This document shows, one piece after another, positions 1 through 64,000 of a stretch of DNA of 64,000 bases. A model generated the notes under the pieces. It did not search any database, was not told the origin of the DNA, and saw nothing but the letters and a program-made list of their open reading frames with translations. Origin of the DNA: Streptomyces triticagri (GTDB lineage Bacteria > Actinomycetota > Actinomycetes > Streptomycetales > Streptomycetaceae); NCBI RefSeq assembly GCF_003429565.1, contig NZ_QUAK01000025.1:1-64000 (forward strand). The letters run 5' to 3'. Made by a program: the position numbers and the translations under genes. The stretch's first letter is position 1, and each line of letters begins with the position of its first letter.

Positions 1-936
1 CCGGGCGCCCGCGCGATAGGCCGCGATCGCTCCGGCCCGCGCAGCCCGGGTGTCACCCGCCGGGAGAGCCGGACGCGCCCCGCCCCCGCCGCCGGACCGG
101 GCCCCGCCGCCGGACCGGGCCCCGTCGAGGGCGGGCGCACCGACCGCCACCTGTCCGGAACTCCCGCCCGGATGACCGGAATTGAGCGCTTCATACGCAC
201 CTTCGCGCCCACCCGGCGCATGCGGCGCCGGAAGACCACCGCCCGAACCACTCCCGGGAGGACCACCACCCTGCTCACCACCCGGAGCGCGATCGGGCCC
301 ACCACCGCCGCCGCCCCCGTCGTCCTCCTCCGGAGGATCCGGCACCGGGTCGTACCCGCACAGCGCGTCCTCCGCCGCACCCGCGGCAAGGCCCGTCAGC
401 ATGATGCGGCCGTCGTCGCAGACCAGGACCGTACGCACCGTGATGTTCCGATGGACCCAGCCGTGTGCATGCAGGACGCGCAGGGCGGTGAGGACGTCCG
501 AGGCGACCTCCGCCGCCCGATAAGGCGCCAACGGCCGCTCGGCCAGGAGCGCGGCGAGCGGCCTGGCGGCCACCACCTCGCTCACGATCCAGAGCGAACC
601 ACCCTCCGCGAAGACGTCGAAGACCTGGTCGAGCCGCGGATGGTCCGGAATCTGCGCGGCCGCCTGGGCGGCCTCGATGGCCCTTCGCACCGCGGGGTCG
701 GTGGGCCTGCGCGTGGTCCGCCCCGAGGCCCGCCGGGGCGCCGGCACCGCCCCGGGCCCGCCGTCCTCGTCGAGCACCTCCGCCTCGACGACCTCCGGCA
801 ACGGCACCTGCCTGACGAGGACTTCCTGCCCGCTGTACGTGTCGAACGCGCGCGTCTCGGCGAACTCGTACTCATCGGAAGGCGGCAACGGCAGACGGTA
901 ACGGTCGGCAAGCACACGTCCCGCGTAGTCGTCCAC
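1..936 (-). CDS. Protein kinase-like protein, catalytically degenerate (partial, 3' end outside window)
   Basis: The protein starts at a GTG (936) preceded by GGGAGG and runs off the left edge after 312 codons. Residues about 10-190 have the layout of a bacterial Ser/Thr protein kinase, but key residues are changed. The catalytic HRD is HRN (residues 162-164), the KPxN that should follow is replaced by TVRT, and the DFG position reads GLA in MLTGLA (about 179-184). The nucleotide-binding VAVK lysine also seems to be lost (VLVRQV). The rest is a Gly/Pro/Ala-rich linker of low complexity. It lies downstream of a complete membrane kinase on the same strand, so it may be a pseudokinase regulator or scaffold in a kinase cluster. 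The kinase fold is inferred from motif spacing; the substrate or partner is unknown. Confidence 0.75.
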   Translation of the reverse strand, partial: MDDYAGRVLADRYRLPLPPSDEYEFAETRAFDTYSGQEVLVRQVPLPEVVEAEVLDEDGGPGAVPAPRRASGRTTRRPTDPAVRRAIEAAQAAAQIPDHPRLDQVFDVFAEGGSLWIVSEVVAARPLAALLAERPLAPYRAAEVASDVLTALRVLHAHGWVHRNITVRTVLVCDDGRIMLTGLAAGAAEDALCGYDPVPDPPEEDDGGGGGGGPDRAPGGEQGGGPPGSGSGGGLPAPHAPGGREGAYEALNSGHPGGSSGQVAVGAPALDGARSGGGARSGGGGGARPALPAGDTRAARAGAIAAYRAGAR

Positions 937-1090
937 ATCGCCTCCCCGTCACCCTGCGCGGCGTCCGATGCTCCTGTCCGCGCACTTCTACCCGTCCCGT
1001 TGTGCGCCAAGTCCGATCGTTTCCCGCCAGATTGCGGTTGCGTAGGGTTCGCGCGGTCTCACGATACGTCACCACGTACATCTGTGCGGG

Positions 1091-1099
1091 TTATCCACA
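1091..1099 (+). promoter_or_regulatory. DnaA-box-like nonamer
   Basis: The sequence TTATCCACA is an exact match to the classical DnaA box. It lies in the 220-bp gap between the membrane kinase gene and the degenerate kinase gene, which otherwise shows no strong structure. A single nonamer can occur by chance, so the function is uncertain. Confidence 0.35.
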
Positions 1100-1156
1100 G
1101 GCTTCGGTTCAACGGGCAACGGGCGGCCGGGGATTCAGCCGGGGTCCGGCCGGGGC

Positions 1157-3016
1157 TCAGCCTTTCGGCTCGAAGGTGTCGAAGGCGACATCGCGCAGCT
1201 GGGAGCAGGATTTGTCGTCCCACTTGTCCGCGCCGCAGGTGATCATGATCGCGTAGGCGTGCGAATCATCCGTCACAAAGCCCCTGTTGAGTATCCGCGC
1301 CTTGACACCGCCGGACTCGGTACGGGTGAACTCCCAGTCGGCGACGGTCCGGTAGCCGCGCCAGTCGGAGGGCTTGAGCGAAAGCCGCTTGTAGTCCTTG
1401 GAGTTCCCCTTGACGGCCGGCTCCAGGGCCAGCCAGGCCGCCGCCGCGTTCTTGCCCGGAGAGTCACCGGCATCCACCTGGACCTTCGGATAACTCCCGG
1501 CGCCCGCTGCGTAGATCGCACCGCTGCCGGCGCCCGCCTCCCCGATCTGCTTCCAGCCCTCGGGCAGCGCGATGCTGAACTCGAACTTCGAGTTGGTGAC
1601 CCGCTCGTAGCCGTCCGGCACCCCGCCGTCGGGGTCGTCGGCGTCCTTGCCTCCGTCGCCGTCACCCGCGTCGTCGTCCCCGGCCTGGTCGCCCTTGCCG
1701 CCGTCGGTGTCCTCCTTGGGCTTGTCGGCTCCCTTGTCGCCGTCCTTGCCCTGGCCCGCGTCCGCGGACTCCTGGGTGCCGCCGCCCTTGTTGTCACGGC
1801 TGCCGCCGTCCGAGTCGCCGCCGCTCAGGGCGATGGCGAGGACCGAACCGAGCACGACCAGCGCGGCGACGGCCGCCAGGATCACCATCCGGTGCTTGGC
1901 GAAGAGCCGACCGAGCGCCTCCCACTGGGCGTTCCGCGCCGCAGGCGCGGCACTCGGCGGCCCGGCAGGAGCGGAAGGTGTGGCCGCGACGCCGTCTCCC
2001 GCCGAAGCCGCAGCGGCGCCCGACGCCTCGCCCTTGCCCTTCTCCTCCGCCGCGGGCTCGGCGGCAGCCCCGGCCGAGCCCTTCGGCTTCTCCGTCGGCA
2101 CAGGCGGCGCAGGCGGCAGCGGCATCGCCCGCGTCGCATCCGCCTTCGGCTCCGGCTTCTTCTCCTCGACCTCCGGAAGGTGAATCACGTCGTTGAGCAG
2201 CGCCCGGGCGCCGGCGTCGTCGAGACGCTGATCCGGGTCCTTGGCGAGCAGTCCGTAGATGACCTCTTCGAGCGGCCCCGCGTTCTTCGGCGGCTCGAGC
2301 GACTCCGTCATCACCGCGGTGAGGGTGGCGATCGCCGAGCCCTTGTCGTACGGCGGCACACCCTCGACCGAGGCGTAGAGGAGACCGCCGAGCGACCAGA
2401 GGTCCGCGGCGGGACCGGGCTTGTGCCCGCGCGCTCGCTCGGGGGAGATGTACGACGGGGCCCCGACCAGCATCCCGGTCGAGGTGATCGACGGGTCGCC
2501 CTCGACCTGGGCGATCCCGAAGTCGGTGAGCACGACCCGTCCGTCGTCCTCGGAGATCAGGACGTTGGACGGCTTCACGTCGCGGTGCAGAATGCCCTCG
2601 CGGTGCGCGGAACGCAGTACGTCGAGCACCGCGAGCCCCACCTCGGCGGCACGCCGGGGCGTCAACAGGCCGTCGTCCCGCGTCACCTCGGCGAGCGACT
2701 TGCCCTCGATCAGCTCCATGACGATCCACGGACGGTCGTCCTCGTCGACCACGTCGTAGACCGTCACCGCGCCGTTGTTCCTGATGCGGGCGATCGCCTT
2801 GGCCTCGCGCAGGGTGCGCGTGATCAGCCGGCGCTTCTCGTCCTCGTCGATCGCCGAGGGAAACCGCAGCTCCTTGACCGCGACCGTACGGCCGAGCGTC
2901 TCGTCGACTGCGCGCCAGACGGTGCCCATCCCGCCGCGACCGAGGACCTCACCCAGGCGGTACCGCCCGGCAAGGAGGCGCCCCGTGGTCTCCTTCGGCT
3001 GCTCAGCCTCCGACAT
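1157..3016 (-). CDS. Membrane Ser/Thr protein kinase with extracytoplasmic sensor-like region
   Basis: This 619-residue protein is a Hanks-type kinase. It has the glycine loop GRGGMG (26-31), the ATP lysine in VAVKEL (48), HRDVKPSN (145-151), DFG (166-168) and the SPERA activation-segment end, so all catalytic residues are present. An Ala/Pro/Lys-rich juxtamembrane linker leads to one transmembrane helix (about 377-397). Beyond it are an Asp/Gly/Lys-rich spacer and a folded C-terminal domain of about 150 residues outside the membrane, with no PASTA repeats. I chose the ATG at 3016 because GAGGGG lies just upstream; an ATG at 3031 is possible. The kinase-like gene at 1-936 follows on the same strand. 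The signal sensed and the substrates are unknown. Confidence 0.9.
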   Translation of the reverse strand: MSEAEQPKETTGRLLAGRYRLGEVLGRGGMGTVWRAVDETLGRTVAVKELRFPSAIDEDEKRRLITRTLREAKAIARIRNNGAVTVYDVVDEDDRPWIVMELIEGKSLAEVTRDDGLLTPRRAAEVGLAVLDVLRSAHREGILHRDVKPSNVLISEDDGRVVLTDFGIAQVEGDPSITSTGMLVGAPSYISPERARGHKPGPAADLWSLGGLLYASVEGVPPYDKGSAIATLTAVMTESLEPPKNAGPLEEVIYGLLAKDPDQRLDDAGARALLNDVIHLPEVEEKKPEPKADATRAMPLPPAPPVPTEKPKGSAGAAAEPAAEEKGKGEASGAAAASAGDGVAATPSAPAGPPSAAPAARNAQWEALGRLFAKHRMVILAAVAALVVLGSVLAIALSGGDSDGGSRDNKGGGTQESADAGQGKDGDKGADKPKEDTDGGKGDQAGDDDAGDGDGGKDADDPDGGVPDGYERVTNSKFEFSIALPEGWKQIGEAGAGSGAIYAAGAGSYPKVQVDAGDSPGKNAAAAWLALEPAVKGNSKDYKRLSLKPSDWRGYRTVADWEFTRTESGGVKARILNRGFVTDDSHAYAIMITCGADKWDDKSCSQLRDVAFDTFEPKG

Positions 3017-3309
3017 GCGTCCCCTCTGCAATCAACCCGCCCTGGCAGAGCCTTCATTGTCCCTCATGCCAAGGGCCGGGGAAGCCCCGGGTCCACGGCG
3101 CAACGGTGCGCGTACGCAATGCGCCGCACCGCACCCGGCGACCTCGTCATATGCCACGGGACGCCCGTTCCGACCCGGTTCAGGCCGTGTCGCCGGCACC
3201 AACTCCCTCTGACCGCCGGCACCAACTCCCCTGACGGACAGCTCCGTTGGACAGCTCCTTGGACGCCCCCGGGGCAGCACAGAGCTACGACCCCACCGCT
3301 CCACCCCCA

Positions 3310-5016
3310 TCAGCCCGGCGAAATCTCCGGAGCCCCGAGACGCGCCGCGTCCGCCGTCAGATCGTCGGGCTGCAGCTGCGATTCACGCTCGGCCTCCACC
3401 CGCTTCTCGTAGTGCGCGATCTCCCGCTCGACCTGGTCCTTGTCCCAGTCGAGCACCGGCGCCATCAGCTCGGCGACCTCCCGGGCGCTGCGCGTGCCCC
3501 GGTCGAAGGTCTCGATCGAGATCCTGGTGCGCCGCGTCAGGACGTCGTCCAGGTGCCGGGCGCCCTCGTGCGAGGCCGCGTAGACCACCTCCGCGCGCAG
3601 ATAGTCGTCCGCGCCCGGCAGCGGCTCGGCCAGCGAGGGATCCGCCGCGATCAGCTCGAGCACCTCCTCGGCGAGCGATCCGTACCTGTTCAACAGGTGC
3701 TCGACGCGGACCACATGGAGCCCGGTACGCGCCGCGATACGCGCCCTGGCGTTCCACAGCGCCCGATAGCCCTCGGCACCCACCAGCGGGATGTCCTCGG
3801 TGACACAGTCGGCGACGCGCTGATCGAGTCCGTGCACCGCCTCGTCCACCGCGTCCTTCGCCATCACCCGGTACGTCGTGTACTTGCCGCCCGCCACGAC
3901 CACCAAACCCGGCACCGGATGGGCCACCGTGTGCTCCCGGGACAGCTTGCTGGTGGCGTCCGACTCACCGGCGAGCAGCGGGCGCAGGCCCGCATAGACC
4001 CCCTGCACGTCGTCCCGGGTGAGCGGCACCGCGAGCACCGAATTGACGTGCTCCAGAAGGTAGTCGATGTCCGCGCTGGACGCGGCCGGGTGTGCCTTGT
4101 CGAGGTCCCAGTCCGTGTCGGTGGTCCCGATGATCCAGTGCCTGCCCCACGGGATGACGAAGAGCACGCTCTTCTCGGTACGCAGGATCAGACCCGTCGT
4201 CGAGTTGATCCGGTCCTTCGGTACGACCAGGTGGATGCCCTTGGACGATCGGACGTGGAACTGCCCCCGCTCCCCGACCATCGCCTGGGTGTCATCGGTC
4301 CACACCCCCGTCGCGTTCACGACCTGGCGGGCCCTGATCTCGTACTCACCACCGCCCTCGAGGTCCTGGACCCGGGCGCCGACCACCCGCTCGCCCTCGC
4401 GCAGAAAGCCCGTCACCCGCGCGCGGTTGGCCACCTTCGCCCCGTACGCCGCGGCCGTGCGCACCAGGGTGGCGACATAGCGGGCGTCGTCCATCTGGGC
4501 GTCGTAGTACTGCAGGGCGCCGACCAGTGCGTCCTTCTGCAGGCAGGGCGCGACCCGCAGGGCGTGACGGCGCGACAGATGCCGGTGCATCGGCAGACCC
4601 CGGCCGTGGCCGCGGGACATCGACATCGTGTCGTAGAGCGCGACGCCCGATCCCGCGTAGAGCCGCTCCCAGCCCTTGCCCTTCAGCGGATAGAGGAACG
4701 GCACCGGCTTCACCAGATGCGGGGCGATGCGCTCCAGGAGCAGCCCGCGCTCCTTGAGGGCCTCGCGCACCAGCGCGAAGTCGAGCATCTCCAGATACCG
4801 CAGCCCGCCGTGGATCAGCTTGCTCGACCGGCTGGAGGTGCCGGACGCCCAGTCCCTCGCCTCGACCAGGCCGGTGGACAGGCCGCGGGTCACCGCATCG
4901 AGCGCGGTGCCCGCGCCGACCACTCCGGCGCCGACCACCAGCACGTCCAGTTCCCGCTCGGCCAGGCCGGCGAGTGCTTCGGCGCGCTCTGCAGGGCCCA
5001 GTGTCGCTGTCCTCAC
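3310..5016 (-). CDS. glpD: Glycerol-3-phosphate dehydrogenase (FAD-dependent)
   Basis: The 568-residue protein oxidises glycerol 3-phosphate to dihydroxyacetone phosphate and passes electrons to the quinone pool at the membrane. The N-terminal FAD-binding Rossmann motif VLVVGAGVVGAG (about 25-36) and the family motif SSKLIHGGLRYLE (about 64-76) are present. The C-terminal part matches the usual GlpD cap domain, and the length is typical. The gene is leftward and separated by 284 bp from the divergent dehydrogenase-like gene at 5301. That gap carries two DnaA boxes and short direct repeats. No GlpR-type operator was recognised. Confidence 0.93.
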   Translation of the reverse strand: MRTATLGPAERAEALAGLAERELDVLVVGAGVVGAGTALDAVTRGLSTGLVEARDWASGTSSRSSKLIHGGLRYLEMLDFALVREALKERGLLLERIAPHLVKPVPFLYPLKGKGWERLYAGSGVALYDTMSMSRGHGRGLPMHRHLSRRHALRVAPCLQKDALVGALQYYDAQMDDARYVATLVRTAAAYGAKVANRARVTGFLREGERVVGARVQDLEGGGEYEIRARQVVNATGVWTDDTQAMVGERGQFHVRSSKGIHLVVPKDRINSTTGLILRTEKSVLFVIPWGRHWIIGTTDTDWDLDKAHPAASSADIDYLLEHVNSVLAVPLTRDDVQGVYAGLRPLLAGESDATSKLSREHTVAHPVPGLVVVAGGKYTTYRVMAKDAVDEAVHGLDQRVADCVTEDIPLVGAEGYRALWNARARIAARTGLHVVRVEHLLNRYGSLAEEVLELIAADPSLAEPLPGADDYLRAEVVYAASHEGARHLDDVLTRRTRISIETFDRGTRSAREVAELMAPVLDWDKDQVEREIAHYEKRVEAERESQLQPDDLTADAARLGAPEISPG

Positions 5017-5033
5017 GGCTGCCTCCCGTTGTG

Positions 5034-5091
5034 ATTCGGGTGTGCTCGGTTGTCATTCGGGTGCGCTCGGTCGATTCTGGGTGTGCTCGGG
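5034..5091. repeat. Three imperfect ~20-bp direct repeats
   Basis: The unit ATTCGGGTGTGCTCGGT occurs at 5034-5050, again with one change at 5055-5071, and in a looser form at 5074-5091. The array lies just upstream of the glpD start. It could bind a regulator of glpD or be a slippage product. Confidence 0.5.
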
Positions 5092-5156
5092 CTCACGTCA
5101 CCCATGCCCCGATTCTGTCCGCGTGCACGGACATCGGCCACCTCCACCCCTCAGCC

Positions 5157-5165
5157 TGTGGACAA
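5157..5165 (-). promoter_or_regulatory. DnaA box (Streptomyces consensus)
   Basis: TGTGGACAA on the plus strand is the exact complement of TTGTCCACA, the preferred Streptomyces DnaA box. It lies in the divergent gap between glpD and the dehydrogenase-like gene, facing a second perfect box at 5242-5250. Confidence 0.5.
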
Positions 5166-5241
5166 CACACGGTGAACTACGGCCGCACAATGCCGGAAAT
5201 CGGTCATATTTACTCCTAACCTGACATTGCGCTCGTCCACC

Positions 5242-5250
5242 TTGTCCACA
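5242..5250 (+). promoter_or_regulatory. DnaA box (Streptomyces consensus)
   Basis: The sequence TTGTCCACA is a perfect box 50 bp before the start of the gene at 5301. It is inverted relative to the box at 5157-5165, with about 76 bp between them. A weaker similar site (CTCGTCCAC) lies directly upstream. Confidence 0.5.
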
Positions 5251-5300
5251 GGACTTGCGCACTCCTCCCGCTCCGGCTACAGGGAAGGACGGCTCACTCC

Positions 5301-6560
5301 ATGCCCGCAGATCTCGCCGTCATCGGACTCGGTCATCTCGGCCTGCCACTGGCCCAGGCCGCCGTGGCGGCCGGCATCGACACCCTCGCCTACGACCCGC
5401 GGCACACCGCCGACCTCGCCGCCGGACGGCTGCCCGCGGACGAGGGCGCCCTGACCGCCGCCGACCTGCGCCGCATGCTCGCGAACGGCTTCCGCCCCAC
5501 CACGAACGCCGCCGAACTGGGCCGCGTCCGCACCGCCGTGATCTGCGCCCCGAGCCCGCTCGGCCCGGACCGCTCCCCCGACCTCTCCCACGTCACCGAG
5601 GCCGCCCGCGCCCTCGCCGCCCGGCTGCGCCCGCACACCACCGTGATCCTCGAATCGCCGGTACCGCCCGGCACCACCGAGGACCTGCTGCGCCCCCTCC
5701 TGGAGAAGGGCTCCGGGCTGCGTGCCGGACGCGACTTCCACCTCGCGTACTCCCCCGGCCGCCTCGACCCGGGCAGCCGTACGCACCACCACACCAACAC
5801 CCCGAAGGTCATCGGCGGCATCACCCCGGCCTGCACGGAATCCGCCGCCGCCTTCTACGGCCGGCTCTCCGACAAGGTGGTACGCGCGCGTGGACCACGA
5901 GAAGCGGAGACCGTACAGCTCCTGGAAACCAACTACCGGCACGTCAACATCGCCCTGGTCAACGAAATGGCCGTGCTCTGCCACGACTTGGGCGTCGACC
6001 TGTGGGACGTGATCCGCTGCGCCGAGACCAAGCCCTTCGGCTTCCAGGCCTTCCGCCCCGGCCCCGGAGTGGGCGGCCACGGCGTCCCGCTCGACCCCAC
6101 CTACCTGCCCCACCCCACCCGCACCCCGGGCCATCCGCTGCGCATGGTCGGCCTGGCGCAGGAGATCAACGACCGCATGCCGAGCTACGTCATCCAGCGC
6201 GCCGCCACCCTGCTCAACGAGCACGGCAAGTCCGCCCGGGCCGCCCGCGTACTGCTCCTCGGCGTCACCTACAAGCCCGACCTCGCCTGCCAGGAGGGCG
6301 CCCCCGCACACGAGATCGCCACCCGCCTGATGGATCTCGGCGCCGCGATCAGCTACCACGACCCGTACGTCCCGCACTGGCGCGTACTCGGCCGCCCCGT
6401 CCCCCGCGCCGACTCCCTCTACGAGGCCGCGGCCGAGGCCGACCTGACGATCCTCCTGCAGTCCCACCGCACCTACGACCTGCAGGGCCTCGCGGTGAAG
6501 GCCCAGCTCCTCCTGGACACCCGCGGCGCCACCCCCGTCGGCGCCGCCCACCGACTCTGA
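5301..6560 (+). CDS. Nucleotide-sugar dehydrogenase-like protein lacking catalytic residues
   Basis: The 419-residue protein has the three-domain layout of UDP-glucose/UDP-HexNAc 6-dehydrogenases: an N-terminal NAD Rossmann motif (GLGHLGLPLA, 9-18), a central helical domain (NIALVNEMA) and a C-terminal UDP-binding half (GVTYKPDL). It is closest in style to the WbpA/WecC branch. Most residues of the two-step oxidation are missing. The nucleophilic Cys of GGHC is Gly (GVGGHG, Gly261). The catalytic Lys and Asn of KLLEN are Gln206 and Thr210. The SPE glutamate is Gly153, and the EST threonine is Pro120. Asp265 is kept. The gene is complete and in frame, with no sign of decay, so it may bind a nucleotide sugar or have a regulatory role. 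Its dehydrogenase activity is doubtful. It is convergent with guaB3. Confidence 0.8.
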   Translation: MPADLAVIGLGHLGLPLAQAAVAAGIDTLAYDPRHTADLAAGRLPADEGALTAADLRRMLANGFRPTTNAAELGRVRTAVICAPSPLGPDRSPDLSHVTEAARALAARLRPHTTVILESPVPPGTTEDLLRPLLEKGSGLRAGRDFHLAYSPGRLDPGSRTHHHTNTPKVIGGITPACTESAAAFYGRLSDKVVRARGPREAETVQLLETNYRHVNIALVNEMAVLCHDLGVDLWDVIRCAETKPFGFQAFRPGPGVGGHGVPLDPTYLPHPTRTPGHPLRMVGLAQEINDRMPSYVIQRAATLLNEHGKSARAARVLLLGVTYKPDLACQEGAPAHEIATRLMDLGAAISYHDPYVPHWRVLGRPVPRADSLYEAAAEADLTILLQSHRTYDLQGLAVKAQLLLDTRGATPVGAAHRL

Positions 6561-6583
6561 GGCGTACCGGAGCCGTACACACG

Positions 6584-6627
6584 ACGGCAGGGGCCGCACC
6601 GCGACGAAGCGGTACGGCCCCTGCCGT
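6584..6627. terminator. Bidirectional hairpin between convergent genes
   Basis: Arms ACGGCAGGGGCCG (6584-6596) and CGGCCCCTGCCGT (6615-6627) pair perfectly over 13 bp, with further pairing inside the loop. It sits between the ends of the dehydrogenase-like gene and guaB3. There is no U-run, as is common in Streptomyces. Confidence 0.8.
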
Positions 6628-6654
6628 GTGCCGGGAACGCGCCCGGCGGAAGGC

Positions 6655-7779
6655 TCAGCGGCTGTGCTGCGAGTCGGCCACCGTGACCTCGACCCGCTGG
6701 AACTCCTTGAGTTCGCTGTATCCGGTGGTCGCCATCGAACGACGCAGCGCACCGAAGAAGTTCATCGACCCGTCCGGAGTGTGCGAGGGACCGGTGAGGA
6801 TCTCCTCGGTGCTGCCGACGGTGCCCAGGTGCACCTTCTTGCCGCGCGGCACGTCCTCGTGGACGGCCTCCATGCCCCAGTGGTGGCCCTGCCCGGGCGC
6901 GTCCGTGGCACGGGCGAGCGGGGAGCCCATCATCACCGAGTCGGCGCCGCAGGCGATCGCCTTCGGCAGGTCGCCGGACCAGCCCACGCCGCCGTCGGCG
7001 ATGACGTGCACATAGCGGCCGCCCGACTCGTCCATGTAGTCGCGCCGGGCGGCGGCCACATCGGCCACGGCCGTCGCCATCGGGACCTGGATGCCCAGGA
7101 CGTTGCGCGTGGTGTGCGCGGCGCCGCCGCCGAAGCCGACGAGCACACCGGCCGCGCCGGTCCGCATCAGGTGCAGCGCCGCGGTGTACGTGGCGCAGCC
7201 ACCGACGATGACTGGGACGTCCAGCTCGTAGATGAACTGCTTGAGGTTCAGCGGCTCGGCCGCGCCCGAGACGTGCTCGGCGGAGACCGTGGTGCCGCGG
7301 ATGACGAAGATGTCGACGCCCGCGTCCACGACGGCCTTGGAGAACTGGGCGGTGCGCTGCGGCGAGAGCGCGGCCGCGGTGACCACGCCCGAGTCACGCA
7401 CCTCCTTGATGCGCTGCCCGATCAGCTCCTCCTGGATGGGCGCCTCGTAGATCTCCTGCAGCCGGCGGTTCGCGGTCTCCGGGTCGAGCTCCGCGATCTC
7501 GTCGAGCAGCGGCTGCGGGTCCTCGTACCGGGTCCACAAGCCCTCGAGGTTGAGCACGCCGAGGCCGCCGAGCTCGCCGATCCGGATGGCGGTCGCCGGG
7601 GAGACCACCGAGTCCATCGGGGCCGCCAGGAAGGGCAGTTCGAAACGGTAGGCGTCGATCTGCCAGGCGATCGAGACCTCCTTCGGGTCCCGCGTGCGCC
7701 GGCTGGGGACGATGGCGATGTCGTCGAAGGCGTACGCCCTGCGGCCGCGCTTGCCGCGCCCGATCTCGATCTCAGTCAC
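6655..7779 (-). CDS. guaB3: GuaB3-family IMP dehydrogenase-related protein
   Basis: This 374-residue TIM-barrel protein is related to IMP dehydrogenase but lacks the CBS pair inserted in GuaB. It keeps barrel and phosphate-binding features such as LAAPMDSVVSP, the IADGGVGWSGD strand and the late MMGSPLA loop. In the catalytic loop, where GuaB has GPGSICTTR, this protein reads GGGAAHTTR, so the nucleophilic cysteine is replaced by His222. It lies just downstream of guaB on the same strand, behind a strong hairpin. The family is conserved in actinobacteria; its reaction there is not settled. A role in purine nucleotide balance is inferred from family and position. Confidence 0.88.
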   Translation of the reverse strand: MTEIEIGRGKRGRRAYAFDDIAIVPSRRTRDPKEVSIAWQIDAYRFELPFLAAPMDSVVSPATAIRIGELGGLGVLNLEGLWTRYEDPQPLLDEIAELDPETANRRLQEIYEAPIQEELIGQRIKEVRDSGVVTAAALSPQRTAQFSKAVVDAGVDIFVIRGTTVSAEHVSGAAEPLNLKQFIYELDVPVIVGGCATYTAALHLMRTGAAGVLVGFGGGAAHTTRNVLGIQVPMATAVADVAAARRDYMDESGGRYVHVIADGGVGWSGDLPKAIACGADSVMMGSPLARATDAPGQGHHWGMEAVHEDVPRGKKVHLGTVGSTEEILTGPSHTPDGSMNFFGALRRSMATTGYSELKEFQRVEVTVADSQHSR

Positions 7780-7835
7780 GTTGAGTGGCCTTTCCGTGCT
7801 TCCGTCCTGCGTCTTCCAGTATCCCCGACGCGCAC

Positions 7836-7872
7836 GACGAGGCCCGCGGGCACAGTACCCGCGGGCCTCGTC
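7836..7872 (-). terminator. guaB terminator hairpin
   Basis: Two perfectly complementary 15-bp arms (7836-7850 and 7858-7872) enclose a 7-nt loop just after the guaB stop. The stem holds the core GAGGCCCGCGGG. It separates guaB from guaB3. Confidence 0.85.
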
Positions 7873-7891
7873 AGGTGCGTCCGCCGCCCGT

Positions 7892-10227
<2,336 letters not shown>

Positions 10228-10405
10228 CTCCTGCGCCCTCCCCTCCCGCTCGGCCGAATCGTCCCCGAGGAACTCCACACCTCAAGGATGCGGCATCTCG
10301 CGGGAAACAACATAAGCCGCTGCACGGAACAGCTCGCAGCGGCATCGGCCACCCCGCCCGCACGGCGGCGGGCGGGGACACTCGCACCCCCGCGGACAGG
10401 CACCT

Positions 10406-11017
10406 TCAGCGCACCAGACCCCACCGGAAGCCGAGCGCGACCGCGTGCGCACGGTCCGATGCGCCGAGCTTCTTGAACAGCCGGCGCGCATGCGTCTTGA
10501 CGGTGTCCTCGGAGAGGAAGAGCTCGCGCCCGATCTCCGCGTTCGACCGGCCGTGGCTCATGCCCTCGAGCACCTGGATCTCGCGCGCGGTGAGCGTGGG
10601 AGCGGCGCCCATCTCGGCGGAGCGGAGCCGGCGCGGGGCGAGCCGCCACGTCGGGTCGGCGAGCGCCTGCGTCACGGTCGCCCGCAGCTCGGCACGCGAG
10701 GCGTCCTTGTGCAGATAGCCGCGGGCACCGGCGGCGACCGCGAGCGCGACGCCGTCCAGATCCTCGGCGACCGTGAGCATGATGATCCGCGCGCCGGGGT
10801 CGGCCGACAGGAGCCGGCGCACCGTCTCCACGCCCCCGAGTCCGGGCATGCGTACGTCCATCAGAATCAGGTCCGAGCGGTCGGCGCCCCAGCGGCGGAG
10901 GACTTCCTCGCCGTTGGCCGCTGTCGTCACGCGCTCGACGCCGGGCACGGTCGCGACCGCGCGGCGGAGCGCCTCTCGGGCGAGCGGGGAGTCGTCGCAG
11001 ACGAGGACGGAAGTCAT
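10406..11017 (-). CDS. bldM: BldM, atypical response regulator of development
   Basis: The 203-residue protein has an N-terminal receiver domain (acidic pair Asp8-Asp9, Asp54 in LILMDVRMPG, Thr82, Lys104) and a C-terminal LuxR/FixJ helix-turn-helix (about 135-200, with LTAREIQVLEGMSHGRSNAEIGRELFLSEDTVKTH as its core, quoted here in part). The length and the divergent whiD neighbour match BldM of S. coelicolor. BldM controls early and late sporulation genes as a homodimer or with WhiI, and is thought to work without classical phosphorylation. No histidine kinase gene is nearby. A sigma-BldN-type promoter lies upstream at 11153-11180. Confidence 0.93.
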   Translation of the reverse strand: MTSVLVCDDSPLAREALRRAVATVPGVERVTTAANGEEVLRRWGADRSDLILMDVRMPGLGGVETVRRLLSADPGARIIMLTVAEDLDGVALAVAAGARGYLHKDASRAELRATVTQALADPTWRLAPRRLRSAEMGAAPTLTAREIQVLEGMSHGRSNAEIGRELFLSEDTVKTHARRLFKKLGASDRAHAVALGFRWGLVR

Positions 11018-11152
11018 GATTGGCGTCCTCCGCGGCTCTCACAGCTGCTGCGCGTCACCTTGAGCCTCCAGGCTGGGTACGAATCGTCACCTGTGCGGTT
11101 GACGCTCTCGGACATCTGCCCGAGCGCTTGGGTTTTCAACCGCCTCGCACTC

Positions 11153-11180
11153 TCAACGATGGTCACCCGAAAGGGTTACG
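11153..11180 (-). promoter_or_regulatory. Sigma-BldN-type promoter of bldM
   Basis: On the minus strand CGTAAC (11175-11180) and CGTTGA (11153-11158) are spaced by 16 bp, matching the reported sigma-BldN consensus at bldM. It lies about 135 bp upstream of the bldM start. The rest of the 390-bp bldM-whiD gap holds an AT-rich stretch and the inverted repeat at 11335. Confidence 0.75.
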
Positions 11181-11334
11181 GGTGGGGGCGCCCCCTTCGG
11201 CACTCTACGTAAGGGCGTGAATACACCAGAGAGTCCGCAGGTCATCGCGACGCCGCCGAGCAGTGTGCCCCATTCAGGCTGGATTTCTTCCCTTTTAGTG
11301 GTGTCTGAGGCTAGATTCGCAATGAGTCATATTT

Positions 11335-11357
11335 ACATCTCCTACGACAGTAGATGT
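11335..11357. promoter_or_regulatory. Inverted repeat upstream of whiD
   Basis: ACATCT (11335-11340) and AGATGT (11352-11357) form a perfect 6-bp inverted repeat. It encloses a second nested one, CTAC-GACA-GTAG. It lies about 50 bp before whiD in an AT-rich stretch and could be an operator or a leader hairpin. Confidence 0.4.
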
Positions 11358-11407
11358 ACCGTCGTGGGCACCGTAACCGCCTCAGAACGGCTGCAAGGGG
11401 ACACGCA

Positions 11408-11725
11408 ATGGCAGACTTCTCCCGCCTTCCCGGACCGAACGCTGATCTGTGGGACTGGCAGCTCCTGGCCGCGTGCCGAGGAGTCGACAGCTCGCTGTTC
11501 TTCCACCCGGAGGGCGAGCGGGGAGCGGCACGAAGCGCCCGTGAGAACTCGGCCAAAGAGGTCTGCATGAGGTGCCCGGTGCGCGCCGAGTGCGCCGCCC
11601 ACGCCTTGGCGGTGCGCGAGCCGTACGGGGTGTGGGGCGGCCTGACCGAGGACGAGCGCGAGGAGCTGATGGGCCGGGCGCGCAACCGGCTTGTGACCGC
11701 CGCGACCACGGCAGCACGCTCCTGA
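11408..11725 (+). CDS. whiD: WhiD, WhiB-like iron-sulfur regulator
   Basis: The 105-residue protein has the four cysteines of the WhiB-like family (Cys23, Cys53, Cys56, Cys62) that hold a [4Fe-4S] cluster, followed by the GVWGGL turn and a basic C-terminal tail for DNA contact. WhiD acts late in sporulation, probably with the principal sigma factor. Divergence from bldM is the S. coelicolor arrangement. The ATG at 11408 fits the start of WhiD, with AAGGGGA upstream; a longer frame begins at 11354 but has no recognisable extra domain. Confidence 0.92.
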   Translation: MADFSRLPGPNADLWDWQLLAACRGVDSSLFFHPEGERGAARSARENSAKEVCMRCPVRAECAAHALAVREPYGVWGGLTEDEREELMGRARNRLVTAATTAARS

Positions 11726-11756
11726 AGGAACGTTTCTTCGAAACCGCGCCCGCGTA

Positions 11757-11776
11757 CCCCCGCGAAGACGCGGGGG
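11757..11776. terminator. Bidirectional hairpin between whiD and the LysR gene
   Basis: CCCCCGCG (11757-11764) pairs with CGCGGGGG (11769-11776) around a 4-nt AAGA loop. It lies between the two convergent stop codons. Confidence 0.75.
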
Positions 11777-11777
11777 A

Positions 11778-12713
11778 TCAGTGCGCGGCAGCCGTGGCCA
11801 GCTCGTCGAGCGTCGCGGCGACGGCCGGGACCTGGGCGAGATCCGGCAGCGTGAGCGCGACGATCTCCCGCCGTACAGCCGGTTCGACCGTCACGGTCCG
11901 CACCCCGCGGGCCCGCACCGAGGCCAGCGCGAGCTCGGGCAGTACGGCGACACCGAGGCCCGCGGCGACCAGGCCGACCACCGCCGGATAGTCGTCCGTC
12001 GCGAAGTCGATGCGCGGCGCGAAGCCGGCGCTCTCGCACACCTCGACCAACTGCCGCCGGCAGCGCGGACATCCGGCGATCCACGGCTCGTCCGCGAACT
12101 CGGCGATCCCGACGGATTCCGCATCCGCGAGCCGGTGCCCCTCGGGGACCACGCCGACCAATCGGTCCGCCTGCACGGGGCGTACGACCAGATCGCTCCA
12201 GTCGTCCGCCGGGCGGGACACCGGCCGTTCCGCTTCAGTTGGCGCCCCGCGCCAGCCCTCCTCGTAGCGGAAGGCCAGGGCCACATCGCAGTCGCCCTCG
12301 CGGAGCATCTCCACCGAGCGCGGCGGCTCGGACTCCACCAGGGAGACCCGGGTGCCGGGATGGGCCGCGCGCAGTGCGGCGAGCGCGCCGGGCACCAGGG
12401 TCGAGCTGCCGCTCGGGAAGGAGACCAGACGCACCCGACCGGCCCGCAGGCCGGCGATCGCGGCGACTTCCTCCTCCGCCGCGGTGAGTCCCGCGATGAT
12501 CCCCGCGGCATGCCTGACCAGTGCTTCTCCTGCCTGGGTCAGACGCATCTCGCGTCCGGAGCGGATCAGCAGCGGGGTACCGGCCGACTGCTCGAGCGCC
12601 TTCATCTGCTGGCTCACCGCGGGCTGCGTACAGCCCAGTTCACGCGCTGCCGCGGAGAAGGAACCGGTGGCGGCGACGGCGCGCAGGACGCGGAGGTGAC
12701 GGGCCTCGATCAT
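11778..12713 (-). CDS. LysR-family transcriptional regulator
   Basis: The 311-residue protein has an N-terminal winged helix-turn-helix (about 5-60, including SFSAAARELGCTQPAVSQQ) and a two-lobed periplasmic-binding-like effector domain (about 90-300). Its effector pocket lies between the two lobes, but the ligand cannot be told. It is divergent from the MOSC gene with an 80-bp AT-richer gap, the usual arrangement for a LysR regulator and its target, so the MOSC gene is a candidate target. No clear T-N11-A operator was identified. Confidence 0.9.
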   Translation of the reverse strand: MIEARHLRVLRAVAATGSFSAAARELGCTQPAVSQQMKALEQSAGTPLLIRSGREMRLTQAGEALVRHAAGIIAGLTAAEEEVAAIAGLRAGRVRLVSFPSGSSTLVPGALAALRAAHPGTRVSLVESEPPRSVEMLREGDCDVALAFRYEEGWRGAPTEAERPVSRPADDWSDLVVRPVQADRLVGVVPEGHRLADAESVGIAEFADEPWIAGCPRCRRQLVEVCESAGFAPRIDFATDDYPAVVGLVAAGLGVAVLPELALASVRARGVRTVTVEPAVRREIVALTLPDLAQVPAVAATLDELATAAAH

Positions 12714-12793
12714 TCCTCGAGCATAAGGGAGTCTTGGAGAAAGCGGAGATTATTGCGTTGCGACTTTGGAATGGGCCGAATTAGCGTGGTGCC

Positions 12794-13462
12794 ATGAGGC
12801 TTCTCTCCGTGAATCTCGGCCGGGCCGAGTCCGTCACGTACTCCGATGCACCGTCCGGCACCAGCGGCATCGACAAGCGTCCCGTGGAGGGTCCGGTACG
12901 GATCGCCGAGCCGGGGCCGAAGGGCGTGGGCGCCAGCGGCGTCGCGGGGGACGCCGTCTGCGACACCCGGCACCACGGCGGGACCGATCAGGCCGTGTAC
13001 GCGTACGCCCGCGAGGATCTGGACTTCTGGGAGCGTGAGCTCGGCCGGGAGCTGGGGAACGGCAGCTTCGGGGAGAATCTGACCACGTCCGGCCTCGATG
13101 TGAACGGCGCCCGGATCGGCGAGCGCTGGCGGATCGGCCCCGATCTGGTGCTCGAAGTGTCCAGCAGCCGCATCCCCTGCCGTACGTTCGCGGAGTGGCT
13201 CGGTGAACAGGGCTGGGTCAAGCGGTTCACCGAGCGGGCCGCGCCCGGCGCCTATCTCCGGGTCGTGGAGCCGGGTGAGGTCAGGCCCGGCGATCCGATC
13301 GAGATCGTGCGCACGCCGGATCACGAGGTGACGGTGTCCTTCCAGTTCAGGGCCCATACGACGGAGCGCACGCTGCTGCCGCGGCTGCTCGCCGCCGGTG
13401 ATGCGCTGGGGCAGGAGGACGTGGCGACGGTCGCGAAGTACACGGCGGGGCTCAGGGGTTGA
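12794..13462 (+). CDS. MOSC domain protein (YiiM-like)
   Basis: The 222-residue protein is a stand-alone MOSC-domain protein: the GVAGDAVCDTRHHGGTDQAV region (about 49-68), GSFGENLTT (about 93-101) and SSSRIPCRTFAEWLG with the conserved cysteine. MOSC domains bind a pterin-type molybdenum cofactor. YiiM-type proteins reduce N-hydroxylated compounds, so a role in such detoxification is inferred from the family. It is divergent from the LysR regulator. The multicopper oxidase gene follows after 88 bp that hold two palindromes. Confidence 0.88.
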   Translation: MRLLSVNLGRAESVTYSDAPSGTSGIDKRPVEGPVRIAEPGPKGVGASGVAGDAVCDTRHHGGTDQAVYAYAREDLDFWERELGRELGNGSFGENLTTSGLDVNGARIGERWRIGPDLVLEVSSSRIPCRTFAEWLGEQGWVKRFTERAAPGAYLRVVEPGEVRPGDPIEIVRTPDHEVTVSFQFRAHTTERTLLPRLLAAGDALGQEDVATVAKYTAGLRG

Positions 13463-13471
13463 GGCCACCCT

Positions 13472-13483
13472 CCCCTTAAGGGG
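13472..13483. promoter_or_regulatory. 12-bp perfect palindrome
   Basis: CCCCTTAAGGGG lies 10 bp after the MOSC stop and about 70 bp before the multicopper oxidase start. It could be an operator or part of a terminator; no T-run follows. Confidence 0.35.
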
Positions 13484-13501
13484 CGGCACCGGGTTGGCTC
13501 A

Positions 13502-13522
13502 GGGCAGTTCCCGATACTGCCC
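13502..13522. promoter_or_regulatory. Inverted repeat upstream of the multicopper oxidase
   Basis: GGGCAGT (13502-13508) and ACTGCCC (13516-13522) form a perfect 7-bp inverted repeat around TCCCGAT. It ends 28 bp before the oxidase ATG. Its place close to the start favours an operator over a terminator; the binding protein is unknown. Confidence 0.4.
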
Positions 13523-13550
13523 GGGGCGGGCCGCGACCACGCTGGTTGCC

Positions 13551-15083
13551 ATGGCGAAGACTGGTGGCAGACGCAGGTGGAAGCGGATACTGATCGTCAC
13601 GGCGACGGTGGTCGGCGTGTTCGTGGCGTTGCTCGGGGGCGGTTTCGCGTGGCTGTGGACCACCGCCGATGTCAGCACCGTGGGCAAGGTGGACTTCAGC
13701 AATCGACTGGCCGTCCCGCCGCTCGCGAAGTCGACGGTGGACAAGGACGGCACACGGGTCTTCGACCTGCGCATGCAGTCGGGCCACAAGGAGTTCAACA
13801 AGGGCCGGCGGACGCCGACCTGGGGATTCAACGGCGACTATCTGGGCCCGACGCTGCGCGCCGAGCGCGGCGAGAAGGTCAAGGTCCGGATCGCGAACCG
13901 CCTGAAGGAAGCCTCCACCGTGCACTGGCACGGCATGCACCTGCCGGCCCGCATGGACGGCGGACCGCACCAGATGGTCGAGCCTGGCGACACCTGGTCG
14001 CCGCGGTGGAAGATCGACCAGCCGGCGTCCACTCTCTGGTACCACCCGCATCCGCACGGGGCGACCGAGAAGCACGTCCAGCGCGGACTCGCCGGCATGT
14101 TCCTGGTCGATGACAAGCCGTCGTCCGGTCTCGAGCTGCCGAAGAAGTACGGGGTCGACGATGTGCCGGTGATCGTGCAGGACGTGAAGTTCGACGGCGC
14201 GGACTTCGACCACGGGCACGGATTCATGCAGAGCACCGGCTTCCTGGGCGACCGCACGATGGTCAACGGCACCATGAAGCCCTACCAGGAGGTCGGTGAC
14301 GAACTCGTCCGACTGCGGCTGCTCAACGCCTCGACCGCCCGGATCTACGACTTCGGCCTCTCCGACGACCGCGAGTTCGCCCTCGTCGGCACGGACGGCG
14401 GGCTGCTCGAGTCGCCGGCCCGGATGAACCGCATCCAGCTCTCCCCGGGCGAACGGGCCGAGATCGTCGTACGGATGAAGCCCGGCGAGAAGACCGTGCT
14501 GCGCAGCTACTCGCACGACACCTACGGCGACGCCTGGCAGCAGCGCTTCAGCGGCGGCGACGACTCCTTCGACATCCTCCAGCTGCGCGCCGCGGACAAG
14601 CTCCGCCCCAGCCCTGAAATACCGGGAGAGCTCGGCGAGTTGGAGGTGCCACACGGCAAGGACTCGGCCCGGGAGCGGTTCTTCGAGCTGCGCACGAGCG
14701 GGATCAACGGCCGGGCGATGGACATGAGCCGTGTCGACGAGACCGTCACCCGCGGCACCACCGAGACCTGGACCGTGCGCAACGAGGACGGGGTCCCGCA
14801 CAACTTCCATGTGCACGATGTGCAGTTCAGGGTGCTCGAGGTGAACGGCAGGCGCCCGCCGGCCGAGCTGCGCGGCGCCAAGGACACGGTGTTCGTGCCC
14901 GGCGGGACCACGGTCAAGCTGGCGATGCGCTTCGACGGGCCGGCGGATCCGGACACTCCGTACATGTACCACTGCCATCTCCTCTTCCATGAAGACGGCG
15001 GGATGATGGGGCAGTTCGTGGTCGTCGACAAGGGCGACAAGGCCGGACGGCCGCCTGCGGGGCACGGTCACGGCGACCACTGA
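13551..15083 (+). CDS. Multicopper oxidase (CueO/bilirubin-oxidase type)
   Basis: The 510-residue protein has a basic N-terminus and one hydrophobic segment (about residues 11-36), so it is exported and may stay anchored. All four copper-ligand blocks are present: HWHGMH, WYHPHPHG, HNFHVHD and the C-terminal HCHLLFHEDGGMM with the type-1 Cys and Met. It oxidises a metal or phenolic substrate and reduces oxygen to water; Cu(I) or Mn(II) oxidation is possible, but the substrate cannot be fixed here. The RRRWKR start resembles an export signal without a clear twin-arginine motif. The ATG at 13551 has only a weak ribosome binding site, and two inverted repeats lie upstream. Confidence 0.9.
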   Translation: MAKTGGRRRWKRILIVTATVVGVFVALLGGGFAWLWTTADVSTVGKVDFSNRLAVPPLAKSTVDKDGTRVFDLRMQSGHKEFNKGRRTPTWGFNGDYLGPTLRAERGEKVKVRIANRLKEASTVHWHGMHLPARMDGGPHQMVEPGDTWSPRWKIDQPASTLWYHPHPHGATEKHVQRGLAGMFLVDDKPSSGLELPKKYGVDDVPVIVQDVKFDGADFDHGHGFMQSTGFLGDRTMVNGTMKPYQEVGDELVRLRLLNASTARIYDFGLSDDREFALVGTDGGLLESPARMNRIQLSPGERAEIVVRMKPGEKTVLRSYSHDTYGDAWQQRFSGGDDSFDILQLRAADKLRPSPEIPGELGELEVPHGKDSARERFFELRTSGINGRAMDMSRVDETVTRGTTETWTVRNEDGVPHNFHVHDVQFRVLEVNGRRPPAELRGAKDTVFVPGGTTVKLAMRFDGPADPDTPYMYHCHLLFHEDGGMMGQFVVVDKGDKAGRPPAGHGHGDH

Positions 15084-15103
15084 CCGGTCATTAACCTGAC
15101 CCC

Positions 15104-15877
15104 ATGACAACCGCTCTGATTACGGGCTCGACCGCTGGGATCGGTGCCGCCTTCGGTCGCCGGCTCGCCGCCGACGGGCACAACCTCGTCCTGGTCGCAC
15201 GCGATGTCGACCGACTGCGCGAGCAGGCCACCGAGTTGCACGACCGGCACGGCATCGAGGCCGAGGTGCTCGCGGCCGACCTGGCCACCGAGGAGGGCAT
15301 CAGCGCGGTCGAGGCGCGCCTCGCCGACCGTAAGCACCCGGTCGACCTGCTGGTGAACAACGCCGGGTTCGGCAACAAGGGCCGCTATCTCGACGTCCCG
15401 ATGGCCGACGAGCTGCGGATGCTGAAGGTGCACTGCGAGGCGGTGCTCCGGCTGACCTCGGCCGCAGCGGACGCCATGCGGGAGCGGGGGCGCGGCGGCG
15501 TGGTCAACGTCGCGTCGACGGCGGCCTTCGTGCCCCGGGGTACGTACGGCGCGTCCAAGGCCTGGGTCGTGCAGTTCACCCAGGGCGCGGCGAACGACCT
15601 GGCGGGGGCCGGCGTACGGCTGATGGCGCTGTGCCCGGGGTTCGTGCGCACCGAGTTCCACGAGCGGGCCGGTATGGGGACCGACAACATCCCCAAGTGG
15701 ATGTGGCTGGACGCGGACAAGCTGGTGTCGGCCGCGCTCGCCGACCTGGAGCGGGGCAAGTCGCTGTCGATCCCGGACCCGCGGTACAAGGCGATGATGG
15801 GCGCGGTGAAGTTCGTACCGCGGGGGCTGCTGGGCGGTGTCACCTCGCGTACGGGGCGGAAGTACGGGCCGCAGTAG
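15104..15877 (+). CDS. Short-chain dehydrogenase/reductase
   Basis: The 257-residue protein is a classical SDR. It has the NAD(P)-binding TGSTAGIG (about 7-14), the NNAG motif (about 85-88), the catalytic Ser in NVASTAA and the YGASK pair (Tyr and Lys of YxxxK). The Arg-rich stretch after the first strand hints at NADP preference. The substrate is unknown. It follows the multicopper oxidase by 20 bp on the same strand and may be cotranscribed. It is convergent with groEL1, with a hairpin between. Confidence 0.9.
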   Translation: MTTALITGSTAGIGAAFGRRLAADGHNLVLVARDVDRLREQATELHDRHGIEAEVLAADLATEEGISAVEARLADRKHPVDLLVNNAGFGNKGRYLDVPMADELRMLKVHCEAVLRLTSAAADAMRERGRGGVVNVASTAAFVPRGTYGASKAWVVQFTQGAANDLAGAGVRLMALCPGFVRTEFHERAGMGTDNIPKWMWLDADKLVSAALADLERGKSLSIPDPRYKAMMGAVKFVPRGLLGGVTSRTGRKYGPQ

Positions 15878-15907
15878 GGCACTTGGGCGCTGTTGGCGTA
15901 CGCACGA

Positions 15908-15939
15908 AGGCCCGGCCTCCCCGAAGGGAAGCCGGGCCT
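15908..15939. terminator. Bidirectional hairpin between SDR gene and groEL1
   Basis: AGGCCCGGC (15908-15916) and GCCGGGCCT (15931-15939) are perfectly complementary, and the loop can pair further (CTCCCC with GGGAAG in part). It serves both convergent genes. Confidence 0.85.
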
Positions 15940-15955
15940 CGACGACGCGGAGGCG

Positions 15956-17590
<1,635 letters not shown>

Positions 17591-17610
17591 TCAAGTCCTC
17601 TCAAAAAGAG

Positions 17611-17690
17611 CTGCGCCCCTGTCCGCCCGGCAATTTCTTGATTCGCGGGGGCCAGGGGCGCAGTGCAAAACTTCGGGAGCGGCTGCTCCC
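17611..17690 (-). promoter_or_regulatory. Two hairpins between groES and groEL1
   Basis: In transcription order, a 6-bp stem with a 4-base loop (GGGAGC at 17675-17680 with GCTCCC at 17685-17690) comes first. An 11-bp stem follows (CTGCGCCCCTG at 17611-17621 with CAGGGGCGCAG at 17653-17663). They may stabilise the groES message or let part of transcription stop before groEL1. Confidence 0.55.
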
Positions 17691-17721
17691 TGATCGGGAG
17701 CTGCTTGGCCCCCCAGGTGAA

Positions 17722-18030
17722 TTACTTCTCGACGATCGCGAGGACGTCGCGAGCCGAGAGGACGAGGTACTCCTCGCCGTTGTACTTCACCTCGGTGCCG
17801 CCGTACTTGCTGTACAGCACGATGTCGCCGGTCTTGACGTCGAGCGGCAGGCGCTCGCCGTTCTCGAAGCGGCCCGGGCCCACGGCGAGGACGACGCCCT
17901 CCTGGGGCTTCTCCTTCGCAGTGTCCGGGATGACCAGGCCAGAGGCCGTGGTCTGCTCGGCGTCGAGCGGCTGGACCACGATGCGGTCCTCGAGCGGCTT
18001 GATGGCAACCTTGGAGCTGGCGGTCGTCAC
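17722..18030 (-). CDS. groES: Co-chaperonin GroES
   Basis: The 102-residue protein forms the heptameric lid of GroEL. It has the family start [10 protein letters not shown], the mobile-loop region with [19 protein letters not shown] in part, and the strand [18 protein letters not shown] in part near the end. The GTG start at 18030 follows a strong GGGGGAGG. It is the first gene of the groES-groEL1 operon. The upstream region has a HrdB-type promoter and two CIRCE elements, which points to heat-shock control by HrcA. Confidence 0.96.
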
Positions 18031-18129
18031 GATCCGACCTCCCCCTTCGGAGATCTCACGGGGTTAACTGTCTGAGGTGGCGACCAGGTGGATCCGTCGT
18101 CGCGGGTGCCGGACCTGCCCGTCGCTGTG

Positions 18130-18156
18130 TTGGCACTCTCCTTCGGGGAGTGCCAG
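18130..18156 (-). promoter_or_regulatory. CIRCE operator 1 (HrcA site)
   Basis: TTGGCACTC (18130-18138), a 9-bp spacer and GAGTGCCAG (18148-18156) give the CIRCE pattern with one mismatch in symmetry. It lies downstream of the likely transcription start of groES. Confidence 0.85.
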
Positions 18157-18161
18157 GGTTG

Positions 18162-18191
18162 AGACTATGACCGGGATTAGCACTCGGTCAA
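18162..18191 (-). promoter_or_regulatory. groES promoter (HrdB-type)
   Basis: On the minus strand TTGACC (18186-18191) and TAGTCT (18162-18167) are spaced by 18 bp. The -35 box lies inside CIRCE 2 and the -10 box between the two CIRCE elements, so HrcA would block it. Confidence 0.7.
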
Positions 18192-18203
18192 GCGGAGTGC
18201 CAA
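18177..18203 (-). promoter_or_regulatory. CIRCE operator 2 (HrcA site)
   Basis: TTAGCACTC (18177-18185), a 9-bp spacer and GAGTGCCAA (18195-18203) match the canonical CIRCE element with one difference. It overlaps the -35 box of the groES promoter. Confidence 0.92.
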
Positions 18204-18262
18204 TTCGCTGCGCTCTGCCGGTGGATTCGGTGTTGCGTGGGGTGGGGGTTCTGTTTACTGCC

Positions 18263-18397
18263 ACCGGCCCTGGCGGGCCTTGTCCTCAAACGCCGGACGG
18301 GCTGGATTGCCCTGGACAGGCCGTGTCCTCGGACGCCGGACAGGCTGGAATTGCCCTGGACAGGCCGTGTCCTCGGACGCCGGACAGGCTGGGTTGC
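18263..18397. repeat. Short repeats at the end of a deacetylase gene, with a 44-bp tandem duplication
   Basis: One copy of the window-wide unit GTCCTCAAACGCCGGACGGG starts at 18282. Two diverged copies follow (GTCCTCGGACGCCGGACAGG) inside a 44-bp unit tandemly repeated at 18306-18349 and 18350-18393. The stretch directly follows the stop of the deacetylase gene and shows no coding potential. Confidence 0.8.
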
Positions 18398-19288
18398 CTA
18401 CAGGTAGTCCTCCAGGCGGGCCACCGTATAGCCCTGGGACTGGATGTGGCGGAGCATGCGGGTGGTCATCTCGGTGAGGGACGTGCCGTGGAGTTCGTCG
18501 GGGCCGCGGAAGTGGGCCAGGATGATGTCGCCGGGGCGCAGGCCGTCGCCCTCCGCGTACCGCAGGTCGTTGATCTGCATCGATGCCCGCCAGGTGACCA
18601 GGGAACGGATGCCGCATTCGGCGGCGGCGCGCAGGGTGTCCGCGTTGTACTCGCCGTACGGCGGGCGGAAGAGGGTCGGGCGGATCCCGAAGCGCTGCTG
18701 GAGCTTGTCCTGCTGGCCGCAGATCTCCCAGCGCTGCCCCGCATACGAGAGTCCCGGCAGGTACGGGTGGTCCAGGGTGTGGTTCTGCACCGTGGCGCCG
18801 ACCGCGCGCAGCCGCCCGAAGTGGGCGTAGCCGGGTCCCGCGACGCTGTCGGTGAGGAACATGCTCACGGGGAGCCGCAGTTCGCGCACCATGCGGACGA
18901 AGCGTGGGTCGCGCTCGGCGCCGTCATCGAAGGTAAGGAAGACGACCTTGTCCTTGGTGGGGACGCGGTCGACGACCTGTGGCAGGCCCCCGTGCGCGCC
19001 GGGCCGGCTGCCGTGTTCCGCACGGGCGGGCGGTTTCGGGGGCGGAGCCAGCGGCTCGGTCAGGCCCCAGCGGCGGTGGGCGGCGGCGGAGGCGAGCTGC
19101 TCGCCCCGTGCGTCCTGGCGGTCCGCGCTTTCCGACGAGTGGGCCTCCCTGTGGTGGGCCGTTTCGCCGGCCTTGTGTGCCGCCTTGCGGCCGAGCCGTT
19201 CGATGGGGTCGACGGACTCGGCGCATCCGGTCAGGACGAGCGCACCGGCCGCGAGCACTCCGGCCAGCAGCCGGTACGCGCGCGTCAC
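18398..19288 (-). CDS. Polysaccharide deacetylase lipoprotein
   Basis: The 296-residue protein has a lipoprotein signal peptide with lipobox LTGC (Cys22) and a NodB-type deacetylase domain (about 115-296). The metal and catalytic motifs are TFDDG, the HxxxH of NHTLDH, and RPPYG. It removes acetyl groups from a wall or surface glycan outside the cell, anchored to the membrane. A charged linker (about 23-100) separates anchor and enzyme. It lies next to a paralogue on the same strand, 19 bp downstream of it, sharing the end motif ARLEDYL, so the pair arose by duplication. Confidence 0.9.
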   Translation of the reverse strand: MTRAYRLLAGVLAAGALVLTGCAESVDPIERLGRKAAHKAGETAHHREAHSSESADRQDARGEQLASAAAHRRWGLTEPLAPPPKPPARAEHGSRPGAHGGLPQVVDRVPTKDKVVFLTFDDGAERDPRFVRMVRELRLPVSMFLTDSVAGPGYAHFGRLRAVGATVQNHTLDHPYLPGLSYAGQRWEICGQQDKLQQRFGIRPTLFRPPYGEYNADTLRAAAECGIRSLVTWRASMQINDLRYAEGDGLRPGDIILAHFRGPDELHGTSLTEMTTRMLRHIQSQGYTVARLEDYL

Positions 19289-19307
19289 CGCAGGTCTCCG
19301 GCGCGGC

Positions 19308-20315
19308 TCACAGATAGTCCTCGAGGCGGGCGATGGAGTAGCCCTTGTCGGTGACCGTCTTCAGGAGGTTGCGGATCATCGCGGGCATGCCGCCCTGCCA
19401 CTCCTCCTTGCCGCGGAAGTGGGTGAGGATGATGTCGCCCGGGTGCAGGTCGCGGTCCCATTCGCGCCAGTCCATGCGCTTGTCGAAGGCCTCGGCGTTC
19501 CAGAGCGGGACGGACGTGATGCCGCAGGACTTGGCGGCGCGCAGGGTGTCCTGGTTGTAGTTGCCGAACGGCGGGCGGAACAGCGTCGGGCGTTTGCCGT
19601 ACTGCTTCTCGATGATGTCCTGCATTCCGCAGATCTCCCGCTTCTGCTGCTCGTACGAGAGGCCGGGCAGATAGCGGTGGTTGAGGGTGTGGTTGTTCAG
19701 GACGACTCCGCGGTCCTGCATCTTCCTGAAGTAGCCGTAGTCGTCCTTGATCTCGTCGTTGGTGAGGAACGCGGTGTACGGGATCTTCAGTTCGCTCATC
19801 ATCCTGAGGAACTGCGGGTCCTTCTCGGCGCCGTCGTCGATCGTCAGGAAGACGACCTTGTCCTTGGTGGGGACCGTCGTATAGACGGGCGGGAAGTTCT
19901 TCTGGTCGTCGACCTCGAAGCCCTTGCGGGTGGTGAGCGTGGGCTTCTTCGCCGGGGGCTCGGGGGCCTGCAGGGGCGGCTTGGCGATGCCCCAGCGCTT
20001 GGCCGCGGCGACTCGGGCGGCCTGGGCTGCGACCCGTTGCTTCGCCTTGGCGGCGGCGCGGTCGGCGGCCTGCTGGCCGGGGGCGGGCGGAGCGGCCTTC
20101 TTCTCGGTGTCGCCGCTCGCGCAGCCGGCCGCGAGGGCAGCTGCCGCGATCACGGCGGCGAGCGCCTTGACGGGCAGGGTCCGACGGTGGGCGCCGGTGC
20201 GGGGCCGTCGGTTGAGGTTGAGGGTGCGGGTACGAGTACAGGTGCGGATGCGGGTACGGGAGCCGGTCGGCTCCCCTTTTCCACCGCTTTCTTCGTTTTG
20301 TCGTACAAGCTGCAT
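19308..20315 (-). CDS. Polysaccharide deacetylase lipoprotein, paralogue
   Basis: The 335-residue protein is a second NodB-type deacetylase with TIDDG, NHTLNH and RPPFG motifs in the C-terminal about 190 residues. The signal sequence ends in a lipobox-like AALAAGC. If the ATG at 20315 is right, an unusually long Arg/Thr-rich stretch (about 45 residues) precedes the hydrophobic segment; no closer start codon is obvious. An Ala/Lys-rich linker follows the lipid anchor. It is upstream of its paralogue and divergent from the methyltransferase gene with a 90-bp gap. The substrate is probably a wall glycan. Confidence 0.87.
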   Translation of the reverse strand: MQLVRQNEESGGKGEPTGSRTRIRTCTRTRTLNLNRRPRTGAHRRTLPVKALAAVIAAAALAAGCASGDTEKKAAPPAPGQQAADRAAAKAKQRVAAQAARVAAAKRWGIAKPPLQAPEPPAKKPTLTTRKGFEVDDQKNFPPVYTTVPTKDKVVFLTIDDGAEKDPQFLRMMSELKIPYTAFLTNDEIKDDYGYFRKMQDRGVVLNNHTLNHRYLPGLSYEQQKREICGMQDIIEKQYGKRPTLFRPPFGNYNQDTLRAAKSCGITSVPLWNAEAFDKRMDWREWDRDLHPGDIILTHFRGKEEWQGGMPAMIRNLLKTVTDKGYSIARLEDYL

Positions 20316-20405
20316 GGCGTCGGATCCTGTCAGTGGCGCCCTCCGGGCCCGGGCCGACACCGCCGCCCGCACTGCACGATCCACCGACTGGCCGACAATG
20401 AGCGG

Positions 20406-21575
20406 GTGAACGACCTCGACTCCTTCGCCGCCCTGCTCACCGACGAGGGCGCCGGACTCCTCGCCGAGCTGCGCGACCACGCCGCCGCGGACGAGCTCGC
20501 CCTCGCCACCCGGCTGCGCCGCGACCATCCCGCCGAGCTCGTCTCGGCCGCGCTCGGGCAGGCCCGGCTCCGCCAGCGCGCAGCGGCGAAGTTCGGCGCC
20601 GAGGACGCGGCACGGATGTACTTCACGCCGAACGGCGTGGAGCAGGCGACCCGTACGACGGTGGCGGAGCACCGCGCCCGGCGCTTCGCGGAGCTGGGCA
20701 CCGGCTCCGTCGCGGACCTCTGCTGCGGGATCGGCGGGGACGCGATCGCGCTCGCCCGGGCCGGGATCCGGGTACTTGCCGTCGACCGCGACCCGTTGAC
20801 CTGCGCGGTGGCACAGGCCAACGCGGAGGCGCTCGGGCTCGCCGAGCTGATCGAGGTGCGCTGCGACGACGTCACCGCCGTGGACACCGGCGCCTGGGAC
20901 GCGGTCTTCGTGGACCCCGCCCGGCGCGGCGGACGCGGCCGCATCTTCGACCCCGAGGCGTACTCGCCCCCGCTGTCCTGGGCGATCGACGCGGCCCGCC
21001 GCGCCCGCTGCGCCGCGCTGAAGATCGCGCCCGGAGTGCCGCACGAGCTGGTGCCGGCGGAGGCCGAGGCGGAGTGGATCTCGGACGGCGGCGAGGTGAA
21101 GGAGGCGGTCTTCTGGTTCGGCACCACACCGGGCGCGGTGCGGGCCACGCTGCTGCCGTCCGGCGACGCCTTGGCCGGCACCGGCCTGCCGAACCCTCCC
21201 GTACGGCCCGTCGGGCGCTATCTCTACGAGCCGGGCGGCGCCGTGGTCCGTGCGCACCTGGTCGCCGAGGTCGCCGCGTCGGTCGGCGGCGGCCTGATCG
21301 ACCCGATGATCGCGTACGTCACATCCGACGCTCTCCACGCGACACCGTTCGCGACCGCCTACGAGATCACCGACCAGCTGCCGTTCAACGTCAAGCGGCT
21401 GAAGGCCCTGCTCAGGGAGCGTGCGGTCGGTGTGCTCACCGTCAAGAAGCGCGGGTCGCCGATGGAGCCGGAGGAGCTGCGGCGGCGGATGAAGCTCAAG
21501 GGGCCGAACGCGGCGACGGTGTTCCTGACCCGGGTCGAGGACGCGCCGACGATGCTGGTCGGCCGGCCGGTCTGA
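20406..21575 (+). CDS. SAM-dependent methyltransferase with THUMP-like C-terminus
   Basis: The 389-residue protein has an N-terminal helical region, a Rossmann methyltransferase core with motif I DLCCGIGGDAIALA (about 99-112), AVDRDPL, and the VDPARRGG catalytic loop, and a C-terminal THUMP-like domain (about 280-389, ending with EDAPTMLVGRPV). Such proteins are thought to modify RNA; the target is unknown. The GTG at 20406 overlaps the stop of a three-codon frame (ATG AGC GGG TGA, 20398-20409), a layout seen again at coaA. It is divergent from the deacetylase gene. Confidence 0.85.
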   Translation: MNDLDSFAALLTDEGAGLLAELRDHAAADELALATRLRRDHPAELVSAALGQARLRQRAAAKFGAEDAARMYFTPNGVEQATRTTVAEHRARRFAELGTGSVADLCCGIGGDAIALARAGIRVLAVDRDPLTCAVAQANAEALGLAELIEVRCDDVTAVDTGAWDAVFVDPARRGGRGRIFDPEAYSPPLSWAIDAARRARCAALKIAPGVPHELVPAEAEAEWISDGGEVKEAVFWFGTTPGAVRATLLPSGDALAGTGLPNPPVRPVGRYLYEPGGAVVRAHLVAEVAASVGGGLIDPMIAYVTSDALHATPFATAYEITDQLPFNVKRLKALLRERAVGVLTVKKRGSPMEPEELRRRMKLKGPNAATVFLTRVEDAPTMLVGRPV

Positions 21576-21597
21576 GGCACCGTGGCGGCGGGGGCGC

Positions 21598-22909
21598 TCA
21601 GGTCTGCCGCCCCGCTCCCGGATCACCCGATCCGGCGGCCCGGGAGAGCAGCAGTTGACGCTCCCGCTCATTGCGGGTGAGGGAGGCGGCGCGGGTGAAC
21701 TCCGCGCGGGCCTCCTCGTGGCGGCCGAGCCGGCCGAGCAGATCGCCGCGCACGCTGGGCAGCAAGTGGTAGTCCGCGAGGGCGGGTTCGGCGTTCAGAG
21801 CGTCGACGAGGGCGAGGGCCTGTTCGGGTCCGTACGCGTGGCAGACGGCGACCGCGCGGTTGAGCTCGACGACGGGGGACGGGGCGCGGGCCGCGAGGAC
21901 TTCGTAGAGCGTCGCGATCCGCGACCAGTCGGTGTCCTCGTAGTCGGCGGCGCGGGCGTGGCAGGCGGCGACGGCTGCCTGCAGCGCGTACGGCCCGGGA
22001 GTGCCGCCCGACAGGGACTCGGCCCGGGTGAGGGCCTCGAAGCCGCGCCGCACGAGCAGGCCGTTCCAGCGGGAGCGCCGCTGGTCGGCGAGGAGCACCC
22101 GGCTCCCCCGACGGGCCGGTGCGGGCGGCCGAACGGGACTGCTGCAGTTCGAGCAGCGCGGCGAGCCCGTGCACCTCGCTCTCCTCGGGCATCAGCCCGC
22201 TCAGCACCCTGGCCAGGCGCAGCGCCTCCTCGCAGAGCGCCGGCCGTTGCAGATCGTCCCCGGCGGTGGCGGCGTACCCCTCGTTGAAGATCAGGTAGAT
22301 GACCTCGAGGACGGAACCGAGGCGGGCCTCGCGGTCCGGGCCGCTCGGCACCTCGTACGGGACGGACCGCTCGGCGAGGGTGCGCTTGGCGCGGACGATG
22401 CGCTGGGCGACTGCCGACTCGGAGGTGAGCAGGGCACGGGCGATCTCCCGGGTGCCGAGCCCGCCGAGCAGCCGCAGCGTCAGGGCGATCCGGGCGCGGG
22501 CGGGAAGCACCGGGTGGCAGGCGGTGAAGACGAGCCGCAGCAGGTCGTCGTCGATCGCGTCCGGGTCGGTGTCCGCGGGGTCGGGGGCGGTCGCCGGTGA
22601 GGTCTCCAAGTCGCGGCCGAGCTCCCGGAGTTTGCGGGCGTAGGTCTCGTGGCGGCGTACGAGGTCGACTGCGCGGCGTTTGGCGACGGCCGTCAGCCAG
22701 GCGCCCGGGTTGTCCGGTACGCCGGACCGCGGCCACTGTTCGAGGGCGGCCACCAGGGCGTCCTGGGCCAGCTCCTCGGCGAGGCCGACGTCGCCGACGA
22801 GGCGGGTGACGCGGGCGATGATGCGCGGGGACTCGATCCGGAAGACCGCTTCGACGGCGCGGTCCGGGGCTTGCTGCGCGGGAGCGGTACGAGGTGCCGT
22901 CACGGCCAC
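21598..22909 (-). pseudogene. ECF42-type sigma factor with C-terminal extension, frameshifted
   Basis: The first frame from GTG 22909 encodes a sigma factor: region 2 (VGDVGLAEELAQDALVAALE and PGAWLTAVAKRRAVDLVRRH), region 4 (LGTREIARALLTSESAVAQRIVRAKRTL) and the start of the TPR-like extension (LIFNEGYAAT, MPEESEVHGLAALLEL). Near 22100 the reading frame breaks. The expected continuation VLLADQRRSRWNGLLV lies in another frame, which runs to the stop at 21598. Deleting one base from the C5 run at 22105-22109 or the CCC at 22098-22100 restores a 436-residue protein of normal size. Without correction the first frame runs on to 21668 with an unrelated Arg/Pro-rich tail. The partner YciI/DGPF gene lies upstream on the same strand, as in other ECF42 loci. 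This could be a sequencing error or true inactivation. Confidence 0.82.
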
Positions 22910-22986
22910 CCATCCCAGCACCGCGGGGCGGCGCGGGCAAACGCCGGGGGGCGCCCCGGACGGAGGCGCCCCCGAGACCGACCGGC

Positions 22987-23349
22987 TCAGCCCTCCACGA
23001 TCTCCCGGATCTCCGCGGTGAAGTCCACGCCGTCGTGCAGGCCGACGAAACGGCGGGCCCACTCCACGGCCTCCGCCCGGTCCGCGCACTGCAGCATCGC
23101 GTAGCCGCCGACGATCTCCTTGGCCTCGGTGAAGGGACCGTCGGTGTACGACAGGTCGCCGGCCTTCCAGTGCAGCCTGACCCCTTCGTGGGTGGGCTTG
23201 AGGCCCGAGGTGTCCAGTAGGACGCCGGCCTTGGACATCTCCTCCAGCAGCTTTCCCACGTTCTCGATCACTTCGGGGCTGATGTCGGGGCGGTTGTCCG
23301 GGTCGGTCGGGTCCTCGCCGTGCCGGATCATCATCAGGAAGCGCGACAT
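22987..23349 (-). CDS. YciI/DGPF-domain protein
   Basis: The 120-residue protein is a YciI-like (DGPF) dimeric ferredoxin-like fold protein, with MSRFLMMIRHGED at the start and the namesake TDGPFTEAKE around residue 70. These small proteins are the typical partners of ECF42 sigma factors, encoded just upstream of the sigma gene. Several copies are often found in actinobacteria; their enzyme activity is unknown. A candidate ECF42 promoter lies about 50-80 bp upstream. Confidence 0.92.
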   Translation of the reverse strand: MSRFLMMIRHGEDPTDPDNRPDISPEVIENVGKLLEEMSKAGVLLDTSGLKPTHEGVRLHWKAGDLSYTDGPFTEAKEIVGGYAMLQCADRAEAVEWARRFVGLHDGVDFTAEIREIVEG

Positions 23350-23400
23350 GGTGGTCTCCTACGGTGCGGGGCGGGGGCCGTTCCCCCGCTCTCACCTCTG

Positions 23401-23428
23401 CGTCGATCGGGCCGGGGCCGGATCGACA
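23401..23428 (-). promoter_or_regulatory. Candidate ECF42 promoter, nearly symmetrical
   Basis: On the minus strand TGTCGA (23423-23428), 16 bp and TCGACG (23401-23406) match, as I recall it, the ECF42 promoter pattern (TGTCGA at -35, CGA/TC at -10). The plus strand reads CGTCGA-N16-TCGACA, so the site could also serve the divergent AhpD-like gene. Confidence 0.55.
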
Positions 23429-23573
23429 CCCCCCCGGCAAAGTATTTCCCGGAGATCTTCCCCCGACCGGTCACACTCCCGCGCGGCGATCCGTCATGGC
23501 AGTGAACATCGCCCACGCGGAGGGACCCTCCGCACGATGCGGCCCCGCAGAAGGGGCCCGGACGGAGACAGCC

Positions 23574-24038
23574 ATGCAGAAGGCACGTATGCAGAACCCC
23601 GCGGCCCTGCTCCCGGAGGCCACCAAGGGCATCCTGCAGGTGGTGAAGGCCGTGCAGCAGGACGACTCCCTGCCGCCCGCGGTCCTGGAGCTGGTGCATC
23701 TGCGGGCCAGCCAGATCAACGGCTGCAGCTTCTGCGTCGACTCGGGCGTACGCAGCGCCAAGAAGGCCGGCGAGAGCGACGAGCGGCTGCACGCGGTGGC
23801 GGCCTGGCGCGAGTCGCCGCACTTCACGGACGAGGAGCGGGCCGCCATGGCGCTCGCCGAATGCGCGACCCGGCTCAGCGACCGCTCGGACCCGGTGCCG
23901 GACGACATCTGGGAAGAGGCCGCCACGTACTTCGACGAGAAGCAGCTCGCCACGATCGTCCTGTGGACCGCGGTGACGAACCTCTTCAACCGCATGAACG
24001 TCGCCACCCGTCAGCCGGCGGGCGAGATCACCTGGTGA
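23574..24038 (+). CDS. AhpD-like carboxymuconolactone decarboxylase-family protein
   Basis: The 154-residue protein has the alkylhydroperoxidase D-type fold. The CxxC active site is in NGCSFCVDSG (about 45-54), followed by the helix SAKKAGE. Such proteins remove peroxides or take part in redox relays. The start at 23574 has GGAG about eight bases upstream; the longer open frame to 23364 has no coding features. It is divergent from the YciI-sigma pair. Redox enzymes of this family are frequent ECF-sigma neighbours, so shared control is inferred. Confidence 0.88.
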   Translation: MQKARMQNPAALLPEATKGILQVVKAVQQDDSLPPAVLELVHLRASQINGCSFCVDSGVRSAKKAGESDERLHAVAAWRESPHFTDEERAAMALAECATRLSDRSDPVPDDIWEEAATYFDEKQLATIVLWTAVTNLFNRMNVATRQPAGEITW

Positions 24039-24056
24039 GTCCGGGCGGCGGGCGCC

Positions 24057-24314
24057 TCACCCGTCGCCGTACGACTCGAAACGCCAGCGGTGCACCGGAC
24101 GGTGCAGCAACTCGCCCGGGGGTTCGGGCAGTTCGGGCAGCTCCGCGTCGTAGGCGGCGGCCCACCAGGTGATGACGAGGACGCGGTCGCCCGGCGCGCC
24201 GAGGATCTCGCGGCGCAGCGGCGCGCCGGCCGGGGGCTGTGCCCGCACCCAGGCCAGCAGGTCGCCGCCGCGGCCCTCGGCGGCTCTCGCCTCCCACATC
24301 AGGGCCACGGTCAT
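24057..24314 (-). CDS. Small conserved hypothetical protein
   Basis: This 85-residue protein is Trp/Ala/Glu/Pro-rich. Its strand-helix pattern ([28 protein letters not shown]) resembles a small dimeric alpha-beta-barrel (ABM-like) fold, but I cannot name a family. Its ATG overlaps the tsaD stop by 4 bp (ATGA), so it is translationally coupled to tsaD as the last gene of the tsaB-rimI-tsaD run. Confidence 0.75.
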
Positions 24315-25459
24315 GAGTACAGGTTGTCCTTGCTGACCTCGTGCACATGGTCGTGGCCGTGCGAGTGCGTGTGCGCGTGTGCATGGCTGTGGTCGTGCAC
24401 CGGCTCCGCGCCCGGCACCAGCGGTTCGGTGACCGGGAGCGAGGAGTCCGCGGACAGGTCGAGGGCGGATGCGGAGCGGTTGCGGGCCACCATCTCGGCG
24501 CCGAGGGCCGCGACCATCGCGCCGTTGTCCGTGCAGAGCCCAGGCCGCGGCACCCGCAGCCGGATGCCGGCGCGCTCGCAGCGTTCCTCGGCCATCGCAC
24601 GGAGCCGCGAATTGGCCGCGACTCCCCCGCCGATCATCAGGTGGTCGACACCCTGGTCCTTGCAGGCCCGTACGGCCTTACGGGTCAGCACATCGGTGAC
24701 CGCCTCCTGGAACGAGGCCGCCACATCCCGTACCGGCACCTCCTCGCCCGCGCTCCGCTTCGCCTCGATCCAGCGGGCCACGGCCGTCTTGAGCCCGGAG
24801 AAGGAGAAGTCGTACGCGGGATCGCGCGGCCCGGTAAGCCCGCGCGGGAAGGCGATCGCCTCCGGATCACCCTCACGGGCGAGGCGGTCGATCACCGGGC
24901 CGCCGGGGAAGCCGAGGTGCAGCACCCGGGCGATCTTGTCGAAGGCCTCGCCCGCCGCGTCGTCGATGGTCGCGCCCATCGGCCGTACGTCCGAGGTGAT
25001 GTCCGAGGAGAGCAGCAGCGAGGAGTGCCCGCCGGAGACCAGGAGGGCCATGGTCGGCTCGGGCAGCGGGCCGTGTTCGAGCTGGTCCACGCAGATGTGG
25101 GAGGCCAGGTGGTTCACGCCGTACAGCGGCTTGTCGAGCGCGTACGCGTACGCCTTGGCGGCCGAGACGCCGACCAGGAGCGCACCGGCGAGACCCGGCC
25201 CCGCGGTCACCGAGATGCCGTCCAGGTCGCGCGCGCTGACGCCGGCCTGCGCGAGCGCGCGCTCGATGGTCGGCACCATCGCTTCGAGGTGGGCTCGGGA
25301 CGCGACCTCGGGCACCACTCCGCCGAACCGGGCGTGCTCGTCCACGCTGGAGGCGATGGCGTCCGCGAGCAGCGTCGTCCCGCGCACGATGCCGACGCCG
25401 GTCTCGTCGCAGGAGGTCTCGATACCGAGGACGAGTGGCTCGTCACGTGAGTCAGCCAT
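24311..25459 (-). CDS. tsaD: tRNA t6A37 threonylcarbamoyltransferase TsaD with His-rich tail
   Basis: The 382-residue protein is the catalytic subunit that transfers the threonylcarbamoyl group to A37 of ANN-decoding tRNAs, with TsaB and TsaE. It has an ASKHA fold with [10 protein letters not shown] near the N-terminus, the metal motif HLASH (about 119-123), VSGGHSSLL and the late [18 protein letters not shown] region. A non-standard tail carries ten His at every second position (His355-His373) before SKDNLYS, giving a likely metal-binding strand. It overlaps rimI by 8 bp and the small hypothetical gene by 4 bp. Confidence 0.95.
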
Positions 25460-26072
25460 GGGGGTGGGGTCCTTGCTCGGGTCCTGGTGCTTCTGGTGCT
25501 TCCGGTGCTTGTGGTGCTTCTGGTGCTTGTGGTGTTGCTCGTATTGCTGGTGCCTCGGCTTCGGGGGTCACGGCGTCCGGGCCCGGGATGCCCGATGCGG
25601 GGTCGGCCAGGCGCATGACCAGCGCGTCCACATTGCCCGGCTGGTAGTACCCGCGGCGGAAGCCGATGGGCTCGAAGCCGAACCGCAGATACAGCTTCTG
25701 CGCACGGGTGTTGTCCACCCGCACCTCGAGCAGCAGCTCCGCGCACTCGAAGGCGGTGGCGTGCCGCAGCAGATCGGTGAGCAGGGACGCACCAAGACCC
25801 GTGCCCCAGTGGTCGGCGGCCACCGCAATCGTCTGTACGTCACCGGTGCTGCCTACGGCCGCAAGGCCCGCGTAGCCGACCAGGCGCTCGGTGCCGTCGC
25901 CGGCGGGCTCGACGGCGACCACGTAACGACGGGTGCCCCCGGGCCCACGGGCGTGGGCGAGCTCCGACCAGAACATCCCCTTCGACCAGGCGTCGTCCGG
26001 GAACAGCTCACGCTCCAGGCGGAGCACCGGCTCGATGTCCCACCAGCGCATCTCGCGCAGCGTCGCGGTCAC
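25452..26072 (-). CDS. rimI: Ribosomal protein S18 alanine N-acetyltransferase (RimI-like)
   Basis: The 206-residue protein is a GNAT acetyltransferase. The acetyl-CoA loop is around [12 protein letters not shown], preceded by VQTIAVA, and the late motif is [23 protein letters not shown]. It probably acetylates the N-terminus of ribosomal protein S18 or a related target. The GTG start at 26072 overlaps the tsaB stop (GTGA), and the end overlaps tsaD, a common tsaB-rimI-tsaD arrangement. The last 35 or so residues are a low-complexity Pro/Glu/Ala tail (repeated [10 protein letters not shown]) encoded by short direct repeats at about 25488-25545, absent from typical RimI. Confidence 0.92.
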
Positions 26073-26722
26073 CGGGGGGTGACCACCTTGTAGTTCTTGG
26101 GCACCTGCGCGTCGGGGCGGCGCAGATAGAGCGGCCGCGGCTCGGGCAACTCCGCGCCGTCCGCGAGCCGTTCGGCCGCAAGCGCGGCGAGCGCTCCCGC
26201 GGAGACGTGCTCCGGTCCACGTACGTCCGTGAACGTCTCGGGATACAGCCGTGCGCCCGCGCCGACCGCGGGGAGGCCGGCCACCTGCTCGGCGATGTCG
26301 GCCGGCCGGTCGACGGACGGGCCGTCCACCCGGGTGCGCGGCGAGGTGTAGCGCGCCCAGTAGACCTCCTTGCGCCGGGCGTCGGTGGCCACCACGAAGT
26401 CGCCGTCCAGTCCCGCGGCGTAGGCGAGACCGTCCAGGGTGCACACGCCGTGCACCGGGATGCCGAGCGCGGAGCCGAAGGTCTCGGCGGTCATCAGGCC
26501 GACTCTCAGTCCGGTGTACGGGCCGGGGCCGACGCCCGCCACGATCGCGGTGACGTCGTCGAGGCGTACGCCCGCCTCGGCGAGCACCCGGTCGACGGCG
26601 GGGAGCAGCAGCTCCCCGTGGCGTCTGGCGTCCACCGAGCGGGACTCGGCGAGTACGGAGGTGCCGTCGTGCAGGGCGACGCCGACGGCGGGAGTGGCGG
26701 TATCCAGGGCGAGCAAGAGCAC
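26069..26722 (-). CDS. tsaB: t6A biosynthesis partner TsaB
   Basis: The 217-residue protein is the TsaD-related scaffold TsaB. It has an ASKHA fold with LLALDTATPAVGVALHDG at the start, GVGPGPYTGLRVG (about 63-75) and HGVCTLDGLAYAAG. It dimerises with TsaD to make t6A37 on tRNA. The GTG start at 26722 is preferred for its fit to the family. It is the first gene of the tsaB-rimI-tsaD run, 4-bp coupled to rimI. tsaE lies about 1.6 kb upstream on the same strand. Confidence 0.94.
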   Translation of the reverse strand: MLLLALDTATPAVGVALHDGTSVLAESRSVDARRHGELLLPAVDRVLAEAGVRLDDVTAIVAGVGPGPYTGLRVGLMTAETFGSALGIPVHGVCTLDGLAYAAGLDGDFVVATDARRKEVYWARYTSPRTRVDGPSVDRPADIAEQVAGLPAVGAGARLYPETFTDVRGPEHVSAGALAALAAERLADGAELPEPRPLYLRRPDAQVPKNYKVVTPR

Positions 26723-26861
26723 GCGAACAGCCTACGGCTTGCGCGGCCGGGGCACGGCGTCAAGGGCCGGGCCGCCCCTGCTGCTACCGTCGGCCCCTGA
26801 ACGGAAGTCGTATCTACGGTGCGCACGGGCGTGCGACCGTACACGCGAAGGGTGGGACCCG

Positions 26862-27410
26862 GTGTCACGCAGCAGCTCGGGATTCGTGGCCGGGCTCACG
26901 GCGGTGGCCCTCGCCGCCGTCGGCTTCCTCGCCTACCAGGCCTCCGCGAACGTCCCGGACCAGCTGGGCAAGGACCGCCCCGAGGCCTCGGCGAGCAGCT
27001 CCAAGACCCCCGCCGAGAAGTCCGACCCGAAGGCGCTGCCCGCGGAGTCCGGCTCCGGGGCCCGGGTGGTGTACGCGCTCGACTCGGACCGGGTCTGGCT
27101 GGTGGGTTCGCGGAACAAGGTGCAGCGCACCTTCGAGGTCACGCCCAGCACGGTCGATCCGCTGCCGGGCAAGTACGCGGTGACCTCCCGGTCGGGGACG
27201 ATCACGGGGTCCGACGGGGTGCCGATCGAGCACGTGGTGCGCTTTGCGAACAACGAGGGCGTCGCGATCGGCTTCAGCGCGGCGGTGGACGGCTCGACGG
27301 CTTCTCCTGATCCGGAGAAGAAGACGGGTGGGATTCGGGAGTCCCGCGCGGACGGGTCCGCGATGTGGAAGTTCGCGGAAATCGGCCGCCCCGTCATCGT
27401 GGTCCCGTAA
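26862..27410 (+). CDS. Secreted or membrane-anchored hypothetical protein
   Basis: This 182-residue protein starts at GTG 26862 with AGGGTGGG eight bases upstream. One N-terminal hydrophobic helix (about 8-26) is followed by a Ser/Lys/Pro linker and a C-terminal beta-rich domain of about 120 residues (VVYALDSDRVWLVG, TFEVTPSTVDPLPGKY). The domain resembles exported wall or envelope proteins of streptomycetes, but I do not recognise the family. It is plus-strand, divergent from tsaB, and followed by the long repeat array. Confidence 0.8.
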   Translation: MSRSSSGFVAGLTAVALAAVGFLAYQASANVPDQLGKDRPEASASSSKTPAEKSDPKALPAESGSGARVVYALDSDRVWLVGSRNKVQRTFEVTPSTVDPLPGKYAVTSRSGTITGSDGVPIEHVVRFANNEGVAIGFSAAVDGSTASPDPEKKTGGIRESRADGSAMWKFAEIGRPVIVVP

Positions 27411-27958
27411 CGCCAGCCCGTCCGGCATCCTCAGCCCATCGGGCAACCTCAGCCCGTCCGGCATCCTCCACGCATCGGGCGACCTCCACCCGTCCGGCTC
27501 ACCCCAGCCCGTCCGGCAACGTCCGCCCATCCGGCGACCTCAGCCCATCGGGCAAGCCACGTCTCAGAGCCCACCGGGCACACCCTCAGCCCGTCCGGCT
27601 CACCCCAGCCCGTCCGGCGTTTGAGGACATCTTTCGGCCCGTTCAGGGCAAATCTTTCAGCCGGTCCGGCGCTTGAGGACACGGCCCGTCCAGGGCAAAT
27701 CTCAGCCCCCGTCCGGCGCTTGAGGACACAGCCCGTCCAGGGCCGCTCCGGTTCCAGGCATCGGCCTGGCGGCCTCGTCCTCAATCGCCGGACGGGCTCT
27801 TTCTTGGCCTGAACGGCCTCGTCCTCAAACGCCGGACGGGCTGAGGATGCCGGACTGGCTGAAGTTGGATGCCGGGTCGGCTGAAGGTGCCGGAGAGCCT
27901 TAGGTCGCCAGACAGGCCGAGGTCCCGGAGGGGCAGAGGATGCCGGACCGGCCGAGGG
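27411..27958. repeat. Dense array of short interspersed repeats between convergent genes
   Basis: About ten ~18-bp units of the form CCCGTCCGGCATCCTCAG run head to tail from about 27416 to 27600. Three longer units in the GTCCGGCGTTTGAGGAC form follow (near 27611, 27665 and 27710), then two inverted copies (near 27778 and 27820), then decayed units of the form GCCGGACNGGCTGA to about 27960. No open frame here has coding features. The array fills the convergent gap between the secreted-protein gene and the small gene at 27959. Confidence 0.85.
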
Positions 27959-28174
27959 CTAAGCCGCATCGCGGCGGGTGCTGGGGCGCGAAGGCGCAGG
28001 GTCTCCCGCCCCGACACGGGGCGACGACCGATCCCCCACCCCCCGCTCCGGAGGAGGAGGCGTGGACACCGCCTCCGCCGCCGCACAGGCGAGAAGCAAC
28101 TCACTCATCGACGGCGCCGTCGGCGCCGCCGGCGCCGACGGCTGGGGCCTCGCGGACGGATCACGCGCCGGCAT
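27959..28174 (-). CDS. Small cysteine-containing hypothetical protein
   Basis: This 71-residue protein starts at an ATG with an ideal AGGAGG four bases upstream, which makes it likely to be expressed despite its size. It is Pro/Ala/Ser-rich, with a central hydrophobic helix holding the only cysteine (SELLLACAAAEAV, about 23-35) and disordered ends. No family is recognised. A perfect 24-bp palindrome lies about 28 bp upstream, over its likely promoter, so it seems to be tightly regulated. Confidence 0.6.
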   Translation of the reverse strand: MPARDPSARPQPSAPAAPTAPSMSELLLACAAAEAVSTPPPPERGVGDRSSPRVGAGDPAPSRPSTRRDAA

Positions 28175-28201
28175 GGTGCCTCCTGAAGCTCCGACGGGAG
28201 T

Positions 28202-28225
28202 CGTGGTTAGGTAGACCTAACCACG
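28202..28225. promoter_or_regulatory. Perfect 24-bp palindrome (candidate metalloregulator operator)
   Basis: Arms CGTGGTTAGGT (28202-28212) and ACCTAACCACG (28215-28225) are fully complementary around a 2-bp centre. The inner TTAGGT-N2-ACCTAA shares half-sites with the DmdR1/IdeR iron box (TTAGGT-N7-ACCTAA), but the spacing differs. It lies between tsaE and the small gene at 27959, upstream of that gene's start. Confidence 0.7.
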
Positions 28226-28287
28226 TCCTCCGTCCATGTGACCACGCCCCGTACCGACCACGCAAGAATTTCCCGACACCTTGTCGG

Positions 28288-28848
28288 TCAGATCGCGGGA
28301 TCCACGAGGACGCCCAGGTCCACGTCCGCCCAGCGGGCCCCCACACCGGTGACCGCGACGCCCCGCACCTCGTCGTCCGTGTCCCCCGCGGCCCGGTCGA
28401 TGACCACGTGCAGCCGGTCCTCGGACAGCTCCTCGACCCGGCCCTCGCCCCACTCCACGACGATCACCGACTCGGGCAGCGAGACATCGAGATCGAGGTC
28501 CTCCATCTCGTCGAGCCCGCCACCGAGGCGGTACGCGTCCACGTGCACCAGCGGCGGCCCGGAGCCGAGCGAAGGGTGCACCCGGGCGATCACAAAGGTC
28601 GGCGAGGTGACGGCGCCACGCACCCCGAGGCCCTCACCGAGGCCCCGGGTGAGGGTCGTCTTGCCGGCGCCGAGCGCGCCGGTGAGCATCACCAGATCGC
28701 CCGCACGCAGCAGGCCGGCCAGGCGGAGGCCCAACTCCCGCATCTCTTCGGGGGACTTGACGGTGAGCTGGGCGGCATTGACTTCGGGACCCGGCCCGTC
28801 AGCGGCGGTGCTGCGCTCAGGGGCGGTCCTGGGGTGCGGTGCTTCCAT
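28288..28848 (-). CDS. tsaE: t6A biosynthesis ATPase TsaE
   Basis: The 186-residue P-loop protein has Walker A GALGAGKTT (about 58-66), switch TSPTFVIA and Walker B-like VIVVEWGEG. TsaE drives cycles of the TsaB-TsaD complex in t6A synthesis and is essential in many bacteria. The N-terminal about 25 residues are a charged extension. The ATG lies inside the end of the alpha/beta hydrolase gene (32-bp overlap), so translation is coupled. The window thus holds the actinobacterial t6A set except TsaC. Confidence 0.93.
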   Translation of the reverse strand: MEAPHPRTAPERSTAADGPGPEVNAAQLTVKSPEEMRELGLRLAGLLRAGDLVMLTGALGAGKTTLTRGLGEGLGVRGAVTSPTFVIARVHPSLGSGPPLVHVDAYRLGGGLDEMEDLDLDVSLPESVIVVEWGEGRVEELSEDRLHVVIDRAAGDTDDEVRGVAVTGVGARWADVDLGVLVDPAI

Positions 28849-30061
28849 AACTCCTCACGGTAGCGGCCGACGCGACCGCTCCCGCCCGGGTCAGCAGGTC
28901 CGCCAGACGGTCGGTGACGGTCTCGGGGTGCTCCATCATCACGAGGTGGCCCGCGTCCGGCACGATCACCAGCTCCGCGTCCGGCAGCGCGTCCCCGATC
29001 GCCTCGCTGTGCTCGCTCGGCGTGACCAGGTCCTGGTCGCCGGCGAGTACGAGTACGGGCACGTCCGCGAAGTGCTTCAGGGCCTCGGCCTTGTCGTGGT
29101 CCTGGAACGCCGGATAGAACTCGGCGACCACATCGATCGGCGTCGCCTCGATCAGCCGCTCCGCGAACCGCGCCACCGCCGGATCCACGTCCCGCGAGGC
29201 GAACGAGTAGCGCTTGATGATCCCCGCGAAGAGGTCCGCGGTGGCCCGCCGTCCGCGCTCCACCAGCTCGGCGCGGGCACCGAGGGCGTTGAGCACCCCG
29301 GGCAGTACCCGGCGCACCGCGTTCACCCCGGCCGTCGGCAGTCCGTAGTTGACCTCGCCGAGGCGGCCGGAGGACGTACCGACGAAGGCGACCCCCACGA
29401 CCCGGTCCCGGACGAACTCCGGGTACTGGTCGGCGAGGGCCATCACCGTCATGCCGCCCATCGAATGCCCGACGAGCACCAGCGGCCCCTCCGGCGCCGC
29501 GGCGTCGATCACGGCCTTCAGGTCACGGCCCAGCTGGTCGATGTCTACCGCCACCCCGTCGGCCTGCGCCCGGCCCCGCTCCGACCGGCCGTGACTGCGC
29601 TGGTCCCAGTACACGGTACGGACGACCGAGCGCAGCGCCGCGCGCTGGAAATGCCAGGAGTCCTGGCTGAGGCAGTAGCCATGGCTGAACACCACGGTGA
29701 CCGGTGCGGGCGCCCGGCGGCCGAAGAGCCGTCTGCGGCGCGGGGCTTCGCCGCCGGCCGGGTCGGGCTCGTCGATCTCGTAGTAGAGCTCGGTGCCGTC
29801 CTCGGCGGCGGCCCGGCCCGGCATGCCGCGCAGCGCACCGTACGGACCGGCCGCGTCCAGGGCGAGCCGGGCCTTCTTGCGCATCCCGCGGCCGACCGTG
29901 AGGCGCTCCACCGCGACACCTGCCGCCGCCCCCGCGGCCACCACGCCTATCGCGACGCCGGCGACTCCCGCCCGGCGCCAGTTCGCGGTGCTCCCGCCGA
30001 CGACCTGCTGCACCGCGGTGCTCGCCGCCCGGGCGGCGCCCCCCGTGCTGGTCTCGCTCAC
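28817..30061 (-). CDS. Alpha/beta hydrolase
   Basis: The 414-residue protein has an N-terminal hydrophobic segment (about 30-55, GVAGVAIGVVAAGAAAGVAV) and an alpha/beta hydrolase domain. It has the oxyanion VVFSHGYC, the nucleophile elbow GHSMGGM and a late DAGHLVMMEHP carrying the catalytic His. The family includes esterases, epoxide hydrolases and lactonases; the substrate is unknown. The GTG at 30061 with AGGAG five bases upstream decides the start. It sits between alr and tsaE, where streptomycetes commonly carry such a hydrolase, and it overlaps tsaE by 32 bp. Confidence 0.9.
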   Translation of the reverse strand: MSETSTGGAARAASTAVQQVVGGSTANWRRAGVAGVAIGVVAAGAAAGVAVERLTVGRGMRKKARLALDAAGPYGALRGMPGRAAAEDGTELYYEIDEPDPAGGEAPRRRRLFGRRAPAPVTVVFSHGYCLSQDSWHFQRAALRSVVRTVYWDQRSHGRSERGRAQADGVAVDIDQLGRDLKAVIDAAAPEGPLVLVGHSMGGMTVMALADQYPEFVRDRVVGVAFVGTSSGRLGEVNYGLPTAGVNAVRRVLPGVLNALGARAELVERGRRATADLFAGIIKRYSFASRDVDPAVARFAERLIEATPIDVVAEFYPAFQDHDKAEALKHFADVPVLVLAGDQDLVTPSEHSEAIGDALPDAELVIVPDAGHLVMMEHPETVTDRLADLLTRAGAVASAATVRSYGSTAPQDRP

Positions 30062-30088
30062 GTGCGCTCCTGCCTGTCTGCGGCGCAT

Positions 30089-30130
30089 GGATCCCGATTG
30101 ACGGATCCTGGTTGACGGATCCTGGTTGAC
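30089..30130. repeat. Three tandem 14-bp repeats upstream of the hydrolase
   Basis: The unit GGATCCTGGTTGAC occurs at 30103-30116 and 30117-30130, with a two-base variant at 30089-30102. It covers the region 30 bp before the hydrolase start. On the plus strand each unit holds TTGAC; on the minus strand each holds GTCAACCAGGATCC. It may be a multi-site operator. Confidence 0.75.
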
Positions 30131-30223
30131 AGTTACACCTTCCCCGGCGCGGGGCAACGGTCACAGGTCCGCCGTGATCGACGCTGTACCGTCACGCCGG
30201 GCGTCACCCGTTCTCACTCGTTC

Positions 30224-31366
30224 TCACCCGTTCATATGGACGCGGGGCACGCGTGAACCGATGCGCGTCACGATCTCGTACGCGATGGTGTCCGCGGCGA
30301 GCGCCCAGTCGGCCGCCGACGGCTCGCCGCCGTCACCCGGCCCGAACAGCACCGCGGGCTCCCCCACGGCGGGCTCGTCACCCGCCAGGTCGACCACGAA
30401 CTGGTCCATGGCGATCCGCCCCGCCGCCCGGCGCCACTTGCCCGCCACCAGGACCGGGCCGCTGCCCGACGCATGCCGTGGAATGCCGTCCCCGTACCCG
30501 GCCGGGACCAGGCCGAGAGTCGTGGCGCGTGGCGTCACGTAGTGGCGCCCGTAACTGACGCCGTGCTCCGCCGGTACGTGCTTGACCTGCGCGAGCGAGG
30601 CGGTGAGCGTCATCACGGGGCGCAGGCCGAGACCGGCGGAGGTGCCGAGCTCGGGCGACGGCGAGATGCCGTACATGGCGATCCCGGGGCGCACCAGGTC
30701 GTAGTGCGACCCGGGCAGGGTGAGGGTCGCGGGCGAGTTGGCGATGTGCCGGACCTCGGGGCGCAGTCCGGCCTCGTCGACGATCCGCAGGGCCTCCTCG
30801 AAGGCGGTGCTCTGCAGGGCGATGGACGGGTGGCCCGGCTCGTCGGCACAGGCGTAGTGCGACCAGACGCCGGTGACCTTGACGGTGCCCTCCGCCTCGG
30901 CCTTCAGGGCCTCCTCGACGAGCCGCGGCCAGTCGGCGGGCTGGCAGCCGTTGCGGCCGAGGCCGGTGTCGGCCTTGAGCTGGATCCGCGCGGTACGGCC
31001 GCACTCGCGGGCCGCGGCGGTGACCTCGGCCAGCGCCCAGAGCCCGCTGACCGACACGTCCACGTCCGCCTCGATCGCCTCGCGCCAGGGGCCGCCCGGT
31101 GTCCACAGCCAGCACAGCACCCGCGCCTCGCCGGGCCCGATGCCGGCCGCGCGCAGCGCCAGCGCCTCCTCGGGGGTGGCCGCACCCAGCCAGCTCGCGC
31201 CCGCCTCCACGGCGGCCCTGGCGCAGGGGATCATCCCGTGCCCGTACGCATCCGCCTTGACGACGGCCATGAAGGCGGAGCGCGGAGCGCGGGCGCGCAA
31301 GGCGCGCACATTGGCGCGCAGAGCGGCCAGATCGATCTGTGCGCACACGCGCGGGAACTCGTTCAT
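30224..31366 (-). CDS. alr: Alanine racemase
   Basis: The 380-residue PLP enzyme interconverts L- and D-alanine for peptidoglycan in the cytosol. The PLP lysine is in AVVKADAYGHG (Lys38). The second-domain motif GVSYGRHY holds the catalytic Tyr, and the RPGIAMYG strand is present. Length is typical. It is downstream of the NAD(P)HX repair gene on the same strand and upstream of the hydrolase, with a 162-bp gap that contains tandem repeats. Confidence 0.96.
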   Translation of the reverse strand: MNEFPRVCAQIDLAALRANVRALRARAPRSAFMAVVKADAYGHGMIPCARAAVEAGASWLGAATPEEALALRAAGIGPGEARVLCWLWTPGGPWREAIEADVDVSVSGLWALAEVTAAARECGRTARIQLKADTGLGRNGCQPADWPRLVEEALKAEAEGTVKVTGVWSHYACADEPGHPSIALQSTAFEEALRIVDEAGLRPEVRHIANSPATLTLPGSHYDLVRPGIAMYGISPSPELGTSAGLGLRPVMTLTASLAQVKHVPAEHGVSYGRHYVTPRATTLGLVPAGYGDGIPRHASGSGPVLVAGKWRRAAGRIAMDQFVVDLAGDEPAVGEPAVLFGPGDGGEPSAADWALAADTIAYEIVTRIGSRVPRVHMNG

Positions 31367-31449
31367 CGTGGCCCAGTGTCTCAGAGCGCCACGGTGAGCC
31401 CGTCCGGCAGCGTATGGCGCTTCTCCCCGGCCGTGGCCTGGCGAGACCC

Positions 31450-31505
31450 CCTTGTCCTCAAACGCCGGACGGGCTCCTTCTTGTCCTCAATGGCCGGGGC
31501 CTGGA
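31450..31505. repeat. Interspersed repeat pair
   Basis: One full unit (GTCCTCAAACGCCGGACGGG at about 31454) and a truncated one (GTCCTCAATGGCCGGGGCCTG at about 31484, quoted up to its core) lie in the 160-bp gap between the NAD(P)HX repair gene and alr. Confidence 0.75.
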
Positions 31506-31526
31506 ACAGCACCCCGCACGAAGCCC

Positions 31527-33020
31527 TCAGCCGAGAACCTCCCGCCAGGCCCCCGGAATGGCCGCCGCCACATCCTGCGCCGCAACCGGCCCCCCGCCGG
31601 AAGCACCCCGCCCCCCGCCGGAGGCGCCCCTCGCCGCAAGCCCATGCAAATACGCCGCAACGGCACCCGCATCCCCCGACAGAAGCCCCGCGGCCAGCAA
31701 CGCCCCCGCCAAGCCGGACAACACATCACCACTGCCCGCGGTGGCCAACCATGCCGTACCCGTCGAATTGACCCGGACCGGCGCCCCCGCCGGAGCCGCG
31801 ACCAGCGTGGTCGCCCCCTTCAACAGCACCGTCGCCCCATACGCCGCCGCAAGGCCCCGTACGGACGCGAGCCGCGCGGACTCCACCTCCTCCCTCGGCA
31901 CCCCGAGCAGCGCCGCCGCCTCCCCCGCATGCGGAGTGAGCAGCGTGGGCGCCGTACGGGCCCGGACCACGGACGGTTCGAGATGCCGCAGCCCCTCCGC
32001 ATCGACCAGCACCGGCACATCCGTACCGAGCACATCGGCGACCAGCCGCCCGCCGTCCTGCCCGCTCCCGAGCCCCGGCCCCACCACCCAGGCCTGCACC
32101 CGTCCCGCGTGCGACGGCGGGCCCTCGTGCACCAGCGCCTCGGGGAAGCGCGCGATCACCTCGCCGGCCGCCGCCCCGACGTACCGCACCGCCCCCGCGC
32201 CCGAGCGCACCGCCCCCGCAACCGCGAGCACCCCCGCCCCGGGGTATTGCGCCGAGCCGGCCGCGATCCCGACCACCCCGCGCCGGTACTTGTCACTCTC
32301 GGCCCCGGGCCGTGGCAACAGCCGGGCCACGTCCGCGAACTGCAGCGCCTCGACCGCGGGCGCCCCGGCCGGCTCGATCCCGATCGGCACGAGCCGCACC
32401 ACGCCCGCGTACTCCCGCCCGGGATCGACGAGCAGCCCCGGCTTGTACGCCCCGAACGTCACCGTCGCATCGGCCCGTACGGCCTCCCCGCGCACCTCCC
32501 CGCTGTCCGCCTCGACACCGCTGGGCAGATCCACGGCGAGCACGGCGGCCTCCGACTCCCGCGCCGCACGGGCGAACCGGGCCGCGAGCGGCCGCAGTCC
32601 CCCCTTGCCGCCGATGCCCACGATCCCGTCGAGCACCAGATCCGCCCGGGCCACGGCACGCAGCGCCGCCTCGGCACCCAACTCCGTCCCGCCACCCGAG
32701 CCCTCGGCCTCCAGCGCCGCCCCGCCCGCCTTCCGCAGGGCCGAGAGACCATGCCCGTGCGCCCGCCCCGGCGCAAGCAGCACCGCCGTCACCCCCGCCC
32801 CGCGCCGGGCCAGCCGGGCTCCCGCGTACAGCGCGTCACCCCCGTTGTCCCCGCTGCCGACGAGCAGGACGACCCTGGATCCGTAGACCCTGCCCAGGAG
32901 TTCGGCGGACGCGGCCGCCAGACCGGCCGCCGCCCGCTGCATCAGCGCACCCTCCGGCAGCCTCGCCATCAGGTCCCGCTCGGCCGCCCGCACCTCGTCC
33001 ACGCCATAAGCAGTACGCAT
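31527..33020 (-). CDS. nnr: Bifunctional NAD(P)HX epimerase/dehydratase
   Basis: The 497-residue protein repairs hydrated NADH and NADPH. The N-terminal YjeF-type epimerase domain (about 1-215) has VGSGDNGGDALYAGA and VLDGIVGIGGKGG. The C-terminal ribokinase-like dehydratase domain (about 225-497) has GSAQYPGAGVLAV and the ADP-site TAGSGDVLSGLAGALLA. The fusion is standard in bacteria. The ATG at 33020 (MRTAYGVDEVRAAE) fits the family start, although its ribosome binding site is weak. It lies between acpS and alr on the same strand. Confidence 0.94.
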   Translation of the reverse strand: MRTAYGVDEVRAAERDLMARLPEGALMQRAAAGLAAASAELLGRVYGSRVVLLVGSGDNGGDALYAGARLARRGAGVTAVLLAPGRAHGHGLSALRKAGGAALEAEGSGGGTELGAEAALRAVARADLVLDGIVGIGGKGGLRPLAARFARAARESEAAVLAVDLPSGVEADSGEVRGEAVRADATVTFGAYKPGLLVDPGREYAGVVRLVPIGIEPAGAPAVEALQFADVARLLPRPGAESDKYRRGVVGIAAGSAQYPGAGVLAVAGAVRSGAGAVRYVGAAAGEVIARFPEALVHEGPPSHAGRVQAWVVGPGLGSGQDGGRLVADVLGTDVPVLVDAEGLRHLEPSVVRARTAPTLLTPHAGEAAALLGVPREEVESARLASVRGLAAAYGATVLLKGATTLVAAPAGAPVRVNSTGTAWLATAGSGDVLSGLAGALLAAGLLSGDAGAVAAYLHGLAARGASGGGRGASGGGPVAAQDVAAAIPGAWREVLG

Positions 33021-33114
33021 GCCCCGAGTCTGCCGCACCCACGACGGCCGGGCCGCCCGGACGCCGGGCCGGGGAGCCACCCTCAGGGGGCGTCCGACAA
33101 ATCTCCTAAATCTC

Positions 33115-33483
33115 CTAGCCCTCCGCTATCACCACGGCCGATGCGATCCCCGCGTCGTGGCTGAGGGACACGTGCCAGCCCCGTACGCCCAGCTCCGCCG
33201 CCCGCGCCGCGACACTGCCGCGCACCCGGAGCCGCGGCTGTCCGCTCTCCTCGACCCATACCTCCGCGTCCGTCCAGAGCAGACCGGCGGGCGCACCGAG
33301 GGACTTGGCGAGCGCCTCCTTCGCAGCGAACCGTGCGGCGAGCGAGGCGACCCCGCGCCGCTCCCCGCTCGGCAGCAGCAACTCGGCCGGTACGAAGACC
33401 CGTTCGGCGAGCCCCGGAGTCCGCTCGAGGGACCTGCCGAAGCGCTCGATCTCGGCGACGTCGATCCCCACCCCGATGATCAT
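33115..33483 (-). CDS. acpS: Holo-[acyl-carrier-protein] synthase
   Basis: The 122-residue enzyme transfers 4'-phosphopantetheine from CoA to acyl carrier protein. The metal motifs [12 protein letters not shown] (about 4-15) and [12 protein letters not shown] (about 52-63) and the late WHVSLSHD are present; it functions as a trimer. Its ATG overlaps the glmS stop by 4 bp, so it is coupled to glmS. It links to the pantothenate kinase gene nearby only through CoA metabolism. Confidence 0.96.
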
Positions 33484-35327
33484 TCGACGGTGACCGACTT
33501 CGCGAGATTGCGCGGCTGGTCCACCTCGTTGCCACGGGCCGTGGCCAGCTCGCAGGCGAAGACCTGCAGCGGCACGGTGGACACCAGCGGCTGCAGCAGG
33601 GTCGGGGTGGCCGGAATCCGGATCAGATGGTCGGCGTACGGCAGCACGGCCTCGTCGCCCTCCTCGGCGATCACGATGGTCCGGGCGCCACGGGCCCGGA
33701 TCTCCTGGATGTTCGACACGATCTTGTCGTGCAGCACCGAGCGCCCGCGCGGCGAGGGCACCACCACCACGACCGGCAGATCCTCCTCGATCAGCGCGAT
33801 CGGCCCGTGCTTGAGCTCGCCGGCCGCGAACCCCTCGGCGTGCATGTACGCCAACTCCTTGAGTTTCAGGGCACCTTCGAGCGCCACCGGATAGCCCACA
33901 TGCCGGCCGAGGAAGAGCACCGTGTTCTTGTCCGCGAGTGTGCGGGCCAGCTCCCGTACCGGCTCCATGGTGGCGAGCACCCGCTCCACCTCCTGCGCGA
34001 TGTCGGAGAGTTCATGGATCACGGCGCTGATCTCGTCGCCCCACTTGGTGCCGCGGACCTGGCCCAGATAGAGCGCCACCAGATAGCAGGCGACCAGCTG
34101 GGTCAGGAACGCCTTGGTGGAGGCGACGGCGACCTCGGGGCCTGCGTGGGTGTACAGGACGGCGTCCGATTCACGCGGGATGGTCGAGCCGTTGGTGTTG
34201 CAGATCGCCAGGACCTTCGCGCCCTGCTCGCGCGCGTGCCGCAGCGCCATCAGGGTGTCCATGGTCTCGCCGGACTGCGAGATCGCCACGACCAGCGTGC
34301 GCGGGTCCAGGATCGGGTCCCGGTAGCGGAACTCGCTGGCCAGCTCGACCTCGCACGGCATCCTGGTCCAGTGCTCGATCGCGTACTTGGCGATCAGACC
34401 GGCGTGGAAGGCCGTACCGCAGGCCACGATCACCACCTTGTCGACCTCGCGCAGCACGCTCGCCGGAATCCGCACCTCGTCGAGGCTGAGCGATCCCGCG
34501 CGGTCGATCCGGCCGAGCAGGGTGTCCGCGACCGCCTTCGGCTGCTCGGCGATCTCCTTGAGCATGAAGTAGTCGTAGCCGCCCTTCTCGGCGGCGGAGA
34601 CGTCCCAGTCGACGTGGTACGTCCGTACGTCGGCGGGCCGCCCGGCGAAGTCCGTCACCGTCACACCGGCCGGACGCAGCTCCACGACCTGGTCCTGGCC
34701 GAGCTCGATGGCGGTACGGGTGTGGGCGATGAAGGCGGCCACATCGGACGCGAGGAAGGACTCGCCCTCCCCTACGCCCACCACGAGCGGCGAGTTGCGC
34801 CGCGCACCGACCACCACGTCCGGCTCGTCCGCGTGCACCGCGACGAGGGTGAAGGCACCCTCGAGCCGCCGGCACACCAGCCGCATCGCCTCGGCCAGAT
34901 CCGCGCACCCGGAGAACTCCTCGGCGAGCAGATGCGAGACCACCTCGGTGTCGGTCTCGGAGGCCAACCGGTGGCCGCGGTCGGCCAGTTCGGCGCGGAG
35001 CTCGGCGAAGTTCTCGATGATGCCGTTGTGCACGACGGCGACCCGGCCGGCCTGGTCCAGATGCGGATGGGCGTTGGCGTCGGTGGGTCCGCCGTGGGTG
35101 GCCCAGCGGGTGTGGCCGATTCCGGTGGTGCCGGCCGGCAGCGGGCGCTCGAGGAGTTCCTTCTCCAGATTGACCAGCTTGCCGGCCTTCCTGGCGGCGG
35201 CGAGCGAGCCGTCCGCGGGCACGGCCACGCCCGCCGAGTCGTAGCCCCGGTACTCCAGGCGCTTCAGGCCGGCCAGGACGACATCAAGCGCCGACTGCGT
35301 GCCGACGTACCCCACGATTCCGCACAT
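33480..35327 (-). CDS. glmS: Glucosamine-6-phosphate synthase
   Basis: The 615-residue enzyme makes glucosamine-6-phosphate from fructose-6-phosphate and glutamine for UDP-GlcNAc. The N-terminal class II glutaminase starts MCGIVGYVG with the nucleophilic Cys2 and continues with GHTRWATHG and LSSETDTEV-like motif LASETDTEV. Two SIS isomerase domains follow, with the catalytic end KSVTVE. No glmS ribozyme is seen upstream. It heads the glmS-acpS-nnr-alr run, and glmM, which acts on the next step, lies about 1.7 kb away. Confidence 0.96.
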
Positions 35328-35465
35328 ACCAACCCCTTCACGGCGGACCCACCGGTGACTTCCGGGCAGCTGACGGCTCTCATGCTCGCAGAGCCTGCTG
35401 CTGTCCCGGGTGACCCGCGCGTGTCAGGAGGTGCGTACTGTCACGGGCTCGGGCCCGCGCGCCCA

Positions 35466-35699
35466 TCACCAGCCGCGGCTCATCCGGTCGCGGGCCTCGC
35501 GGACCAGGCGCAGATACTCGATCTCCTCGCAGCGCGGCTTGCTGCCCCACTCGTAGAAGTCGAGGCAGTCCTCCAGGTCCTCGCCCAGATCGTCGTCGGG
35601 CAGATCGAGCACGAGCTCGCCGCGCACCCGCTCGGCGAAGCCGGCAACGGCACCGGCGGAGCTGCTGCGACCTGCGAAAACACGAAGGCGTACGGACAT
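35466..35699 (-). CDS. Small acidic hypothetical protein
   Basis: This 77-residue protein has GGAGGG five bases before its ATG at 35699. It is acidic in the middle ([19 protein letters not shown]) and basic at both ends, with two cysteines, Cys44 and Cys57. I do not recognise a family. It is short, in a gap between glmS and the divergent coaA, and shows normal high-GC codon use, so it is likely real. Confidence 0.7.
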
Positions 35700-35890
35700 G
35701 GCGTCCCTCCGGTCCGGTGCCGGACGCGGCGGCTCCGCCCCGGTTGCCCGGCGAGGCTAGCCCGGCCCGACGGACAGGTCCAGACCTTAGGAGCCAGCCC
35801 TTCCGCTCCCGCTCCGCCGCGGACACAACCCGCGCGTCACGTGACGAGCCCCACCTGCAGTCCCTCAGCCGCAGGAGCGACAATGAGCCA

Positions 35891-36880
35891 GTGATCCTGT
35901 CGTCGCCCCCCAGCGCCCCCGGCCAACCCCACCGCCGCACCGAGCCGACGCCGTACGTCGACCTCACCCGCGCCGAGTGGAGCGCCCTGCGCGACAAGAC
36001 CCCCCTGCCGCTCACGGCCGAGGAGCTGGAGCGGCTGCGCGGCCTCGGCGACGTGATCGACCTCGACGAGGTACGGGACATCTACCTGCCGCTGTCCCGC
36101 CTCCTGAATCTGTATGTGAACGCCACGGACGACCTGCGCGGCTCCCTCAACACCTTCCTCGGCGAACAGGGCACCCAGCACGGCACCCCCTTCGTGATAG
36201 GCGTCGCCGGCTCGGTGGCCGTCGGCAAGTCCACCGTCTCCCGGCTGCTGCGCGCGATGCTCGCCCGCTGGCCCGAGCACCCGCGCGTCGAACTGGTCAC
36301 CACCGACGGCTTCCTGCTGCCGCTGAAGGAGCTCAAGGCCCGCGGCCTGACCTCCCGCAAGGGCTTCCCCGAGTCGTACGACCGCCGCGCCCTGACCCGC
36401 TTCGTGGCCGATGTGAAGGCCGGCAAGGAGGAGGTCACCGCGCCGGTCTACTCGCACCTGGTCTACGACATCGTCCCGGACCAGCGCCTCACCGTCCGCC
36501 GCCCCGACATCCTGATCGTCGAGGGCCTGAACGTGCTGCAGCCCGCCCTGCCCGGCAAGGACGGCCGCACCCGCGTCGGCCTCGCCGACTACTTCGACTT
36601 CAGTGTGTACGTCGACGCACGCCCCGAGGACGTCGAGGGCTGGTACCTCAACCGCTTCAAGAAGCTGCGCCAGACGGCCTTCCAGAACCCCGACTCGTAC
36701 TTCCACCGGCACACCCTGGTGAGCGAGGAGGAGGCCCTGGAGTACGCCCGCACCATGTGGCACACCGTCAACAAGCCGAATCTGCTGCAGAACGTCGCCC
36801 CGACCCGCGGCCGCGCCACCCTCGTCCTCCGCAAGGGCCCCGACCACAAGGTCCAACGCCTGCGCCTGCGCAAGCTCTGA
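35891..36880 (+). CDS. coaA: Pantothenate kinase type I
   Basis: The 329-residue enzyme phosphorylates pantothenate, the first and controlled step of CoA synthesis. Walker A is GSVAVGKST (about 107-115), with [21 protein letters not shown] and the late [12 protein letters not shown] motifs. The GTG at 35891 overlaps the stop of a three-codon frame (ATG AGC CAG TGA, 35883-35894) that itself has AGGAG five bases upstream; start choice or coupling through this minicistron is possible. It is plus-strand, convergent with glmM. Confidence 0.94.
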
Positions 36881-36934
36881 GGCCCGCAGCCCTGCGCTGC
36901 GCGCGCAGAAGGCGTACCCGGGCCCGGCAACGCA

Positions 36935-36968
36935 GACGCGGGGCCGGCCCGAAGGCCCGCCCCGCGTC
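36935..36968. terminator. Bidirectional hairpin between coaA and glmM
   Basis: GACGCGGGGC (36935-36944) pairs with GCCCCGCGTC (36959-36968), and the 14-nt loop can form a nested GGCC-CGAA-GGCC stem. Confidence 0.85.
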
Positions 36969-36984
36969 CTGAATCCCTGATCCG

Positions 36985-38343
36985 TCAGCCGAGCGCCGAC
37001 TTCACCACATCCGCCAGCCGCTCCGCGACCGCCCGCGCCTGGTCGGTGTCGGCGGCCTCGACCATCACCCGTACCAGCGGCTCGGTACCGGACGGACGCA
37101 GCAACACCCTGCCGGTGGAGCCCAGTTCGCGCTCCGCGGCGGTCACCGCGGCGGCCAGCTCGGCGGAGGTCGTGACCCGCGACTTGTCCACATCGGGCAC
37201 ATTGATCAGGACCTGCGGCAGGCGCCGCATCACACCGGCGAGATCGGCCAGGCTGCGCCCGGTCTCGGCCATCCGCGCGGCCAGCATCAGACCGGTCAGG
37301 GTGCCGTCACCGGTCGTCGCGTGATCGAGGATGATCACGTGGCCGGACTGCTCACCGCCGAGCGCGAAGCCCTTCTCCTTCATCGCCTCGAGCACATAGC
37401 GGTCACCGACCGCGGTCGCCACGAACTGCACGCCCTCGCGCTCCATGGCGAGCCGGAAGCCCAGATTGGACATGACCGTCGCGACGACGGTGTCCTTGCG
37501 CAGCGCACCCCGCTCCCGAAGACCGAGCGCGAGCACCGCGAGGATCTGGTCGCCGTCGACCTCCTGCCCCGCGGCGTCCACCGCCAGGCAGCGGTCGGCG
37601 TCCCCGTCGTGCGCGATGCCGAGATCGGCCCCGTGCTCGACCACGGCGGCCCGGAGCAGCTCCAAGTGGGTCGACCCGCAGCCGTCGTTGATGTTCAGGC
37701 CGTCCGGGTCGGCACCGATCGTGACGACCTCCGCACCCGCCCGCGCGAACGCCTCGGGCGAGACCCGGGATGCCGCACCGTGCGCCTCGTCCAGGACGAT
37801 CTTCAGCCCGTCGAGCCGGTTGGGCAGTACGCCGATGAGATGCGCGACGTACTGGTCGAAGCCCTCGTCGTAGGTACGCACCCGGCCGACCCCGGCGCCC
37901 GTCGGACGGCTCCACGGCGCACCGGTGCGGTGCTCCTCGTACACCGCCTCGATACGGTCCTCGAGCTCGTCGGCGAGCTTGTGACCGCCGCGGGCGAAGA
38001 ACTTGACGCCGTTGTCCGGCATGGCGTTGTGGCTGGCCGAGAGCATCACGCCGAGGTCGGCACCGAGCGCCCCGGTGAGATGCGCGACGGCCGGCGTGGG
38101 CAGCACACCGACGCGCAGCACATCGACGCCGGCGCTGGCGAGCCCCGCGACCACCGCGGCCTCGAGGAACTCCCCGGACGCACGCGGATCCCGTCCGACC
38201 ACCGCAACCGCACGGCGGCCTTCAAAAGATCCCTGCTCCGCGAGCACATGTGCCGCCGCCACGGACAGACCGAGCGCCAGCTCGGCCGTGAGATCCGCGT
38301 TGGCGACACCCCGCACGCCGTCCGTGCCGAAGAGTCGTCCCAC
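36985..38343 (-). CDS. glmM: Phosphoglucosamine mutase
   Basis: The 452-residue enzyme converts glucosamine-6-phosphate to glucosamine-1-phosphate. It has the alpha-D-phosphohexomutase layout: LFGTDGVRG at the start, the phosphoserine loop [15 protein letters not shown] (about 97-111), the metal loop DGDADR and the late [12 protein letters not shown]. The GTG start at 38343 has GGAGGACA seven bases upstream; longer in-frame starts add unrelated residues. It lies downstream of rplM-rpsI, the usual Streptomyces order, behind a strong terminator. Confidence 0.95.
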
Positions 38344-38446
38344 TGGTGTCCTCCGAACTGGTCTGAAGCCGTCGGAATGCTTTCCGAACATGCAAGCCGC
38401 TGAGCGCGTGTTGTCGTTATACGCCCACGGCGGTTGATAACACGAA

Positions 38447-38479
38447 CGCCCCGGCAGCACTCAGCGTGCCGCCGGGGCG
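38447..38479 (-). terminator. rpsI terminator
   Basis: CGCCCCGGC (38447-38455) and GCCGGGGCG (38471-38479) form a perfect 9-bp stem, with more pairing at the loop base, directly after the rpsI stop and before glmM. Confidence 0.85.
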
Positions 38480-38508
38480 AACGAGTAAGGCGTTTGAGCA
38501 GGCAGCGA

Positions 38509-39024
38509 TTAACGCTTGCTGTACTGCGGAGCCTTACGGGCCTTCTTGAGACCGGCCTTCTTGCGCTCGACCGCGCGGTCGTCACGCGTGAGGAAGCCGG
38601 CCTTCTTCAGCGGGCCGCGGTTGTTGTCCGCGTCCGCCTCGTTCAGCGCGCGGGCCACGCCGAGGCGCAGGGCGCCGGCCTGACCCGAGACACCGCCGCC
38701 GGCGATGCGGGCGACGACGTCGTAACGGTCGTCCAGCTCGAGCACCTTGAAGGGCTCGTTGACCTCCTGCTGGTGCACCTTGTTGGGGAAGTACTCCTCA
38801 AGGGTGCGGCCGTTGATCTTCCACTTGCCGGTGCCCGGGATGATCCGGACGCGGGCGATGGCGTTCTTGCGACGGCCCAGGCCGGCGGCCGGCTGCGGGT
38901 CGCCGAAGCGGGAGCTCAGGGACTCCGAGGTGTACTCGCCCTCGACGGGGACCTCGGACTCGGTGGTGTACTGCTCGACGTCGGCAGTTTCCTCGAGGGG
39001 CTGCTCAACGGTGGTCTCGGCCAC
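38509..39024 (-). CDS. rpsI: Ribosomal protein S9
   Basis: The 171-residue protein is a small-subunit component near the decoding site, whose C-terminal tail ([12 protein letters not shown]) reaches the P-site tRNA. The conserved [15 protein letters not shown] and [19 protein letters not shown] motifs are present. An acidic N-terminal extension (about 45 residues, Glu/Thr-rich) is longer than in E. coli S9 and usual in streptomycetes. It is the second gene of the rplM-rpsI operon, 42 bp after rplM. Confidence 0.97.
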
Positions 39025-39066
39025 GATTCTCCTCAGATTCTTTTTCGTCTTAGGGGGTGGCCGGAC

Positions 39067-39510
39067 TTACTGCGCGACCTGGGTGATCTCGAACGGCACC
39101 GGCTGCTGGGCAGCGTGCGGGTGCGTCTCGCCCGAGTAGACCTTCAGCTTCGAGAGCATCTGACGGCCCAGGGTGTTCTTGGGAAGCATGCCCTTGACAG
39201 CCTTCTCGACTGCCTTCTCCGGGTTCTTCTCGAGGAGCTCGTCGTAGCGGACGGAGCGCAGACCACCCGGGTAACCGGAGTGGCGGTACGCCATCTTCTG
39301 GGTCCGCTTGTTGCCGGACAGGTGCACCTTGTCGGCGTTGATGATGATGACGAAGTCACCAGCGTCAACGTGCGGCGCATAGATCGGCTTGTGCTTGCCC
39401 CGCAGGAGCGTGGCAGCAGTGGTGGCCAGACGGCCGAGGACAACGTCCTGGGCATCGATGACGTGCCACTGGCGCGTCACATCGCCGGGCTTGGGGCTGT
39501 ACGTACGCAC
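39067..39510 (-). CDS. rplM: Ribosomal protein L13
   Basis: The 147-residue protein is an early-assembly component of the large subunit. Motifs are [16 protein letters not shown] and [12 protein letters not shown]. The GTG start at 39510 ([10 protein letters not shown]) is used because it matches the conserved start and has GAAGG upstream; the longer frame to 39591 is not conserved. It heads the rplM-rpsI operon. A HrdB-type promoter lies 210-240 bp upstream, giving a leader of about 200 nt. Confidence 0.97.
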
Positions 39511-39721
39511 GGTCGTAGCCTTCGCTTCTTCAGTGATGGTGTCCCCCGACCCGGCCGGGTCATGGGGATGGGGTCCTGACAAGGCCACCACGGACGATGT
39601 ACGACAGCCCTGGCGGACATCGGTGACGCAACCGAGTCCTGCCGCTGGTCATCGGCCCGGTGGACCGGTGTAAGGGCCCCTCACGTGAGAATGAGAAAGC
39701 CAATACACATAACGAACAGGC

Positions 39722-39751
39722 AGAATACCCGCGCGTCCCCGGACGGGTCAA
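39722..39751 (-). promoter_or_regulatory. rplM-rpsI promoter (HrdB-type)
   Basis: On the minus strand TTGACC (39746-39751) and TATTCT (39722-39727) are separated by 18 bp, in an AT-rich pocket. The 332-bp gap between rplM and the gene at 39843 otherwise holds only the leader (39511-39715), in which I see no strong hairpin. Confidence 0.7.
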
Positions 39752-39842
39752 AACGCGGGCTCGAGGACCAGTACCACCGGTCCCGCCGTCCAGGACGGAT
39801 CTGCCGCCATCCAGCCTACCCGTTCGGCCTAAGATGCCCCCC

Positions 39843-40781
39843 ATGAGCTTTGGGCAGGGGGGGCCGGACTGGGACCCCAGGGAACCGCAGCAGACACCCA
39901 GCGGCTGGGGCTCCGGCCCGGGGACACCGGGAGCCGGACCGGGCCAGTACCCGGGACAGCTGCCCGGCCAGGCCCCGAGCGGGCCCACTCCGGACTGGGC
40001 CGCGCTCGCCGAGGCCTCCGAGGCCAGAGCGCGGCGCCGGCGCTGGCTGATGATCGGCGGCGGCGCCCTCGCCACCGTCGTGGTCGCCTCCGTCGTCGCC
40101 TTCGCCGTCGTCTCGGCCAACAGCGACACCGAGGCGAACAAGCCGTCAGACGAGCTGCCCGCCTCCGAGACCCTGCCCAGCAAGACGTCCACCGCCGACC
40201 CGTCCTTCCCCGAGGCCGCACCACCACCGCCGCCGGATCCGAAGGACTTCATATCGAGCGCCAAGAAGGACAAGGCCCCGCTCACCCCCGAGGGCCTCTT
40301 CCCCGGCACGCAGTACACCAAGGGCGAGAGCGTCTACAAAAAGGGCAGGACCGCGCGCGCGAAGGACTGCGACTCCGTCACCAAGGGCCCGCTCGGCTCG
40401 GTCCTCACCAAGAACGACTGCAAGCAGGTCATCCGCGCCACTTACCGCAAGGACGGCCTCGCCGTCACGGTCGGCGTGGCCGTCTTCGAGACCGACAAGA
40501 TCGCCACGAAGGCCAAGGACCAGGTCGAGAAGGGCAACATCCAGCCGCTGGCCGGCGCGGGCGTCCCCGCCTTCTGCAAGACGTCCGTCTGCCGCACCAC
40601 GACCAACTCCTATGGCCGGTACGCCTACTTCACGGTGACCGGCCACACCAACGGCAAGAACGTCACCACCAAGGACAAGAAGGCCGTCACCGTCGGCAAC
40701 GACATCGCCGAGCTCGCCTTCCGGCAGATCCACCGCCGCGGCGAGGCCCAGGCCTCAGCAGCAGCCGGCTTCGCCCAGTGA
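39843..40781 (+). CDS. Single-pass membrane protein of unknown function
   Basis: This 312-residue protein has a Gly/Pro/Gln-rich cytosolic N-terminus (about 1-60), one transmembrane helix (about 69-93, [20 protein letters not shown]) and an extracytoplasmic domain (about 135-300) with four cysteines ([19 protein letters not shown]) that can form two disulfides. The family is not recognised; the layout is common in streptomycete envelope proteins. The ATG at 39843 is weakly supported, and an ATG three codons earlier is equal. Its end overlaps the convergent truA by 27 bp. Confidence 0.85.
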
Positions 40782-41609
40782 CCGCTTGTTGCGCGCCTCA
40801 CGGCTGCGCGCGGCCAGCAACTCGTCGACGGGGTAGGCGACTTCCTCCAGCGTGAGCCCGTGCGGGCGTACGACATGCACGGCCGAGTCCCGTACGCCCG
40901 CGGCGAGCACCTTCGCGGGCCACTCCACGCCCCGGTGCCCGTCACCGACGAACAGCAGCGCACCGACCAGGGACCGCACCATGTTGTGGCAGAAGGCGTC
41001 CGCCCGCACGGTCGCCGTCACGATCCCGTCCGCGCCCCGCTCCCAGTCGAAGCGCTGCAGCGTACGGATCGTGGTGGCACCCTCGCGCCGCTTGCAGTAC
41101 GCGGCGAAGTCGTGCTCCCCGAGCAGCCCGGCCGACGCCGCGTTCATCGCCTCGACGTCCAACTGCCAGTCGTGCCACAGGACATGGGACCGCAGCAGCG
41201 GATCGACCCCGCCCGGATCGTCGGTCACGCGGTACGCGTAGCGCCGCCACACCGCCGAGAACCGGGCATTGAACCCGGCCGGCGCCTCCTCGGCCTTCCA
41301 CACCCGCACATCGTGCGGCAGCCGCCCGGCGAGCCGCCGCAGCAGCTTCTCCCGGTGCTCCGCCCACACCTCCACCGGCAGGTCCACATGGGCCACCTGC
41401 CCGCGCGCATGCACGCCCGAGTCCGTACGGCCCGCCACGGTCAGCTCGTACGTCCGGCCGGACCGGGTCACCGTCCGCAGCGCGTCCTCGATCTCCCCCT
41501 GCACGGTCCGCTGCCCCTCGCGCTGCTTCGCCCAGCCCGAGAAGTCCTTCCCGTCGTAGGAAAGGTCCAGCCGCACCCGTACGTGACCGGGCTCCACCTC
41601 GTCCGCCAC
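40755..41609 (-). CDS. truA: tRNA pseudouridine synthase A
   Basis: The 284-residue enzyme makes pseudouridine at positions 38-40 of tRNA anticodon stems. The catalytic aspartate is in [10 protein letters not shown] (about 60-69), with [16 protein letters not shown] and [15 protein letters not shown] motifs. The GTG start at 41609 has AAGGAGG eight bases upstream. It lies downstream of rplQ, behind a hairpin. Its last 27 bp overlap the end of the membrane-protein gene on the other strand. Confidence 0.95.
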
Positions 41610-41665
41610 CGGACGTGCCTCCTTGTGCCGTCTTCTCCCGTACGCCGGGTGGCCCCGACGCGCGA

Positions 41666-41697
41666 CGGGCCCGCACCCCCGAAGGGATACGGGCCCG
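41666..41697 (-). terminator. Hairpin after rplQ
   Basis: Two copies of the self-complementary CGGGCCCG (41666-41673 and 41690-41697) can pair around CACCCCCGAAGGGATA. It lies between rplQ and truA. Confidence 0.7.
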
Positions 41698-41720
41698 CCG
41701 TGACTGCCGTCGCTGCGCGA

Positions 41721-42215
41721 TCAGGCGTCCTTGGACTCCTCGGCGGCCTCAGTGGCCGGCTTGGCGTCCTCGACGACCTCTTCCTTCTTAAGGGCGTCTT
41801 CCTTCACCGCACGCTTCGTCGCGGCCTCGGCCTCGCCGACAGCGTTCTGCTGCACGGTGAGGGCCTCCACCAGCTCGATGACGGCCATGGGCGCGTTGTC
41901 GCCACGGCGGTTACCGATCTTGGTGATACGGGTGTAGCCACCCGGGCGGTTCTCGTACCGCGGGCCGATCTCCGTGAAGAGCGTGTGCACGATGCTCTTG
42001 TCGGTGATGACCTGCAGGACCTGGCGACGGTTGTGGATGTCGCCCTTCTTGGCCTTGGTGACCAGACGCTCGGCGTAGGGGCGCAGACGACGCGCCTTGG
42101 CCTCGGTCGTGGTGATCCGGCCGTGCTCGAACAGCGCCTTGGCGAGGTTCGCCAGCAGGTGCCGCTCGTGCGCAGCGCTGCCGCCCATACGGGCGCCCTT
42201 GGCGGGCTTCGGCAT
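41721..42215 (-). CDS. rplQ: Ribosomal protein L17
   Basis: The 164-residue protein is a large-subunit component near the tunnel exit. The core (about 1-120) starts [20 protein letters not shown] and includes [20 protein letters not shown] in part. A Glu/Ala/Lys-rich tail (about 45 residues, [20 protein letters not shown]) is longer than in E. coli and typical for streptomycetes. It follows rpoA across a 204-bp gap that contains two interspersed repeats. Confidence 0.97.
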
Positions 42216-42307
42216 GGTGTTTCTCCTTGTGTGCTGCCCCGGCCGTATCAGGTACCGGGGTCAGTTCCCGACGAACAGTTGTCCGCCGGAGCTATTCAAT
42301 TCGCCCC

Positions 42308-42380
42308 GTCCGTGCTCATCAGCCCGTCCGGCGCTCGAGGACATCTTTTCCAGCCCGTCCGGCGCTTGAGGACGAGGCCG
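42308..42380. repeat. Two interspersed repeats inside the rpoA-rplQ gap
   Basis: Units of the form GCCCGTCCGGCGCTTGAGGA start near 42322 (with one change) and near 42354. They are in the middle of a ribosomal operon, between rpoA and rplQ. Confidence 0.8.
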
Positions 42381-42419
42381 CCAGGCCGATGCCTGGGACC
42401 CACCCCGCCGGAAAGGCGA

Positions 42420-43442
42420 TCAGTACTGCTCGGTCTCCACGAAACCCGCATCCGCGTCGTCGTCCGCGCCGAACGCGTCCGCCGCAGCAGTGGGGTCGAA
42501 GCCGGGAGGCGAGTCCTTCAGCGCCAGACCCATACCGGCCAGCTTCGCCTTGACCTCGTCGATCGACTTCGCACCGAAGTTGCGGATGTCGAGCAGGTCC
42601 GCCTCGGACCGCGCCACGAGCTCACCCACGGAGTGGATGCCCTCGCGCTTGAGGCAGTTGTACGAGCGGACCGTGAGCTCGAGCTCCTCGATCGGCAGCG
42701 CCAGATCCGCGGCGAGCGCAGCGTCCGTCGGGGACGGGCCCATGTCGATGCCCTCGGCGTCGATGTTGAGCTCGCGGGCCAGACCGAACAGCTCGACCAG
42801 GGTCTTACCGGCGGACGCCATGGCGTCACGCGGCCGCATGGCCTGCTTGGTCTCGACGTCGACGATCAGCTTGTCGAAGTCGGTGCGCTGCTCGACACGG
42901 GTCGCCTCGACCTTGTACGTGACCTTGAGCACCGGCGAGTAGATGGAGTCGACCGGGATACGGCCGATCTCCTGGCCCACCTGCTTGTTCTGCACGGCGG
43001 AGACGTAGCCGCGACCGCGCTCGACGGTCAGCTCCATCTCCAGCTTGCCCTTGCCGTTGAGCGTGGCGAGGACCAGGTCGGGGTTGTGCACCTCGACACC
43101 GGCCGGCGGCGCGATGTCGGCGGCGGTGACCAGACCCGGGCCCTGCTTGCGCAGGTACATCACGACCGGCTCGTCGTGCTCCGAGGAGACGACCAGCTGC
43201 TTGATGTTGAGGATGAGGTCGGTGACGTCCTCCTTGACGCCCGGCACGGTGGTGAACTCGTGCAGGACACCGTCGATACGGATCGACGTGACCGCCGCAC
43301 CCGGGATCGAGGAGAGGAGCGTACGACGCAGGGAGTTGCCGAGGGTGTACCCGAAGCCCGGCTCCAGCGGCTCGATCACGAACCGGGAGCGGAATTCGTC
43401 GACGACCTCTTCGGTCAACGAGGGACGCTGAGCGATCAGCAT
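42420..43442 (-). CDS. rpoA: RNA polymerase alpha subunit
   Basis: The 340-residue protein has the N-terminal dimerisation and beta/beta'-binding domain (about 1-235; [26 protein letters not shown]) and the C-terminal domain (about 255-320; [20 protein letters not shown] in part, [14 protein letters not shown]) that contacts UP elements and activators. An acidic tail ([19 protein letters not shown]) ends it. The ATG at 43442 gives the usual length and has AAGGA eight bases upstream. It follows rpsK by about 250 bp, where a duplicated piece of the rpsK end lies. Confidence 0.98.
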
Positions 43443-43594
43443 GAAGTGCATCCTTCAGTCATGGGCACCCGCTATTTGATGCCCTCTGATACTGCAAGGG
43501 TACGGGCGGCACAGCCCCGAGGAGCCGTACCGCCCGAAAACCCACAAGTCGATCAGCCGGCCGCAGGGACCGGCGCCGACTCAGACGCGAACGC

Positions 43595-43630
43595 GTCAGA
43601 CGCGACGGCGCTTGGGCGGACGGCAGCCGT
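43595..43630. repeat. 36-bp duplication of the rpsK 3' end
   Basis: Positions 43595-43630 repeat positions 43695-43730 exactly, at an offset of 100 bp. The repeated piece holds the last codons of rpsK ([10 protein letters not shown]) and its stop. A GGGGG-ATAA-CCCCC hairpin (43642-43655) lies between the copies. It is a remnant of a local duplication in the rpsK-rpoA gap. Confidence 0.85.
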
Positions 43631-43695
43631 ACTGCGACATGAGGGGGATAACCCCCACACCCCCAGCCGCCACCGATCCGGGCCCAGCCCAGATG

Positions 43696-44100
43696 TCAGA
43701 CGCGACGGCGCTTGGGCGGACGGCAGCCGTTGTGCGGGGTGGGGGTGACGTCCTGGATCGAGCCGACCTCGAGGCCGGTGGCCTGGAGGGAGCGGATCGC
43801 GGTCTCACGGCCGGAGCCGGGACCCTTGACGAAGACGTCGACCTTGCGCATGCCGTGCTCCTGCGCGCGGCGGGCGGCCGACTCGGCGGCCATCTGCGCG
43901 GCGAAGGGGGTGGACTTGCGCGAGCCCTTGAAGCCGACGTGGCCGGCGGAGGCCCAGGAGATCACGTTGCCCGTGGGGTCCGTGATCGAGACGATCGTGT
44001 TGTTGAACGTGCTCTTGATGTGCGCGTGGCCGTGAGCGACGTTCTTCTTTTCCTTGCGGCGCACCTTCTTGGCAGCGCCCTGACGACCCTTGGGGGGCAT
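43696..44100 (-). CDS. rpsK: Ribosomal protein S11
   Basis: The 134-residue protein is part of the small-subunit platform that binds 16S rRNA and contacts the mRNA exit. Motifs are [19 protein letters not shown] in part, [20 protein letters not shown]-like stretch and the end [10 protein letters not shown]. It follows rpsM by 65 bp. A copy of its last 36 bp lies 100 bp further downstream. Confidence 0.97.
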
Positions 44101-44165
44101 CTATAACTCCTACGGGAGGTGGTCGGTCCTACAGCGAAGACCGCTGATGAGCGTCCTGCTGAGGA

Positions 44166-44546
44166 CTACTTCTTGCCCGGCTTCTTCTTACCGGCGATCG
44201 CGCGACGCGGACCCTTGCGGGTACGGGCGTTCGTGCTGGTGCGCTGACCGTGCACGGGCAGCCCGCGGCGGTGACGCAGACCCTGGTAGCAGCCGATCTC
44301 GACCTTGCGGCGGATGTCGGCCTGAACCTCACGACGGAGGTCACCCTCGGTCTTGAGATTGGCGTCGACGTACTCGCGGATCTTGACCAGGTCCTCCTCG
44401 GACAGGTCGCGAACGCGGGTGTTCGGGTCCACCTCGGTGGCGGCCAGCGTCTGCTGGGAAAGCGTCCGGCCAATGCCGAACACGTAGGTGAGGGCAACCT
44501 CCACGCGCTTTTCGCGCGGGATGTCAACACCGGAAACGCGTGCCAT
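44166..44546 (-). CDS. rpsM: Ribosomal protein S13
   Basis: The 126-residue protein sits at the small-subunit head, forms bridges to L5 and L31 and contacts the P-site tRNA through its tail. Motifs are [20 protein letters not shown] in part, GIG and [21 protein letters not shown] in part. It lies between rpmJ and rpsK. The 207-bp gap to rpmJ holds a GCTTCCT-TAG-AGGAAGC hairpin (44605-44621). Confidence 0.97.
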
Positions 44547-44753
44547 CTAATGGCTCCAGTTGATTCTCGGAGGTCTTCCGCAGATCCACTCCCACCCGCC
44601 GACCGCTTCCTTAGAGGAAGCAGTGGTACGGGACGGGTCCCCGGCCTCCGACCGGGGGTGTCGCCCTCCATCACTGAAGAGGAACGGGACCTGCGTATGT
44701 ACGTATCGCTTGCGTCGCGCGAGATCTGCGGATGCAGAGGGAGCGATCTGGCG

Positions 44754-44867
44754 TCAGCCCTGGCGCTGCTTGTGGCGCGGGTTGTCGCAGATGACCATGA
44801 CTCGACCGTGACGGCGAATCACCCTGCACTTGTCGCAGATCTTCTTGACGCTCGGCTTGACCTTCAT
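44754..44867 (-). CDS. rpmJ: Ribosomal protein L36
   Basis: The 37-residue protein is the smallest large-subunit component. It has the zinc-ribbon residues Cys11, Cys14, Cys27 and His32 ([22 protein letters not shown] holds them in 22 residues), so it is the zinc-binding form. Streptomycetes often carry a second, zinc-free form elsewhere under Zur control. It lies between infA and rpsM. Confidence 0.95.
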
Positions 44868-44936
44868 CGGTTGAGGTTCTCCGGGCTCAGTGCCACCATC
44901 CCGACGCGAGGTCCGCGGCGGTGATGCGGGCAAGAT

Positions 44937-45158
44937 CTACTTGTACCGGTAGACGATCCGACCACGGGTCAGGTCGTACGGAGACAGCTCCACCACGACC
45001 CGGTCGTCAGGGAGGATACGGATGTAGTGCATACGCATCTTGCCGCTGATGTGTGCCAGGACCTGGTGGCCGTTCTGGAGCTCAACCTTGAACATGGCGT
45101 TCGGAAGAGACTCGACGACAGTGCCCTCGATCTCGATGGCACCTTGCTTCTTGGCCAC
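44937..45158 (-). CDS. infA: Translation initiation factor IF-1
   Basis: The 73-residue OB-fold protein binds the 30S A site during initiation. It has [20 protein letters not shown] in part, [20 protein letters not shown] in part and the end RGRIVYRYK. The GTG start at 45158 (AKKQGAIE) has AAGGG upstream and gives the typical length; an upstream in-frame ATG at 45212 adds 18 unrelated residues. It follows map by 139 bp. Confidence 0.96.
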
Positions 45159-45297
45159 GCTTCGCCCTTCGAATCGACTACCTTGATCGGCCTCGTACGA
45201 GCATGCAGACATGCGGATGCACGAGAGCCGACGCGTCAGTCTACGTCAGGGCACCCGGAAAGACGAATCGAGGAAGGATGCCCCGCGCAGGAGATTT

Positions 45298-46134
45298 TTA
45301 AGCGGCCGGGTCCGGCGCAATGGTGACGCCGTACTCCGCCAGCTTGGCCTTTCCGCCGTCCACCGCGGTCAGGACCAGGGGTCCCTGCTCGGTCAGCGCG
45401 ATGGAGTGCTCCCAGTGCGAGGACCAGCTGCCGTCGATGGTCTCCACGGTCCACTCGTCCTCGAGCGTGCGGGTACGAGGGGTGCCGAGGCTCACCATCG
45501 GCTCGATCGCCAGGCACATGCCGGGCACCAGCTTGGGGCCGCGGCCGCGGCGGCGCTCCACGTAGTTCAGGACGTGCGGGTCCATGTGCATCTGGGAGCC
45601 GATGCCGTGCCCGCCGTACTCCTCGATGATTCCGTACTTGCCGGTGGCCGGCCGGGGCTGGCGGCGGATGTAGGACTCCACGGCCTTGGAGATGTCGACC
45701 AGTCGGTTGCCCGCCTTCATCGCGGCGAGACCCGCCCACATCGACTCCTCGGTGACCCGGGACAGCTCGACCAGCTCGGGAGCGTGCCCCGTACCGACGA
45801 AGGCGGTGTACGCCGCATCCCCGTGCCAGCCGTCGATGATCGCGCCGGCGTCGATCGAGATGATGTCGCCGTCCTTGAGGACCGTCGTCTCGTCCGGGAT
45901 GCCGTGCACCACGACCTGGTTCACCGAGGTGCAGATGGTGGCCGGGAATCCGCCGTACCCGAGGAAGTTGGACTTCGCGCCGTGGTCGTCCAGGACCTTG
46001 CGGGCGACCTCGTCGAGGTCCTTGGTGGTCGCGCCCGGCACCGCGGCCGCCCGGGTCGCCTCGTGGACGGCGGCGACGACGAGCCCCGCCTCGCGCATCT
46101 TCGCGATCTGCTCGGGGGTCTTGATCTCCACCAT
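45298..46134 (-). CDS. map: Methionine aminopeptidase
   Basis: The 278-residue enzyme removes the initiator methionine from nascent proteins. The dimetal ligands are in DAGAIIDGWHGD (Asp), GHGIG (His), AIEPM (Glu) and EHS (Glu); the fold is pita-bread. It lies downstream of adk on the same strand with a 137-bp gap. Translation is from the ATG at 46134 (MVEIKTPEQIAKMREAG), the conserved start. Confidence 0.96.
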   Translation of the reverse strand: MVEIKTPEQIAKMREAGLVVAAVHEATRAAAVPGATTKDLDEVARKVLDDHGAKSNFLGYGGFPATICTSVNQVVVHGIPDETTVLKDGDIISIDAGAIIDGWHGDAAYTAFVGTGHAPELVELSRVTEESMWAGLAAMKAGNRLVDISKAVESYIRRQPRPATGKYGIIEEYGGHGIGSQMHMDPHVLNYVERRRGRGPKLVPGMCLAIEPMVSLGTPRTRTLEDEWTVETIDGSWSSHWEHSIALTEQGPLVLTAVDGGKAKLAEYGVTIAPDPAA

Positions 46135-46271
46135 GGGCCTTCAGCTCTCCGTCTTCGTGCGGCCGCCTTCTGTGCGGCCGTCTCGATGGGCCGGCCGGCG
46201 GCGGCCGCCCCTCACAACAGTACGGCCGCGACGCCCACCAGGGGCACCGCGGCCGTGGGACCACTGTTCGC

Positions 46272-46931
46272 TCAGGCGGCGCGGTCGCCCTTCAGAGCGT
46301 CCATCGCGCGCTGTGTCACGTCCGACACCTTGCCGAGCGCGGAGATCGTGACGACCAGGCCCTGGGCCTTGTAGTAGTCGATGATCGGCTCGGTCTCGCT
46401 GTGGTAGACCTCGAGGCGGCGGCGGACCGTCTCCTCGGAGTCGTCACCGCGCTGGTAGAGCTCGCCGCCGCAGGTGTCGCAGACACCTTCCTGCTGCGCC
46501 GGGCTGTACGTCACGTGGAAGACATGACTCGAGTCGTTCTTGCAGATGCGGCGGCCGGCGATGCGCTTGACCACCTCGTCCTCGGGGACCTCCAGGTCGA
46601 GCACCGCGTCCAGCTTCACACCGTCCGCGTTCAGCGAGGCGTCGAGGGCCTCGGCCTGCGAGACGTTGCGCGGGAAGCCATCGAGCAGGAAGCCGTTCGC
46701 GGCGTCCGGCTGGTCCATGCGGTCCTTCGCCATGCCGATCGTCACCTCGTCGGGCACCAGGTTCCCGGCGTCCATGTACGCCTTCGCCTGCTTGCCCAGC
46801 TCGGTGCCCTGGCTGATGTTGGCACGGAAAAGGTCACCCGTGGAGATGTGCGGGATCGACAGATTCTCGGCGAGGTACGCAGCCTGCGTGCCCTTGCCCG
46901 CACCGGGCGGTCCGACGAGGACGATTCGCAT
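46272..46931 (-). CDS. adk: Adenylate kinase
   Basis: The 219-residue enzyme balances AMP, ADP and ATP. The P-loop [10 protein letters not shown] (about 7-16), the AMP-binding [10 protein letters not shown] and the long LID with a CDTCGG zinc-like pair plus an upstream ICKND are present, so it is the zinc-LID type. The ATG overlaps the secY stop by one base (TGATG). secY-adk-map-infA is the conserved order. Confidence 0.97.
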
Positions 46932-48244
46932 CAGCGGAGGAACCCTTCGTAATTGCGCTGCTGGAGCTGGCTCTCGATCTGCTTCACCGTCTCCAGACCC
47001 ACACCCACGATGATCAGGATGCTTGTCCCGCCGAACGGGAAGTTCTGGTTCGCACCGAAGCCGGCCAACGCCATTGTCGGCACTAGAGCAATCAGACCCA
47101 GATACAGCGAGCCCGGCCAAGTGATCCTGTTGAGCACGTAGCTCAGGTACTCGGCAGTGGGCCTACCAGCCCGGATGCCCGGGATGAAGCCACCATACTT
47201 CTTCATGTTGTCGGCCACTTCCTCGGGGTTGAAGGAGATGGCGACGTAGAAGAAGGCGAAGAACACGATCAGCACGAAGTACGTGGCGATGTAATACGGG
47301 TGGTCACCCTTGACGAAGTGGGCTTCGATCCACTGCACCCAGCCGGCGTTGGATCCGCTGAACTGCGCGACGAGCGCGGGGATGTAGAGCAGGGACGAGG
47401 CGAAAATCACGGGGATGATGCCCGCCTGATTGACCTTCAGCGGGATGTACGTCGAGGTGCCGCCGTAGGAACGGCGGCCGATCATGCGCTTCGCGTACTG
47501 GACGGGGATCCGGCGCTGCGCCTGCTCGACGAAGACCACGAGGGCGACCATGAACAGGCCGACCAGGATCACGATGCCGAACTCGATCCAGCCGCCCGCG
47601 AGCTTGCCCTGCTCCTTGATGGCCCACAGCGAGCCGACGAAGCCGGCGGCGATCGAGATGAACATCAGGATCGACATGCCGTTGCCGATGCCGCGGTCGG
47701 TGATGAGCTCACCGAGCCACATGACGCAGGCGGTACCGGCGGTCATGGTGATGACCATGGTGACGGTCACGAAGATCGACTGGTCGGGCACGATCTCGTT
47801 GGCGACCGGGCAGCCCTGGAAGAGTGCGCCGCTGCGAGCGGTGGCGACCAGGCCGGTGCCCTGCAGCACCGCGAGCGCGACGGTCAGATAACGCGTGTAC
47901 TGCGTGATCTTGGCCTGGCCCGCCTGGCCTTCCTTCTTCAGCGCCTCGAGCCGTGGAATCACCACGACGAGCAGCTGAAGGATGATGCTCGCCGTGATGT
48001 ACGGCATGATCCCCAGCGCGAAGATGGTGATCTGCAGCAGTGCGCCACCACTGAACATGTTCACCAGACCGAACAGGCCCTGGTTGGTGTTGGCCTGGTC
48101 GATACAGACCTGCACGTTCGAGTAGCTCACACCGGGGATCGGGATATGCGCCCCGAACCGGTAGATCACGATCATGGCGAGCGTGAAGAGCAGCTTCTTG
48201 CGCAGGTCGGGCGTCTTGAACGCCCGGGCGAACGCGGTGAGCAC
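46931..48244 (-). CDS. secY: Protein translocase subunit SecY
   Basis: The 437-residue integral membrane protein forms the core channel of the Sec translocon. Ten hydrophobic segments are visible, with GAHIPIPGV near the start, [33 protein letters not shown] in part and the late [18 protein letters not shown]-like motif. It is separated from rplO by a strong terminator and 297 bp, so it has its own promoter; no -10/-35 pair was convincing. It is coupled to adk by TGATG. Confidence 0.97.
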
Positions 48245-48459
48245 GGTGCCTCCTGCGACCCCCGCGCTACTGCGTCAGAGGTGACGGTCTTGAGGATCGA
48301 CGAATATGTAAGACGTAATGCGATGTAACTGAGCGGTCTGGCTGTGAAGTTGGTGGTCGGGGAACTGACGGCAAGCAACAACCGCGCGGGCAGGCCTGTG
48401 GGCAGACCGCGCGGAAAGTACAGTGCCCGCCACCTTACCGGCGACCGCACCCCCCTAGG

Positions 48460-48510
48460 AACGACCAACCGGGGATGCCCCTTTTGCGAGGCATCCCCGG
48501 TGGGGTCGTT
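48460..48510 (-). terminator. rplO terminator, large nested hairpin
   Basis: The perfect 12-bp arms ACCGGGGATGCC (48468-48479) and GGCATCCCCGGT (48490-48501) are extended by AACGACC (48460-48466) with GGTCGTT (48504-48510). It ends the spc gene set before secY. Confidence 0.88.
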
Positions 48511-48541
48511 CACGTCATCGGAACGTCTGGTCCAACCCGGA

Positions 48542-48997
48542 TCAGACGAGCTCGGTGACGGTACCGCCGGCGGCGGTGATCTTCTCCTTGGCGGAGCCGG
48601 AGACGGCGTCGACCGTCACCTGCAGCGCCACGGTGACCTCGCCCTGGCCGAGCACCTTGACGAGGCTGTTCTTGCGAACGGCGCCCTTGGCGACCAGATC
48701 GGCCACCGTGACCTCGCCACCCTGCGGGTAGAGCGCGGTCAGCTTGTCGAGGTTCACGACCTGGTACTCGGTCTTGAACGGGTTCTTGAAGCCCTTGAGC
48801 TTCGGGAGACGCATGTGGAGGGGCATCTGGCCACCCTCGAAGCGCTCCGGAACCTGGTAACGGGCCTTGGTGCCCTTGGTGCCACGACCAGCGGTCTTAC
48901 CCTTCGACGCCTCACCACGACCCACACGGGTCTTGGCGGTCTTGGCGCCCGGGGCAGGACGGAGGTTGTGGACCTTCAGCGGGTTCTGCTCCGCCAT
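48542..48997 (-). CDS. rplO: Ribosomal protein L15
   Basis: The 151-residue protein spans the large subunit and is a late-assembly component. It has the N-terminal [11 protein letters not shown]-like segment ([20 protein letters not shown] in part), the [20 protein letters not shown] loop in part and a C-terminal globular domain. It is the last gene of the spc set. It follows rpmD by 1 bp. Confidence 0.97.
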
Positions 48998-48998
48998 G

Positions 48999-49181
48999 TC
49001 AGTCGACCTCCTCGACCGTCACGAGGTGGCGGACGGTCTGCACCATGCCGCGGAACTCGGGGCGGTCCTCCTTGACAACCACGTCGTTGACCTTCTTGAG
49101 GCCGAGCGAACGCAGGGTGTCGCGGTGGTTCTGCTTGCTGCCGATGTACGACTTCGTCTGCGTGATCTTGAGCTGTGCCAT
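48999..49181 (-). CDS. rpmD: Ribosomal protein L30
   Basis: The 60-residue protein carries the L30 ferredoxin-like fold ([20 protein letters not shown] in part; [10 protein letters not shown]). Its ATG overlaps the rpsE stop (TAATG). It is shorter than the eukaryotic L7 relatives, as is usual for bacteria. Confidence 0.96.
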
Positions 49182-49786
49182 TACGCACCTGCTCCCGCAC
49201 GCGCACGCAGCAGAGCCGCAGGAGCGACGTCCTCGAGGGGCAGACCGCGGCGGGCCGCGATCTCCTCGGGACGCTGCAGGCCCTGCAGGGCCGCCACGGT
49301 CGCGTGCACGATGTTGATCGCGTTGTCGGAGCCGAGCGACTTCGACAGGATGTCGTGCACTCCGGCGCACTCGAGCACGGCACGCACCGGGCCACCGGCG
49401 ATGACACCGGTACCGGGGGAAGCCGGCTTGAGCAGGACGACGCCCGCAGCCTTCTCGCCCTGGATCGGGTGCGGGATGGTGCCCTGGATACGCGGGACCT
49501 TGAAGAAGTGCTTCTTGGCCTCCTCAACGCCCTTGGCGATGGCGGCCGGCACCTCCTTGGCCTTGCCGTATCCGACACCCACGGTGCCGTCACCGTCGCC
49601 CACCACGACCAGCGCGGTGAAGCTGAAGCGACGACCACCCTTCACAACCTTGGCGACGCGGTTGATCGCGACGACGCGCTCAACGTACGCGGTCTTCTCG
49701 GCGGCAGCTGCGCCGCCGTCACGGCCCTTCCGGTCCCGCCGCTCGCCGCCACCGGCACCGCTTCCGCGGCGCTGGGGTCCAGCCAT
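49181..49786 (-). CDS. rpsE: Ribosomal protein S5
   Basis: The 201-residue protein is a small-subunit component with dsRNA-binding and S5-like domains, important for decoding accuracy and mRNA unwinding. Motifs are [19 protein letters not shown] in part and [20 protein letters not shown] in part. The Gly/Arg-rich N-terminal extension (about 30 residues) is usual in actinobacteria. It lies between rplR and rpmD. Confidence 0.97.
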
Positions 49787-49828
49787 TGGATTTACCTCTC
49801 TCTGTTTCCGCTAGCTACGCAGCGAGGC

Positions 49829-50212
49829 TCAGAACTTGAGCCCGGCTTCGCGGGCGGCGTCCGCCAGGGCGGCGATGCGCCCCGCGTACTTGTTGCCACC
49901 ACGGTCGAACACGACGGTCTCGACACCGGCGGCCTTGGCGCGCTCGGCGACCAGGGCGCCGACCGACTTGGCCTGGGCCGACTTGTCGGCCTCGGCACCA
50001 CGGATCGAGCTGTCCAGGGAGGACGCCGACGCCAGGGTGTGCCCCTTCACGTCGTCGATGACCTGGGCCACGATGTTCCGGTTCGAGCGGGTCACGACGA
50101 GGCGCGGACGCTCGGCAGTACCCGAGATGTGCTTACGGATCCGGATGTGACGACGCTTGATGGCAGCACGCTTGTAAGCGTCGCCCTTAGCGATCTTGAC
50201 ACCGTATGCCAT
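49829..50212 (-). CDS. rplR: Ribosomal protein L18
   Basis: The 127-residue protein binds 5S rRNA with L5 and L25 in the central protuberance. Motifs are [19 protein letters not shown] in part and [20 protein letters not shown] in part. It is 3 bp downstream of rplF and 42 bp upstream of rpsE. Confidence 0.97.
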
Positions 50213-50215
50213 GGC

Positions 50216-50755
50216 TTACTTACCCGCCTTTCCGACCTTGCGGCGGATGACTTCGCCCTCGTACTTGACGCCCTTGGCCTTGTACGGGTCGGGCTTGCGC
50301 AGCTTGCGGATGTTGGCCGCAACCTCGCCGACCTTCTGCTTGTCGATGCCCTCGACGGAGAACTTGGTCGGGGACTCCACCTTGAAGGTGATGCCCTCGG
50401 GGGCCTCGACCAGGATCGGGTGGCTGTAGCCCAGCGAGAACTCCAGGTTGGAGCCCTTCGCGAGGACGCGGTAACCGACACCGCTGATTTCGAGCTTCTT
50501 CACGTAACCGTCGGTCACGCCGGTGATCATGTTCGCCACCAGCGTGCGGGACAGGCCGTGCAGGGCCTTGTTCTGACGCTCGTCGTTGGGACGCGTGACG
50601 TTCAGAACGCCGTTCTCGTCCTTGGCGATCTCGATCGGCGACACGACGGTGTGGCTCAGGGATCCCTTGGGGCCCTTCACCGAGACCGTCTGGCCGTCGA
50701 GGGTGACATCCACGCCGGCGGGAACCGTGATGGGGAGCTTGCCAATACGCGACAT
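50216..50755 (-). CDS. rplF: Ribosomal protein L6
   Basis: The 179-residue protein has two tandem L6 folds. It sits near the factor-binding site of the large subunit. It starts [17 protein letters not shown] and ends with the conserved [15 protein letters not shown]. It is 24 bp after rpsH. The length and motifs are typical. Confidence 0.97.
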
Positions 50756-50779
50756 AGCTGTTTCCTCCGTTCCCTTCCG

Positions 50780-51178
50780 CTACCAGACGTAGGCGAGGAC
50801 TTCCCCACCCACGCCCTTCTTGCCGGCCTGCTTGTCGGTGAGGAGCCCGTGGGACGTGGAGATGATCGCCACGCCGAGGCCGCCGAGCACCTTCGGCAGG
50901 TTGGTGGACTTCGCGTAAACCCGGAGACCGGGCTTGGAGATCCGCTTGATGCCCGCGATGGAGCGCTCACGGTTCGGACCGAACTTCAGGTCGAGGACGA
51001 GGTTCTTGCCGACCTCGGCGTCCTCGGTCTTCCAGCCCGTGATGAAGCCCTCCTGCTGGAGGATCTCCGCGATGTGCGACTTGATCTTGCTGTGCGGCAT
51101 CGACACGGAGTCGTGGTATGCCGAGTTCGCGTTCCGCAGACGCGTAAGCATGTCTGCGATCGGATCAGTCATGGTCAT
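50780..51178 (-). CDS. rpsH: Ribosomal protein S8
   Basis: The 132-residue protein binds helix 21 of 16S rRNA and in E. coli also represses the spc operon. It starts [20 protein letters not shown], with GVATGK-like end [14 protein letters not shown]. The ATG at 51178 has GAAGG eight bases upstream; an ATG two codons later is also possible. The gap to the upstream rpsZ is 211 bp with no clear element. Confidence 0.97.
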
Positions 51179-51389
51179 GAATTGGCCTTCGGCCTCTCTC
51201 GCCGGGGTTTCCTATGTGCGCCATCCCTCTCCCCACTCAGTGGCGGGACGGGTGCGGTGCGGGGACCTACGGCGTAGTAAGTCGTACGGGGCGGCGGGCG
51301 CCCAACCCTCCCAGCCTAAGCCATGGAGGGCGGGGCACCCGACGGTCCCAGTCCTTACCGAGAGTTCCGGGTCATCCCCAACTGGGGGA

Positions 51390-51575
51390 CTACCAGGAGC
51401 TCTTGGTCACGCCCGGCAGCTCGCCACGGTGAGCCATCTCACGAAGGCACACGCGGCACAGGCCGAACTTGCGGTAGACGGAGTGGGGCCGGCCGCAGCG
51501 CTGGCAGCGGGTGTACGCGCGCACACCGAACTTCGGCTTGCGGGCGGCCTTAGCGATCAGAGCCTTCTTCGCCAC
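51390..51575 (-). CDS. rpsZ: Ribosomal protein S14, zinc form
   Basis: The 61-residue protein is the short zinc-binding S14 with Cys24, Cys27, Cys40 and Cys43 (CQRC and CRVC). It sits in the small-subunit head. Longer zinc-independent S14 copies are usually found elsewhere in streptomycetes. The GTG start at 51575 has AAGGAG eight bases upstream. It lies 2 bp after rplE. Confidence 0.96.
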
Positions 51576-51577
51576 GG

Positions 51578-52135
51578 TCAGTTCTCCTTGAACGGGAAGC
51601 CGAGGTGACGGAGGAGGGCACGACCCTCGTCGTCGTTGGACGCCGTGGTGACCACGGTGATGTCCATGCCCCGGACCCGGTCGATCTTGTCCTGGTCGAT
51701 CTCGTGGAACATGACCTGCTCCGTGAGACCGAAGGTGTAGTTGCCACGGCCGTCGAACTGCTTGGGGGACAGACCACGGAAGTCGCGGATGCGCGGCAGC
51801 GCGAGCGACAGGGTGCGGTCCAGGAACTCCCACATGCGGTCGCCACGGAGCGTGACGTGGGCACCGATCGGCTGGCCCTCACGCAGCTTGAACTGCGCGA
51901 TGGACTTACGGGCCTTGGTGACGGCCGGCTTCTGACCGGTGATCGTGGTGAGGTCGCGGATGGCGCCCTCGATCAGCTTGGAGTCGCGGGCGGCGTCGCC
52001 CACACCCATGTTGACCACGATCTTGACGAGGCCGGGGACCTGCATGACGTTCTCGTACGAGAACTCCTCACGCAGCTTGCCCGCGATCTCCTCGCGGTAC
52101 TTCGTCTTGAGACGCGGAGTGGTGGTGGTAGCCAT
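51578..52135 (-). CDS. rplE: Ribosomal protein L5
   Basis: The 185-residue protein binds 5S rRNA and P-site tRNA in the central protuberance. Motifs are [19 protein letters not shown] in part, [20 protein letters not shown] in part and [20 protein letters not shown] in part. Its ATG overlaps the rplX stop by one base. Confidence 0.97.
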
Positions 52136-52458
52136 CAGATGTCCTCACCGGTCCGCTTGGCAACGCGGATCTTGTTGCCCTCGTCGTCGAAGCGGTAACC
52201 GACGCGCGTGACGACCTTGTTGCCGTCCTTCTCCACGACCAGCTGGACGTTGGAGACGTGGATCGGGGCCTCGGTCGTGACGATGCCGCCGGCCTGCGAA
52301 GCGCGGCCCGGCTGGTTCGCCTTCGTGTGCTTCTTGACCCGGTTGACACCCTCGACCAGGACGCGGTCCTCGCGGGGGAAGGCCGCGATGACCTTGCCCT
52401 GCTTGCCCTTGTCCTTGCCGGTGATGACCTGTACCAGGTCGCCCTTCTTGATCTTCAT
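52135..52458 (-). CDS. rplX: Ribosomal protein L24
   Basis: The 107-residue protein is an assembly initiator of the large subunit near the tunnel exit. The KOW motif [20 protein letters not shown] in part is at the N-terminus. It lies 2 bp after rplN, and TGATG links it to rplE. Confidence 0.97.
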
Positions 52459-52460
52459 GC

Positions 52461-52829
52461 TTACAGCACCTCCGGCGCGAGCGAGATGATCTTCATGAAC
52501 TTCTTCTCGCGCAGCTCACGGCCCACGGGGCCGAAGATACGGGTGCCGCGAGGGTCGCCGTCGTTCTTCAGAATGACAGCGGCGTTCTCGTCGAAGCGGA
52601 TGTACGAGCCGTCCGGACGGCGGCGCTCCTTGACGGTGCGAACGATGACGGCCTTGATGACGTCACCCTTCTTCACGTTGCCACCGGGGATCGCGTCCTT
52701 CACGGTGGCGACGATGACATCGCCGATGCCCGCGTAGCGGCGGCCGGAGCCACCGAGAACACGGATGCAAAGGATTTCCTTCGCACCAGTGTTGTCGGCG
52801 ACCTTCAGCCGCGACTCCTGCTGGATCAC
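52461..52829 (-). CDS. rplN: Ribosomal protein L14
   Basis: The 122-residue protein is a large-subunit interface component, with the typical [20 protein letters not shown] in part and [19 protein letters not shown] in part. It heads the spc set. A 129-bp gap with two hairpins separates it from rpsQ, the end of the S10 set. Confidence 0.97.
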
Positions 52830-52903
52830 GTCTATCTCCTGTTTGTCTGCCGGTTCCCGGCGGGGGCCACTCTCATGACCCCCACCGAGCCTGGCGGAAC
52901 GAA

Positions 52904-52957
52904 CCTGAGGGAATGCCCCTCAGGCAGTGCTTACGGTCAACTCCCTTGCGGGAATTG
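52904..52957 (-). promoter_or_regulatory. Two hairpins at the rpsQ-rplN boundary
   Basis: CCTGAGGG (52904-52911) pairs with CCCTCAGG (52917-52924), and CAACTCCC (52938-52945) with GGGAATTG (52950-52957, one mismatch). They follow the rpsQ stop, where the E. coli S10 operon ends and the spc operon starts, so they could be a terminator or attenuator. Confidence 0.6.
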
Positions 52958-52958
52958 C

Positions 52959-53246
52959 CTACTTGGCCTTCTCAAGGATCTCGACGATGCGCCAGCGCTT
53001 CGTCGCGGACAGCGGCCGGGTCTCCATCAGGAGGACACGGTCGCCGACGCCCGCGGCGTTCTGCTCGTCGTGCGCCTTGACCTTGTTCGTACGGCGGATG
53101 ACCTTGCCGTACAGGGCGTGCTTCACGCGGTCCTCGACGGCGACGACGACGGTCTTGTCCATCTTGTCGCTGACGACAAGGCCCTCACGGGTCTTGCGGA
53201 AGCCGCGGGCGGCCTTGGTCTCTTCAGTCACGTTGCTCTCGCTCAT
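52959..53246 (-). CDS. rpsQ: Ribosomal protein S17
   Basis: The 95-residue protein is an early-binding OB-fold component of the small subunit. Motifs are [20 protein letters not shown] in part and [20 protein letters not shown] in part. It shares one base with the rpmC end. It is the last gene of the S10 set. Confidence 0.97.
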
Positions 53247-53470
53247 CAGGCGCTCTCCACCGTCTCGATGCCCAGCTCGCGCTCACGCATGAGGGTGTAG
53301 ATCCGCGCGATGTCCTTGCGGACGGCCTTGAGCCGGCCGTGGTTCTCGAGCTGTCCCGTGGCCGCCTGGAAGCGGAGGTTGAACAGCTCTTCCTTGGCCT
53401 CGCGGAGCTTCGCAACGAGCTCCTCGTTGTTCAGCTCGCGCAGCTCGGACGCCTTGGTACCGGCCGACAT
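53246..53470 (-). CDS. rpmC: Ribosomal protein L29
   Basis: The 74-residue protein is a helical hairpin at the tunnel exit. It has [20 protein letters not shown] in part and [20 protein letters not shown] in part. The ATG at 53470 overlaps the rplP stop (TGATG). A GTG three bases earlier is possible but less likely. Confidence 0.96.
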
Positions 53471-53889
53471 CACGACTCACCTGCCTCGCGCCGAACGATC
53501 CGGCACTTCATCGGAAGCTTGTGAGCAGCGCGGGTAAGCGCCTCACGCGCAATCTTCTCGTTCGGGTAGGACAGCTCGAACATCACCCGACCGGGCTTGA
53601 CGTTCGCGACCCACCACTCGGGGGAACCCTTACCGGAACCCATGCGGGTCTCGGCGGGCTTCTTGGTCAGCGGGCGGTCCGGGTAGATGTTGATCCAGAC
53701 CTTGCCGCCACGCTTGATGTGACGGGTCATCGCGATACGAGCGGCCTCGATCTGACGGTTCGTCACATACGCCGGGGTCAGCGCCTGGATGCCGTACTCG
53801 CCGAACGCAACCTCAGTGCCACCCTTGGCCATACCACTGCGCTTGGGGTGGTGCTGCTTGCGGTGCTTGACCCTACGAGGGATCAGCAT
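53470..53889 (-). CDS. rplP: Ribosomal protein L16
   Basis: The 139-residue protein is near the peptidyl-transferase centre and contacts A-site tRNA. It starts [20 protein letters not shown] and carries [20 protein letters not shown] in part and the [12 protein letters not shown] loop. The rpsC gene lies 5 bp upstream. Confidence 0.97.
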
Positions 53890-53894
53890 GTCGG

Positions 53895-54740
53895 TCAGGC
53901 CTCCGTTCCAGTGCTCTCGGCCGGAGCGGCTCCGGCGGCGGCAGCCGCCGAAGACTCCGCCTTGGGGGCCTCGGCAGCCGGAGCCGACTGCTGCTGCGGC
54001 TTGCGGCCGCGGCCGCCACGCTCGCCACCACGGCCACGGGCCGGGCGGTCGCTGCCACCGCGGGCCGGGCGGTTGCCGGCACGGGCGGCGGCGTTCTCGG
54101 CGCGCACCTCGGCGATGTTCTTGACGTCGCCCTTGTAGATCCACACCTTCACGCCGATACGGCCGAAGGTCGTCTTGGCCTCGAAGAAGCCGTAGTCGAC
54201 GTTGGCGCGGAGCGTGTGCAGGGGCACACGGCCCTCGCGGTAGAACTCCGAGCGCGACATCTCGGCACCGCCGAGACGGCCGCCACACTGGATCTTGATG
54301 CCCTTGGCGCCGGCCTTCATCGAGCTCTGCATCGACTTGCGCATCGCACGACGGAAGGAGACGCGGGAGGACAGCTGCTCGGCAACGGCCTGGGCCACCA
54401 GCTGCGCATCGGTCTCGGGGTTCTTGACCTCGAGGATGTTCAGCTGGACCTGCTTGCCCGTGAGCTTCTCGAGGTCACCGCGGATGCGGTCGGCCTCGGC
54501 GCCACGGCGGCCGATGACGATGCCGGGACGAGCGGTGTGGATGTCCACCCGCACGCGGTCACGGGTGCGCTCGATCTCCACCTTCGAGATGCCGGCGCGC
54601 TCCATGCCGGACGTCATCATCCTGCGGATGGCGACGTCTTCCTTGACGTAGTCCTTGTACAGCTTGTCGGCGTACCAACGCGACTTGAAGTCGGTCGTGA
54701 CACCGAGCCGGAACCCGTGCGGGTTTACCTTCTGGCCCAT
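53895..54740 (-). CDS. rpsC: Ribosomal protein S3
   Basis: The 281-residue protein has a KH-domain core (about 1-210; starts [20 protein letters not shown]) that lines the mRNA entry channel and helps unwind mRNA. A Gly/Arg/Ala-rich tail of about 60 residues ([18 protein letters not shown]) is longer than in E. coli and usual in streptomycetes. TGATG-type overlap joins it to rplV. Confidence 0.97.
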
Positions 54741-55087
54741 TACCGGGTTCCTTCCTTGCTGCTGACGACCACGGTGATGTGGCTGGTCCGCTTACGGATC
54801 CGGTAGGCACGACCCTGGGCACGCGGACGGAACCGCTTCAGGGTCGGGCCCTCGTCCACGTACGCCTCGCTGATGAACAGCGAAGAGGCGTCACTGTGGT
54901 CGTAGTTGTGCGCGGCATTGGCAATGGCACTGTCCAGCACCTTGCCGACCGGCACGCTCGCGGCCTGCGGGGCGAAACGCAGGACCGCCTGAGCCTCCGT
55001 GGCGTCCATGCCACGGATGAGGTCCACCACGCGGCGGGCCTTCATGGGCGTGACGCGGATGTACCGCGCCTGGGCCCTGGCTTCCAT
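54740..55087 (-). CDS. rplV: Ribosomal protein L22
   Basis: The 115-residue protein lines the exit tunnel with a long beta-hairpin ([19 protein letters not shown] in part). It starts [20 protein letters not shown] in part. I use the ATG at 55087 because GAAGGG lies nine bases upstream; ATGs at 55111 and 55123 extend the protein by 8 to 12 residues and cannot be excluded. Confidence 0.94.
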
Positions 55088-55129
55088 GGTTGTCCCTTCG
55101 GTGTAAGTCATAGTCGTTTCCACCCCGCC

Positions 55130-55411
55130 TTAGCGGCGCTTCGACTTCCGGTCGTCCTTGACGTGGCCGCGGAAGGTGCGAGTCGGCGAGAACTCGCCGA
55201 GCTTGTGGCCGACCATCGACTCGGTGACGAACACCGGGATGTGGGTCTTGCCGTTGTGCACCGCGATCGTGTGGCCCAGCATCGCCGGGACGATCATCGA
55301 GCGACGGGACCAGGTCTTGATGACGTTCTTGGAACCGGCTTCGTTCTGTGCGTCCACCTTCTTGATCAGGTGGTCGTCGACGAAGGGCCCCTTCTTGAGA
55401 CTGCGCGGCAT
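55130..55411 (-). CDS. rpsS: Ribosomal protein S19
   Basis: The 93-residue protein lies at the small-subunit head and contacts S13 and the A-site region. It starts [20 protein letters not shown] and holds [20 protein letters not shown] in part. It is 12 bp after rplB. The rplV gene lies 42 bp downstream. Confidence 0.97.
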
Positions 55412-55423
55412 CTAAACCCGCTC

Positions 55424-56260
55424 CTAGCGCTTCTTGTTCGTCTTGCGGCGGCGGACGATGTACTTGTTCGACGCCTTCTTGGGCGAACGAGTACGGCCTT
55501 CCTTCTTGCCCCAGGGCGAGACCGGGTGGCGACCACCGGAGGTCTTGCCCTCACCACCACCGTGCGGGTGGTCGACCGGGTTCATCACGACACCGCGAAC
55601 GGTGGGACGAACGCCCAGCCAGCGCTTGCGGCCGGCCTTGCCCCAGTTGATGTTCGACTGCTCGGCGTTGCCGACCTCGCCGATGGTGGCGCGGCAGCGG
55701 ACGTCGACCAGGCGGATCTCACCGGAGGGCATACGAAGGTGGGCCATCGAGCCCTCCTTCGCCAGCAGCTGCACGGAGGCACCCGCGGAGCGGGCGAACT
55801 TGGCGCCACCACCGGGACGGAGCTCGATCGCGTGGATCGTGGTACCGACCGGGATGTTGCGCAGCGCCAGGTTGTTGCCGGGCTTGATGTCGGCCGCGGG
55901 GCCGTTCTCCACCCGGTCGCCCTGCGACAGGCCGCGGGGGGCGATGATGTAGCGCTTCTCGCCGTCCGCGTAGTGCAGGAGCGCGATGCGCGCGGTGCGG
56001 TTGGGGTCGTACTCGATGTGCGCGACCTTCGCCGGCACGCCGTCCTTGTCGTGACGACGGAAGTCGATCACGCGGTAGGCGCGCTTGTGCCCGCCACCCT
56101 GGTGGCGAACGGTCACACGACCGGAATTGTTACGGCCGCCCTTGCTGTGCAGCGGGCGGACCAGCGACTTCTCCGGCGTGGACCGCGTGACCTCGACGAA
56201 GTCGGCGACGGAGGAGCCACGGCGGCCCGGCGTCGTCGGCTTGTACTTGCGGATTCCCAT
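55424..56260 (-). CDS. rplB: Ribosomal protein L2
   Basis: The 278-residue protein is among the most conserved, near the peptidyl-transferase centre and needed for subunit joining. It has an OB domain and an SH3-like domain: [20 protein letters not shown] in part, and the late [16 protein letters not shown] with its conserved histidine. It lies between rplW and rpsS with gaps of 38 and 12 bp. Confidence 0.98.
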
Positions 56261-56298
56261 TTCTCAGTCCTCGTCCGATATCGGACCAGGGCGCTCCG

Positions 56299-56631
56299 TT
56301 AGGAGGCCTGGCCGAAGATGTCGATACGGTCGCCCTCAGCGAGGGTCACGATGGCGCGCTTGGTGTCAGCACGCTTACCGAAACCGGTGCGGGTGCGCTT
56401 GCGCTTGCCCTGGCGGTTGATCGTGTTGACCCCGGTGACCTTGACCGAGAAGACCGCCTCGACGGCCTGCTTGATCTGGGTCTTGTTGGCGCCGGGCGCG
56501 ACGATGAACGTGTACTTGTTCTCGTCGAGGAGGGCGTAGCTCTTCTCCGAAACAACCGGCTTGACGAGGACGTCGCGCGGGTCGGTGAAGGTCTTGCTGG
56601 TGACGGTGGTCAGTTCGCTAGGCGCAGACAT
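56299..56631 (-). CDS. rplW: Ribosomal protein L23
   Basis: The 110-residue protein is at the tunnel exit and is a docking site for trigger factor and SRP. It holds [20 protein letters not shown] in part and [20 protein letters not shown] in part. Its ATG overlaps the rplD stop by one base (TGATG). Confidence 0.97.
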
Positions 56632-57281
56632 CAGGCCTCGCTCCCTTCGGTCTCAGCCTTGTTGGGGCCGGCGACGAAGGAGTCGAAGGCGGCCTTGGTG
56701 AAGACCACGTCGTCCGAAACGAGCACGTCGTACGTGTTCAGCTGGCCCGGCTCCAGGATGTGCACCTGGGGCAGGTTCCGCGCCGACAGCAGGCCGGTCT
56801 CGTCCTCGCGGGTGACGACCAGGAGCACGTTCTTGCGCTCGCTGACCTTCGCCAGGAGGGCCTTGGCGGCCTTGGTGGAAACGTCGCCCTCGACCACGTC
56901 GGACACGACGTGGATGCGGTCGTGACGCGCCCGGTCCGAGAGGGCACCGCGCAGGGCGGCGGCCTTCATCTTCTTCGGGGTGCGCTGCGAGTAGTCGCGC
57001 GGCACGGGACCGTGCACGACGCCACCGCCGGCGAACTGCGGCGCACGGGTCGAACCCTGGCGCGCGCGGCCGGTGCCCTTCTGGCGGTACGGCTTCTTGC
57101 CACCGCCGCGGACCTCGCCACGGGTCTTGGTCTTGTGCGTGCCCTGTCGGGCAGCGGCCAGCTGGGCGACAACGACCTGGTGGATCAGCGGAACGCTGGT
57201 CTTGGCGTCGAAGATCTCCGCGGGGAGCTCGACGGTCCCGGCCTTGTCGCCTGCCGGCGAAAGGATGTCAATGGTGCTCAT
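56631..57281 (-). CDS. rplD: Ribosomal protein L4
   Basis: The 216-residue protein has a globular domain and an extended loop ([20 protein letters not shown] in part) that forms the tunnel constriction. In E. coli L4 also represses the S10 operon through its leader. The ATG at 57281 ([15 protein letters not shown]) is the conserved start. It is 7 bp after rplC. Confidence 0.97.
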
Positions 57282-57288
57282 CGTTACC

Positions 57289-57933
57289 TCAGGCCCCCTT
57301 GGCCGCGGTACGGACCAGGACGAGGCCGCCGTTCGGACCAGGAACCGCGCCCTTGATGAGCAGCAGGCCCTTCTCCGCGTCAACGGCATGGACGGTCAGG
57401 TTCTGGGTGGTGACCCGCTCGTTGCCCATGCGACCCGCCATGCGGAGGCCCTTGAACACACGGCCCGGGGTGGCGCAGCCACCGATGGAGCCGGGAGAGC
57501 GGTGCTTGCGCTGGGTACCGTGACCCGCGCCGAGGCCACGGAAGTTGTGGCGCTTCATGACACCGGCGAAGCCCTTGCCCTTGCTCTTGCCGGTGACGTC
57601 CACCTTGATGCCGGCCTCGAAGGCCTCGGCAGTCACTTCCTGGCCGAGGGTGTACTCACTGGCGTCAGCGGTACGGATCTCGACGAGGTGGCGGCGGGGA
57701 GTCACGTCGGCCTTGGCGAAGTGGCCCTTGAGGGGCTTGTTCACCTTGCGCGGGTCGATCTCGCCGAAGGCGATCTGGACCGACTCGTAGCCGTCGGTGT
57801 CGTTCTTACGGACCTGGGTAACGACGCAGGGCCCGGCCTTGACCACGGTCACGGGGACGACACGGTTGTTCTCGTCCCAGACCTGGGTCATGCCGAGCTT
57901 CTCGCCCAGGACACCCTTGATCTGCTTGGTCAT
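57289..57933 (-). CDS. rplC: Ribosomal protein L3
   Basis: The 214-residue protein is an early-assembly large-subunit component near the peptidyl-transferase centre. It has [20 protein letters not shown] in part, and the loop [16 protein letters not shown] with the methylated-Gln motif. It lies 14 bp after rpsJ. Confidence 0.97.
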
Positions 57934-57947
57934 CTCTTCCGCGCCTC

Positions 57948-58256
57948 TCAGAGCTTGATCTCGATGTCGACGCCGGCCGGAAGGTCCAGGCGCATCAGCG
58001 AGTCAACGGTCTTGGGCGTCGGGTCGAGGATGTCGATCAGGCGCTTGTGCGTGCGCATCTCGAAGTGCTCGCGCGCGTCCTTGTACTTGTGCGGCGACTT
58101 GATGACGCAGTACACGTTCTTCTCAGTGGGCAGCGGCACCGGGCCCGCGACCGACGCACCAGTGCGAGTCACCGTCTCGACGATCTTCTTCGCCGAAGAG
58201 TCGATGACCTCGTGGTCGTAGGCCTTGAGCCGGATGCGGATCTTCTGTCCCGCCAT
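57948..58256 (-). CDS. rpsJ: Ribosomal protein S10
   Basis: The 102-residue protein is a small-subunit head component and also the NusE factor of antitermination complexes. It holds [20 protein letters not shown] in part and [20 protein letters not shown] in part. It heads the S10 set. The ATG at 58256 gives the usual length. The upstream 350 bp contain several stable hairpins and the start of the divergent toxin gene. Confidence 0.98.
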
Positions 58257-58609
58257 GGCTACTTCGTAGTCCTGTCTCTCGTAACGCTCTGGAACCCGAG
58301 GGGTTCGGATGACTCCCCTCCCGACCCACGCGGTCGGGCGTGTCGCAGTCCCGCTCACACAGATCTCCCGAAGGATTTCCCTGCTGGGGGCTGCGGCCCG
58401 AGGCCGCGGACCGGGGGAAGGCTGCAATCACCTGAAGGCCCACCGGGTGCCTGGTCGAAGGCACCCCGCCACACTTCCCGGAAGATTCCCGTACGTCCGC
58501 TCCAGCGCTGCCTTACGGCAGTTGGGGCGACGAGTACTGTGGGACTCGCTTCCGGTCCTCCCGGCGGGAGGCGCGCAGCATCGGCACTCAACCGAGCAAC
58601 CTGGTCAGT
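58257..58609 (-). promoter_or_regulatory. Structured leader region of rpsJ
   Basis: This 353-bp gap holds three stems: GAGGGG with CCCCTC (58298-58320), GCGGCC with GGCCGC (58393-58407) and GGGTGCCT with AGGCACCC (58445-58466). All could form in the rpsJ leader RNA. A weak HrdB-like pair lies further upstream inside the start of the toxin gene (TTGCCC and TACGAT on the minus strand, about 58650-58677, 15-bp spacing), which is not convincing. L4-type autoregulation is possible but unproven here. Confidence 0.45.
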
Positions 58610-60895
58610 GTGCCATACGGGGCATACCGCTGGCCAATCGCGACCGCGGATCGTACCCCACTCCCGCCCGGGGCAACCGAAGCCCTACCCGGCGAGATTC
58701 CCTCATTCCGTCCCCCTGGCCCCCTCGAGCCACTATCTTTGCGTTCGGAAACGCAAAGACGAGGACTTAATTGGGGGTGGGCATTGGCTCTCGTCATGAT
58801 GTTCGCGGCCCTTTGGGCCACACTGCAAATATTCGCGATCTCCGCACCCACTCGATCCGTACGCTGGTCGACGCTCCTTCTCGCCCTCGTCTGCGGGGTG
58901 TACGTCTGCGGCCTCGCGACAGCCCTCGCAGAGGTTGCCTACACCCGCGCCTACACCGACTCGTCCGGCACACCGCTCCACGAAGTCACACGCGCTACGA
59001 GCTACCTCGTCGCCCCTTGGGTCGAGGAACTCACAAAGATGGCACCCCTACTGATCGCCGGCATGTACGTCAAGGTCCGGCGCCAATGGGGCGTCACCGA
59101 CTTCGTGGTCGTCGGCGCGGGGCTGGGAGCGGGATTCGGACTGCTCGAGTCGGTCCTGCGGTACGGGCTCGACGCCGACCGGGCACGGCCGCACGCCGCC
59201 GGCGGCTGGCTCATCCCCGACAGCATCTTCCCGCCGTACGTGCCCGGGGTGGAGCAGATCCTCGGCAGTTGGCTGCCCGCCCCGTCCGGCCAGTCCGCGC
59301 TCGTCGGGGGCCCGGCGGCCGTCACGTTCACCCACCTGGTGTGGACGGCTCTGGCCGGTCTCGGCGCCGGGCTTGTGCTGCGCGGCCGCGGTCCCTGGCG
59401 TCTGCTGGCCCTCGTCCCGGTCGCCGCGGCAGTGGCTCACCACACCGTGACCAACTACGCGGCAGCCAAGCACACTTCAGAGGCCAAGGACTGGCTGGAG
59501 TCACTGGACTCGATCGCCTGGGCCGCTCCGCTGGTCTGCCTTGCCGTAGCCATCGCGATCGACCTGCGGTGCCTGCACCGGGCCCGCCGCGCAGTGCCCG
59601 AGGTGTCTCTCGCCGCGGAGCGGATCGACGGCGACCGTGCGGCAGCGCTCCTGGGGTACGCGTCCCGGCGGCCTCGCTGGACGGTCCCGATCGCCGTCCG
59701 GTACGTACGTCTGCGTCGGTCTCTGCTCTACGCCACGGCGGACTCCACCAGAAGCCCTGAGTCAGCCGCAGCGCCCTTGCGCGAGGCCGTCCTCGAGGCC
59801 CGTGCGCTCATCGATTCCACGGACAACCAGCACACGTGGCGCTCCCCCGAGACCTACGCCCGCATCCGAGCGGCTCGCGCGCGGTCAGCCCGCCATCGAT
59901 GGCTGCTGCTCATACCCTGCCTGCTCGCGCTCCCCGCGCTCCTCTTCCTCGGCGTCGGGGCATTCCCCACCACTGCCGGGCTGCAGCAGTACTTCACCTC
60001 GGGGAGCGGGCCGTGGGTCCTGCTCTGCTTCAGCATTGCGGGCATGGCCTGGATCGGCTGGATCCTGGTCATGCTGCTCCGCACCTGGCGGCCGACTGCC
60101 GCACAGCCGATCGGCGAACTGCTCGCCGCCCACCGCTTCCGGTTCGGCACGGCGCTGGGTTCAGCCACTGCCGGCGTCCTGCTGCTGATCCGGGGACTGG
60201 GCGACGCGGGGCCCGAAGGTGACGCCATCCCACCCGCCCATCTGCTCAACGCACTCAACGACTTCGTCGTCTACCTGGGCTTCGCCCTTCTCCTGCTCTC
60301 GCTGCTGTCCCTGTTCCCGCCCGGCGGCCTCGCGGTCGCAGGCGGCGGCGCACTGGCACAGGCTTCGACCGCGGGTGCGCTCAAGGCAGCCGGCTTCGGC
60401 GTGCTCCTCATGGCGGCGGGCGCCGGCGGGTCGGGCTTCGGCCCCGGCGACTACAACGCCTGGCCCCGCAGCAAGCGCAAGGGGCGGACGAAGCCCGAAC
60501 ATCGGGCAGACCTGAAGGGGGACGAGGGCAAGAATGGCGCGCACACGCTCGCACGGCATGTGCGAAAGAAGACTCACGAAATGAGGGACCGCCTGCGCAA
60601 GGACCCGACACTCGGCGCAGACTCCCGCTTCATCAACGAGGCGTCAGCCCAGAAGTTCACCGATGCGACGCTCCTGCAGCATCAAAAGGCCATCACGAAA
60701 TGGCTTCAGTCAGGCAGATCGCGCACATTGAAGCTCCATGGGCAGTTCGCAGAAGATACCGGACTTCATCTGAGTCGAAGAGACTTCGTTAATGGCCGCC
60801 CTACTTCAACAGTACGGAACGTACGTGTCATTCTGAGGCGAGACCCTGCATCTCCGTCCGGATACCGCGTACACACATCGTTCCCCGTCCCCTAA
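58610..60895 (+). CDS. Polymorphic toxin: PrsW-like membrane protein fused to an RNase A-like C-terminal domain
   Basis: The 761-residue protein has three parts. Residues about 55-330 form a multi-pass membrane domain of the PrsW glutamic-protease type. It has EELTK (139-143), FGLLE with Glu180, THLVW with His242, and HHTVTN with His277/His278, so the family's metal/catalytic residues seem intact. Residues about 430-605 add more hydrophobic segments ending in a Gly/Ala-rich stretch (AGAGGSGFGPG). After a basic linker, residues about 643-761 match the RNase A-like toxin domain found at CdiA C-termini: GAHTLARHV at its start, an Arg-rich helix, RNVRVILRRD and the end HTSFP. The likely immunity gene follows after 56 bp. 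The DNA of the tip is about 53% GC by hand count (60661-60840), against 80% on one line (59341-59400) of the membrane part. The start is uncertain: GTG 58610 gives the longest frame, but ATG 58796 just before the first helix is plausible. Confidence 0.72.
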   Translation: MPYGAYRWPIATADRTPLPPGATEALPGEIPSFRPPGPLEPLSLRSETQRRGLNWGWALALVMMFAALWATLQIFAISAPTRSVRWSTLLLALVCGVYVCGLATALAEVAYTRAYTDSSGTPLHEVTRATSYLVAPWVEELTKMAPLLIAGMYVKVRRQWGVTDFVVVGAGLGAGFGLLESVLRYGLDADRARPHAAGGWLIPDSIFPPYVPGVEQILGSWLPAPSGQSALVGGPAAVTFTHLVWTALAGLGAGLVLRGRGPWRLLALVPVAAAVAHHTVTNYAAAKHTSEAKDWLESLDSIAWAAPLVCLAVAIAIDLRCLHRARRAVPEVSLAAERIDGDRAAALLGYASRRPRWTVPIAVRYVRLRRSLLYATADSTRSPESAAAPLREAVLEARALIDSTDNQHTWRSPETYARIRAARARSARHRWLLLIPCLLALPALLFLGVGAFPTTAGLQQYFTSGSGPWVLLCFSIAGMAWIGWILVMLLRTWRPTAAQPIGELLAAHRFRFGTALGSATAGVLLLIRGLGDAGPEGDAIPPAHLLNALNDFVVYLGFALLLLSLLSLFPPGGLAVAGGGALAQASTAGALKAAGFGVLLMAAGAGGSGFGPGDYNAWPRSKRKGRTKPEHRADLKGDEGKNGAHTLARHVRKKTHEMRDRLRKDPTLGADSRFINEASAQKFTDATLLQHQKAITKWLQSGRSRTLKLHGQFAEDTGLHLSRRDFVNGRPTSTVRNVRVILRRDPASPSGYRVHTSFPVP
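58737..58758. promoter_or_regulatory. Inverted repeat near the 5' end of the toxin gene
   Basis: CTTTGCGTT (58737-58745) and AACGCAAAG (58750-58758) form a perfect 9-bp inverted repeat with a CGGA loop, in an AT-richer pocket. If translation starts at ATG 58796 it lies in the promoter or leader and may be an operator; if at 58610, it is inside the coding region. Confidence 0.5.
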
Positions 60896-60951
60896 CGTCT
60901 CCCCCGATCATCGCTGAGAGACGTCCTCGGCACTCAGAAAGGTCGACCGTC

Positions 60952-61617
60952 GTGCCTCCCGAACCGCCCGGCCATCGCTTCTCCGAGCTTCAGCAATTGC
61001 TGAACTGCTATGCGTCCCACACGTTTGCGTTCACGGACACACCTGCGGTCCCGAGCCCGGCTCTGCTCTCCTACCTTCGGGCCGCTGCCGCAGACCCAGG
61101 ACGCGCGGTCTCCGCCGTCGCACAGATCGACGATCTACTCGAAGCGGGACTCTTCTCCGACGAAGTGGCGAACGACGTCGACCTCATGCCCCGCATTCGG
61201 CCCCCGGAGGGAATGACTGTCGAGCAGTGCCTTCGCGTCACGCGCGCGCACCTGGCCGAGTTCATTCGGGCCCCACACACCATTTCCCTGGAAAGACCCA
61301 CCAGTCGCTGGGAATGGGATGCGCGCTTTCCGGAACTTTCGCAGTTCATCGGTACACGGTTCCATCAGGATTTCTCCTACGACTACACCAGCCACAGCGA
61401 GGCGATCGACGAGTACTTCGAATACGCATCGCCCGAAGAAGTCCGCACGCTCCACGCCGATATCGAGCGGCTGCTCGGCATGCTCCACTCCGACGCGGAG
61501 TTCGAGGAGGCCGCCGAGGCCTTGGGCATGGACGTCTACCCACCGGACGACCAGACCTTCCGGACCTGGCTCACCCACACCGTGCTCCCCACCGTCCAGC
61601 GCCACCTCGCCGCGTAG
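60952..61617 (+). CDS. CdiI-type immunity protein for the RNase A-like toxin
   Basis: The 221-residue acidic protein starts at GTG 60952 with AAAGG nine bases upstream. Its C-terminal half (about 115-221) resembles contact-dependent inhibition immunity proteins: FPELSQFIGTRFHQDFSYDY, then SEAIDEYFEYASPEEVRTLH, and a Trp-Leu end (FRTWLTHTV). The N-terminal half begins with a similar FSELQQLLNCY stretch, which may be a diverged repeat of the domain. There is no signal peptide or membrane helix, as expected for a cytosolic inhibitor of an RNase. It sits right behind the toxin tip and before tuf. Confidence 0.72.
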   Translation: MPPEPPGHRFSELQQLLNCYASHTFAFTDTPAVPSPALLSYLRAAAADPGRAVSAVAQIDDLLEAGLFSDEVANDVDLMPRIRPPEGMTVEQCLRVTRAHLAEFIRAPHTISLERPTSRWEWDARFPELSQFIGTRFHQDFSYDYTSHSEAIDEYFEYASPEEVRTLHADIERLLGMLHSDAEFEEAAEALGMDVYPPDDQTFRTWLTHTVLPTVQRHLAA

Positions 61618-61646
61618 CCGCAGGAAGACTTACCCGCCCAGCGCAA

Positions 61647-61688
61647 AGGGCCCCGGCCCCACCGTCGAAGCGGTGGAACCAGGGCCCT
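61647..61688. terminator. Bidirectional hairpin between the immunity gene and tuf
   Basis: AGGGCCC (61647-61653) pairs with GGGCCCT (61682-61688), and CCACCG (61659-61664) with CGGTGG (61671-61676), giving a nested stem. It serves both convergent genes. Confidence 0.8.
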
Positions 61689-61750
61689 GCGTACTGCTCA
61701 TGTGCTCCGTTCGGAGCGACCGGGTCTCCCCGATCAGCAAGTAACCGGGA

Positions 61751-62944
<1,194 letters not shown>

Positions 62945-63021
62945 TGGGGTCCTCCTGTGGAGTGGTTCTGTACGCCTTACTCATCGGCGCCAGGTGATCT
63001 TTGCTGGGTTGCCCGGAGCCC

Positions 63022-63056
63022 GGGGCATTCCGTACCGGTGTGGAAGGAAATGCCCC
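63022..63056 (-). promoter_or_regulatory. Hairpin in the fusA-tuf gap
   Basis: GGGGCATTCC (63022-63031) pairs with GGAAATGCCCC (63046-63056), with one extra base. It lies between fusA and tuf and may partly stop transcription or protect the tuf message. A TTGTCA-like -35 box lies upstream, but no good -10 box was found. Confidence 0.55.
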
Positions 63057-63098
63057 GGTGGACTCCGGTGACAAGCCTAAAGCGTGAACTCGGGTGAG

Positions 63099-64000
63099 TT
63101 ACTCGCCCTTGGCCTTCGCGATGATCTCCTCGGCGACGTTCCTGGGAACCTCGGCGTAGGAGTCGAACTGCATCGAGTAGCTTGCGCGACCCGAGGTCTT
63201 GCTGCGGAGGTCTCCGACATAGCCGAACATCTCCGACAGCGGCACCAGGCCCGTGACGAGCTTGGCACCCGAGCGGTCTTCCATGGACTGGATCTGACCG
63301 CGACGGGAGTTGATGTCGCCGACGACGTCGCCCATGTAGTCCTCGGGCGTGGTCACCTCGACCTTCATCATCGGCTCGAGCAGGGCCGGGGAGGCCTTGC
63401 GTGCGGCCTCCTTGAAGGCCATCGAACCGGCGATCTTGAACGCCATCTCGGAGGAGTCGACCTCGTGGTAGGCGCCGTCAAGGAGCGTGACGCGGACACC
63501 CGTGAGCGGGTAGCCGGCGAGCACGCCGAACTCCATGGCCTCCTGGCAGCCGGCGTCCACGGACGGGATGTACTCCCGCGGGACACGGCCACCGGTGACC
63601 TTGTTCTGGAACTCGTAGCCGTCGCCCTCGAGCGGCTCGACCGCGATCTGCACCTTGGCGAACTGGCCGGAACCACCAGTCTGCTTCTTGTGCGTGTAGT
63701 CGAGGCGCTCGACCGGCTTGCGCAGCGTCTCGCGGTACGCGACCTGCGGCTTGCCGACGTTGGCCTCGACGCGGAACTCGCGCTTCATGCGGTCGACGAA
63801 GACGTCCAGATGGAGCTCGCCCATACCGGCGATGATCGTCTGACCGGTCTCCTCGTCCGTCTTGGCGCGGAAGGACGGGTCCTCCTCTGCCAGGCGCTGG
63901 ATGGCGACACCCAGCTTCTCCTGGTCGCCCTTGGACTTGGGCTCGATCGCGACCTCGATGACCGGCGCCGGGAAGTCCATGGACTCCAGGATCACCGGGT
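63099..64000 (-). CDS. fusA: Elongation factor G, C-terminal part (5' end outside window)
   Basis: The visible 300 codons hold domains III-V of [23 protein letters not shown] in part, the domain IV strand [11 protein letters not shown] with [12 protein letters not shown], and the end [15 protein letters not shown] moves tRNA and mRNA through the ribosome with GTP. The GTPase domain lies beyond the right edge. The gene is upstream of tuf on the same strand. Confidence 0.97.

Follow-up and report, generated by a model that had tools for sequence, protein, structure and literature searches.

Introduction

What can a protein with the complete fold of a nucleotide-sugar dehydrogenase be doing once catalytic residues of that family have been replaced? 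The question is raised by a gene (product P0001) lying between glpD and guaB3 in a 64,000-nucleotide stretch of the Streptomyces triticagri genome (contig NZ_QUAK01000025.1, positions 1 to 64,000 of the forward strand), the whole of which is referred to here as the window. Pseudoenzymes are known as a kind, and P0001 resembles the general case set out in excerpts of PMC5106787 and PMC10211241, in which a fold is kept under selection and the catalytic set is lost. No match in the library searched joined 'pseudoenzyme' with 'UDP-glucose dehydrogenase' or 'nucleotide sugar dehydrogenase', and the matches listed for pseudoenzymes and for the family, represented by excerpts, contain no report of this case; a pseudoenzyme clade of the nucleotide-sugar dehydrogenase family appears undescribed under those words in the literature searched. 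The orthologue in S. coelicolor is, we presume, SCO4773. Within the literature searched, the papers on SCO4771-4774 offer nothing on the pseudo-dehydrogenase gene and do not mention SCO4773; SCO4772 stands as a transposase in the excerpted text of PMC3897704.

We compared the gene, its product and its surroundings across Streptomyces and other genera. The best explanation, which we hold to be moderately probable from these comparisons, is that P0001 is a conserved pseudoenzyme that would act as a non-catalytic UDP-sugar-binding dimer, in the role of a sensor or scaffold.

Results

An intact gene encoding a complete fold

The preliminary description of the locus, made from the letters of the window, had called the frame intact and its codon use normal, and both statements hold. 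The gene is open from ATG to stop (5301-6560; 419 codons for amino acids), GGGAAGGA precedes it, and its GC3 is 0.928, set against 0.912 in glpD and 0.955 in guaB3. A profile search matches P0001 to PF03721, PF00984 and PF03720, and the score against TIGR03026 (nucleotide sugar dehydrogenase) is 330 bits for a cut-off of 190. The AF2 model has a mean pLDDT of 91.5, falling below 50 only at residues 272-277, after the lost cysteine. Its best structural match is 4r16 (Z 42.3, rmsd 2.2, 395 residues), and other UDP-sugar dehydrogenases are matched along the entire length in the same search, to which ligands are invisible. With N-terminal Rossmann, central helical and C-terminal UDP-binding domains, P0001 belongs by fold to the NDP-SDH superfamily.

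Replacement of catalytic and NAD-binding residues

Five substitutions had been proposed, namely Pro120, Gly153, Gln206, Thr210 and Gly261 for Thr118, Glu141, Lys204, Asn208 and Cys260, with the late Asp265 remaining. Translation and alignment with P. horikoshii UDP-ManNAc dehydrogenase, Cap5O, CalS8 and actinobacterial relatives confirm all five, and Asp265 aligns with SpUGDH Asp264. Two further replacements lie beyond that list, His12 at Tyr10 and Glu332 at Arg327 (Table 1). Chance misalignment of the motifs is ruled out, since the residues flanking them are retained.

According to excerpts of PMC4794789, the source of all residue roles and residue lists used here, active NDP-sugar 6-dehydrogenases have 18 family-invariant residues, including Thr118, Glu141, Lys204, Asn208, Cys260 and Asp264; Tyr10 serves in the catalysis of thioester hydrolysis and Arg327 forms a salt bridge to the NAD pyrophosphate. 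The window protein keeps 12 of the 18, and does not carry the set of an active dehydrogenase. It is thus like UDP-glucose 6-dehydrogenase (SpUGDH 1dli, human UGDH and Ugd, P0005) in its superfamily fold and in these 12 residues, but differs in that the other six, together with Tyr10 and Arg327, are replaced, and in an identity of about 16-28%.

Table 1. Features of the pseudo-dehydrogenase locus, in window coordinates (roles from excerpts of PMC4794789)
Feature	Position	Strand	Basis
Conserved promoter-like element GTCATATNTNNNCNTARNCT(nACAT), upstream of gene	5203..5227	+	Upstream-region comparison
Pseudo-dehydrogenase gene (P0001, 419 aa, ATG to stop)	5301..6560	+	Translation, Pfam, TIGR03026, AF2
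Codon 12, His for SpUGDH Tyr10 (thioester hydrolysis)	5334..5336	+	Alignment; role PMC4794789
Residues 32-50, past strand 2; hypervariable, deletions in several orthologues	5394..5450	+	dN/dS 0.52
Codon 120, Pro for Thr118	5658..5660	+	Alignment
Codon 153, Gly for Glu141	5757..5759	+	Alignment
Codon 154, Arg retained (Cap5O Arg152, sugar site)	5760..5762	+	55/56; role PMC4794789
Codon 206, Gln for Lys204	5916..5918	+	Alignment
Codon 210, Thr for Asn208 (ENT to ETN)	5928..5930	+	Alignment
Codon 213, Arg retained (Cap5O Arg211, UDP-sugar site)	5937..5939	+	55/56; role PMC4794789
Codon 261, Gly for catalytic Cys260	6081..6083	+	Alignment
Residues 262-280, loop past lost cysteine, with kept Asp265	6084..6140	+	Hypervariable, deletions; dN/dS 0.47; pLDDT <50 at 272-277
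Codon 325, Lys retained (SpUGDH Lys320, UDP diphosphate)	6273..6275	+	51/56; role PMC4794789
Codon 332, Glu for Arg327 (NAD pyrophosphate salt bridge)	6294..6296	+	Alignment; role PMC4794789
Residues 377-419, C-terminal tail	6429..6557	+	Entropy 0.39 vs 1.81 in full-set relatives; dN/dS 0.096

Distribution of the gene

A match at E <= 1e-60 is present in all 246 Streptomyces genomes searched. The 18 weakest were rechecked, and in each there is an orthologue whose identity is at least about 60%, in some cases as a fragment at a contig end; in the remaining genomes the best E-value is 2e-192 or lower, the best full-set paralogue seen standing at 1e-148. The family sample covers 150 genomes from 17 genera. 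Eight of the 16 genera other than Streptomyces (g6, g7, g8, g9, g12, g13, g16 and g17) have copies, at 68-80% identity, and none was seen in g2, g3, g4, g5, g10, g11, g14 and g15. One g7 genome (G318; single contig, 99% complete) has no copy above 58% identity, and the frame is broken, by real decay or sequencing error, in the Streptomyces genomes G173 (L167/L180), G223 (L168) and G238 (L166); the gene is therefore not indispensable. In G009 (C2:4327975-4338539), about 8.5 kb separates guaB3 from a copy matching residues 1-306 only, which would suit an insertion at that place.

A loss common to the clade

In a tree computed from the alignment without its catalytic columns (quick method, SH-aLRT as the sole support), a single clade with SH-aLRT 100 unites the 56 representatives, among them that of the window. 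These 56 rows, at less than 90% identity, are the non-redundant set from 175 clade loci that overlap in part (one species possibly twice, G173 twice). Outside the clade, 35 of 36 rows carry the full Thr-Glu-Lys-Asn-Cys-Asp set, L206 being the exception; an orthologue with the full set, which would have contradicted the preliminary description, was found at none of the 175 loci, and Glu141 at none either, so the loss is not a matter of chance. The division follows identity: all homologues at about 60% or more are without Glu141, and those at 58% or less carry ST...SPER...K..EN...GGHC, again except L206, with Glu to Gln. L206, at 52% identity, has independently changed Glu141 to Gln and Tyr10 to His, and retains Thr, Lys, Asn, Cys and Arg327.

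Among the 175 fully covered loci, 70 retain none of the five sites, 87 one, 17 two and a single locus four; Cys260 is kept in three. Tyr10 is present in 0/56 of the clade and 35/36 outside, Arg327 in 1/56 and 36/36, a pattern that again departs from that of active dehydrogenases. Counts of the 18 invariant residues run from 11 to 15 in the clade, apart from one row (L184) with 17, and from 17 to 18 in the comparison rows, six of the 18 having been used to pick these. (The 33 full-set comparison rows were chosen by all six catalytic letters, so that 33/33 holds there by construction and 35/36 is the free count; this group excludes L002 and the long-branch L178, and both groups exclude L206.)

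Losses among the representatives differ in depth: Glu141 and Tyr10 are gone from all 56, Arg327 and Cys260 from 55, Asn208 from 53, Thr118 from 42 and Lys204 from 25. Such a gradient suggests that Glu141 and Tyr10 went first and that the rest decayed stepwise. Basal L184 has lost Glu141 alone of the five, together with Tyr10 and Arg327, and basal L188 has lost Glu141 and Tyr10 and kept Arg327; in L185 the motif reads ENN, as against ENT in relatives and ETN in most of the clade. The genomes of the two basal genera, g9 and g12 (two in one genus, one in the other), yielded no intermediate with Glu141.

On these replacements P0001 is very probably devoid of dehydrogenase activity. A residual dehydrogenase, able to carry out either or both of the oxidations at a low rate or by means of substitute residues, could call on the kept GxGxxG, Asp264 and fold, on Lys204 in 31 of the 56 representatives and on the 17 invariant residues of L184, for which basal kind of member inactivity is least certain. 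The near-universal losses of Glu141, Tyr10, Arg327, Cys260 and Asn208 speak against it, as does the additional lack of Lys204 and Thr118 in the window protein, and we regard it as very improbable.

Selection on the protein and on its old chemistry

The comparison took in 76 loci and the 2,810 pairs among them in which each of the three genes has dS of 0.1-0.9. Median dN/dS (Nei-Gojobori with Jukes-Cantor correction, a rough measure for high-GC DNA) is 0.23 for the pseudo-dehydrogenase gene, 0.098 for glpD and 0.105 for guaB3. The protein is maintained, at about twice the dN/dS of its enzyme neighbours, and most of its old chemistry is not. Sequencing error or a recent pseudogene is ruled out by this value together with the open frame in most orthologues. 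Regional estimates (2,843 pairs) are 0.108 for residues 191-260, the presumed dimer core, 0.147 for 281-331 and 0.096 for 377-419; they are 0.48 for seven chemistry sites, a set chosen after the data had been seen, 0.52 for residues 32-50, which would form the adenosine side of the NAD site, and 0.47 for 262-280.

The loss had been thought to be itself selected. Positions 120, 153, 206 and 261, the columns of Thr118, Glu141, Lys204 and Cys260, are among the top 12-16% most variable of the clade, which does not support that view and looks like relaxed constraint following loss; position 210, the Asn208 column, is excepted, with Thr in 49/56.

Catalytic residues have been lost across orthologues and the protein is under purifying selection, as in a pseudoenzyme, and a non-catalytic role is accordingly the best reading of the shared loss. 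A sensor and a new enzyme had both been suggested at the outset; the non-catalytic half of that suggestion stands, and the other is disfavoured. A new enzyme would perform some other, possibly NAD-independent, nucleotide-sugar reaction by way of Asp265, His260, Thr210, Asn211, Glu242 and His12. Four of these are well kept in the clade (Glu242 in 56/56, Asn211 in 53, Asp265 in 52, Thr210 as above), and Glu242, Asn211 and Thr210 differ from the full-set relatives; but there is free variation at most of the former catalytic positions, as the joint value for the seven sites indicates, and the adjoining loop 262-280 bears deletions unusual for a working active site, so that we consider a new activity improbable.

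Retention of residues of the UDP-sugar pocket

The 127 columns conserved in full-set relatives are kept by the clade at 82% on average. For the 13 residues of NAD binding and catalysis (list after PMC4794789) the figure is 50% (P 0.0007, 20,000 random draws), and for nine UDP-sugar residues it is 95%, an excess over other conserved columns that is suggestive only (P 0.09). Lys320, which holds the UDP diphosphate, is kept in 51 of 56 and SpUGDH Gly257 in 55; of the Cap5O residues, Arg152, Arg211, Pro155 and Glu117 are each kept in 55, Val254 in 53 and His257 in 49. The Cap5O mutant R152F/R211L is described as unable to oxidise UDP-ManNAc (PMC4794789, excerpts). From these contacts, UDP-sugar binding by P0001 is rather probable. 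Most rows keep the GxGxxG glycines (G7 in 56, G9 in 50, G12 in 55 of 56) and Thr83 (48), and NAD may therefore still be bound; the proposed general base Asp264 is kept in 52/56, and the position of SpUGDH Asp29, counted as the residue after position 31 owing to a two-residue gap, is D in 43/56 of the clade against 32/33 full-set rows.

The six Cap5O residues, represented in the window protein by E118, R154, P157, R213, V257 and H260, are those of the UDP-ManNAc dehydrogenase group, in agreement with an ancestry of that type. P0001 is therefore like the WecC/Cap5O-type UDP-N-acetyl-D-mannosamine dehydrogenases in these residues, in its fold (4r16; 3ojl, Z 39.2) and in its three Pfam domains, and unlike them in lacking Tyr10, Thr118, Glu141, Lys204, Asn208, Cys260 and Arg327 and in that no UDP-GlcNAc 2-epimerase was found in its genome. 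A search for PF02350, the profile of that epimerase, gave no match in the window's genome (control positive in 11/14), which does not point to a working UDP-ManNAc pathway, and the substrate presumed for the ancestor may not be produced in this organism. Among ten loci listed outside the clade, six were scanned (7 ORFs), and four have a glycosyltransferase nearby, one of these with a UDP-GlcNAc 2-epimerase.

The main rival to a sugar-binding protein is a pure protein scaffold that binds neither NAD nor UDP-sugar, its pocket residues being kept for the stability of fold or dimer and its function residing in the C-terminal tail and dimer surface. The strongest clade-specific conservation does fall at residues 301-320 and 377-419 and not in the pocket, and the kept Glu201, Asn219, Asn287 and Pro140 are described as structural (PMC4794789, excerpts). 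The near-complete retention of the UDP-sugar contacts Arg152, Arg211, Lys320 and Gly257 weighs against this alternative, which we judge unlikely.

Neighbourhood

The position beside glpD and guaB3 had been taken to suit a metabolic sensor. One or both of these genes stand in the expected place at 176 of 179 clade loci (window included), some cut by contig ends. Many of the 179 are limited by the length of sequence around the gene: 73 have all four neighbours in order, 52 glpD and guaB3, 27 glpD alone, 19 glpD, guaB3 and guaB, and eight other combinations, among them no neighbour (1), a kinase only (1) and guaB3 on the opposite side (L154). Neither glpD nor guaB3 occurs near the 40 loci outside the clade, within flanks of about 1.5-2 kb. 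The gene runs towards guaB3 and away from glpD and is transcribed against both neighbours. In 12 sister-genus genomes without the gene, glpD follows guaB3 in six (G246, G247, G248, G249, G254 and G283), about 1.1 kb separating the pair in G246; a kinase gene takes that place after guaB3 in five (G255, G258, G268, G270 and G278), and G259 has neither. The 1.5 kb flanks of these 12 loci hold no pseudo-dehydrogenase match at 1e-4. Because glpD and guaB3 adjoin in genomes that lack the gene, and because transcription is opposed, we reject the neighbourhood as functional evidence, and the argument for a sensor from position is not borne out.

By guaB, at 9562-11725 of the window, lie sigma-factor-like, response-regulator-like and small WhiB-like genes, presumably those named ShbA, BldM and WhiB family.

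A partner has also been considered elsewhere in the genome. P0001 might join Ugd, the active UDP-glucose dehydrogenase, in a hetero-oligomer as its regulatory subunit. Ugd, a full-set protein, is the sole other family member found in the window's genome with P0001 as query, and has a match at E <= 1e-80 in 242/242 Streptomyces genomes. The same match is found in 20/20 genomes of other genera, with and without the pseudo-dehydrogenase gene, including all 12 gene-less sister genomes checked, so Ugd does not need the pseudo-dehydrogenase; the two proteins are moreover just 28% identical and their genes lie on different contigs. Such a subunit seems to us distinctly improbable, more so than a new enzyme.

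A conserved upstream element

A promoter-like core of 20 nt, about 97 nt before the ATG, is exact in 140 of 175 upstream regions, the 26 sequences from which it was derived (window included) being among those counted. The 24-nt form of the element has a single site in the genome at up to three mismatches, and hence was of no use as a regulon marker. At the 12 loci without the gene the best matches have 4-6 mismatches; gene-bearing G253 of the basal genus g9 has five, where the element is not recognisable, and G256 two. The element thus accompanies the gene in Streptomyces and in genera close to it, and not at the base of the clade.

Across 177 upstream regions, WhiG, BldN, HrdB-type and DasR patterns were found in none, SigR in three and SigE in 22 on one strand and 24 on the other; the short patterns of BldD, WhiA and Crp were too frequent for meaning. 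A sigma-70 scan gave no hit, and Rfam cmscan of 4900-6800 gave no hits above gathering score. Terminator-like matches in 5000-6700 lie at 5192-5204 and 5036-5049 (+) and 5970-5987 (-), shuffles giving 0.2; the first of these overlaps the promoter-like element at its start.

Discussion

The history that we propose would begin with an ancestor of UDP-N-acetylmannosamine dehydrogenase type, which either arrived between glpD and guaB3 in some of the Streptomycetaceae or survived only there. Glu141 and Tyr10, absent from every representative, would have been lost first and Arg327, kept only in L188, almost as early; Cys260 and Asn208 would have followed, and Thr118 and Lys204 lineage by lineage. 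The fold appears to have been kept, and with it the central helix, through which relatives dimerise, and those residues to which UDP-sugar binding is ascribed, with the C-terminal domain becoming more conserved. P0001 would then most likely still bind a UDP-sugar, perhaps a UDP-HexNAc, without oxidising it; it is presumably a dimer, and the state of the ligand might be passed to a partner through the C-terminal domain. That it serves as a sensor or scaffold with a protein partner has, by our estimate, about an even chance. The pure scaffold remains the main rival to a sugar-binding pseudoenzyme; we give lower odds to a new enzyme, to a Ugd subunit and to residual activity.

A more specific and tentative proposal, which we think rather unlikely as a whole, is that the dead 6-dehydrogenase has become a core UDP-sugar receptor of Streptomyces. 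It would sense the pool of an envelope precursor such as UDP-GlcNAc through Arg154, Arg213 and Lys325, without NAD, and its C-terminal tail would act on the control of growth or development.

Annotation by family models would name this gene a nucleotide-sugar dehydrogenase, despite its presence in every Streptomyces genome searched. If P0001 is a non-catalytic UDP-sugar binder, metabolic models of Streptomyces built from annotation contain a false reaction, and a conserved regulator has been overlooked in a much-studied genus. A family for which the literature searched describes no pseudoenzymes would at the same time gain a clear stepwise case, its residues decaying at different depths.
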